DNA of 38,891 bases from Anaerolineales bacterium (lineage in GTDB: Bacteria; Chloroflexota; Anaerolineae; Anaerolineales; Villigracilaceae): contig JADGQC010000007.1 of assembly GCA_017882125.1 (NCBI GenBank), forward strand, positions 1 to 38,891, written 5' to 3'. The notes below the pieces were generated by a model that worked only from the letters and a program-made list of their open reading frames with translations, ran no database searches and was not told the DNA's origin. Shown piece by piece: positions 1 to 38,891 of this stretch (the stretch's first letter is position 1; the number at the start of each line of letters is the position of its first letter). The position numbers and the translations under genes were made by a program.

Positions 1-1739
1 ACTTGCTGGATTTGGATTGGCAATCACCGGGATGGCAAAGCCGGGTGTTCTCCTCGCTCTCCTGGTGGGACTGCTAGCATGGTTGGTCTGGCGCGGCCAT
101 CCACAAATACTCTGTAGAAATTTGAGGGTATTTCTGCAGACTTGGAAAGAATCCAGCCGTGAGGCACCGGTCTGGGTCCGGATAGCGATCGTGCTGGCTT
201 TTCTGCTTATATTTTTATTCGCCCTCGCTCCTCCTGTGGAAGCTTTCGACGCCCTCTTTTATCACCTCGCTGTTCCAAGTATGTGGTTGAAAGAAGGTGG
301 GCTAAACCTGGTCAACATGCCACATTACTGGTTTCCTGATCTTATCGAAGGGATCTTCGTCTGGCCGATGGCTTTGGGCAGCGACCGCGCACCCCAGTTC
401 ATTCACTTCATTTTTGGTTTACTGACCTGGTTGATGCTATGGGATTGGACACGCCGGCTTTGGGGAAACAGCACAGCTTGGTGGGTTTTCGCCTTGCTAC
501 TGACCATGCCTTCCCTGTTATGGTTGGCTGCTTGGGCGTACACCGACCTGGCATTATCCTTTTATACGTTGGTAGTTTTATATACCATTTGGAAGTGGAA
601 TGACTCCGGGAATTACCGCTGGCTTGCTGTCGGAGGATTGATGGCCGGTTTGGCGATGGGTGTCAAATACACCAGTTTTCTCGTCCCCTTGACTGGTGCT
701 TTTTTCATTTTTTTGTGGGGATGGCATGAAATTCGCAACACTATAAAAAATATCATCGTTTTTTGTGGGCTGGCAATAGTCGTCGCACTTCCATGGTATG
801 CGCGCAACTGGATCTGGACAGGCAATCCCTTCAACCCTTTCGTTTTTGGTGGTCCGTTCCTGGGATTCTTTCCGTGCCCATGTGTATTCCGGTGTAGGCA
901 CTGGCATCGGTTGGAATTTGCAAGCGATCCTCATGCTACCGCTGAATATCACTCTCGGGTACCACGATGTCAATTTGTATGATGGGCGCATCGACCCTTT
1001 TTTCCTGATCTGGTTGCCCGTTGCGCTATGGACTCTGGGAATAGCTCACCGGGAGATACCCTCCCGCAGATCAGCCCTGATCCTTACAGCGAGCTTTGCT
1101 GGGATAACCGCTCTCATATAAACTTACGGCGTTATTCAGACAGCCAACCTCTGGCAGTCACGTCTTCTTCTGCCGGGACTGATCCCATTCGTGCTCGTCA
1201 TGGCCGCAGGGATTGACCAACTAAATAAGCTGGACACTCCTGCATTAAAAATCACATTCGTCTTTACCCTCCTTACCGGACTGGCGGTTTTTGCCAGCCT
1301 TCTCGATTTCGGGCTCCAAGTCTCATTCCGAAATCCACTGATGTCTGCCCTTGGAGCAGAGACGCGCCAAGAATACATGAGACGTCTTCAGCCCGGTTAT
1401 GCCGAAGAATTGGAACTGGTGCATCAGGTTCCATCAGATGCGTATGTCTATTTTCTTTACGAATCACGTAGTTATGGGATGGATCGCCATGTGCAACCCG
1501 ACCCGATTAACGACAACTGGGCCCATAACCTTTTTCTCTATGGCAGCGTGGATGCATCGTTGGCAGCCCTGCGAACCCAAGGATTCACATATATCTTAAT
1601 TTCCCGTGAAGGAGCTGACTTTATTTCCAAGACAGTCCCCTCGCAAGTCCCTCAGCTCGATCAACTGACCAGTTTGCTCGATCTGGTCGGGAAAAGCACC
1701 TCTGGCGGATATGAGCTTAATAAGATTCCCATTCCTTAA
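1..1739 (+). pseudogene. Broken GT39/ArnT-like integral membrane glycosyltransferase, 5' end outside window
   Basis: The reading frame is open from the window edge, so the gene probably begins upstream; TTG at 17 is only an internal possibility. The first ~280 codons encode a hydrophobic, multi-helix protein rich in Trp with an early acidic motif (EAFDALFYHLAVP). This resembles the first periplasmic loop of dolichyl-phosphate-mannose (GT39/PMT/ArnT-type) lipid-linked sugar transferases. The frame is lost at about 845-860, after the sequence NPFNPFVFGG. Skipping one base there restores RSWDSFRAHVYSG and a good continuation in frame 3. An in-frame TAA at 1119-1121 then interrupts that frame, after which it continues to 1739 with a QTANLWQSRLLLPG helix and a soluble C-terminal domain. 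Two separate lesions favour a decaying gene over one sequencing error, but assembly error cannot be excluded. The family assignment is by overall look and is moderate. Confidence 0.6.
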
Positions 1740-1766
1740 AAACAATTTTGTTTAAAATTCTATGTT

Positions 1767-1787
1767 ACAACCTGTTGAACAGGCTGT
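1767..1787. promoter_or_regulatory. Dyad symmetry upstream of phosphofructokinase
   Basis: CCTGTTGAACAGG is a perfect 13-base palindrome around a central G (1771-1783). One mismatch further out, ACA and TGT extend the symmetry to 21 bases. It lies about 240 bases before the phosphofructokinase start. There is no T-run after it, so it looks more like a protein-binding site than a terminator. The rest of 1740-2027 shows nothing else I can support. Confidence 0.3.
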
Positions 1788-2027
1788 GCACACCTTACAA
1801 ACTTGAAACAAAAGGATCCCCAGCGTGTATTTAGGTCCACATTGGGGGAAATGGTGGAAGTTGCCAGGGGGTGCCTCCAACCTGTGAATTCCTTGCTGGA
1901 ATGGACGTGTCAAGATTTACCGGGACTGTCGTTTATAACCAACTAGCTGTCAGTGGCAGCCAACAACCCTTCTCGGGATTATCCAAGGTACAATTGGGCC
2001 AATATTATTGCCGGAGAATCAGAAGAT

Positions 2028-4250
2028 ATGGAAACCAAACGAATCGCGGTCCTTACCAGTGGCGGCGACGCGCAGGGCATGAATGCCGCTGTGCGTGCCG
2101 TGGTGCGGACTGCTTTGGACAAAGGGGTGGAGGTCTACGCGATCTACGAAGGCTACCAGGGCCTGGTCGTGGGCGGCAGTTTTATCAAAAAAATGGACTG
2201 GGATTCTGTCGGCGGGATCTTGCACCGCGGCGGCACCATCATCGGGACTGCCCGCAGCGAAGAATTCCGCACCTGGGATGGGCGACTGAAGTCAGCCCGC
2301 AACCTGATTCAAAACGAAATTGACGGGCTGGTTGTCATCGGCGGGGACGGATCGCTGACCGGAGCGAATGTTTTTCGTCAGGATTGGCCCTCGCTCGTGG
2401 AAGAGCTTGTCAAGGGGGGTGAAATCAGTGCGAAAGTTGCCGCGGCCCATCCCAGCCTCCTCATCGTCGGGCTGGTCGGTTCGATCGATAACGATTTTTC
2501 CGGACCGGATATGACCATCGGTGCCGACAGCGCATTGCACCGCATCACCGAGGCGGTGGACGCCATCACCAGCACCGCCGCCAGTCACCAGCGCACTTTC
2601 ATCGTTAAAGTGATGGGGCGCAACTGCGGTTACCTTGCCCTTTACAGCGCCCTGGCAACCGGGGCAGACTGGGTCTTGATCCCCGAAGCGCCGCCGAATG
2701 TGGACAATTGGCAGGAAGTGATGATCGAACGCCTGAAAGCTGGCACCAAGGCTGGGCGGCGTGACCATATCATCATCATCGCCGAAGGGGCGCGTGACCG
2801 CAATGGAAATTACATTGGCAGCACGGATGTCCAGCGGGTGTTGGAACAGAACCTGGGAGAGGAAGTCCGCGTTACCGTGTTGGGACATGTACAGCGCGGC
2901 GGGCGTCCAAGTGCTTATGACCGCATCCTCGCCACCCGCTTGGGTTACGAAGCGGTTGAAACCCTGCTCAACGCCAGGCCTGAAGATGAACCTGTGGTGG
3001 TCGGTATCCGCGCCAACCACATCACCCATTTTCCCTTAATCGAATGTGTCAATAAAACCCGTGCAGTGGTCGAAGCGATTGCCGCGAAGGATTATGAAAA
3101 GGCCATGAGCCTGCGCAGTGCCAGCTTCAAGGATGCCCTGGACACGTTGACAACCATGGTGCGTGCCCTGCCCCGCCCGGCTGCTCCCGACCAAAAGCGT
3201 TTTCGAATCGCAGTCCTCAATTCTGGTGCTCCCGCCCCGGGAATGAACACAGCCGCCCGGGCAGCCATCCGCCTCGGTCTGGATCAGGGTCAGATCATGC
3301 TGGGCGTCCGCAATGGATTTGATGGGCTCGCCAAGAATGAGCTCCAGGAAATGAATTGGATGGATGTTTCCGGGTGGGCTTCCCTGGGTGGTTCCATGCT
3401 TGGCACCAGCCGGCTCGTTCCCCAGGGCAGCGATCTTTACGCCATTGCCCGCACGATTGAAGACAACTCCATCAACGCCTTGCTGGTCATCGGCGGCTGG
3501 AACGGGTACCAGGCGGTCAACACCATGCTCACCTCCCGGCCCAATTTCCCGGCATTCAACATCCCCATCATCTGCCTGCCAGCTTCGATTAATAACAACC
3601 TGCCCGGTTCCGAGTTCAGCATCGGCACGGATACTGCCCTCAATAGCATTGTCGATGCCGTGGATAAGATCAAGCAGTCAGCAGTCGCCACCCGGCGCTG
3701 TTTCGTGGTCGAAGTGATGGGACACTGGTGCGGCTACCTGGCTCTAATGAGCGGGCTTGCCACCGGCGCAGAACGGGTCTATCTCCCCGAGGAAGGCGTC
3801 ACACTGAGAGATATGCAGGTGGACATCGAAAAACTCAATCGGGGCTTCGATGCCGGTAAGCGCCTGGGCTTGATTATTCGCGCAGAATACGCCAATCAGA
3901 TCTACACCACTTCTTTTATGTGTGCCTTGTTTGAGGAGGAAGGTCGTGACGTGTTTGATGTACGCCCGGCTGTCCTTGGTCACCTCCAGCAGGGTGGCGA
4001 TCCTTCTCCCTTTGACCGTATCCAGGCCACCCGCCTTTCCCGCTTGTGCCTCGAATATCTCATCAACGAATGCACCCAGGGTTCCGGAAACTGCGCCTTC
4101 ATCGGCGTCCAAAAGGGGAAGTTCAATTTCCATGATATGCGCGATTTTGAACGCATGATAGACGCCCCGTTCGAGCGCCCAAAGGAGCAATGGTGGCTTG
4201 AGCTGAAGGGCATCGCCAGTTTGATGGCGAAGTTCAGCCCCACAGACTAA
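2028..4250 (+). CDS. Two-domain (eukaryote-like) ATP-dependent 6-phosphofructokinase
   Basis: Converts fructose 6-phosphate and ATP to fructose 1,6-bisphosphate in the glycolytic committed step. The start is ATG 2028 (METKRIAVL), after a GGAGA/AGAAG-type site. The 740 residues form two homologous PFK halves. The N-half (about 1-380) keeps SGGDAQGMNAAVR, the ATP-type GGDGS motif (105-109), the catalytic SIDND (152-156), VMGRNCGY and HVQRGG. The C-half (about 390-740) is degenerate: SGAPAPGMN, GGWNGY instead of GGDGS (489-494) and SINNN instead of TIDND (520-524), so its catalytic Asp is Asn. It should be a regulatory half. Typical bacterial PFKs are ~320 residues with one domain. Duplicated halves, GSIDNDF-type catalytic loop and a C-half NN-PGSEFSIG pattern are features known from animal and fungal PFKs. 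A GGDDS motif of PPi-dependent enzymes is absent. A terminator follows directly. Confidence 0.93.
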   Translation: METKRIAVLTSGGDAQGMNAAVRAVVRTALDKGVEVYAIYEGYQGLVVGGSFIKKMDWDSVGGILHRGGTIIGTARSEEFRTWDGRLKSARNLIQNEIDGLVVIGGDGSLTGANVFRQDWPSLVEELVKGGEISAKVAAAHPSLLIVGLVGSIDNDFSGPDMTIGADSALHRITEAVDAITSTAASHQRTFIVKVMGRNCGYLALYSALATGADWVLIPEAPPNVDNWQEVMIERLKAGTKAGRRDHIIIIAEGARDRNGNYIGSTDVQRVLEQNLGEEVRVTVLGHVQRGGRPSAYDRILATRLGYEAVETLLNARPEDEPVVVGIRANHITHFPLIECVNKTRAVVEAIAAKDYEKAMSLRSASFKDALDTLTTMVRALPRPAAPDQKRFRIAVLNSGAPAPGMNTAARAAIRLGLDQGQIMLGVRNGFDGLAKNELQEMNWMDVSGWASLGGSMLGTSRLVPQGSDLYAIARTIEDNSINALLVIGGWNGYQAVNTMLTSRPNFPAFNIPIICLPASINNNLPGSEFSIGTDTALNSIVDAVDKIKQSAVATRRCFVVEVMGHWCGYLALMSGLATGAERVYLPEEGVTLRDMQVDIEKLNRGFDAGKRLGLIIRAEYANQIYTTSFMCALFEEEGRDVFDVRPAVLGHLQQGGDPSPFDRIQATRLSRLCLEYLINECTQGSGNCAFIGVQKGKFNFHDMRDFERMIDAPFERPKEQWWLELKGIASLMAKFSPTD

Positions 4251-4260
4251 CGTTAAATTG

Positions 4261-4290
4261 AAAGGCAGCCCACATGGCTGCCTTTTTTGT
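4261..4290 (+). terminator. Rho-independent terminator after phosphofructokinase
   Basis: GGCAGCC (4264-4270), loop CACAT, GGCTGCC (4276-4282), then six T. A perfect 7-bp stem starts 13 bases after the stop codon. Confidence 0.9.
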
Positions 4291-4370
4291 TTTAATGGAT
4301 TCTCCTTATTTCCCTGGGTGTCTGGTAATCCATCCTTGCATCCAGGCTTAACCCGGTACTAAGGTAAGGG

Positions 4371-4399
4371 TTGTTGAAAATTCCCGTCCATGCTAAAAT
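4371..4399 (+). promoter_or_regulatory. Candidate promoter for the STAS gene pair
   Basis: TTGTTG at 4371-4376, 17-base spacer, and TGCTAAAAT at 4391-4399, an extended -10 with five of six consensus bases. It lies in the 333-base gap between the phosphofructokinase terminator and the first STAS gene. Transcription from here would leave a leader of about 175 bases. I see no riboswitch-like fold in that leader. Confidence 0.35.
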
Positions 4400-4583
4400 A
4401 CGATAAATTCCACCTTTTTTATAACAATTTATCAGCAGAACACAGTCTTATCTGCCGGTCCTTCACAGTTATCATGATGAAAAACCATCCCTGAAAGGTC
4501 AAGCGGTTGTACTTCCTTGAACAATGAATTAGTTTTGTCATTTTCCCCTTATTTGACCACTAACCCTGCTAAGGAGTATGAAA

Positions 4584-5045
4584 ATGAAAATGATCATAAC
4601 AAAAACTGAAAGACCCATTCCCATCATCATCCTCCATCTTGATGGCACACTGGATGGAGCGAATTATAAAAAGTTGATTGAAAAAGGGCAAATGCTCTTC
4701 GCCAATGGTGCCCGCAACCTCATCCTGGACCTGGCTAAACTCACTTTCATCAGTAGTGCCGGGCTGGGGGCTTTGCACCAGGTGGCAATGTTGTTCCAGG
4801 GAAAAATCCACTCCGAACCGGATGAAACCTGGGCCGGTTATCGCTGGGCCACGTATCGTAATATTAAACGCGATCACGACCTCCGGCCACAGGAGCATGT
4901 GAAATTGCTCTCCCCCACCAGGGAAGTGCGCGAAGTGCTCGACTTGATCGGCTTTAGTTCCCTCTTTGAGATATTTACCTTTATGCCCCAGGCGGTGGAA
5001 TCCTTCCGCCAGCCTGAAATGGCAATGGGACCTGGCGCGCGGTAA
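4584..5045 (+). CDS. STAS-domain protein (anti-sigma factor antagonist type), copy 1
   Basis: STAS domains act as switch proteins that bind anti-sigma factor kinases or other partners, commonly controlled by serine phosphorylation. Of the ATGs at 4578, 4584 and 4590, the one at 4584 (MKMIITK) sits seven bases after AAGGAG and aligns with the start of copy 2. The 153-residue protein has a core at about 8-70 with LILDLAKLTFISSAGLGALHQ. The SSAGL serine is the classic phospho-acceptor position of SpoIIAA/RsbV-like proteins. A charged insertion (about 75-105) precedes a second conserved block, EHVKLLSP, and a C-terminal helix. No anti-sigma kinase or sigma gene is nearby, so the partner is unknown. 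Followed after 60 bases by a paralogue. Confidence 0.85.
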   Translation: MKMIITKTERPIPIIILHLDGTLDGANYKKLIEKGQMLFANGARNLILDLAKLTFISSAGLGALHQVAMLFQGKIHSEPDETWAGYRWATYRNIKRDHDLRPQEHVKLLSPTREVREVLDLIGFSSLFEIFTFMPQAVESFRQPEMAMGPGAR

Positions 5046-5105
5046 AATTAATTTTCACCCGGGCCGGCTTGATCCTGGGTGAACACCTCTGAAAGGAGCA
5101 TTGAA

Positions 5106-5546
5106 ATGAGGATAACCATTTCAAAAACGGATAAGCCCAATAACATTGCCATCCTGCATTTGGAAGGCAAACTGGACCGGGCCAATTATGAGAGCTTGAT
5201 CGATGAAGCCCAGGAAGTGTATGGGAACGGTGTCCGCGACCTCCTCCTTGATATGAGTAAGCTGACTTTTATCAGCAGTGCCGGGCTGGCAGCCCTCCAT
5301 CAAGTGGCACTTTTGTTTCGGGAAGTAAACACAACCCATCTGGGTGACAGTTGGGGTGCATTCGGTATGATAGAACGGGACCGCACCATGGCCAAACAGG
5401 AGCACGTCAAGCTGCTCTCCCCACCCGGGCAGGTGCTCGAGGAGCTCAATCTAACAGGCTTCGGATCTCTCTTCGAGGTTTTCACCGATCTCACCCGGGC
5501 AGTCGACTCTTTCCGCCAGCACGCACCTGAGATGGGGAATCGCTAA
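5106..5546 (+). CDS. STAS-domain protein (anti-sigma factor antagonist type), copy 2
   Basis: A 146-residue paralogue of the preceding gene. The chosen start is ATG 5106 (MRITISK), seven or so bases after AAAGGAG; an ATG 27 bases earlier has no such site. The domain has DLLLDMSKLTFISSAGLAAL with the same SSAGL phospho-acceptor context, then the conserved EHVKLLSP block and a C-terminal GFGSLFEVF/AVDSFRQ segment shared with copy 1. The variable part is the loop between the two blocks (about 80-105), where the copies differ in length and sequence. Tandem arrangement suggests one transcript, ended by the strong hairpin at 5588. Partner kinase or phosphatase is not in the window. STAS assignment is firm; role is inferred. 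Confidence 0.85.
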   Translation: MRITISKTDKPNNIAILHLEGKLDRANYESLIDEAQEVYGNGVRDLLLDMSKLTFISSAGLAALHQVALLFREVNTTHLGDSWGAFGMIERDRTMAKQEHVKLLSPPGQVLEELNLTGFGSLFEVFTDLTRAVDSFRQHAPEMGNR

Positions 5547-5587
5547 TCCTTCGCCTTGCCTGGCTCTTTAGATTTAAGTGCTTCTAA

Positions 5588-5620
5588 TCGGGATGCTCTT
5601 TCGAGCATCCCGATTTTTTT
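5588..5620 (+). terminator. Rho-independent terminator after the STAS pair
   Basis: TCGGGATGCTC (5588-5598), loop TTTC, GAGCATCCCGA (5603-5613), followed by seven T. A perfect 11-bp stem 41 bases after the stop. Confidence 0.93.
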
Positions 5621-5716
5621 ATTCTTTGTGCACATAATCCTGCTTATATCCCTTCCTCCTGCCAAGCCGGCCTTGAGCTTAAAAATGTATAATTGGGACA
5701 GTTAGAAGGACTCTCA

Positions 5717-7120
5717 ATGGAAGCTCCAAATCCTCAAAAAACTGGTCTTTTACGTAGTGTATTCGCGGGAAATTTAATTGACCTGCAAGGCTTGCCGGTT
5801 ACCTTAAAGATCCTGGTCCTGGTCGGGTATTTGGCAGTCCTGGGTCAGTTGCTCTTCACATTGGTTGTCGAACTTGCTGGTGACCATTTGTCGGTGGTTC
5901 TTTATTCACTTGCGGAGAAAGATTATAAAGTCCCCCTGCTGGTCATGTCAGTCGCCGGGCTTGCCTTTATCCTGGGTTGGGCCTATCTGCTCGCAGGCGC
6001 TGCCGCCGCAAAAGCCCGCATATTTCTGCCGGTCCTGGCCTTGTTTTCTTTGCAATTGTTCCTGGTGACAGGTGGTAATCTCCTGCTTGTCTTTTTGGAG
6101 CTGGTTTTCTTTATGGCTGTTTTGGTGATTTATGGGCTGACCTTCCGTACGAATTTCTGGTCAGATCTGCCCGGTCTGCATTTCTTTGGGTGGCTGGGTG
6201 CTGTATCTGTTTTGGTGCTGTTTTCAGTGGGATTATCGGCAACGAATTCCGAAGTGGCTACGGCTCTTTCGGCCAATTTTTCGATTTTACAGTTGCTTAC
6301 GTTTGTTTTCTGGGTCCTGCTGGGGCTCAGCGTCATCAACCTGGGTGTCTCGATCGGGCGGTGGTTCAACCGTGTTGCCCGGAAGACATTTCCTTTTCCT
6401 GCCTTCAGCGCATTGATACTCTTCACGCTGCTTGTTCACCCGGCCATTATTGCACTCGTTTTTTGGATAACCAGGGATGGCTTTTGGCTGCTTGATGTCA
6501 TTTTTTCGATCCTGCTCGTCCTGGGTGCAGGCATCGTGTGGATCGCCCGTCGCTGGTCGCCGCACACCGGGTCCGTTTTCTTCATTTTGAGTTTTGCCAC
6601 TCCGGTGGTGGTATTGGGACTTTCAATGGCATTTGCAGGGAATGATTTCACTCAAATGCTGCTTTCAAGGACAGGCTTTTTCCCTCCCACTCTCCTGTTT
6701 GTCGGGTTGACAACCTACAACCTTTTCGGGATGGGTCCGTCCTTTACCAGCGTGGATGGGCGCATGCTGCCTAAACGTGCCCGCATACTGCTGTATTTTG
6801 GGACGCTTCTCCTGGTTGTTGCCTGCATGCTGTTCAGGTCCAATGATCACATTGTAGGGACGAACCTGCTCTCCCTGGATATCCAATCCTGGATCAATAA
6901 CCTGTTTGCCTTGAGTGCTTTGTTCATTGGCCTCCCTTACGTGGTCTGGATGGTGTGGAAACGGCGTGAATTGCTGATTGGCCCGGAAAGTGATTTTTCG
7001 GAGCCTCCTCGCTGGGGTTGGTTGACTCGCATATCCGGGCAAATTTGGATTGCGCTCGCTGTGCTTTTGGCCTGTGCCTGTTCGTGCGCGCTGGCAGCGA
7101 TCTTATATTCCCTGATCTGA
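5717..7120 (+). CDS. Polytopic membrane protein of unknown function
   Basis: I do not recognise a family. Start ATG 5717 (MEAPNPQKTG) is six bases after AGAAGGA; an in-frame GTG/TTG-type start 24 bases upstream lacks such a site. The 467-residue product is almost entirely hydrophobic, with roughly eleven predicted membrane helices, short polar loops, and a longer, basic cytoplasmic-looking loop near 425-445 (WKRRELLIGPESDFSEPPRW). No catalytic motif, no duplicated helix pattern and no ATP-binding site can be seen. It has its own transcription unit between a terminator and a convergent gene. A small 6-bp inverted repeat (AATTTG/CAAATT, 7124-7138) lies between the convergent ends and could be a weak shared terminator. 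Confidence 0.75.
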   Translation: MEAPNPQKTGLLRSVFAGNLIDLQGLPVTLKILVLVGYLAVLGQLLFTLVVELAGDHLSVVLYSLAEKDYKVPLLVMSVAGLAFILGWAYLLAGAAAAKARIFLPVLALFSLQLFLVTGGNLLLVFLELVFFMAVLVIYGLTFRTNFWSDLPGLHFFGWLGAVSVLVLFSVGLSATNSEVATALSANFSILQLLTFVFWVLLGLSVINLGVSIGRWFNRVARKTFPFPAFSALILFTLLVHPAIIALVFWITRDGFWLLDVIFSILLVLGAGIVWIARRWSPHTGSVFFILSFATPVVVLGLSMAFAGNDFTQMLLSRTGFFPPTLLFVGLTTYNLFGMGPSFTSVDGRMLPKRARILLYFGTLLLVVACMLFRSNDHIVGTNLLSLDIQSWINNLFALSALFIGLPYVVWMVWKRRELLIGPESDFSEPPRWGWLTRISGQIWIALAVLLACACSCALAAILYSLI

Positions 7121-7177
7121 CTTAATTTGTGACAAATTTAAAATTGGCGTTTTGTCTCTGGTGTCAGTCCAGGTGGG

Positions 7178-8293
7178 CTAAGGACCCCAGCGCGGCTGCC
7201 AGTCTGCGCGTGGGTCGAATGTTAGTCGGGTCTCTTCCGTGCCGTCCGGATGCATGCGGTAGATCTCATTGTTCCCATCCCTGAATGAAGTGAATGCGAT
7301 CCAATCCCCGTCGGGTGAATAGCTCGGTCCCAGGTTATCCCCTCCTTCCGTCAGTTGCTGCACATCGCTTCCATCAACACGGATGGTGAAAATATTATGG
7401 TCTGTCACTACCCCGGCATAAAACGCCAGCCGCTGTCCGTCATGCGACCAACTACTTCGTCCACCCATGTTAAGCAGGTCGGTCACCTGCCGCGGGTTGG
7501 ACCCGTCGCTATTCATCATCCAAACCTGCCTGTCCCCCGACCGGCTTGAGGCGAACGCGATCTCCGTTCCGTCCGGAGACCAGGTCGGGTCGATATTTTC
7601 CCCCTGGTTGACCGTCAACTCCTGCGGGTTTGAGCCGTCCTTTTCCATCACCCAGATATTTTGCGTGGCACCGGATTCTACGGTAAATACAATTTTTGTC
7701 CCGTCCGGAGAAACCTCCGGCGCATACAAACTTCCCAGTCCATTCGTCAACCGCTGTTGGTCGCTTCCGTCCATATTCATTTTATAGATCTGGAAAAATC
7801 CATCCCGCATGGATGAAAAGACGATCTCCATCCCATCAGGAGCAATTGAGGCATAGAAATCCGTTGCCGGTTCCGTCGTCAGCCTTGTGACATTTCCCCC
7901 ATTCGCATCCATCAAACAAATCTGATCGAAGCCATCAATTGAACAGGTGAAAACGATCCTGCCGCTGGCGGGGCTCCCAACAAAAGTCCCTTGAGTTGTT
8001 GCGGTCTCCTGCAGGGTCGTTGGTTTTCCGGTAACCCCCTGGGTCGTCGGTGCTTGAGCACTTTGAAGGGCAGTCGCCGTCGATTCTGTTACTGCTGTCT
8101 CCGGTGGCCGCCATGGAAAATTGCACGAAAGAATGCTGGCCAGCAGTGCCAGGCCGGCAAGCCAAAACCTCGGGATAAGCTGCGGTAGCTCTCTTTGGAG
8201 TTTGGGATCGTGCCAGCCTTGTTTGATACTTTCTCGATTCATAAATCGTCTCTGTTCGGAAAGCTTGCGATCCGGCCTCTTGCCAATATTCAT
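7178..8293 (-). CDS. PD40/TolB-like beta-propeller lipoprotein
   Basis: A 371-residue exported protein. A basic N-terminus is followed by a hydrophobic stretch (about residues 43-57) ending ILSC, a probable lipobox that would anchor the protein on the outer face of the membrane; the L at -2 is slightly unusual. A Thr/Ala-rich linker (about 60-105) precedes six repeats of about 42 residues of the PD40/WD40-like type, with the recurring core SPDG-x-IAF and an NIWVM/DGSNPQ-like turn. This is the TolB-type propeller, normally a protein or ligand binding platform. It probably binds a partner or cell-wall component; nothing enzymatic is visible. Neither ATG 8293 nor ATG 8242 has a convincing ribosome site, so the start is uncertain. 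The signal sequence is far from the first Met, favouring 8242. Confidence 0.8.
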   Translation of the reverse strand: MNIGKRPDRKLSEQRRFMNRESIKQGWHDPKLQRELPQLIPRFWLAGLALLASILSCNFPWRPPETAVTESTATALQSAQAPTTQGVTGKPTTLQETATTQGTFVGSPASGRIVFTCSIDGFDQICLMDANGGNVTRLTTEPATDFYASIAPDGMEIVFSSMRDGFFQIYKMNMDGSDQQRLTNGLGSLYAPEVSPDGTKIVFTVESGATQNIWVMEKDGSNPQELTVNQGENIDPTWSPDGTEIAFASSRSGDRQVWMMNSDGSNPRQVTDLLNMGGRSSWSHDGQRLAFYAGVVTDHNIFTIRVDGSDVQQLTEGGDNLGPSYSPDGDWIAFTSFRDGNNEIYRMHPDGTEETRLTFDPRADWQPRWGP

Positions 8294-8397
8294 TCCGTGG
8301 GCAGGGTGACATGGGTCAATTTAGTCCTCTGAACAACCGATACCCCATTTGCCGGAAGAATTTTGCAAAACAACGTGCGCTTTGACTGCGCGCTTGC

Positions 8398-8919
8398 CTA
8401 TCCGTTCAGTGCAAAGTCGACACGCCCGGGTCGTACCACCAGCATGGGTACATGTATTTCCCCAAATTGCGCCAGCTGAGGGTTGGTAATCTTTACATCA
8501 TAAATGGACATCCAGATAGCGCGCCCGGATGAGATACTCGTGCCAATGTCCACCTGCGTTGAGATTCGGATCGCCCCGTTGAAAGCGAAAGTACCAACCA
8601 GCACCGTTACTGGCTGCATCTTGCGGTTCATTTCGCTTTCATCATAATCCAACGGGTCATGGGCAGGAGGTGTCAGGTGAAAACCAATGATCTGGGCGGT
8701 GGGGACGTATATTTCGGAATAGCTTAGCCCCTTCGCCGTGCTGCCATTTAAAAAGATTACCTGCGGTTTGAGTAAATGGATATACTCCGGCGCACCATCG
8801 GTACGCAGCCACACGCTGACCCGGGTGGTTTGCTTGGTCAAAGTCTCCCCATATATAAGCGTATTGTGGGTATAGATCATTACCCCTGAAGCCTTTTCGT
8901 CGGAAGCAAGTGTATACAT
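8398..8919 (-). CDS. Hypothetical soluble beta-rich protein
   Basis: Unrecognised 173-residue protein. ATG 8919 is preceded by GGAGGAG nine bases upstream, so the start is firm. No signal peptide or membrane helix. The content is beta-rich: an N-terminal block (VMIYTHNTLIYGET) followed by WLRTDGAPEYIHLLKPQVIFLNG, a central VYVPTAQIIGFHL-like strand, and a C-terminal VTVLVGTFAFNGAIRIST plus MSIYDVKITNPQ strand pattern. The repeated 'conserved small-domain' look, with a possible nucleic acid or ligand binding barrel, is only an impression. It is followed by the PD40 gene after 104 bases, so it may be cotranscribed. The unusual structured stretch at 9101-9260 lies in its upstream region. Confidence 0.7.
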   Translation of the reverse strand: MYTLASDEKASGVMIYTHNTLIYGETLTKQTTRVSVWLRTDGAPEYIHLLKPQVIFLNGSTAKGLSYSEIYVPTAQIIGFHLTPPAHDPLDYDESEMNRKMQPVTVLVGTFAFNGAIRISTQVDIGTSISSGRAIWMSIYDVKITNPQLAQFGEIHVPMLVVRPGRVDFALNG

Positions 8920-9038
8920 TTATCATCTCCTCCACCAAAAGCATCTCGGAATATTGCAGGAACAAAAATACATAATGATTCTCCCACACTTTACATATTT
9001 TTAAATGGCGGTTTTATTATCCGCTCTGTCTATACAAC

Positions 9039-9052
9039 CAATTTTAAAATTG
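9039..9052. repeat. 14-bp perfect AT-rich palindrome in the leader region
   Basis: CAATTTTAAAATTG is perfectly self-complementary. It sits in the AT-rich part of the 383-base gap, between the structured element and the gene starting at 8919. It could be a DNA-binding site; its low complexity makes a chance origin quite possible. Confidence 0.3.
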
Positions 9053-9100
9053 TTAGCAAATTTTAATGTAATTTTTAAAAACGCGTTGTATTATGAAATC

Positions 9101-9260
9101 AGGCCGCAACCGGCCTGGAAGGAGGTGTCCACCGAAAACATGGAAGTGAACCCCGTAGGAGGAAAGACCGGGTGATCCAAAACTGGCTCCAGGCTTGCTG
9201 CCTGTGCCAAGCGTCTCCCGACGTACGGTGATTTTTACCTGCTCTTTCCTCTGGATGAAA
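9101..9260. ncRNA. Candidate structured RNA of unknown class (strand unresolved)
   Basis: This GC-rich block lies in the 383-base gap 8920-9302 and is flanked on the low-coordinate side by very AT-rich DNA. A long-range helix pairs 9159-9173 (GAGGAAAGACCGGGU) with 9237-9251 (ACCUGCUCUUUCCUC): 14 of 15 pairs counting one G-U, with one C-C mismatch. It encloses a two-part hairpin, UGGC/GCCA plus CAGGC/GCCUG (9184-9209), and CGUC/GACG (9212-9223). Outside it is AGGCCG-CAAC-CGGCCU (9101-9116). Read on the minus strand the short hairpin has a GGGA (GNRA) loop, while the plus strand keeps one more G-U pair, so the strand is open. On the minus strand it would be a 5' leader of the gene at 8919. I could not match it to a riboswitch or RNA family. 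Confidence 0.5.
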
Positions 9261-9266
9261 TCAATT

Positions 9267-9291
9267 GGCGGATGGATGAACTCCATCCGCC
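9267..9291 (-). terminator. Hairpin terminator after the aminotransferase gene
   Basis: GGCGGATGGA (9267-9276), loop TGAAC, TCCATCCGCC (9282-9291): a perfect 10-bp stem beginning 12 bases after the stop of the minus-strand gene at 9303. The tract after it on the minus strand is only moderately T-rich (AATTGATTT). Confidence 0.7.
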
Positions 9292-9302
9292 TTCATTATT
9301 TA

Positions 9303-10484
9303 TTACTTCAGGGCCGCTTTCATGCGTTCCAGAGCTTCTGCCAGCGTTTTCCGCGGGCAGCCGAAGTTCAGCCTTACGAACCCTTCCCCTCCTAAACCAA
9401 ATTCCTTTCCTTCGTTTAATGCAACTTTCGCTTGCTTCAGGAAATAATCATACGGCGCACCGTTCATCTTCCCACCTCTGATCAGCTCGTTACAGTCCAG
9501 CCACCCCAGGTAGGTTGCCTCCGGGATGGTCACATTTATTCCCCTCAATTCCTTTTTAACAAACTCCACCAGGAAGTCCCTGTTACCCGTCAGGTAGATC
9601 CGCAGGGCCTTCAGCCATTCATCGCACTCGCCTGAAAAGGCTGCCATTGCCGCCGCCAGCCCCATATTATTAACGTGCATACTCATCTGTTCGGTGGTGA
9701 CCTTATAGCGTCTGAGAAGATCGGCATTGGGGATGATCGCAAACCCGCAAAATAGACCTGCCACGTTGAAGGTTTTACTGGGTGCGATCAGGGTAATGGT
9801 TATGTCGGCAATTTCCGGGGATAGGCTTGCGATCGGGATGTGCCGCGCCTCTCCCAGGAGCAATTCGCTGTGGATTTCGTCCGAGCAAATAAAGGTCTCA
9901 TTTTTAAGACAAATTTCGCCCATGCGCAGCAGATCCTCGCGCGAGAAAGCCTGCCCGGTGGGGTTGTGGGGGTTGCAAAGCAGGAACATTCCGGTGTGGG
10001 CATTGCAGCCGTTGAGTTCCTGCTCGAAAACACCGAAATCGACCCGGTACCGCAGGATGTCCCCTTCCACGCTAACTTTGAGCGGAGCTTCCTGGCGGAC
10101 CAGTGCCGCGTTTTTATGCACGGTCAGGAAGGGCGGGTAGACGGGCGGCTGCACCAGGATCCCCTGTCCTTCCGCGCTGATCGTGCGCGCGGCTGCGTTG
10201 AACCCTGCGATCACCCCCGGCGTGGCAACCACCATTTCCGGTGCCACCTTCCAACCGTAGAGTTTCTCCATCCGTATCGCTACGGTTTCACAGAGTTCCC
10301 TTGTGGGGAATTCATACCCATAAATGCGGTCCGTTACAACCGCTCGCAGGGCATCCTGCACAGGTTCCGGCGCGGCGAAATCCATGTCTGCCACCCATAA
10401 CGGCAGGACATCTTCAGGATATTTTTGCCACTTGATCGAATTCGTTTTACGCCGGTCGATTATTTGATCGAAATCGTAAATCAA
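9303..10484 (-). CDS. patB: PatB/MalY-type PLP aminotransferase (C-S beta-lyase)
   Basis: Fold-type I PLP enzyme of 393 residues, the usual length for PatB/MalY cystathionine beta-lyases, which cleave C-S bonds of cystathionine or cysteine conjugates to thiol, pyruvate and ammonia. Typical signatures are WVADMDFAAPEPV near the N-terminus, LLCNPHNPTG (about 168-177), SDEIHSELLL (about 200-209) and the PLP-lysine motif APSKTFNVAGL (about 234-244). The C-terminal arm has FVRLNFGCPRKTL. The start is TTG 10484, six bases after a strong AAGGAGG; no ATG is available nearby. It ends a run of five same-strand genes beginning with threonine synthase, consistent with sulphur/methionine amino acid metabolism. 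Which thiol substrate it prefers cannot be read from sequence. Confidence 0.88.
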   Translation of the reverse strand: MIYDFDQIIDRRKTNSIKWQKYPEDVLPLWVADMDFAAPEPVQDALRAVVTDRIYGYEFPTRELCETVAIRMEKLYGWKVAPEMVVATPGVIAGFNAAARTISAEGQGILVQPPVYPPFLTVHKNAALVRQEAPLKVSVEGDILRYRVDFGVFEQELNGCNAHTGMFLLCNPHNPTGQAFSREDLLRMGEICLKNETFICSDEIHSELLLGEARHIPIASLSPEIADITITLIAPSKTFNVAGLFCGFAIIPNADLLRRYKVTTEQMSMHVNNMGLAAAMAAFSGECDEWLKALRIYLTGNRDFLVEFVKKELRGINVTIPEATYLGWLDCNELIRGGKMNGAPYDYFLKQAKVALNEGKEFGLGGEGFVRLNFGCPRKTLAEALERMKAALK

Positions 10485-10533
10485 AATTTGCCTCCTTGTG
10501 TTGGCTGATTTTCCCCCAAAAATCTTACGGCCC

Positions 10534-11079
10534 TTATGCGGGTCTGCAGGTTATGTGGTCCTTTGTCTCGTCGACGATTTTCCATCCGCCTGCTGCTGCG
10601 ATCTGTTCTTTGGTGGTGCTGCGCGTCTGGTGGCCATCATCGATCACCAGCAGCCCGGTCGGCTTGGTGATGCGTTTCAGTTCGCCCAGGAAAGCCTTCT
10701 GGTCGCGGATTGCGAAAAACATGTCTATGGCTGTTACCAGGTCCGCAACCCGATCCGGAAGGCCGCTGTCGTAACCTTTTGCCAGCACCGGTTCGACATT
10801 GTCCAGCCCATATTGTTCCATTTTCCTGCGCACCAGGTCGATCGCCATCTCGTGAATATCGACTGCATAGACCTTGCCTTGGCGACCGGCCAGCCGGGAA
10901 TAAAAGATCGTATACCGTCCAGGTCCGCACCCGTAATCCACCACAGTCATGCCCGGCTGGATGCCGAACCGCGCCACCCGCTTCTCGATATGGGAAAAGA
11001 AAAAATCGATCACATTCATGGTGAAGACCATGAGTCTGTAATCCATGTCCGACATGCGTTCGTCGTCTCTGCTGATCAA
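10534..11079 (-). CDS. Class I SAM-dependent methyltransferase
   Basis: A 181-residue Rossmann-fold methyltransferase. Motif I, VVDYGCGPGRYT (about 47-58), forms the SAM-binding loop. An acidic residue follows in VYAVDIHEMAIDLV (motif II), and LVTAIDMFFAIRDQ is the motif IV region, followed by the GELKRITKPTGLLVIDD post-motif typical of ubiE-like (Methyltransf_11/31) proteins. Acceptor unknown. The start is TTG 11079, six bases after AGGAG, which decides it over the ATG at 11055. It begins 22 bases after the glycosyltransferase stop, so the two are probably cotranscribed. Somewhat short for the family, lacking an elaborate substrate domain. Confidence 0.85.
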   Translation of the reverse strand: MISRDDERMSDMDYRLMVFTMNVIDFFFSHIEKRVARFGIQPGMTVVDYGCGPGRYTIFYSRLAGRQGKVYAVDIHEMAIDLVRRKMEQYGLDNVEPVLAKGYDSGLPDRVADLVTAIDMFFAIRDQKAFLGELKRITKPTGLLVIDDGHQTRSTTKEQIAAAGGWKIVDETKDHITCRPA

Positions 11080-11101
11080 ATCCGGCTCCTGAATAACAGG
11101 A

Positions 11102-12031
11102 CTATTGCTCCGGCCCTTCCCGTACGATATACAGCGGTCTGCCTTTGACCTCGTCGTAGATCCGCCCCAGGTACTCGCCCAATATCCCCAGGAAGATTAA
11201 TTGCACTCCGCCCAAGAATAGCACCGCAATGAGGGTGGTGGCCTGGCCTGTAAAGGCTCCGTGGCCTGCCAGGCGCATGATGATCACCACCGGGATTGCG
11301 ATGATCGCCAGCCCCGCCGCGGCAAACCCGAAATAGGTTGCCAGTTGCAGCGGAAAGTACGAATAACCGGTGATGCCGTTCAGCGCCAGCTTGACCATCT
11401 TGTTGAAGGGATACTTGGTCACTCCCGCGTGCCGGGCGGCGCGTTTGTAGGGAACGCCGATTTGCCTAAATCCTACCCAGGCTGACATGCCGCGCGGGAA
11501 ACGGCGCCTCTCCCGCATCGTTTTAAGCACTTCCACCACCTTGCGGTCCATCAGGCGGAAGTCCCCGGTATCCAATGGGATCTTCACGTCGGTGATCCGG
11601 TGGACGATCCGGTAGAAAAGTGCCGCCGTCATCTTCTTGAACCAGGTTTCCCCTTCCCGTTCGGCCCGCACCGCGTAAACCACTTCGTATCCTTCGCGCC
11701 ACTTCTCGACAAGTTCCGGGATTACCTCGGGAGGGTCCTGCAGGTCGGCATCGATGATCACCACCGCCTCCCCCCTCGCGTTATCCCAGCCGGCGGTGAT
11801 CGCTGCCTCGTGACCGAAGTTGCGCGCAAAAATTACCGGTCTGACGTGCTGGTCCTGTTTTGCCAGTTCGAGGATGCGTTCGGTCGAACCGTCTGTCGAC
11901 CCGTCATCCACCATCACCAGTTCCCAGGATTCTTTTAACCCTGACATAACCTCGCTCACGCGGCGGTGCAGCTCGGACAGGTTATCCAACTCGTTATATA
12001 TCGGAGCAACGATCGAAAATGTGACCGGCAT
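11102..12031 (-). CDS. DPM1/GtrB-like polyprenyl-phosphate glycosyltransferase (GT2)
   Basis: Transfers a sugar, typically glucose or mannose from a nucleotide donor, to a polyprenyl phosphate on the cytoplasmic face of the membrane. The GT2 core has [10 protein letters not shown] at the N-terminus, VMVDDGSTD (nucleotide binding), [13 protein letters not shown] and the catalytic metal-binding [11 protein letters not shown], followed by [11 protein letters not shown]. Two C-terminal membrane helices (about 225-250 and 260-290) are the layout of GtrB/ArnC/DPM1 type enzymes. The start is ATG 12031 (MPVTFS), immediately after the preceding stop; the extension upstream overlaps another gene and is unlikely. 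309 residues, normal for the family. Polyisoprenoid-linked donors are what GT39-type enzymes like the broken gene at 1-1739 would use, though the link is only suggestive. Confidence 0.9.
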
Positions 12032-12032
12032 A

Positions 12033-13205
12033 TTACCCCTTTTTCTTTCTGGAAATCCTGGACTTAAAGGCGGCGACCTTTTCCGAACCGGAAACCTGTG
12101 GCGTATCCAGGACAAACGGCTCCGTAGGTGGGAATGGAGCCATACCCAAAATGCGCCTCCGCAGGTAATCAAAGATCACCCCCAGCGAAGCCAGCACCGG
12201 TACAACCAGCAGGGCGCCCAGGATACCCCACAGGATGGTCGACAGGATGATGGAGATTAGGACCAGTGCTTCATGCATATGCACGGACCGGCCCATAATG
12301 AATGGCCGCAGCCATATATTTTTAATGGTGATCAGAATGAGATAGGTCACCAGTGTAATGATTGCAACTATGAACGGTGAGGCCGGCATCCAGCTCCAGT
12401 TTGAGCCTTCAAGCAGCGCCACGGCAATTGCAAGCATCGCCGCCAGGAACGGGCCAACGTCTGGGATCAAGGTCAGGAAACCAGCCACCACTCCCAGGAC
12501 CAGCGCTCCGGGTATGCCGATGATTGTCCACGCGATCGTGAAAGTAACCCCCACGATCGCCATTAACAATAATTGCCCTCGTAAATAGTTCATCCAGATG
12601 CTGCGCACGCGCACATAAAGCTCGTCGAGTTCAGCACGGTACTCATACGGGAATGAGCCGATAAAGCCCTTGCGCAGACGCGGCCACTCTGCCAGGAAAT
12701 AGTAGACTGCCGCCAGGATGACCAGCAGCCACAGGGCGCCCAGTGAAGTCTTCCCCAATAGTTGCAGTGCCTGTCCCTGGATTGTGGCAAGATAAGTTGT
12801 GCGGAATTGGGTTAACTGGGAGGCCAGCCCCCCCAGGTTTAGCGGGATTCCCGGGATGAGATTCGGGTTTGACAGCCAGGCGATCATCTGGTTGGTGATA
12901 TTTCCGACTTCGGTGATCTCGATTTTTATCTGGTCAAAAAATATCGGGGTGAGCGTCGACGGTGTTCCGATCAACACGGCCAGGGTGATGAAATAAACCA
13001 GGCCCACTGCCAGCCGGCGTGACATGCGCGTGCGCTGGGTTAATAAATTTACTGCCGGATGGATGAGATAGGCAATAAATGCAGCGACGATGATTGGAGC
13101 CAGGACGCTGCGGATGAACCACACCCCCACTGCCAGCAGGATAATTAGTAATCCGAACATCAGGAAACGGAGGGACGGACTCCAGGATTGGGTTTGGCCC
13201 TTCAT
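12033..13205 (-). CDS. AI-2E family transporter (UPF0118/PerM)
   Basis: A 390-residue member of the AI-2E exporter/PerM family. It has an N-terminal pair of hydrophobic helices (about 14-55), the characteristic central soluble segment (about 95-150), and a C-terminal cluster of helices with the family signature [24 protein letters not shown] (about 225-248) and [13 protein letters not shown]. The family includes Na+/H+ antiporters and putative autoinducer-2 exporters, so the substrate is open. The start codon overlaps the threonine synthase stop (ATGA), meaning translational coupling, and the stop sits one base before the glycosyltransferase start. A basic tail (SRISRKKKG) ends the protein. 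Family assignment is firm and cargo is unknown. Confidence 0.85.
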
Positions 13206-14467
13206 AGGATTCGTTTAACCGCCTCCAGCGTCGGCTCGATTACCAGGGCCGCGCTTACTGCCTTCATGGCCGCCCCCACATCCTTAAGCCCAGAGCCGGT
13301 ATTCAGTACCAGGATTGGGTCGCCTGCTTTGACCACCCCCTGCTTTGCAGCCTTTACCAGCCCGGCATAGGCGGTTGCACCGGCGGGTTCGGCAAAAATT
13401 CCCAGCGGGCCGAGCGCCGCAATGGCCTGCAGAATTTCATCATCGCTTACCCTGATATAAGTTCCTCCGGTCTCGCGGGCTGCGCGTACAGCACGCACAC
13501 CGTCGCGCGGCAGGTCGACCGAGATGCTGTCTGCGATCGTCTGGGCGGAAATGGGGATGATTTTTTCCGTCCCCGCTTCGAATGCGTTCGCGATGGCCGC
13601 AGACCCTTCAGCCTGTACCCCGATGATCCTTGGCATTTTCTCCATCCAACCCAGCGCCATCAAATCCTTGAAGCCCTTGTGAATGCCCGCAATGATATTC
13701 CCATCGCCGACCGAAACGAAAACGGTCAATGGAGCCTCGCTTGGAGCCTCCCCGTTTTTCACCATCCCGTCCTTTATTTGGTGATACCACTCCCAGATTT
13801 CCAGGGCACCGGTTTTTTTCCCTTCAGCGGTGAACGGGTTGTAGCCCGTGTTCCGGCAGTACCAGCCAAATTCCTGCGCTGCCTGGATGGTCAGATCGAA
13901 GGCCTCATCATAGGTACCGTCCACCAGGATGACCTTTGCGCCAAAAACAAGCAGTTGGGCCACCTTTGCCGGCGGTGCGGACTTCGGCGCAAAGATGACT
14001 GCTTTCTGTCCCACTGCTGCACACATTCCAGCCAGGGCTGCTCCTGCGTTCCCGGTGGATGCTGTAACGATCACTTCCGCCCCGATCTCCCGGGCGCGTG
14101 CCACCACCACCGCGCTGGCGCGGTCTTTAAAGGATGCCGTCGGGTTGCGGCTCTCGTCCTTGAGCCAGACACGCTCGAGACCAAGTTTCTCCGCCAGGCG
14201 CTTTAACGTGAAAACTGGCGTCCAGCCTGCCGCCCGCAGGGGAGTCCCTTCGCCGCCTGGGTCAGGTACGGGGAGGAGCGGCAGGTAGCGCCAGAGCGAG
14301 CCTTCGGAGCGGGAGGTAAGGTCTCCAGGTTGGAATTTCTGGCGGATGGTATCGTAATCCAGCTCCACGTCCAGGTTGCCCCCATCCCGCGGGCAGGTAT
14401 ATGTCACCTGGCCCGGCAGGTACTCGGTTTTACACAATGAACACCGGTATCCAACAAATTTTGTCAT
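13202..14467 (-). CDS. thrC: Threonine synthase
   Basis: PLP-dependent enzyme converting O-phosphohomoserine and water to threonine and phosphate. 421 residues. The N-terminus carries a CxxC/C zinc-ribbon-like start (CSLCKTEYLPG, TCPRD), common in this subgroup. The PLP-lysine motif is NPTASFKDRASA (about 114-125), the PLP-phosphate loop is ASTGNAGAALAG, and SVGDGNIIAG and LNTGSGLKD complete the fold-type II pattern. The first Met is ATG 14467, with no Shine-Dalgarno, but a TATAAT sits six bases upstream, so the mRNA may be leaderless. Downstream genes (permease, glycosyltransferase, methyltransferase, PatB) follow within 50 bases of each other, the first by ATGA overlap. Zinc binding is inferred. 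Confidence 0.93.
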   Translation of the reverse strand: MTKFVGYRCSLCKTEYLPGQVTYTCPRDGGNLDVELDYDTIRQKFQPGDLTSRSEGSLWRYLPLLPVPDPGGEGTPLRAAGWTPVFTLKRLAEKLGLERVWLKDESRNPTASFKDRASAVVVARAREIGAEVIVTASTGNAGAALAGMCAAVGQKAVIFAPKSAPPAKVAQLLVFGAKVILVDGTYDEAFDLTIQAAQEFGWYCRNTGYNPFTAEGKKTGALEIWEWYHQIKDGMVKNGEAPSEAPLTVFVSVGDGNIIAGIHKGFKDLMALGWMEKMPRIIGVQAEGSAAIANAFEAGTEKIIPISAQTIADSISVDLPRDGVRAVRAARETGGTYIRVSDDEILQAIAALGPLGIFAEPAGATAYAGLVKAAKQGVVKAGDPILVLNTGSGLKDVGAAMKAVSAALVIEPTLEAVKRIL

Positions 14468-14473
14468 ATGCCA

Positions 14474-14479
14474 ATTATA
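14474..14479 (-). promoter_or_regulatory. Perfect -10 element giving a possibly leaderless thrC transcript
   Basis: TATAAT read on the minus strand, with six bases between it and ATG 14467, places the expected transcription start on the A of the start codon. There is no recognisable -35 at the 17-base spacing and no ribosome site in the gap. It is inside a 45-base gap behind the transporter genes, so thrC may have an internal promoter. Confidence 0.35.
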
Positions 14480-14512
14480 ACGGAGAGCGGCTTGCTGGGC
14501 CGCCCTCCAATT

Positions 14513-15511
14513 TCATTCTGACTCGAAAGGTACGCCCAGCGAGGCGGGTGGGGATGCCCGCAGGGTGCGCAGGAGTTTTATTGTGAACCGCCGCGCCCCT
14601 TCAGGCAGGGTGGCCAGGATGCGCGCCACCCACTCCGCATCGCTGATATTGACCAGCAGCAGGGTCAGGATCATCAGCGGGAAAGGTGCCACCTGCAGTA
14701 CTTGCGTGGGCACCCCCGGAAGTTGGGATTGCAGCACCAGCCCCAGCCATTGCAGGAAGGAAAACAGGTAAGCTCCGAACGCAGCCCGGATCGGATTCCA
14801 GCCGCCGAAGATGGTGATCGAAAGTGCGATCCAGCCAATCCCGTCCAGCCCGGTCTGCGTCCCCATCCAGCCCGCCTTGACGTTTAGGGTGAAAGCTGGT
14901 CCTGCCAGGCCGATAAACGCACCACCGATGATCGTATAAACATAGCGCATCAGGTTCACATTTGCACCCCGCACGTAAGCTGCCGCCGGGCGTTCACCGA
15001 TCCCTCTCAGCATCAACCCGGGCCTTGTGCGGAAGATCCACAGCCAGACCAGGAAAATCAGGATGTAACTGATATAGGTAATTAAGTTCTGACGGAACAA
15101 TAACACTCCCAGCACGGGGATATCTTTCAGAAATGGAATGGGCAGGCCTTGTAAAACCGGGCCGGAACTATTCATATAGGGAACGCCCAGGAAATACGAA
15201 AGGTCCCGCCCCGCCAGCGCCAGGACGAATCCGACTGCCACTTGGGATTGGTGCAGGGTGATGCTGCTGAATGCCACGATCAACGCCACCAGGGCTCCGA
15301 TAAGCATTCCTCCCAGGAATCCCAGCATCAGGCTCCCCGTCAGTTGGGCTATTGCGAATCCGCCCATGGCTGAGAGCAGGATCGACCCATTCATCGAAAG
15401 GTTGATGATCCCGGCCCGCTCCGTGATGGTCTCGCCCAAAACGGCAAACAGGACCGGCGCAGCCGCTGCCAGCACTCCTGCCAGACCGATCAAGATCGTA
15501 TTCGTATCCAT
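14513..15511 (-). CDS. Nucleoside-type ABC transporter permease, second subunit
   Basis: A 332-residue integral membrane subunit of the BMP/RbsC-like branched-chain superfamily, with about eight to nine helices. Recognised landmarks are GETITERAGIINLSMNG near the N-terminus, SFITLHQSQVAVGFVLALAG-like segments, and TRPGLMLRGIGERPAAAYVRGANVN, the cytosolic coupling loop. Partner of the upstream permease; paired permeases of this sort are typical of the nucleoside importers YufP/YufQ and BmpE/F. It starts eight bases after the first permease stop, with AGGAG ahead of ATG 15511. It completes the transporter set after the lipoprotein and ATPase. Substrate inferred from neighbours: purine nucleosides or bases. 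Confidence 0.9.
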   Translation of the reverse strand: MDTNTILIGLAGVLAAAAPVLFAVLGETITERAGIINLSMNGSILLSAMGGFAIAQLTGSLMLGFLGGMLIGALVALIVAFSSITLHQSQVAVGFVLALAGRDLSYFLGVPYMNSSGPVLQGLPIPFLKDIPVLGVLLFRQNLITYISYILIFLVWLWIFRTRPGLMLRGIGERPAAAYVRGANVNLMRYVYTIIGGAFIGLAGPAFTLNVKAGWMGTQTGLDGIGWIALSITIFGGWNPIRAAFGAYLFSFLQWLGLVLQSQLPGVPTQVLQVAPFPLMILTLLLVNISDAEWVARILATLPEGARRFTIKLLRTLRASPPASLGVPFESE

Positions 15512-15519
15512 ATCGGCTC

Positions 15520-16557
15520 CTAACCCTTCTTAATAAAGCGCTGGCGTGCACCTTCACCCAGCAGCACCAGCAGTACCAATAAATCCTGCAGGACACCTGC
15601 AAACGATGAATCCAGCTTATATTGGATCTGGAGCTGGACGCTGCCGATGTTCACGGCGGCAAAGAAGAATGCGATTGGCGCCGCCCACAGCGCCTGGTAA
15701 TTGATCAACATTGCCACCAGCAGTCCCAGGAATCCGTACCCGTTGGAAATGTTTGGCAGCAACCGGTGATACACGCTGGTCACCTGGATGGCACCCGAAA
15801 GGCCTGCGAAGGCCCCGCACAACAGGAAGGCGAACATGCTGTACTGCCAGGTGGGGACGCCCATCAGGAAGGCCGCCTTGCTGTTTTTACCCACCGCTTT
15901 AAGGCGCAGGCCCAGGTGCGTGCCGCGCAGCATAAAGTAAACCGCTATGATGACCAGCAGCGATATTCCCAGCGCCCAAAGACTGAGCTCGGTGTGAGGC
16001 AGGGATGGGAGCCATAATTTTTCATCAAAAGGCTGCGTTCCAGACATCGATCCAACCCCGGGCCGTTTCCAGGGACCGAACACCAGGTAGATGGTCAGCG
16101 CCGTCGAAACGAAGTTCAAACCCAGGCCCCCGAATATTTCGTTCACCCCGCCAAAGGTCTTCAATGCCCCCGCCAGGGCCGCCCAAAGTGCCCCGCCGAT
16201 CACCCCGGCCAGGATGCCCAGGATAATGATCAGTGCAGGCGGCAGTTGGGTGTTTTGGAGTGCCCGCAAAACGCCGGTGGCAAAGATCGCCCCCAGGGTC
16301 ATTTGACCTTCGATGCCGATATTCCAAAGCCCGGCCGAAAAAGTGATCAATACGCCCGCCGTGGTAAGTAAAAGCGGCGACCAGGTGATCAGGATATTCT
16401 CGATATTATTGCTCGAGCCAAACGCCCCGCTGATAATGCTGGCGTAAGCCTTTAAAGGTGGTGCCCCGGCGGCAACCAGGAGAAGCGTGGTAATTAATAA
16501 CGCTACCACCAGCGCACCCACTTGAAAACCAACGTTGATCCAGGAATTCTTTTTCAT
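15520..16557 (-). CDS. Nucleoside-type ABC transporter permease, first subunit
   Basis: 345 residues with an N-terminal helix followed by about eight further helices. Family landmarks are FSAGLWNIGIEGQMTLGAIFA (about 74-94), FGGVNEIFGGLGLNFVSTAL and RGTHLGLRLKAVGKNSKAAFLMG, which is the coupling loop contacting the ATPase. Start ATG 16557 overlaps the ATPase stop as ATGA, so translation of the two is coupled and equal stoichiometry is expected. This is the YufP/RnsC-like member of the pair. It forms, with the 14513 gene, the membrane channel of the importer. The protein is of usual length and shows no oddity. Confidence 0.9.
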   Translation of the reverse strand: MKKNSWINVGFQVGALVVALLITTLLLVAAGAPPLKAYASIISGAFGSSNNIENILITWSPLLLTTAGVLITFSAGLWNIGIEGQMTLGAIFATGVLRALQNTQLPPALIIILGILAGVIGGALWAALAGALKTFGGVNEIFGGLGLNFVSTALTIYLVFGPWKRPGVGSMSGTQPFDEKLWLPSLPHTELSLWALGISLLVIIAVYFMLRGTHLGLRLKAVGKNSKAAFLMGVPTWQYSMFAFLLCGAFAGLSGAIQVTSVYHRLLPNISNGYGFLGLLVAMLINYQALWAAPIAFFFAAVNIGSVQLQIQYKLDSSFAGVLQDLLVLLVLLGEGARQRFIKKG

Positions 16558-18047
16558 TTGCTCTTCCCTGAAGTGGATTCAGGCCAGCCCTTGCCGCCGA
16601 TCAGCTCGCCAAGTTTTTCGATGGACAGGGATTTAGACTCCAGCGGCTTGGTGACTTTGCCGCTGAAAAAGACCAGGACACGGTCGCTGTACTGCAGAAT
16701 TTCTTCCAGGTCGGATGAAATAAAGAGAATGCATGTTCCTTCCCGGCAGCGGTCCTTAAGCTTCGACCAGATATAAATGGTGGACTCGATATCCAGCCCG
16801 CGCGTCGGGTGCTCGAGCAGCAGTAGTGACAGGGGTTCACGCAGCAGGGCCAGCAAAGCCCGCTGCTGGTTGCCCCCCGAAAGGCTCTCGACCGGGCTGG
16901 CGGGTGTGCCGTGGATGTTGAAATCGGCGATGCGCTTCCGGGTAAGTTCCCTGCCTTTGTCCCAATCGATGAAAAAGCCGTGCGCTTCTTCCGCCAGGAC
17001 GATGTGTTCCGTCAGGCTCATCCCTGTCGCCAGTCCCTCTTCAAGCCGCGCCGCAGGCAAAAATGCCGCACCCAGGCGCTTGAATGCATGGTAGGAATGC
17101 CCGGTAAGGTCGGTGTCGTTCAGAAAAATATGCCCGCCCACGGTTCGGACCAGGCCTGCTACCGAGCGCAGGAAAAGCCCTTGTCCGCTGCCCTCCATTC
17201 CGGCCAGGCCGATGACTTCGCCGCAGCATACTTCCAAGGAAACGTTCTGGACCTTGAGCCGGTAATCTTCCACGGATAGGTCGCGCAGGCTGAGGTTGGT
17301 TTTTCCATCACCGGCGCATGGATCGCGTGCACCCACCGATATTTCTTTCCCGAACATCATCTCCACCAGGTTTTTTGTGGTGTAGGGCTGTTTTGCCTCG
17401 CCCACCAATATGCCCTGGCGCAGCACAGCCACCCGGCTGCAGAGTCCTTCCACGTCTTCCAGTTTATGCGAGACGAACAGGATCGTTTTGCCCTGGCTCG
17501 CAAGCAGCCGCAGGGCAGTGAAAAGTTTCACCTTCTGGGCCGCGCTGATACCTGTTGTAGGTTCATCGAAGATCAATGCCTTTGCCCCCAGCCAGATCAA
17601 GCGCAGGATTTCCAATTGTTGGCGTTCTCCCACCGTCAGGGCATCCACGTATGAGTCCGGGTCGATGGAAAAAGAAAACTCTTCCGCCAGGCGCTTGTAA
17701 TCTCGTTCTGCTGCTGCATGACCGATGGTCAGGCCGCCTTTTCGGCCCAGGATAAAGTTGTCGATCACCCGCATCGGGGGAATGTCCAGCGGATCCTGGT
17801 GCAGCATTCCCACCCCATGCTGGATGGCATCTGCCGGGGAATGAATAATGACCGGGTGACCGTCCAGGAGTATTTCTCCCGCGTCTGCCCGAATAAATCC
17901 GGATAATATCTTCATCAGGGTGCTTTTACCGGCACCGTTTTCCCCCAGGAGGCCCTGGATGGTTCCCGCCGGGACCTTCAGGTTAATACCAACATTGGCA
18001 TGTACCGCGCCAAAAGTTTTGTCGATATCGCGGAGTTCTACGTCCAT
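16554..18047 (-). CDS. Double ABC-domain ATPase of nucleoside importer
   Basis: 497-residue ATPase with two nucleotide-binding domains fused, as in RbsA/YufO. The N-domain (about 1-245) has Walker A GLLGENGAGKST, signature LTVGERQQLEI and Walker B LIFDEPTTGIS. The C-domain (about 255-490) carries a degenerate P-loop (GLAGMEGSGQGLF), signature ESLSGGNQQR and LLLLEHPTRGLD. This is the usual asymmetric pair in which only one site has a full catalytic set. It energises the two permeases encoded directly after it. Start ATG 18047 is 102 bases from the lipoprotein stop; the gap contains a strong hairpin that may reduce expression relative to the lipoprotein. No ribosome site better than GGGAAAG is seen. 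Confidence 0.92.
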   Translation of the reverse strand: MDVELRDIDKTFGAVHANVGINLKVPAGTIQGLLGENGAGKSTLMKILSGFIRADAGEILLDGHPVIIHSPADAIQHGVGMLHQDPLDIPPMRVIDNFILGRKGGLTIGHAAAERDYKRLAEEFSFSIDPDSYVDALTVGERQQLEILRLIWLGAKALIFDEPTTGISAAQKVKLFTALRLLASQGKTILFVSHKLEDVEGLCSRVAVLRQGILVGEAKQPYTTKNLVEMMFGKEISVGARDPCAGDGKTNLSLRDLSVEDYRLKVQNVSLEVCCGEVIGLAGMEGSGQGLFLRSVAGLVRTVGGHIFLNDTDLTGHSYHAFKRLGAAFLPAARLEEGLATGMSLTEHIVLAEEAHGFFIDWDKGRELTRKRIADFNIHGTPASPVESLSGGNQQRALLALLREPLSLLLLEHPTRGLDIESTIYIWSKLKDRCREGTCILFISSDLEEILQYSDRVLVFFSGKVTKPLESKSLSIEKLGELIGGKGWPESTSGKSK

Positions 18048-18110
18048 GCAGCTTTCCCGCGCTCACCCCGGCCCCCCTCCTGGTGGGAGGTTGGGTGGGA
18101 TGAGGCATAA

Positions 18111-18132
18111 AGGGGAGGCTTTCGCCTCCCCT
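18111..18132 (-). terminator. Hairpin attenuating readthrough from lipoprotein to ABC genes
   Basis: AGGGGAGGC (18111-18119), TTTC, GCCTCCCCT (18124-18132). On the minus strand it is a perfect 9-bp stem with a GAAA tetraloop, followed by TTTATG. It starts 18 bases after the lipoprotein stop. As in many binding-protein transporters it may trim or stabilise the upstream mRNA so that the binding protein is made in excess. Confidence 0.6.
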
Positions 18133-18149
18133 GGAAAAGATTAAATTGA

Positions 18150-19442
18150 CTATTTGCTTGGAACGCTCGCGCCTTCCATGCCTTCAAGCAGTTGCGGCAG
18201 GTACCAGATCTGCTGGTCGGTGGCTACTGTTCCAGCGGTCAGGTAGGCCGTGCCATCTTGCAGGTTGATCGGTCCGGTCCACAGGTTCAGGCCGGCTGCC
18301 AGTTGGGCAATAAACGCATCCAGTTTGGTGCCGTTGTCTGCGCTCAGGCCCTGGCCTTTGGCGAAGCCGACTGCACCGGTATCGGGGTTGCTGAGGTTGG
18401 TCCAATCTGGGCCATTCCACTGGAAGTTCTCGGCAAAGGTGCCATCCACGGCGGTTTTAGCCGTGGCAGCAAACGCAGGACCCCAGTTGAAATACGGCAC
18501 GCCCAGGCAGATGTCCGGGGCTACACCGCAGTTGGTCTTGTAGTCATAGGCTAACGCCCAGACTGCCTTGCCGGCGGTCTTGGCCTTTTCAGCTTCCACC
18601 AGAGCTTCGGTGGTATCGATGCCGGAGATGACCACGTCATAACCGGTATTGAAGAAATTGTCGGCAACCTGGGTTGGGTCGGCGGTGACGCCCGGGATGT
18701 TGAACCAGAAGCCGATCCAGGTGACCGTGAAGGTCAGCTTGGTGGCATCCTTGCCCAGCACCTGGCTCCAGCAATACTTGGCGCCCAAGTAAGCTGATGC
18801 AGCCAGGCGGCGGGTTTCGTCGTTGATCAATGGACCAAGGAAACCGATCTTGCCAGTCTGGGTGGTCAGCGCGGCTGCGCAGCCGGCGATCATCTTCATG
18901 TATTCCATGCGGCCCATGATATCCACCTGGTTGGCGGAAACTGTATAGTTCTTGCCATCTTTCCAAGTCCAGTCGTCCGAGACACCGACGACATAGATTT
19001 TTGGATTTGCATTGGCGAATTTGAGTGCTTCATCCTTCATGTCATCCGAGTTGAAGAAGATCAACTTGGCGCCCTGCGAGACCAGTTGGTCGGCCAATTG
19101 GGAAGCCGTCAGTCCTGGATAGGACGGTGAACCGGAATAGACATTTTCGAGGTAAAGCATTTTCGAGCCCGCAATCTGCTGTTCGACATACAGGCCGCCG
19201 TCATAAGTTGCCTGGCTCCAGCCGTTGTCATTCTTGGCACCCACCAGCAGCATGCCGAAAATAAACGGTGCCGGGGTTACGGTGGGAACAGGTGGCAGTG
19301 TTGCAGCTACCTGGGTTGAAGGTACGGAAGTTGGAGGTACTGAGGTTGCGGGAGCGACAGTGGTTGCCGCCGGACCGCATGCCGTGAGTACCAGGACGAT
19401 AGTCATTGCCAGTAAGGCGATGGTCAATACATTTTTACGCAT
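18150..19442 (-). CDS. BMP/PnrA-family nucleoside-binding lipoprotein
   Basis: Substrate-binding lipoprotein of an ABC importer. Signal peptide and lipobox LTAC (about residues 19-22), then a Thr/Pro/Val-rich linker (about 25-55) and a periplasmic-binding-type two-lobe domain starting PFIFGMLLVGAKNDNGWSQ. The family hallmarks of PnrA/BMP proteins (Med/TmpC group) are here: the NGWSQATYDGG aromatic, DDMKDEALKFANANP, GKIGFLGPLINDETRR and VVISGIDTTE. 430 residues is longer than the usual ~350, partly from the linker. PnrA-type proteins bind purine nucleosides; the adjacent purine enzymes support that reading. ATG 19442 follows GGAGGAG. A likely promoter lies in the 163-base upstream gap. Confidence 0.9.
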   Translation of the reverse strand: MRKNVLTIALLAMTIVLVLTACGPAATTVAPATSVPPTSVPSTQVAATLPPVPTVTPAPFIFGMLLVGAKNDNGWSQATYDGGLYVEQQIAGSKMLYLENVYSGSPSYPGLTASQLADQLVSQGAKLIFFNSDDMKDEALKFANANPKIYVVGVSDDWTWKDGKNYTVSANQVDIMGRMEYMKMIAGCAAALTTQTGKIGFLGPLINDETRRLAASAYLGAKYCWSQVLGKDATKLTFTVTWIGFWFNIPGVTADPTQVADNFFNTGYDVVISGIDTTEALVEAEKAKTAGKAVWALAYDYKTNCGVAPDICLGVPYFNWGPAFAATAKTAVDGTFAENFQWNGPDWTNLSNPDTGAVGFAKGQGLSADNGTKLDAFIAQLAAGLNLWTGPINLQDGTAYLTAGTVATDQQIWYLPQLLEGMEGASVPSK

Positions 19443-19559
19443 AGGTTACTCCTCCAAGAGTAAGGTGTATGAGAGGATATTAACGAACAGGAAATATTTA
19501 TCAAAACGAACAGCGATCCCCGCTGGTCACCTCCTTTCGAGAACAATGCTGGAAACGGA

Positions 19560-19583
19560 GTTGTCTAAACATCTTTAATTTTA
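19560..19583 (-). promoter_or_regulatory. Candidate promoter/operator half-site of the lipoprotein gene
   Basis: On the minus strand TAAAAT (19583-19578) resembles a -10 box, with AGACAAC (19566-19560) just downstream. The same seven bases form half of the perfect inverted repeat at 27128-27140, so the regulator might contact both sites. The left half is not conserved here and the -35 is weak. Confidence 0.25.
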
Positions 19584-19605
19584 TCATGCCCGCTTATCTT
19601 AAAAA

Positions 19606-20559
19606 TTACGGCATGATCCACGTTCCGGTCTCACCTTTCAAGGCGCGTCCAATGTTTTCCGGGTTGGTTATGAGTGCCTGCTTGCCGCCTGCCTCCAGGA
19701 ACCAGATGATGGCCTGGATCTTGGGAGCCATCGACCCTTTTGCAAAATGGGTCCCTTCAGCCAGATATTTCTTGGCTTCTGCCAGGCTCATCCGGTCGAT
19801 CCATTTCTGATCGGGCTTGCCGAAATTAAGTGCCACCTTCTCCACTGCCGTGGAGATGAGCAGCAGGTCGGCTTTGATCAGGCGAGCCAGCAGGCTGGAA
19901 GCAAAGTCCTTGTCAATGACGGCTGCTGTCCCGGCATACTCACCATCTCCCGTGTCGATCACCGGGATGCCTCCGCCCCCCACGGTCACAACCACCGTCC
20001 CGGATTTGATCAGGGTTTCAACTGACTCGAGCTCGACCACTTCTTTCGGAAGCGGTGAAGCCACCACCCGCCTCCAGCCCCGCCCGGAATCTTCCACCAC
20101 GCTCCAGCCCAGTTCTTTCTGGCGCCGTTTCGCTTCGGCCTCGTCCATAAAACTGCCGATCGGTTTGGTCGGATTTTTAAAAGCCGGGTCGTTTTTATCC
20201 ACCAGCACCTGGGTCACCACGGTAGCCACCGCCTTCTTGATCTTGCGGTGGAAGAGTTCGTTCTGCAGCGTCTGCTGCAGTGCGTAACCGATTGCGCCCT
20301 GGCTGTCTGCTCCGCACACGTCCAATGGGATCTCGTGCATTCCTTCCACTTTCGCCGCGATTTCCGAGCGTCGCAAAATGAATCCCACCTGCGGCCCGTT
20401 CCCGTGACCGATGGCTACGTCCCAGCCAGCCTCGATCATGTCCGCGATGTGAAAGGTGGTCTCTTTGGCTGCCTGGTATTGATCCTCTACGGATTTATGT
20501 TTCTCGTCCTTTATCAGTGAATTACCGCCAATGGCGACGACTGCAACTTTCTTGGTCAT
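19606..20559 (-). CDS. arcC: Carbamate kinase
   Basis: Catalyses carbamoyl phosphate + ADP to ATP + carbamate (then CO2 and ammonia), an ATP-forming step in arginine, agmatine and ureide fermentation. 317 residues, the family's normal size, cytosolic. Amino acid kinase fold: VVAIGGNSLIKDE at the N-terminus, IGHGNGPQVG, VTQVLVDKNDPAF-NPTKPIG (the carbamate-kinase excursion), VTVGGGGIPV and VIDKDFASSLLA. ATG 20559 lies 12 bases after the knotted transcarbamylase stop, and a GGAGGATGC-type site precedes it. Its position after two transcarbamylases says the cluster makes ATP from carbamoyl phosphate. There is no arginine deiminase here, so the ornithine pathway is not indicated. Confidence 0.95.
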   Translation of the reverse strand: MTKKVAVVAIGGNSLIKDEKHKSVEDQYQAAKETTFHIADMIEAGWDVAIGHGNGPQVGFILRRSEIAAKVEGMHEIPLDVCGADSQGAIGYALQQTLQNELFHRKIKKAVATVVTQVLVDKNDPAFKNPTKPIGSFMDEAEAKRRQKELGWSVVEDSGRGWRRVVASPLPKEVVELESVETLIKSGTVVVTVGGGGIPVIDTGDGEYAGTAAVIDKDFASSLLARLIKADLLLISTAVEKVALNFGKPDQKWIDRMSLAEAKKYLAEGTHFAKGSMAPKIQAIIWFLEAGGKQALITNPENIGRALKGETGTWIMP

Positions 20560-20571
20560 GAATGCATCCTC

Positions 20572-21552
20572 CTAACCCATGGTCAACGCCATGACGGCTT
20601 TCTGGACATGCAGCCGGTTTTCAGCTTCATCATACACCACCGACTGTTCTCCGTCCATCACTCCGTCTGTTACTTCAATGTTGCGGTCCGCGGGCAGGGG
20701 ATGCATGTATATGGCATCCTCTTTAGCCATCGCCATCTTCCGTTCATCGGTGATCCAGTGTGCATACTTCTTAATGATCTTGGCGCCCTCGTCCGGGTCC
20801 GGGGTGTGTACCATTGCACCCCAGGATTTGGCATAGACAATATCGGCATCCTTGAAAGCGGCTTCCATGTCGTCCGTCACTTCAAACCCGGCTCCGAATT
20901 TTCGTGCCTGCTCCTTGGCTTGTTCCATGATATCAGGCATCAATCGGAATTCCGGCGGGTGCGCCAGGACCACGTCCAGTCCGAAGCGCGGCATTTGCAG
21001 GATGAGGCTTTGCGGCACCGACATTGGTTTCTGGTACGAAGCCGCGTATGCCCACGATACCACCATCTTCTTCCGCCGCAGGTCGCGCCCTTTTTTCTCC
21101 ATGATGGTCATCAGGTCAGCCAGGCATTGGAAGGGATGGTAAATGTCGCATTGCATGTTGAGCACTGGCACGCGGCTGGCTTTGGCTACTGCATTAAGGT
21201 AGCCGTTGCCGATGCCCCAATCCACGTGGCGGACGGCGATCCCGTCGTAGTAGCGTCCAAAAATTTCACCGATTTCCTTGGGCGTATCGCCGTGGGAGAT
21301 CTGGGTGGATTTGCTCTCGATGAATGCCCCGTGCCCGCCTAATTGGGCCATGCCGGCCTCGAAGGAGCCGCGCGTGCGGGTCGATGAGAAAAAGAACAAC
21401 ATCGCCAGGACCTTGTCGCGCAGGTAGGGATGGGGTTCATTCAAGGCCCGCTTGCGTTTCAGGTCGAAAGCCACCTCGAGCACGGTTTCAACTTCTTCTT
21501 TCGTAAAATCCAGGTCGCCGATCATGTCGCGGCCATGCAGGAAAGTTTTCAT
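20572..21552 (-). CDS. ygeW: Knotted carbamoyltransferase, YgeW/AOTCase-like
   Basis: 326-residue transcarbamylase. Carbamoyl phosphate motif STRTR (57-61), CDIYHPFQ (135-142) and MHPLPADR (283-290) are intact. Residues 167-181 (WAYAASYQKPMSVPQ) match the proline-rich loop that forms the deep trefoil knot in the YgeW and N-acetylornithine/succinylornithine transcarbamylase group, and SKSTQISHGDT (80-90) is also YgeW-like. The C-terminal end (YDEAENRLHVQKAVMA) is instead like N-acetylornithine transcarbamylase, and it is shorter than E. coli YgeW (~396 residues), missing the insertion before the C-terminal motif. Its substrate is unknown. Direct neighbours, ATCase-like upstream by 20 bases and carbamate kinase downstream by 12, argue for phosphorolysis of a carbamoylated purine-breakdown intermediate rather than arginine synthesis. 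Symbol is by similarity only. Confidence 0.75.
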   Translation of the reverse strand: MKTFLHGRDMIGDLDFTKEEVETVLEVAFDLKRKRALNEPHPYLRDKVLAMLFFFSSTRTRGSFEAGMAQLGGHGAFIESKSTQISHGDTPKEIGEIFGRYYDGIAVRHVDWGIGNGYLNAVAKASRVPVLNMQCDIYHPFQCLADLMTIMEKKGRDLRRKKMVVSWAYAASYQKPMSVPQSLILQMPRFGLDVVLAHPPEFRLMPDIMEQAKEQARKFGAGFEVTDDMEAAFKDADIVYAKSWGAMVHTPDPDEGAKIIKKYAHWITDERKMAMAKEDAIYMHPLPADRNIEVTDGVMDGEQSVVYDEAENRLHVQKAVMALTMG

Positions 21553-21572
21553 GATGCTTCTCCTATTAACTC

Positions 21573-22529
21573 TTATTCCATGGCTCCCAACACCAATGCC
21601 AGCAGCGCCATTCTCATTACCACGCCGTTAAACGCTTCCTGCCAATAGCGCGACCAGCGCGTGCTGTCCACGTCGGTCGGCACCTCGTCCATGCGCGGCA
21701 GGGAATGCAGCAGGATCGCATCCGATTTGGCTTTCGTTTCGAGCAGCTCGCGCGTGATCTTATAGTTGGCGGGTGTTAGCCCAACCTCTTTCCCGGCGCG
21801 TTCGTCCCGTGATTTGGTGTAATCGGGCTGCACCACCGGCTCCACCAGGATGACGTCTGCTTCCGCGATCGCCTGCTCAACGTGCTCTGCCTGGCGGAAA
21901 TTGACGCTGTACTGTTTGAGTTCGGCTTTGAATTCTTCGGTCAGCGACATATCCGGCGGTGATACAAAAGTGATCGGGCAGTCGAACTGGCTCAAGGCAT
22001 AGCCGAGCGAGTGCATGGTGCGCATGCGCATATCGCCCACCGCCAGCCAGGTCAGACCGTCGATGGTGCCCTTCTCTTTTAGCACGGTGTACAGGTCGGT
22101 CAGGATCTGGGTGGGATGTTCGCCCCAGCCGTCGCCGCCGTTAATGATCGGGATCGAAGCCCATTTGGCTGCTTCGTGCGGGGCACCCTGCTGGAAGTGG
22201 CGCATCACGATGACGTCTCCGTAGAACTCTAGCATCTTTACGGTGTCCTTGATGGACTCCTGGTAGAAATCACCGGCGCGCGTCATTTTTGCATCTGCGA
22301 AACCGGTTACGTGTCCGCCCAGGCGGTGCATGGCAGCTTCATGTGCCAGGCGCGTCCGGGTGGATGGTTGGTAGAACGCCGTCACCAGAGTCTTCTCAGC
22401 CAGCAGGTCGCTGTTTCGGCGGCTCACCGCGATCGGCTCCAGTTCAGCCGCAACATCGAAAACATGGAAGAATTCCTGCCTTTCGAAATCTTTTAGGGAC
22501 AGGATGTCCCGACCAGAAAAACTACGCAT
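21573..22529 (-). CDS. Aspartate-transcarbamylase-like protein, probably not using aspartate
   Basis: 318-residue ATCase-fold protein. Carbamoyl phosphate features are conserved: STRTR (56-60), MRHFQQGA (109-116), HPTQ (138-141) and HSLPR (275-279). The substrate-binding side has changed. The 80s-loop lysine motif K-G-E-S is replaced by YQES (89-92). The ATCase RxQ (Arg229/Gln231 in E. coli) reads EPVVQ (230-234), with no Arg. Arg167-equivalent (RTMHS, 170-174) is kept. It therefore should bind carbamoyl phosphate but a different acceptor. No pyrI, other pyr gene or attenuator is present. It sits behind a GntR regulator and before a second transcarbamylase and carbamate kinase. Annotation as pyrB would be natural but is doubtful. 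Confidence 0.8.
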   Translation of the reverse strand: MRSFSGRDILSLKDFERQEFFHVFDVAAELEPIAVSRRNSDLLAEKTLVTAFYQPSTRTRLAHEAAMHRLGGHVTGFADAKMTRAGDFYQESIKDTVKMLEFYGDVIVMRHFQQGAPHEAAKWASIPIINGGDGWGEHPTQILTDLYTVLKEKGTIDGLTWLAVGDMRMRTMHSLGYALSQFDCPITFVSPPDMSLTEEFKAELKQYSVNFRQAEHVEQAIAEADVILVEPVVQPDYTKSRDERAGKEVGLTPANYKITRELLETKAKSDAILLHSLPRMDEVPTDVDSTRWSRYWQEAFNGVVMRMALLALVLGAME

Positions 22530-22546
22530 TTTAACCTCCGTTGAAT

Positions 22547-22578
22547 AAAAAAAGATTGCACGTGGTTTGGATCACGTG
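22547..22578 (-). terminator. Weak hairpin plus T-run between the regulator and ATCase-like gene
   Basis: Two CACGTG hexamers (22559-22564 and 22573-22578) can pair around an eight-base loop, followed on the minus strand by CAATC and seven T. The first arm overlaps the regulator stop codon. A partial terminator or attenuator is possible; the stem is short. Confidence 0.35.
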
Positions 22579-23297
22579 ACATGGTTGCCCACCCGTCTCA
22601 CCACGTGGAAGCGGAAATATCCGGGCAGGAAATAACTGATGGAATAATCGATCACGCGGCTGTCCACGGTATAGAGCTGCGCTGCCAAATAAAGCAGGAC
22701 GTCATCGCGCTGGATCTGCAACGCGTGTGCCACTTCTGGAGTTGCTCCGATGGCCTTGATTTCCGTTCTGGATTGGATGAGTTTCGGGACTCCGCGCGTG
22801 AGCAGCAGGTCTAACACCGATCCGGTGAACCCGGCGCGCAGCTCGTCCATTGTCAGGACGTCCAGCGGCAGGGTATCGAGCAGGTAGGCGATCGGACGGT
22901 TGTCGGTGTAAATGATGCGTCCCACCTGCGTCAGGTCGGTCCCAGCCTCCAGGGACAGCAGTCCCGCTAGTTCTGCGTCTGCTTTGATTTGCTGGATCTG
23001 CAGCTCACCCATCCTCACTGTCAGGCCCGAACGTTGGGCGATGGTTCCGATGCTCTCCAGCACCTCCAGGCCGGTCTCGATTACCGGCACTTTGGCGGCG
23101 ACAAATGTGCCCACACCCTGGCGGCGCCGGATCATCCCCCGCCCCTCGAAGCTTCGCATCGCCTCGCGCAATGTGGCGCGTGATACCCCCATCTGCTTTG
23201 CCAGGAGAGGTTCGGATGGCAGGCGGGTTTCAGGGGGGAGCTTGTTGATCATCTCCGCCAGTTCAGTTTGCAAACGCCGAAATGGATATTGACTCAT
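22572..23297 (-). CDS. GntR-family (HutC/UTRA) transcriptional regulator
   Basis: 241 residues. The N-terminal winged helix-turn-helix spans about 1-72, with LPSEPLLAKQMGVSRATLREAM as the DNA-reading helix pair and RQGVGTFVA as the wing. A UTRA-type ligand-binding domain (about 90-235) follows, including DRPIAYLLDTLPLD and a C-terminal YFLPGYFRFHVVRR strand pair. HutC-group proteins sense sugars, amino acids or purine-related effectors. It lies in the middle of the purine cluster, nine bases after the adenine deaminase stop, so it is likely the cluster's own repressor. The perfect inverted repeat at 27128 is the best candidate operator. Ligand unknown. Confidence 0.9.
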   Translation of the reverse strand: MSQYPFRRLQTELAEMINKLPPETRLPSEPLLAKQMGVSRATLREAMRSFEGRGMIRRRQGVGTFVAAKVPVIETGLEVLESIGTIAQRSGLTVRMGELQIQQIKADAELAGLLSLEAGTDLTQVGRIIYTDNRPIAYLLDTLPLDVLTMDELRAGFTGSVLDLLLTRGVPKLIQSRTEIKAIGATPEVAHALQIQRDDVLLYLAAQLYTVDSRVIDYSISYFLPGYFRFHVVRRVGNHVT

Positions 23298-23306
23298 GCC
23301 TTGCTC

Positions 23307-25097
23307 CTATTCCGCCGCCCCCTGGACAACCGGTTTCGTGGTGAAATGGACCACGTCCACCAGTCCTTTATCCGAGAGCCGCAATTCGGGGATGACCACC
23401 AGTGCCAGCAGACTCAAGGTCATGTTCGCGTTGTTGAGCGCACATCCGCAGGCTTTGAACCCTTCCAGGATGGTGTTGGCTTTCCTGGCTACCTTTTCGG
23501 CCTTTTCAATGGACATCAGCCCGCCGATGCACAACTCGACCAGCCCGATGATCTTGCCATTTTTTACCACTACCTGCCCTCCGCAGGTGTCAGCCAGTTT
23601 ATTGGCAGCCATCGCCATATCCCGGTCGTTTGTTCCCACCACCAGCATATGGTGACAGTCGTGCGCCACTGTGGAGGCAATTGCGCATTCTTCATTGAAG
23701 CCGAACCCGCTGACCAGCCCCAGTTGCACGATGCCGGTCCGATGATGCCGTTCGACGAGCGCAACCTTCGCCACACCCTTCACCAATTGCACTTCTCCAT
23801 TTTTGACCGGCAAAGCCATCTGCAAGGCCTTGGTTGGCGCCTGGTTCTCGATAACCCCAATTACGTTACAGATCACTCGTGCAGCTTTCACTTTCGTCTT
23901 TAATCGGAAATCCTCCTCCGTGACCGGTCTCTTAAGGTGTACTGACTTGGTGGCCCATTCCGGGTACTCGGTTTTCGGCAGGCTGATCAGGAGCCTGCCA
24001 TTCCTGGCAGCCACTTTTCCGCATGCCAGCACAAGTCCGGGATGAAAATTATTCAAGTCATCCACCAGCAGAATGTTTGCCAGGCGTCCGGGAGCGATCA
24101 TGCCCACTTGTCGGCTTACCCCGAAATGCTCCGCCGTGTTGATGGTTGCCATTTGAAGTGCCGCCATGGGGGGCAGCCCCTGTGATATTGCGTGCCTCAC
24201 CACCCGGTCCATGTGTCCCTCGTTCACCAGTGTTCCCGCATGCGAATCGTCGGTGCACAGCATGAAGGCACGCGGGTCCAGGCCGAGTTTGGTGATGGCT
24301 GGCACCTGGGCGGCCACATCCTGCCAGGCCGAACCGTAGCGCAGGATTACCCGCATTCCCTGCCGGGCGCGCGCCACCCCGTCTTCGAGATGGGTGCCTT
24401 CGTGGTCATCCTCGATGCCTCCGGCGGCATACCCGTGGAAAGCCAGACCGAGGTCAGGAGAGGCGTAGTGTCCGCCCAGCACTTTCCCGGCACTGCGTGC
24501 GATCTCCATTTCGGTCAGCATCTTCGCATCCCCGTTTGCTACCGCCCGGTAGTTCATCATTTCCCCCAACCCGATGACGTTCTCCCACTTCATGCCCTTT
24601 GCCACATCCTCGACCGTGATCTCTGCTCCGGGCGTTTCCAGGTCGGGGCTGGAGGGCACGCTTGAAGGGATCTGCACCCAGATTTGGATCGGCTGGCGTG
24701 CAGCCTCATCTACCATGAGTTTGACGCCTTTTAAGCCAAAGACATTGGCGATCTCGTGCGGGTCGATGAACAATCCGGTCGTGCCGCGCGGTAGAACCGC
24801 CCGCACAAACTCGGTGACGGTCAGCATCCCCGATTCCACGTGCACGTGTCCGTCGAGCAGGCCCGGCACCATGTATTTGCCTTCGGCATTAATCACCCGC
24901 GTATTTTTCTTGATGGTGTGGCTGGCGTCCGGACCCACGTATGCGATCCGGCCATCCTTGATGGCAATGTCCGTATCCGGCACAAATTCGCCGGATTGTA
25001 CGCAAACCCAGGTTCCTTTACGCAGCACCAGGTCGGCTGGTTTGCGGCCCATGGCAGTATCGATGAGTGCACGCGTCGGTTTGATGTCAAATTTCAT
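23307..25097 (-). CDS. ade: Adenine deaminase
   Basis: Hydrolyses adenine to hypoxanthine and ammonia. 596 residues, typical Ade length, cytosolic amidohydrolase. Metal-ligand motifs: GLLDGHVHVESGM (about 79-91, HxH), DPHEIANVFG, GEMMNY, GGHYASPDL and the TDDSHAGTLV aspartate region. The C-terminal module unique to Ade has TVAHDCHHMLVVGTND and GFKACGCALNNANMTL. ATG 25097 follows GGAG by six bases. Sits 121 bases after the DinB-like gene, and the regulator begins nine bases after it. Supplies hypoxanthine to the purine catabolic route. No unusual residues noted. Confidence 0.95.
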   Translation of the reverse strand: MKFDIKPTRALIDTAMGRKPADLVLRKGTWVCVQSGEFVPDTDIAIKDGRIAYVGPDASHTIKKNTRVINAEGKYMVPGLLDGHVHVESGMLTVTEFVRAVLPRGTTGLFIDPHEIANVFGLKGVKLMVDEAARQPIQIWVQIPSSVPSSPDLETPGAEITVEDVAKGMKWENVIGLGEMMNYRAVANGDAKMLTEMEIARSAGKVLGGHYASPDLGLAFHGYAAGGIEDDHEGTHLEDGVARARQGMRVILRYGSAWQDVAAQVPAITKLGLDPRAFMLCTDDSHAGTLVNEGHMDRVVRHAISQGLPPMAALQMATINTAEHFGVSRQVGMIAPGRLANILLVDDLNNFHPGLVLACGKVAARNGRLLISLPKTEYPEWATKSVHLKRPVTEEDFRLKTKVKAARVICNVIGVIENQAPTKALQMALPVKNGEVQLVKGVAKVALVERHHRTGIVQLGLVSGFGFNEECAIASTVAHDCHHMLVVGTNDRDMAMAANKLADTCGGQVVVKNGKIIGLVELCIGGLMSIEKAEKVARKANTILEGFKACGCALNNANMTLSLLALVVIPELRLSDKGLVDVVHFTTKPVVQGAAE

Positions 25098-25218
25098 TTG
25101 TTCTCCAAAGCATCCCTTCGATCGGGTGGATTTTCGCCGGTTGCATGCTGAAAATCGTATCCAGAAGATTGGTCACCATCCGGGGAAGATCTTTCCCAGG
25201 GCGACTCTATATTCGCCT

Positions 25219-25719
25219 CTACGCTCCGTGCTCTGCTCGAATGGCACGGATATCGCCTGTATGATGTTCCACATGGCCGAGGTGCATAAGGACAATATCC
25301 CGCACGCCCAGGTTGGTTTCCTCTTCTTCATCCGGCCAGGTGACGCACCCGCTGTGCTTCCAGGCTTCAGCCGGGACGTTGCTCAGCAGTTCCACCAGGC
25401 TGGCCGTGCTGGCGCGGTATAAGCCCAGGCTCGGTCCAACAGCGCGCTTCCCTGACGCCCATCGTTTTGCCCACTCATCCTGGGTTAGTGCAAAGTACCA
25501 TTGGATCGGGATCTGTATGCCGTCCTGGCCCAGGATTGCCTTTAGGAACAACTGCCACATCTGTTCGCCTTCAACCGTGTGATGGACATATTCACGGATC
25601 GACCAGCCCGTTCCCATGCTCAGGTCGAGTTGATCATCATCCAGTCCGGCGATGGCGGCTTCCAGTTGGTCGGGGAGTTTGAGATAGCGTTTGAGCAGGG
25701 ACGAATTGGAATCGCTCAT
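25219..25719 (-). CDS. DinB-superfamily protein
   Basis: 166-residue soluble four-helix-bundle protein of the DinB/YfiT type. Family features: LPDQLEAAIAGLDDDQLDL followed by WSIREYVHHTVEGEQMW, which supplies the first His of the metal triad, and a C-terminal HLGHVEHHTGDI supplying the others. These proteins bind divalent metal and serve as thiol transferases or stress-related proteins of unclear role. The start overlaps the amidohydrolase stop as ATGA, so it is translationally coupled to purine deaminase genes. Cotranscription suggests a link to purine catabolism, but I know of no defined function there. Confidence 0.85.
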   Translation of the reverse strand: MSDSNSSLLKRYLKLPDQLEAAIAGLDDDQLDLSMGTGWSIREYVHHTVEGEQMWQLFLKAILGQDGIQIPIQWYFALTQDEWAKRWASGKRAVGPSLGLYRASTASLVELLSNVPAEAWKHSGCVTWPDEEEETNLGVRDIVLMHLGHVEHHTGDIRAIRAEHGA

Positions 25720-27104
25720 ACGTTTTCCAGCAGGCGCCTGGACGCACGGTTATGCCGTTCGACCAGTTTCATCTCATCTAATGTGACCAGGTTTCCATCT
25801 CGTACGACGAATTTGCCGCCGATCACGGTGAAATCGGCGCGCACCGGGTGACAAAAAACCGCCGCTGCCACCGGATCGTGCAGCGCCCCGGCATAATCCA
25901 GGCGGTTAAGGTTGATCGCAAAAAAGTCGGCGCATTTCCCGGCTTCCAGGCTGCCGATATCGGTTCTTCCCAGCACGGCTGCCCCGCCGCGGGTTGCCAG
26001 CCGCAAAGCTTCCCTCGCCGTCATCAGTCTGCGGGACGGGTCATTCGACAATGAAAAACCGGTAATTCCCTCCCGCAGTCTGGAAAGCAGCATTGCCTGG
26101 CGCACCTCTGCCAGCATGTGTGCGCCGTCATTGGAAGCCGAACCATCCAGTCCCAGTCCCACCTTCACTCCCGCCGCCATGTACTCTTTTACCGGTGCGA
26201 TCCCGGAGGCCAGCCGCATGTTGGAACTTGCACAATGCGCCACTCCGCAGCCGTGCTTTGCGAATGTCTTTATTTCCTCGCCGTTCACGTACACGGCGTG
26301 CGCAAACCACACGTCCTCACCCACCCACTCCAGCGACTCCATATATGGGACCGGGCGCATCGAAAATTTAAGTACGCAGAATTGTTGCTCGTCTTCGGTT
26401 TCTGCCAGGTGCGTATGCAGGTGCACGCCGGTTTCGCGCGCCAGTTTTGCCGACTGCTTCATTAATTCACCTGTCACCGAGAAAGGCGAACAGGGTGCCA
26501 GCACGATTTGCACGAAGGCTCCGGCTTTCGCATCGTGATATTTCTGGATGAGACGCTGGCTGTCCGCCATGATTTTTTCTTCGGGCTCCACGACGGCATC
26601 CGGCGGCAGCCCGCCCTGGGATTCTCCCAGTGACATGGAGCCGCGGCTTGCCTGCAGGCGCACGCCGATCTCTTGTGCTCCCGCAATTTCATCGTCGAGT
26701 CGTGCCCCGTTGGGGAAAATGTATAGATGGTCTGATGCTGTCGTGCAGCCGGAGAGTGCCATTTCCGCCAATGCGGTCTGGGTGGAAATAAAAATATCCT
26801 CCGGGGTCATTCGCCCCCAGATGGGATATAGTGTTTTAAGCCAGTTGAATAAATTTGCGTCCTGCGCAGCCGGGACAGCGCGTGTCAGGGTCTGGTAGAA
26901 ATGGTGATGGGTGTTGACCAATCCCGGCAGCACCAGGTGACCACGCAGGTCGAGTACCTCATCGGCTGTCTGGGGCAGTTCACTCGTCCGGTGTACCTGT
27001 TCGATGAACCCATCCCGGATAAAAAGACCGCCCTCCGCGATCTCCCGCTGGGTATCATCCATGGTGACCAGAACCGTGGCGTTCTTGATAAGAAGAGTGC
27101 TCAT
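25716..27104 (-). CDS. 8-oxoguanine deaminase-like amidohydrolase (SsnA/TrzF-type family)
   Basis: Cytosolic Zn-dependent deaminase of 462 residues. Start is ATG 27104 (MSTLLIKN), since the longer frame above lacks a start context. Motifs: GLVNTHHHFYQT (metal HxH), HTHLAETEDE (His and Glu), GVAHCASSNMRLASG and GLGLDGSASNDG with the catalytic Asp. The wording AHCxSSNMRLASGIAP and GLDGSASND is shared by 8-oxoguanine deaminases and the related hydroxydechloroatrazine group. It would turn 8-oxoguanine into urate, or guanine-type compounds into xanthine. The same superfamily, as SsnA, occurs in enterobacterial purine-degradation clusters. First gene of the purine operon, with a promoter and inverted repeat just upstream. 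Exact substrate within this superfamily not settled by sequence. Confidence 0.82.
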   Translation of the reverse strand: MSTLLIKNATVLVTMDDTQREIAEGGLFIRDGFIEQVHRTSELPQTADEVLDLRGHLVLPGLVNTHHHFYQTLTRAVPAAQDANLFNWLKTLYPIWGRMTPEDIFISTQTALAEMALSGCTTASDHLYIFPNGARLDDEIAGAQEIGVRLQASRGSMSLGESQGGLPPDAVVEPEEKIMADSQRLIQKYHDAKAGAFVQIVLAPCSPFSVTGELMKQSAKLARETGVHLHTHLAETEDEQQFCVLKFSMRPVPYMESLEWVGEDVWFAHAVYVNGEEIKTFAKHGCGVAHCASSNMRLASGIAPVKEYMAAGVKVGLGLDGSASNDGAHMLAEVRQAMLLSRLREGITGFSLSNDPSRRLMTAREALRLATRGGAAVLGRTDIGSLEAGKCADFFAINLNRLDYAGALHDPVAAAVFCHPVRADFTVIGGKFVVRDGNLVTLDEMKLVERHNRASRRLLENV

Positions 27105-27127
27105 ATTTTTGAAAAACGGGAATTCAG

Positions 27128-27167
27128 GTTGTCTGACAACTATACCACTAGTTTGACAAAAAATCAA
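27128..27167 (-). promoter_or_regulatory. Promoter with perfect inverted repeat over its start point
   Basis: On the minus strand, -35 TTGATT (27167-27162), 17-base spacer, -10 TATAGT (27144-27139), both good matches. The perfect 6-1-6 repeat GTTGTC-A-GACAAC (27140-27128) overlaps the end of the -10 and the expected start point. A further GACAA/TTGTC pair lies across the -35 region (27154-27175). A repressor bound here, most likely the cluster's GntR protein, would block transcription of the purine genes. Confidence 0.5.
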
Positions 27168-27271
27168 AGCTTGTCATACATTTCACAAAGTCAGTGCTTT
27201 GAAACCTCAATCTCGGTGTTTATTGATCATTTCCACCCCCTCGCCCTCCCTATAGCCGATAGTCCTCCGGC

Positions 27272-29536
27272 TCATATTCCAGCCGGGGTTGACTTTCCTT
27301 TCTTTTCTTTCTTTTGAAGATACATCAGCTTGTCTGCTTCAGAGATCAATTCATCGACGGTGTGGGGAACTTCAGGATTGAATCGCGAAATACCCACGCT
27401 CAAGTTTAGGGCATAAGGTCGTCCGCCCTTCAGGTTATGATTCTCCACCGTTGTATGGAACCGGTCTGGCAGGATGTTCGCGCTGTCACTGGAAGTATCT
27501 GGCGCCAGGATCACGAACTCGTCTCCGCCGAAGCGGGCCGGGATATCCGACTCGCGAAATGTTTCTATTATGATTTCTGAAGCCTCTTTCAAAGCCGCAT
27601 CGCCCTCGGCATGCCCGAATGAATCATTGATCGTCTTTAGATCATCCAGGTCGCAAAAGAACAACGACACGCTCCTCTTAAATCTATGCGCCAGTTTCAT
27701 TTCCTGCTCGGCCAGCAGCATGAATCCACGCCGGTTATACAACCCGGTCAGTTCATCGGTCAGGTTCAGGTTCAAGATTTCCTGCTCCATCCTTTTTCGC
27801 TCGATCACCTGCGCCACCTGGGTGGATACGAATTCCAAAAGGTTCAGATCCCCCTTGTTGAAATGGACCTCTTTCGAGTAGCTCTGCACCGCCATCACCC
27901 CGATGATTCGCCCTTCCACCATCAATGGCGCTCCCATCCAATCTTCACCCCTGGTCCCCACCACATCCACCTCTCCTTGCTGCACGAGTCGTTCGAAAAC
28001 CTCCGAATTGGCCAATAAGGGACGCCCGGTCCGGATGACGTATCCCGTCAGCCCCTGGATGGGTGTCGAACCGTCTGGACTTTCATCATATTGATCAACA
28101 TAATAAGGAAAACTGATCTGACTATTAACCTTGTCAATTAAGGCAATGAAGAAGTTCTCCGCCGGGATTAATTCCCCAAGGATGGAGTGAATGGAATGGT
28201 AGAGTTCATCGATCCCCTCGCTGGTGATCGAAGCTTGCGTGATCCTGAAAAGAGCATTTTGCACCAGTTCAAAACGCTTCCGGTTGGTAATATCGTGCGC
28301 TACCAGGATGGCTGTGGTTTCCGAAAGCCTGCTCGTGCTGGCAGCAAACCAGGTTTCCTTGCCACCCAAGTGCAGGGCATATTCCCCGTTCACTACCTTT
28401 CCCGTTTGGATGGACTCGCGGACCATGGCGATGTTGTAGTCCGCCTGCTCTTTCGGGAGAATATCGTGCACAGTCCTGCCAAGCATTTCGTCTGGCGGGC
28501 GGTAGAGGTTCGCCGGGTTGGTGGGAGCGATCTCGATATATCGCCCGTCAAAATCATAGACGATCACCACGTCCTGCATGGAGGCGAACAGGGCTCGTAG
28601 TTCGGCCTCCGATTTTTCCAATGCCTCCTCGGCCTGTTTTCCCCGCTCGAAATCTGCACTTAGGTTTTTCACCATGTAGGAGATAATAAAGACGGCGATG
28701 AAACCTGCCACGATCGCCGCAATGGCTACCTTTAGAGCCGGGTTGTTGATCCAGGGATCAGCAGCGGTGCTGAGCAGTCCTTGGAATAACGCGATTAATA
28801 CCATTGCCGGGATGAATGCCCGCATTAAGCGTGCTCGTAAGCTGTGCGCCATGTACATATTAAGAGGCCAGGTGGCGGGTCCTGTCATCTCCAGCAGCCC
28901 CAGGCTGAGAAACCAGAATGAAAGCGCGCTGGTGAGCGACACGGGGATGGTTGTCCCTCCATAGAATAAAGGCGCCCCATACAAATACCCAAGGATGAAT
29001 AATCCATTCAGGCTGAACAATACCAGCGCCAGGCTCGCGGTGATGGTTTTTGCTTTCTGGCTCGGATCGCGGCTGGTTATCAATAGCAGGGCTGGGATTG
29101 TCAGCAGAAATCCCAAGGCGGACAAAGGGCTCATACGCCCGGTGGCGATTTGCCCCAGCAAGGGCGGGTTGGGATAGATCAATTTTTCGAGGTCGGGGCC
29201 CAGCCCGGTCAGGGCTCGGAAAGCCAGCAGGAGCACGATGACCATCATCCCCATTTGGATCACAGGAATGACGATTCTCATCCCGTTCCATGCATTGAAT
29301 ATTCTTCGCACGAACCAGGTGCACCACAATCCCAAGAATATCAGCGCGGTTCCAGGCGCCATGGGAAGGTACGCTGGGTTGAATGATGCCAGGATCGGCC
29401 TGTTCACCAGCCAGCCTGTTGCCGCCAGCAGGCTGAATAGCAAAACGATCCCCATGAAAAGGTCCCCAAACCTTTCCTGCGTTGTTCGAGTCACCCTGGC
29501 TTTACTCATCGGAACATTTAGCCGTTTTGCGTTCAA
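27272..29536 (-). CDS. Membrane-bound PAS-GAF diguanylate cyclase
   Basis: 754 residues. The N-terminal ~300 hold about eight membrane helices, a MASE-like sensor region. A coiled-coil linker (about 300-315) leads to a PAS domain (about 315-430), a GAF domain (about 440-590) and a GGDEF domain (about 595-745). The active-site motif GGDEF is intact (FGGDEFVIL), as is the inhibitory RxxD site, RESD five residues before it. So it should be an active, feedback-inhibited cyclase making c-di-GMP. The GAF is clearly related to the first GAF of the next protein (IRTGRPLL...GEVDVVGTR). Start TTG 29536 or ATG 29509; neither has a good ribosome site. It begins 15 bases after the HD-GYP stop, suggesting a two-gene operon. 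Confidence 0.9.
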   Translation of the reverse strand: MNAKRLNVPMSKARVTRTTQERFGDLFMGIVLLFSLLAATGWLVNRPILASFNPAYLPMAPGTALIFLGLWCTWFVRRIFNAWNGMRIVIPVIQMGMMVIVLLLAFRALTGLGPDLEKLIYPNPPLLGQIATGRMSPLSALGFLLTIPALLLITSRDPSQKAKTITASLALVLFSLNGLFILGYLYGAPLFYGGTTIPVSLTSALSFWFLSLGLLEMTGPATWPLNMYMAHSLRARLMRAFIPAMVLIALFQGLLSTAADPWINNPALKVAIAAIVAGFIAVFIISYMVKNLSADFERGKQAEEALEKSEAELRALFASMQDVVIVYDFDGRYIEIAPTNPANLYRPPDEMLGRTVHDILPKEQADYNIAMVRESIQTGKVVNGEYALHLGGKETWFAASTSRLSETTAILVAHDITNRKRFELVQNALFRITQASITSEGIDELYHSIHSILGELIPAENFFIALIDKVNSQISFPYYVDQYDESPDGSTPIQGLTGYVIRTGRPLLANSEVFERLVQQGEVDVVGTRGEDWMGAPLMVEGRIIGVMAVQSYSKEVHFNKGDLNLLEFVSTQVAQVIERKRMEQEILNLNLTDELTGLYNRRGFMLLAEQEMKLAHRFKRSVSLFFCDLDDLKTINDSFGHAEGDAALKEASEIIIETFRESDIPARFGGDEFVILAPDTSSDSANILPDRFHTTVENHNLKGGRPYALNLSVGISRFNPEVPHTVDELISEADKLMYLQKKEKKGKSTPAGI

Positions 29537-29551
29537 AAGTAAATCCGTTTC

Positions 29552-32500
29552 TCAATGCAGGCTGTCCTGGTATCCGTGTCCCGTGAGGAATTTTATCACC
29601 ACTTGCGGGTCAAAATGCGTCCCGGAGCCAGTCTGGATGTGGTCGCGCGCCTTTTCCATCGACCAGGCCTTTCGGTACGGGCGGTCAGAGACTAATGCAT
29701 CCCACACATCCACAACGGCAAATATTCTCGCAGCCAGCGGAATCTCTTCTCCCTTCAGCCCGTGCGGGTAACCGGAGCCGTCCCACCATTCGTGGTGGCA
29801 GTATGGGATGTCTAATGCCCTGTGCAGGTAACGGATCGGCGAAAGCATCTCGTACGCCAGGGTTGGGTGCCTTTTCATCACCACCCATTCTTCATCCGTC
29901 AATGCACCTGGCTTTAACAGGATGCCATCCGGGACCCCCATTTTGCCGATGTCGTGCAGCAATGCTCCCCATCGAACATTAACCAGGTCCGCCTCGCTCA
30001 AACCAAATGAACGCGCCAGTTCCACGGTCATCCCGGTCACCCGCTGTGTATGACCTTCGGTCTCCTTGTCCCGCAGGTCCAGCGCATGGCTCCAGCCCTC
30101 GATGGTGGCATCGTAAGCCAGCTCCAGTTCGTCGGTGGTTTGTTGCAGGCTTTCGAACATATGCACGTTATCGATGGCGATCGCTGCCTGCCCTGCCAGG
30201 GTTCTAAAGAAATCAAGCCATTCTTCATCTGGATCGAGCGGGGTGCGGTGCATGATTTCCATTACACCCATCACCTGCCCTTTTGTTATTAACGGCATTG
30301 CGAAATAAGCCGCCGCTTGTTCCGCCTTGATTAATTCAGGATGGGAGAAGGCTGCTCCGCTGGCTGCAACATCCGTGATTTTAATGAGCTTGCGCTCGAC
30401 CAGGGCTCGACCAGCCTGGCCCTCACTCCTCGGCTGCCGTATGCGTTCCACCTCAGGGGAATGAAAACCGCTTCCGGCGGCATATTCAAGCACTTGCGTG
30501 TGGGGGTTTAATACCAGCACATCGGCGGCATCCACCTTCAGTTGTTCGATGACATGCTTGAGGATGATTTGCAGGCTGACTCGCAGGTCAAAAGTGGATG
30601 CGATCGCGCGGTCGATCTCGCTCAGGGAAGCGAGATGCTGCAGGCGAAGTCCTGCTTGTTCCCTTAGCATCAGCCGGCGGATCGCCGCGGCAGCCTGGTC
30701 ACCGATGCTGCGCGCCAGACGGATTTTCTCGGGCGTGAAAGGCTCGCGCTTTTCCGCCCTTGCTTCTCCCAGGATCAATATACCAATTGTCTGGTCTAAA
30801 TGTTGCAGGGAAACACCGAGATGAAGAGGAACGAGGCAAACTGATTGGGCGAAATCAAGCATCAGGATGCCACGCTCAGCCTCACCAACTTCAGGGTCAC
30901 CCTTTTTAAGGATGACTGGTTCGTTTTTATCAAGAACACGTTGGCAAATTGGCAGAGCTGCAATTGGTTGGCGGGTTCCAGGAATAAAATTATGGTTTAT
31001 GTTCCGCACCGGATGAACCCCCCGCAGGACCAGGGTATCGTCCTCCAGCAGCGCAATGGATGCAAAGGTCGTATGCACACTCTCCACCGCGTGACGATTC
31101 ACAATGTCAATTACATTCTCAACTTCGTCAGCATCCGCAAGTTCGCGGGAGAGCTGATATAGCCTCGTCAGCTCTTCAGTTCGCGAAACAATTTCCTCTT
31201 CCTTCTGTTTACGTTCGGTGATATCACGGTAATTGATTACGATCGCTTTCACCGCTGGCTCATCCAATAAATTGTTTAATACGGCTTCCATCCAGCGCCA
31301 GGAGCCGTCCCGGTGACGCAGCCGGAATACGGCCTCCTGGATACTCCCGGGGGTCTTCATGACATCTCCCAAAAGACGGGTTGCTGCTGCCTGCTCGTCA
31401 GGATGCAATAATTCCATAAGGCTGTGACCCTCGAAGGTGCCAGGTTTGTAACCGAGCGGACGCCGCGAGGTGGGGCTTTCCCAGATAAGGGTGCCGTCTG
31501 GTGCAATCAGCGAAATTTCTTCCAAACTGTTATTAACCAGTGCTCTGAAACGCTTTTCGCTTTTCTGCAATGTCTCTTCCGCCAGCTTGCGCTCGGTGAT
31601 GTCGCGCCCAATACCCACTAATCCTGTCACTTTTCCCTGTCCATCCCGCAGCGGTACGTTGGAAGATAAGAGCCAGGCTGGCTTTCCCTCGGAATCGAGC
31701 CCCGGTTCTTCTCGGTTGAATATCGCTTTTCCGGATTCAATAACCGACTTGTCCATCGCCCAATAATCCTTTGCCAATTCAAGCGGATAAGTTTCAAGAT
31801 CGGTTTTCCCAAGCACATCTTCCATCTTTTCCCCCCCGGCTGCCTTCCAGTCTGCCATGTTCGACACAGTCTTGCGGCCCTGGGTATCCATCACGTATAT
31901 GCGATCAGGTAGATTGTCGATCAGCGTCCTCAAAAGGATTCGTTCCTCCTCCAGTTTGTCTGATGCCCACTTGCGCTCGATCGCCGCTGCTACTTGCGCA
32001 CTGACCGAAGAAAGGAACTCCTTATCGCGTTCCGAGTAACAATTGGGATCCTTGTAGTCCTGCACTGCCAAGACGCCGATCGTGCCTGTCGGCGTCTTGA
32101 GCGGCGCTCCCATCCAGATTGCTGGTTTGGTACCCACCAGTTCCACTTCCCCCCGGCTGACCAATTCCTCGAACTTTGCCTGGGTCAGCAGCAGCGGTTC
32201 ACCGGTTCGGAATACATATGAAATAATGCTTTTTTCGAGTTTGGAGGGCGGCATGGGCGGATCGAACTTGTCCAGTGCAAACACTTCTTCGAATAATCCG
32301 CTGCTGTTATTGTGGAAGACGACGAAAAAATTCTCGGCGGAAATTACTTTGGCAAGCGATTTACGCACCAGTTCAAGCAGCCCATCTAAGTTCTCTGTCT
32401 CTGCCATCCCTTGCATGATCGCCAGCTGTGCTTGGCGTTCGATTTCTGCCCGCTTACTCACGGTAATATCGCTTCCGTAGATGTTCACGTAACCCTGTTC

Positions 32501-34105
32501 GGAAACTGGAGTAACGAACATCGAGTATACCTTCCCGTTACACTCAATCTCAATGGTTTCATTTTTCCCGCTCAAAAGCGTCTGAGTTGTCAGATCACGC
32601 CAGTACTGGGGGGCAACACCACCCAATGGACATCCCCACATTTCCATGAGACCCTTACTTGCTGAATTGAAATTCAGCACGACCCCGTCTCGGCTTAGAC
32701 GCAGGACAGGGTTTGGATTTTCAGAAGGATATTTCGCTAGACTGACGATTTCCTCGTTTGCGCGCTTGCGCTCGGTGATGTCGCGCACAATGCCTTGCAA
32801 TCTTCCGTCAGGAAATTGCTTTGCGCTGATTTCGACTGCCACCAGCGTACCGTCCTTTCGAATCAACTCACGCTCGTTTAGCAGCTTTTTTCCGCCTCGA
32901 AGTTCATCAAGTAGCAACGGCTGAGTCGGCGCCCCCTTCGTCAGATCGCGAATCGTCTTTTGGAGAATCTCATCCCGAGAATAGCCCACCAGGCTGCACC
33001 CTGCTGAATTTACTTCGATAAACCGACCTTCACCATCCGTGATAAAGATCCCATCAGATGCTTGCTCGACCAATGTGCGGTATTGCTCCCCGCTCTCCCG
33101 CAACGCGGCTTCCGCCTGTTTGCGTTCCGTTACGACTGCACCCATGAGCAAACCGACAATACAATTGACGATCATGAGCAGTTCCAGCCCGCCCAGTTGT
33201 GAAAGGTTGGATCGAAATAACCACAGTGACAACACCACCCCGCTATTCATTACCAACAATGCCACGCTGACTCCCTTGAAGCCGCGCTGCAGGGCAACCC
33301 ATATGAGCGGCAGGGCGATCAGGTACAAGGGATGAAACTCATCCAGCACGGGCGCGCCAAACACCCAGTAGAGCGTTAACGCGATGCTGAACACTTGCCC
33401 AAAGGTCGCAAGTGATGGACGCGGAAATGACCGGCGTCCTGGCTGCCTCAACGGCTGTCCTCCCATGAACCGTTTCAAGCCCGGCATTACAAAGATAAGC
33501 AGGAAGGGTGTTACGGTCAGGACCCCCACCGTTTCTCCGATCCACCAGTCGAAGATCGACCGGAGCAGCTCACTTCGCGGGATGTTGCTGCCTCCCGCGG
33601 AACTCGATACGGATAATACTGCAAGGATTGCTGAAACAATGACAGCCGTTAGAACAAACCAGGTCACGTCTCGCAATTTTCGCAGTTGCCAGTCAAACCG
33701 AATTATTCTTCTCAGGAAGGTCGCGGTGCCCGCATAGATTATGGTTAGGATAAGCGCCCATAATACAAGCAAATAGATGGGTTGAGGCATGCGGTAGATG
33801 AAAATACTGCTGACGACTAAGGCGATCGTCACTGCCGGCGCAAAAGTGACCCCGAACACCAGCAGGAGCGCGTACGTGATCCCGGCGGGTGGGTACCATG
33901 CCACGATCCCGGGCAGTCCTTGAAATCGTTTAGTAATAAGATCCAAACCGATGAACACCAGCAGGTAAGCCGCGGCGATCAGCACACTTTGCAATAACGC
34001 GGGCCTCTTATGTGCAGATGCAGGCGCGCTTCCTCGTTCAGAAATTATTTTTGGTTCGGCGGGATTCCCCCCAGGGGGATTCGTTGGATCGTTGTCTAGT
34101 CTCAA
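29552..34105 (-). CDS. MASE1-PAS/GAF multidomain HD-GYP c-di-GMP phosphodiesterase
   Basis: A 1517-residue sensor. MASE1-like membrane region about 35-320 (eight helices), four PAS domains (about 335-450, 460-555, 735-850, 865-985), three GAF domains (about 565-720, 1000-1170, 1185-1330) and a C-terminal HD-GYP domain (about 1340-1517). HD-GYP signatures are all there: HTQRV, LLHDIGKMGVPD and the canonical HHEWWDGSGYPHGL. So it should hydrolyse c-di-GMP. Paired with the downstream cyclase it can set local c-di-GMP levels in response to ligands of its many sensory modules. Start TTG 34105 follows GAGGGGA; no ATG is nearby. GAF1 shares sequence with the cyclase's GAF, suggesting one of the two arose by domain duplication. 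Confidence 0.9.
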   Translation of the reverse strand: MRLDNDPTNPPGGNPAEPKIISERGSAPASAHKRPALLQSVLIAAAYLLVFIGLDLITKRFQGLPGIVAWYPPAGITYALLLVFGVTFAPAVTIALVVSSIFIYRMPQPIYLLVLWALILTIIYAGTATFLRRIIRFDWQLRKLRDVTWFVLTAVIVSAILAVLSVSSSAGGSNIPRSELLRSIFDWWIGETVGVLTVTPFLLIFVMPGLKRFMGGQPLRQPGRRSFPRPSLATFGQVFSIALTLYWVFGAPVLDEFHPLYLIALPLIWVALQRGFKGVSVALLVMNSGVVLSLWLFRSNLSQLGGLELLMIVNCIVGLLMGAVVTERKQAEAALRESGEQYRTLVEQASDGIFITDGEGRFIEVNSAGCSLVGYSRDEILQKTIRDLTKGAPTQPLLLDELRGGKKLLNERELIRKDGTLVAVEISAKQFPDGRLQGIVRDITERKRANEEIVSLAKYPSENPNPVLRLSRDGVVLNFNSASKGLMEMWGCPLGGVAPQYWRDLTTQTLLSGKNETIEIECNGKVYSMFVTPVSEQGYVNIYGSDITVSKRAEIERQAQLAIMQGMAETENLDGLLELVRKSLAKVISAENFFVVFHNNSSGLFEEVFALDKFDPPMPPSKLEKSIISYVFRTGEPLLLTQAKFEELVSRGEVELVGTKPAIWMGAPLKTPTGTIGVLAVQDYKDPNCYSERDKEFLSSVSAQVAAAIERKWASDKLEEERILLRTLIDNLPDRIYVMDTQGRKTVSNMADWKAAGGEKMEDVLGKTDLETYPLELAKDYWAMDKSVIESGKAIFNREEPGLDSEGKPAWLLSSNVPLRDGQGKVTGLVGIGRDITERKLAEETLQKSEKRFRALVNNSLEEISLIAPDGTLIWESPTSRRPLGYKPGTFEGHSLMELLHPDEQAAATRLLGDVMKTPGSIQEAVFRLRHRDGSWRWMEAVLNNLLDEPAVKAIVINYRDITERKQKEEEIVSRTEELTRLYQLSRELADADEVENVIDIVNRHAVESVHTTFASIALLEDDTLVLRGVHPVRNINHNFIPGTRQPIAALPICQRVLDKNEPVILKKGDPEVGEAERGILMLDFAQSVCLVPLHLGVSLQHLDQTIGILILGEARAEKREPFTPEKIRLARSIGDQAAAAIRRLMLREQAGLRLQHLASLSEIDRAIASTFDLRVSLQIILKHVIEQLKVDAADVLVLNPHTQVLEYAAGSGFHSPEVERIRQPRSEGQAGRALVERKLIKITDVAASGAAFSHPELIKAEQAAAYFAMPLITKGQVMGVMEIMHRTPLDPDEEWLDFFRTLAGQAAIAIDNVHMFESLQQTTDELELAYDATIEGWSHALDLRDKETEGHTQRVTGMTVELARSFGLSEADLVNVRWGALLHDIGKMGVPDGILLKPGALTDEEWVVMKRHPTLAYEMLSPIRYLHRALDIPYCHHEWWDGSGYPHGLKGEEIPLAARIFAVVDVWDALVSDRPYRKAWSMEKARDHIQTGSGTHFDPQVVIKFLTGHGYQDSLH

Positions 34106-34127
34106 AGTCCCCTCGCGTGTCGCTCAG

Positions 34128-34256
34128 GTGACCGGAAAAGCCAGCAATGTGAGTGGAACCGAGATCGATGACCCGGTCTATACAGGTAATACTATCATTA
34201 ATCCGGCAGCCAACCTGGATGGTGCTCCTTGCAACTTAATCACAATTTCCCCATAA
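34128..34256 (+). pseudogene. Possible coding remnant of a secreted repeat protein
   Basis: An open stretch of 43 codons ending in TAA, reading VTGKASNVSGTEIDDPVYTG and NTIINPAANLDGAPCNLIT, looks like the C-terminal piece of an extracellular beta-sandwich or choice-of-anchor protein. It has no upstream start or ribosome site and overlaps the region in front of the HD-GYP gene on the other strand. Coding is a judgement from residue composition only, so confidence is low. Confidence 0.25.
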
Positions 34257-34289
34257 TCTTACCCTTGGAATGTTGAATCTACATCCCAC

Positions 34290-34520
34290 GGATGGGGATT
34301 ACCCTCCTCCCCCACTTGGGGGAGCGTTATTCCGAGACATTGTCCCGATGCCATTTCGGGAAGCAATCCCTTCTCACACCTGTCATTGCGACAAATCGAG
34401 GCAGCGGTCGCGACATTGTCCCCCGCGACGTTGTCCCCGAACGGAACGGAGGGGAAGCGCTCCCTTGGGGAGGATGCTCTTCCGGGAAGCACCCCCTTCG
34501 GAGGTCAGCCGCCATCGTTG
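34290..34520. repeat. GC-rich palindromic repeat region
   Basis: Between the HD-GYP gene and the hydrolase gene (34106-34683) the DNA holds no intact gene. Much of it is a series of small inverted repeats: TCCCCCACTTGGGGGA, CCCGATGCCATTTCGGG, and a cluster of phrases such as GGAAGCAATCCC and CTGTCATTGCGAC that resemble dispersed palindromic elements known from Chloroflexota and other genomes. I see no transposase. The remaining bases (34521-34683) show nothing I can name. Confidence 0.4.
34409..34438. repeat. Two-copy 15-bp tandem repeat
   Basis: CGCGACATTGTCCCC is followed directly by CGCGACGTTGTCCCC, one base different. A third GACATTGTCCC occurs about 70 bases earlier (34336 area). It lies within the repeat region just described. 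Confidence 0.6.
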
Positions 34521-34683
34521 GCTTCCACGGTCTATTTAGCGCCTGGCAGGCGCATGGCTTTAGCCACCAGGTCGGCAATGGCGGTCACACCGAACCCGGC
34601 CTGCTAGAAAGCTTCGGATCGGATATCTCACCAAAACATTCTCTCTGTGTTGGCTTCCGGGCTGGTAGACCATTGTCATCTGC

Positions 34684-36087
34684 CTATCCCTTTTTTCTGG
34701 AAAGCAGTGCACCCCAACGTTGTATTTGGTCATACCTGTCATCGTCCCCCTTGATAAAAGTTATTTCAACTCCTCCATCCATATAGACGAACTCCGTCTC
34801 GGAAATGGGAGACAACGCCCAGTCACCGGTTTCCGGAGACATCATGCGAAGTTGATCCTTTTCGATGTACACGACAACGGGCGTATCGGTTTCGTCGGAG
34901 GCGCGATAATCCCCCGCATAGGCGATAAGTTTTTCGGGAGCGATCCCAATCAAAACCACCTCTTTGGGTTGAAGGATCGACCAGCCATAAACAGATGATA
35001 GACTTCGTAGGATCTCCATCACAAGTTCATTCCCGTTATCCGAATTCGTCATCACGACCGCGCCCTTACCTTTATTCACAAAGGCAAACAACATGCAGAT
35101 AAAGCCTTTGTTGCCCCCTCCATGGCTGAATGATCTTTTCTCTTCCGCTGTCCATTCACCCAACCCTACCCCCAGGCCCCAGTTCCCGATTCCCGGGGCC
35201 AGCATCTTCACGGCCATTTCTTGTGAGATGACCTTATTTGATCCTCCGGCAAACGACTTTTGCAGCTCAATGGCAAAGCGGCAAAGGTCTGAAGGCGTGC
35301 TCCACAATCCCGCTGCGGCCAACTCCGGATAGACATGCCACCTCCCTTTGATGACTTCACCATTTGCTAGGTGGCCCGAGGTGGCCTGCTCCGCTTTTTC
35401 CCGGGGCAGCGGTTGCTCGAATGTGCTGTGGGTCATTCCCAGGGGGGCCAGGACAGTTGTCTGCATGTATTCCTGAAAAGTCTTGCCCGAAATGTCCGCC
35501 ACGAGAAGTTGCGTAACCACGAATCCACCCCCGGAGTAGCGCCACTGAGCTCCGGGGACCATGTCGATACGAACGGGAGAAGTATTGGCTGGTTTTTCTC
35601 CGTCGAGCACTTGAACGGGCGTGGGGATCTGTTCGGATGTTGCATATCCGGGAAAGCCCGTAACTGTTAACCCGGCGCTGTGAGTTAAGAGTCGGCGAAG
35701 GGTCACCTTTTCTTTTTCTGAGAATTCATTCTCCGGAACCTTCCAGGATACGAGCTTGTCATTGACCGGCGAATCCAGATCGAGGATCCTCTTCTCGACG
35801 AGTTGGAGCGTGCCCAGGGCAGTCACGGGTTTGCTGATGGATGCGGCTTGAAAGAGCGTCTCGGGGGTGACAGGGTCGTTGCCGCCAGTTTCTTTGATAC
35901 CATAACCTTTGGCCCAATCGATCTTCCCATTATCAATAACAGCAACGCTCACTCCCGGAATATTGTAGTATTTCATCCTGTCCAGGATGTTCATCGCAGC
36001 AATCGGCTTGCCTTTCGTGTACATGGCGGGCTGTAAGGCGTTCTCCACAGCAGTTGCGGCGAAAGCATGTTTTGATTTGGCATTCAT
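34684..36087 (-). CDS. Serine beta-lactamase-like hydrolase (penicillin-binding/esterase fold)
   Basis: 467 residues of the PF00144 family (class C beta-lactamase, DD-peptidase and esterase fold). The nucleophile motif is AASISKPV (S-x-x-K, about 95-98), the second YSGGG (Tyr base, about 184-188) and a third SHGGGNKG (HxG, about 315-322). A C-terminal extension (about 385-467) resembles the beta-rich tails seen in many uncharacterised serine hydrolases. No signal peptide, so it is probably cytoplasmic and acts as an esterase or peptidase rather than as an antibiotic lactamase. Start ATG 36087 lacks a strong ribosome site. Followed upstream by the 152-residue membrane protein, 35 bases away. 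Confidence 0.85.
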   Translation of the reverse strand: MNAKSKHAFAATAVENALQPAMYTKGKPIAAMNILDRMKYYNIPGVSVAVIDNGKIDWAKGYGIKETGGNDPVTPETLFQAASISKPVTALGTLQLVEKRILDLDSPVNDKLVSWKVPENEFSEKEKVTLRRLLTHSAGLTVTGFPGYATSEQIPTPVQVLDGEKPANTSPVRIDMVPGAQWRYSGGGFVVTQLLVADISGKTFQEYMQTTVLAPLGMTHSTFEQPLPREKAEQATSGHLANGEVIKGRWHVYPELAAAGLWSTPSDLCRFAIELQKSFAGGSNKVISQEMAVKMLAPGIGNWGLGVGLGEWTAEEKRSFSHGGGNKGFICMLFAFVNKGKGAVVMTNSDNGNELVMEILRSLSSVYGWSILQPKEVVLIGIAPEKLIAYAGDYRASDETDTPVVVYIEKDQLRMMSPETGDWALSPISETEFVYMDGGVEITFIKGDDDRYDQIQRWGALLSRKKG

Positions 36088-36122
36088 TGTTGCATCCTTT
36101 TGAACACTTACATTGATGCTGG

Positions 36123-36575
36123 TCAGCAGATGGTAATTTCACGACTGCCAGGAAGTGGCTGAACAGGGATTTTAGGGAACAACATGCTCAGCAAAGAGAA
36201 CAGATAACAAAGAGCAACGATCACAAAGGCCGACAACATTCCGTATTGGAGACTTGGATACAGTGAACCTTGTGGGTAAATTACCTGGAATGATACCCTC
36301 GTTAGCCACAAAATACATGTTGCTGCAAGCATGACGATAATCGAATATCTGTTTGACTTATCCTCATAGATCAACAGGATGTTTACGATGCCAAACAATA
36401 TCAGAGACAAAGAAAAGAACGCATTAATAGCCCTCACGGCGGCCACCAACTCCGTTGCATTGATGTCAATATAGGAATACCACTTCCAGGCTTGGGGTAC
36501 AAAAAAGTGCCATATTCCAAAACCAATAGAAGCGCTGTTGCCAATTATCACTAATATCTTAACAAGCAGATTCAT
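36123..36575 (-). CDS. Small four-helix integral membrane protein
   Basis: 150 residues, unrecognised family. Four hydrophobic helices (about 5-25, 45-70, 80-100, 110-135), with an aromatic stretch (FGIWHFFVPQAWKWYSY) after the first. ATG 36575 is seven bases after AGGAGG, a firm start; the ORF could extend two codons to a TTG but the site decides. The residue make-up (Ile, Tyr, Asn, Lys) and low GC differ from most neighbours. It lies just after the perfect hairpin 36599-36630, which separates it from the lipoprotein gene. Cotranscription with the downstream hydrolase is possible. No function suggested. Confidence 0.7.
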   Translation of the reverse strand: MNLLVKILVIIGNSASIGFGIWHFFVPQAWKWYSYIDINATELVAAVRAINAFFSLSLILFGIVNILLIYEDKSNRYSIIVMLAATCILWLTRVSFQVIYPQGSLYPSLQYGMLSAFVIVALCYLFSLLSMLFPKIPVQPLPGSREITIC

Positions 36576-36598
36576 GGTCAACCCTCCTGGTATTAAAT

Positions 36599-36630
36599 GA
36601 GTAATCAGCCAACGGGATGGCTGATTACTC
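36599..36630 (-). terminator. Perfect 13-bp inverted repeat terminator
   Basis: GAGTAATCAGCCA (36599-36611), loop ACGGGA, TGGCTGATTACTC (36618-36630). On the minus strand it follows the lipoprotein stop by 16 bases and leads to ATTTAATA. The long stem and AT tail make a terminator, although the T-run is short. Confidence 0.65.
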
Positions 36631-36646
36631 CGAATGTAATTGATTG

Positions 36647-37291
36647 TTACTCAGCAACATCGATGCGGTCCACCTGGACCTGCGAACCGTTGTAGTCAGG
36701 CACGTTGCTAAATAATGTGCCGTAAAGGTGAACGATCTTGCCACTATCGCGCAGTGCCGCGATCTGCGCTTGTACTGCCGGGTCCATGGAATCGATGCCG
36801 AAGTAGATTATTTGTCCCAGGTCCTGCCGCTCAAAATAGTCATCATACTGGGCGCCGGGCCCCGTACTCTTGATGACACCCCACCAGTTAGCGATCTCTT
36901 CGGTGGTACCTGGTTGCATGTATCCTCCCGTGCCGTTATTTCCTCCTGTGCCATCACTTCCTCCTGGGCCACCGCCAGTTCCTTCCTTGGTTGCCTCACC
37001 GGGCATGACAGGTGTTGGGTTTTTCTGTGCTGCGGAACCACACTCACCCCGAAAATAAGCCCACTCATCGCAGGTGCTGCCGTCCGGAAAAACACATACT
37101 CCGGATTGGCTGCCATCTGCAGCATTCGTAATTTCGTGTTTGTTCCCATTCTGATCGCAATAGACCGAGGCAGGATTCGGCATATTTGCTTGGGGCATGT
37201 CCGTCCCTGCAGAGTCAGATGTCTGGACCCGAAATGACGTACAGGCCGTCAGTGCCATTAGAACTATTGTGAATGTAAAGATTCTTTTCAT
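36647..37291 (-). CDS. DUF333-domain lipoprotein
   Basis: 214 residues. Signal peptide with lipobox LTAC (about 14-17), then a short linker and a DUF333 domain (about 38-85) in the form MPNPASVYCDQNGNKHEI...GVCVFPDGSTCDEWAYFRGEC, its cysteines likely disulfide-bonded. A Gly-rich linker (GGGPGGSDGTGG) about 105-125 precedes a C-terminal domain (about 130-214) with DYFERQDLGQIIYFGIDSMDP and an HLYGTLFSNVPD-like strand, reminiscent of an OB-like or DUF fold that I cannot name. DUF333 proteins are usually small exported proteins, some called hemolysin-like. It should face the cell exterior, anchored in the membrane. ATG 37291 follows AAGAAGGAAAAA, an A/G-rich site. Confidence 0.82.
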   Translation of the reverse strand: MKRIFTFTIVLMALTACTSFRVQTSDSAGTDMPQANMPNPASVYCDQNGNKHEITNAADGSQSGVCVFPDGSTCDEWAYFRGECGSAAQKNPTPVMPGEATKEGTGGGPGGSDGTGGNNGTGGYMQPGTTEEIANWWGVIKSTGPGAQYDDYFERQDLGQIIYFGIDSMDPAVQAQIAALRDSGKIVHLYGTLFSNVPDYNGSQVQVDRIDVAE

Positions 37292-37321
37292 TTTTTCCTT
37301 CTTTCTTTTCTAGTTAGAAAT

Positions 37322-37337
37322 CCACCAGTCTTGGTGG
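37322..37337. repeat. 6-bp stem hairpin in the leader of the lipoprotein gene
   Basis: CCACCA (37322-37327), GTCT, TGGTGG (37332-37337), about 30 bases upstream of the lipoprotein start. Could be a small leader hairpin or stray symmetry. In the rest of the 272-base gap 37292-37564 I note only a 12-bp palindrome AGCGGATCCGCT (37531-37542). Confidence 0.3.
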
Positions 37338-37564
37338 TTTATGGAGACAGTTTGTTTTGTGCACCTTTTCACATATAGACGATGCAGAATTAAATATGTT
37401 CCATATTATTTTGGTTTTTTGAAGATTCACTTCTGGCGCAGGGTAGTCAACCATATTGCAGGTTGGGTCTCCAGGTCGGTCTAGCCTTTATTACATTCTC
37501 TCGCCTTCCTTCTGCTGCAAGACTTCGAGCAGCGGATCCGCTATCTGCCAATGTCAGGCATTAT

Positions 37565-38134
37565 TTAATAGATCATCGGAATTAAACTTTTTGTCCGTTT
37601 CTGATAATTCAAGTATTTTTCTCCCATTTGTTCGATCATGAATCTTTCTTCCACTTTTATTCGATAGATATACCCAATGGCAACCGGGATCACCATGAAT
37701 GGAATTGATAACCAATTCGATATTGAAGTTGAAATTCCAATGAAGATAATTAATTGTCCAAGATATCCAGGATGTCTGATGAATTTGTACAAGCCTGTTT
37801 CAATTAGTTTATGGTTCTCCACTTTTGCGACTGAATAAGTAAAGTATTGTTTCAGAGTCAATATGGAATGTATTCTGATCATGAGCCCTATGACAAACAA
37901 TGCTATGCCAATTGCAAAAAAGGTATTCCAATCATGAATCCTGCCTATTTTTGTCGCACCGATCGAAAAGGACAGGGCATAGCCAACTGTAATGAGGCCG
38001 TATAACCAACATAAACTGCTTTTATCGCTCGAAGTTGTAATCTTGCTTTTGCTTCTCTGTCTCAAATTCATGAATACTTCAAAGAATCCGTACAGGTATG
38101 AGACGGCGATAATGATTATTATTTTGGGGTCCAT
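37565..38134 (-). CDS. Isoprenylcysteine methyltransferase-like (ICMT/PEMT) membrane protein
   Basis: 189 residues from ATG 38134 (MDPKIIIIIAV), preceded by GAGAGA; an in-frame ATG 12 codons earlier (38170) gives 201 residues and is possible. About five membrane helices and the hallmark C-terminal signature of the ICMT/PEMT family: LIETGLYKFIRHPGYLGQL (about 128-146 of the longer form), then KVEERFMIEQMGEKYLNYQKRT. These membrane enzymes use SAM to methylate carboxyl or amine groups in lipids or isoprenoid cysteine. No protein-prenylation in bacteria is known for most of them, so lipid or small molecule is likelier. Its AT-rich codon use is unlike most of the window. Confidence 0.82.
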   Translation of the reverse strand: MDPKIIIIIAVSYLYGFFEVFMNLRQRSKSKITTSSDKSSLCWLYGLITVGYALSFSIGATKIGRIHDWNTFFAIGIALFVIGLMIRIHSILTLKQYFTYSVAKVENHKLIETGLYKFIRHPGYLGQLIIFIGISTSISNWLSIPFMVIPVAIGYIYRIKVEERFMIEQMGEKYLNYQKRTKSLIPMIY

Positions 38135-38186
38135 AGTTCTCTCTCTTGTTGCTCTTATGCCTAACTTCATTTATGCGGGTGGGCTG

Positions 38187-38891
38187 TCACCTGCCGTTAT
38201 GTTCCACAGTGATGACCACATTTCCCTTTTTATGCCCTTGTTCGACATACCGGTGTGCCTCGGCGATCTGTTCCAGCGGATAGACCCGGTCTATGACCGG
38301 TTTGAGCTTGCCCGCCTCGATCAGTTCCTTGAGCAGGAGCAGGTTTTCGAGCTTATCGCCCCCGTCTGAGTCGGCATGGACGTTGATGTAAATGCCGGTC
38401 TGCTTGAGCGCCTTTTTGCCCTGCGCAGGGAGTAGTTTACCGACCGCGTCAAAAACCACGTCGTAGGTTGCGCCGCTTTGGGTGAACTCCTCCCGGGTGT
38501 AATCGATAACCTGACTCGCCCCCAGGGATTTGATCAATTCCAAATTCGTGCCACTGCACACCCCGGTCACGTCTGCCCCGAAGTGGCGGCTGGCAAGCTG
38601 CACCGCATAGGTGCCCACCGCGCCGGATGCGCCGTAAACCAGGATTTTTTGCCCCGGCTGGATTTTTCCCTTTTTGAGACACTGCCAGGCCGTCTGCCCT
38701 GCGCCAGGGATGGCGGCGGCCTCCTCGTAGGAGAGATTGGCCGGTTTGAGCGCCAGCACTCCGTTTTCAGGCAGGCATTTGTATTCGGCATTTCCGCCGA
38801 AATTCACCCCGAAGGTGGAGGCGAAAACCTGGTCGCCAGGCTTGAAGCGGGTCACTTCCATGCCGACGGATTCAACTTCTCCGGCCAGTTC
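38187..38891 (-). CDS. Zinc-independent medium-chain dehydrogenase/quinone oxidoreductase, N-terminal part outside window
   Basis: The open frame runs to the window's right edge ([24 protein letters not shown]), so the N-terminus lies beyond 38891; ATG 38861 is internal. The visible 235 residues contain the MDR nucleotide-binding core: [36 protein letters not shown] (NADPH-binding Rossmann turn, no zinc ligands seen), [15 protein letters not shown] and the C-terminal [22 protein letters not shown], as in quinone oxidoreductases and reductases of activated double bonds. Likely an NADPH-dependent reductase. Its higher GC sets it apart from the ICMT gene just after it. Confidence 0.88.

Follow-up and report, generated by a model that had tools for sequence, protein, structure and literature searches.

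What is the GC-rich, strongly folding element that lies between genes near position 9,100 of the Anaerolineales contig stretch analysed here (the window; 38,891 nucleotides), and from which strand, if any, would it be expressed? GC content is 56% in 9100-9291 compared with 29% in 8940-9095, in agreement with the initial annotation, which had described a GC-rich element in AT-rich surroundings and had placed it at 9101-9260. The element does lie there but is longer: it starts at ~9096-9100 and continues past 9260 to a terminator, for a total of about 200 nt (~9096-9300). The long helix with 14 pairs in 15 positions that had been described (P2) is present in the predicted fold of the plus strand, where GAGGAAAGACCGGGT (9159-9173) pairs with ACCTGCTCTTTCCTC (9237-9251); its irregularities, one C-C mismatch and one G-U, can be seen in the sequence. 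As had also been noted, P2 encloses two adjoining hairpins, P3 (9184-9209; TGGC...GCCA with inner AGGC/GCCT) and P4 (9212-9223; CGTC-TCCC-GACG). A 7-bp hairpin, P1 (CAGGCCG-CAAC-CGGCCTG; 9100-9117, with 9100-9106 paired to 9111-9117), stands 5' of P2 on the plus strand. The plus strand of 9095-9300 has a folding energy of -84.4 kcal/mol (z = -4.91), and none of 200 shuffled sequences was equally stable. The minus strand folds with nearly the same strength (z = -4.45); since both strands fold far beyond their shuffles, folding energy cannot be used to choose between them.

Neither the window nor ten homologue loci reached the gathering threshold of any Rfam family, which is consistent with the earlier proposal of a structured RNA outside known families, and no paper on this RNA was found in the open-licence PMC literature. 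Only two chance-level Rfam matches occurred in 8900-9400 (E 0.13 and 2.9), and the first of these, to the L20 leader, covers mainly the terminator hairpin. tmRNA (RF00023) resembles the element in being a structured RNA with a short open reading frame (ORF) closed by a stop codon. However, neither RF00023 nor ARAGORN gave a match in the window, a separate tmRNA exists in the same genome (G000:C188) and tmRNA is above cut-off in 53/61 genomes, and the RNA described here, in contrast to tmRNA, has a Shine-Dalgarno sequence (SD). An RNase P-like reading of GAGGAAAGACCGGG was also dropped, as P2 pairs and covaries differently. The initial annotation had allowed for the region being part of a repeat or mobile element; this does not hold because the element is single-copy in its own genome and, at blastn sensitivity, absent from plasmid and phage collections.

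Homologues were detected by BLAST in 7/60 related genomes, which included 5/10 of the same genus and two weak matches in the same family. A covariance model (R1) built from eight sequences, namely the window and the BLAST homologues, matched 44/152 genomes of the window's family (E <= 0.01), and a second model (R2) matched 87/400 genomes of the order (E <= 0.001). The set analysed below comprises 102 copies in 96 Anaerolineales genomes, usually one per genome, of which 95 belong to the window's family and one (G336) to another family of the order. When 396 genomes from the class and 400 from the phylum were scanned with R2, 19 genomes matched in each set, all from the window's family, and a pattern scan of public genomes returned 37 contigs, all labelled Anaerolineales, Anaerolineae, Anaerolinea, Chloroflexi or Candidatus Villigracilaceae. 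Absences within the family seem real because 20 match-less members, searched again using a third model under less strict filters, gave only one weak match (G030, E 0.006); the model search did not find the element in complete genomes of the family. If the reading is right, the abundant but little-studied Anaerolineales would gain a new RNA family. Copy counts are lower bounds, as searches over >40 genomes used stricter filters, E-values of the three models (R1-R3) are rough, and the sample consists of MAG assemblies in which close relatives are unevenly represented. Matches that were weak or SD-like only (G002:C2, G036, G110:C147, G379, G090) and one truncated copy (G034:C51:51655, model positions 37-139) were omitted before counting, and G108:C17:5710-5779 (E 0.00125) and G161:C1 are likewise outside the 102. 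A few genomes carry 2-3 copies. In some of them (G113, G109, G114, G110, G111, G034; loci L046-L049, L052, L182) two full copies lie on the same strand ~0.35-1.4 kb apart, mostly with an ORF between them, and G034 has a third, truncated match.

Compensatory changes in relatives, which the initial annotation had named as the check on a structured RNA, are present in P2-P4. Plain sequence alignments analysed with RNAalifold gave double-sided change in 9/29 predicted pairs for eight sequences and in 12/14 for 48 sequences; the consensus energy of the latter is small (-5.3 kcal/mol) because the 48-sequence alignment is imperfect. In the model-fitted alignment of 103 matches, which leans to the structure by construction, 20/21 pairs were doubly changed, and 86.2% of its cells could pair, compared with 76.0% after shuffling (0/500 as high) and 44.6-53.5% when the strands were slid. 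P2-P4 are thus backed by compensatory changes, and the fold appears to be under selection. P1 shows double changes in close relatives (e.g., CAGATCA/TGATCTG) and is absent from many distant copies. In a subset of copies the P4 loop may pair just 3' of the hairpin as a pseudoknot: in the 59/102 copies that could be parsed, the score was 7.50, against 6.96 +/- 0.14 when segments were swapped among copies (0/500), although relatedness could explain this score.

The strand can be read from the signals that flank the fold. The initial annotation had considered a minus-strand location, and this is not supported: a promoter-like sequence, an SD, a conserved ORF and a terminator followed by T-rich DNA all lie on the plus strand. 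A promoter-like TTTAATG-N17-TTGTATTATG occupies 9062-9095 (+) and is conserved upstream of homologues, which share TTTTAATG...TTGTATNATG on the plus strand. TTTAATG occurs within the 95 nt that precede the SD in 83/102 copies and a TTGTA[TA] motif in 58/102; five copies of one genus (G136, G163, G127, G150, G175) have unrelated upstream sequence. Presumably 9062-9095 acts as the promoter; a standard sigma-70 scan made no call there. At the other end, a terminator-like 10-bp hairpin, GGCGGATGG...CCATCCGCC, lies at 9267-9291 (+) and is followed by T-rich DNA, and a hairpin of the CGGATGG...CCATCCG type stands 3' of 85/102 copies. The layout therefore looks like that of an RNA with promoter-like sequence, 5' hairpin, SD, tiny ORF, P2 with its two hairpins and terminator hairpin, and we regard a structured RNA expressed from the plus strand as almost certain on this comparative evidence.

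The exact pattern TTTAATG-N14..19-TTGTATNATG has seven matches in 37 genomes, one per genome and each just 5' of this RNA; the promoter-like form with N17, limited to this RNA in those genomes, may therefore bind a dedicated factor. Likewise, CGGATGG-N3..8-CCATCCG occurs once in the window's own genome (here) and at 0-3 places per genome in the 37 genomes, so that the terminator hairpin sequence is kept across genera and rare elsewhere, which exceeds the needs of a plain terminator.

Could the RNA then be a riboswitch, attenuator or other leader of a neighbouring gene? Many attenuators join a leader ORF, a hairpin and a terminator, and the nearest downstream ORF is co-directional in 20/97 of the copies that have one. 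In the remaining 77/97, however, it lies on the opposite strand, and no conserved co-directional family was found among the 97. A leader role on the minus strand, as had been suggested for the gene at 8919, conflicts with the plus-strand signals, and a relative of that gene was near only 6/102 copies when the two nearest ORFs on each side were considered. A cis-acting leader on either strand is accordingly very unlikely in our view. The gene itself (8398-8919, minus strand) encodes a 173-aa protein without a Pfam match and is near the RNA in a few relatives. A frequent neighbour is an aminotransferase family (PF00155 for its member in the window), which occurs within two ORFs of 55 copies and is the nearest convergent neighbour in 45. 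The place of the RNA is thus conserved and a downstream target is not, and a free-standing RNA is therefore favoured. Other recurring neighbours, which we take to be methyltransferase, thiolase-like and lipoprotein-like genes, were seen, and the two nearest ORFs on each side pointed to no pathway.

Near its 5' end the RNA carries a strong SD (GAAGGAGGT, 9118-9126, +; exact AAAGGAGGT in 77/102 copies), and behind it the family has a tiny ORF. In 81/102 copies an in-frame stop follows after 14-17 codons (TAA 50, TGA 39 and TAG 13 among all ORF stops), and length changes are of whole codons; no ORF of this kind was seen in the other two frames. Deviant cases are one copy that goes out of frame near the end (G115), one with an early stop (G067), 13 with 19-23 codons and one with 32. 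Among 40 disjoint nearest pairs, differences in the first 33 nt were distributed 74/60/119 over codon positions 1/2/3, and the third-position count compares with 84.3 +/- 6.4 under column shuffling (0/2000 as high). Synonymous codon differences numbered 49 against 36.9 +/- 5.3 expected (30/2000), and frames +1 and +2 gave 27 and 29. Ahead of the SD, this frame had no codon-position bias (102/103/97; 31 pairs), so the coding constraint starts after the SD. Judged from these substitution patterns, the tiny ORF is very probably translated.

Typical peptides are IETPPDNSIEGRTGMP, IEVPPKTKTEGKGETP-like and IENMEPKHFRGKNG*, and in the window an ATG-to-TGA ORF (9140-9175, +) with the frame and end of the family ORF encodes MEVNPVGGKTG*. 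The N-terminal motif is conserved (e.g., I-[ED]-T-P-P), Pro-Pro stands at codons 4-5 in 60/102 copies, and the C-terminal residue is Pro (39) or Gly (28) in 67/98. Such ends and Pro-Pro would fit slow elongation or termination, and these features are not universal here. It is possible that the RNA is simply a small structured mRNA, the product being the 11-17 aa peptide, with P2-P4 and the terminator stabilising the transcript and the unusual first codon (see below) setting a low output. The coding-type substitutions, the N-terminal motifs and the missing co-directional gene downstream speak for this; against it, mid-ORF codons vary widely between genera, and the compensatory changes in P2, P3 and P4 exceed what a plain mRNA needs. 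Weighing both sides, we consider a plain mRNA rather unlikely, though still the strongest of the competing explanations.

The family ORF begins at a codon that is rarely AUG and, in most copies, one at which ribosomes seldom start. Codon 1 is ATA in 58, ATC in 27, ATT in 3 and ATG in only 2 of the 102 copies, the others being ACC (4), GTC (4), ACA, GTA, AGT and CAG; AUA, AUC or AUU (AUH) thus make up 88/102, and codon 1 is placed 6 nt after AGGAG in 90/102. G is the final base of codon 1 in 2/89 cases, against 22% at the third positions of codons 2-10. Between nearest pairs this base differs as A/C nine times, A/T once and A/G never, whereas elsewhere A/G is the commonest difference (30/105), and one parsimony reading gives 9-11 ATA/ATC changes and a single ATA to ATG change. 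An ORF with such a near-cognate start would escape gene finders limited to ATG, GTG and TTG.

A more familiar start could lie elsewhere. Within the ORF, ATG, GTG and TTG are all lacking in 43/88 AUH copies. Upstream, 45/88 have one of these codons in frame <=60 nt before codon 1 with no stop between, and translation might begin at a leaderless AUG close to the 5' end of the RNA and read through the SD; in line with this, 56 in-frame ATGs lie 18-48 nt before codon 1, compared with 41 and 32 in the other frames, and 41 of the 56 are open. However, 34 of the 43 placeable in-frame ATGs at -27/-30/-33 begin 2 or 5 nt ahead of the end of a TATNAT-like hexamer; they overlap a -10-like hexamer and would thus be 5' of the expected transcript start. 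Moreover, 37/88 AUH copies have an in-frame stop within the 11 codons before codon 1, and the SD-to-codon-1 offset takes values of 12-15 besides the usual 13, i.e., it varies by non-multiples of three, so that no constant frame runs through the SD. Together with the lack of codon-position bias 5' of the SD, this makes a leaderless start the least credible of the alternatives. As most of the placeable nearby upstream ATGs overlap the hexamer and stops intervene in 37/88 copies, the sequences are most simply read as initiating at the AUH codon. The RNA, its strand, its fold, the ORF and the near-cognate codon are, in our assessment, well supported by the comparison.

A start of this kind has a close parallel in infC, the gene for initiation factor 3 (IF3). 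IF3 genes were found in 36/37 relatives, and among 30 infC loci of the same order, 29 were readable (L226 is unclear); 28 of these 29 start with ATC (17), ATA (8) or ATT (3), and in 21 of the 29 the start is 6 nt after AGGAG, as for codon 1 of the RNA. According to PMC5472188, IF3 represses ATT and ATC starts (infC) and GTC (sigR) in E. coli and Streptomyces, and, apart from infC, few bacterial genes whose conserved start is non-canonical have been characterised. The tiny ORF shares start codon and SD spacing with infC, its initiation site is therefore that of a gene under IF3 control, and by this analogy IF3 would be expected to act on it. We lean towards IF3-sensitive initiation in AUH copies, with little more than even confidence. 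The two cases differ in that infC is long and essential, whereas the ORF here has ~16 codons and lies in a stand-alone structured RNA. The Streptomyces sigR gene offers a second likeness, as PMC5472188 describes a non-canonical start (GTC) conserved to stay weak; however, sigR is an ordinary protein gene, and its control by IF3 is experimental (PMC5472188), whereas for the RNA we infer it. GTC also occurs at codon 1 of four RNA copies, though an AUG follows there. As a separate observation, a GC-rich palindrome-like stretch lies just 5' of infC in several Anaerolineales loci (L198-L227).

The near-perfect SD and a codon that IF3 rejects could also serve as a decoy for 30S subunits, in which initiation complexes are trapped and the short ORF clears those that escape. 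The frequency of the exact SD and the near-absence of AUG at codon 1 would fit, but a pure trap has no need of a conserved frame and stop with third-position bias, copies with AUG exist, and the SD is predicted to be partly paired in the free fold. A decoy is thus improbable. Nor did modelling support the idea that the P2 3' strand, once freed, masks the SD: over 94 modelled copies, mean SD pairing was 0.74 in the free fold and 0.79 with a ribosome at the stop, compared with 0.77 for a control with shuffled P2 3' strand.

The explanation that we prefer, by a modest lean rather than with assurance, is a dual-function, stand-alone small RNA with an infC-type start, whose ORF should be restrained by IF3. 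Conserved signals, fold and terminator as well as an ORF with a coding signature were all observed in sequence. The RNA would have a promoter and a terminator of its own and be transcribed from the plus strand, and its strong SD near the 5' end would serve the tiny ORF, where, in most copies, a well-spaced AUA, AUC or AUU should allow IF3 to hold translation down. The P2 5' strand (9159-9173, +; fold and covariation) coincides with the final codons of the ORF, so P2 has to come apart for a ribosome to arrive at the stop, and disruption of P2 by a translating ribosome follows from this anatomy in the model. Reading to the stop would open P2 and expose P3, P4 and the pyrimidine-rich 3' strand (9237-9251, +; also from fold and covariation). 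If IF3 restrains the ORF and the ribosome opens P2, a loss of initiation fidelity or a shortage of IF3 would then lead to more translation, an altered fold and production of the peptide. SgrS/SgrT is a known dual-function small RNA with a short ORF, and resembles this RNA in standing alone with promoter, structure, terminator and small ORF; the difference is that the ORF described here supplies a strand of the main helix with its end and has a near-cognate start.

More tentatively, the RNA might be a lineage-specific sensor of initiation fidelity, in which unfolding is gated by initiation at the infC-type codon and low IF3 activity is converted into a fold change (and a peptide) that acts in trans; this is a possible extension by analogy that we think less likely than not to hold as a whole. 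Regulation by IF3, an effect in trans and the output of the RNA are all inferred. About 100 structured RNAs appear to have kept AUA, AUC or AUU and avoided AUG over long evolution. If this is true, they would provide an accessible system for the uses of near-cognate initiation and IF3 control outside infC, and the RNA may serve as a readout of the stringency of translation initiation.

Conservation of AUU, AUC, AUA or GUC as the start at SD distance, with AUG avoided, is a property of the family and not of the window copy, which belongs to a minority without a near-cognate codon. Its codon 1 is ACC (9131-9133, +), and an AUG follows three codons later (9140), 14 nt after GGAGG. IF3 control is least expected in this copy because of that ACC and later AUG, and the IF3 reading is correspondingly weakened for its own genome. 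Fourteen copies do not have AU[ACU] at codon 1, and in 13 of them an AUG shares the frame of the conserved end of the ORF. This AUG stands 14-17 nt after GGAGG in 11 copies and at the place of codon 1 (5 nt) in two. The distance of 14-17 nt is suboptimal and may keep initiation weak in these copies as well. By eye, a small hairpin seems possible in the spacer that separates SD and AUG in AUG-type copies (L018, L019 and 9122-9142 of the window; e.g., GTTTC-AGTC-GAAAC in G009), and it would shorten the effective spacing.
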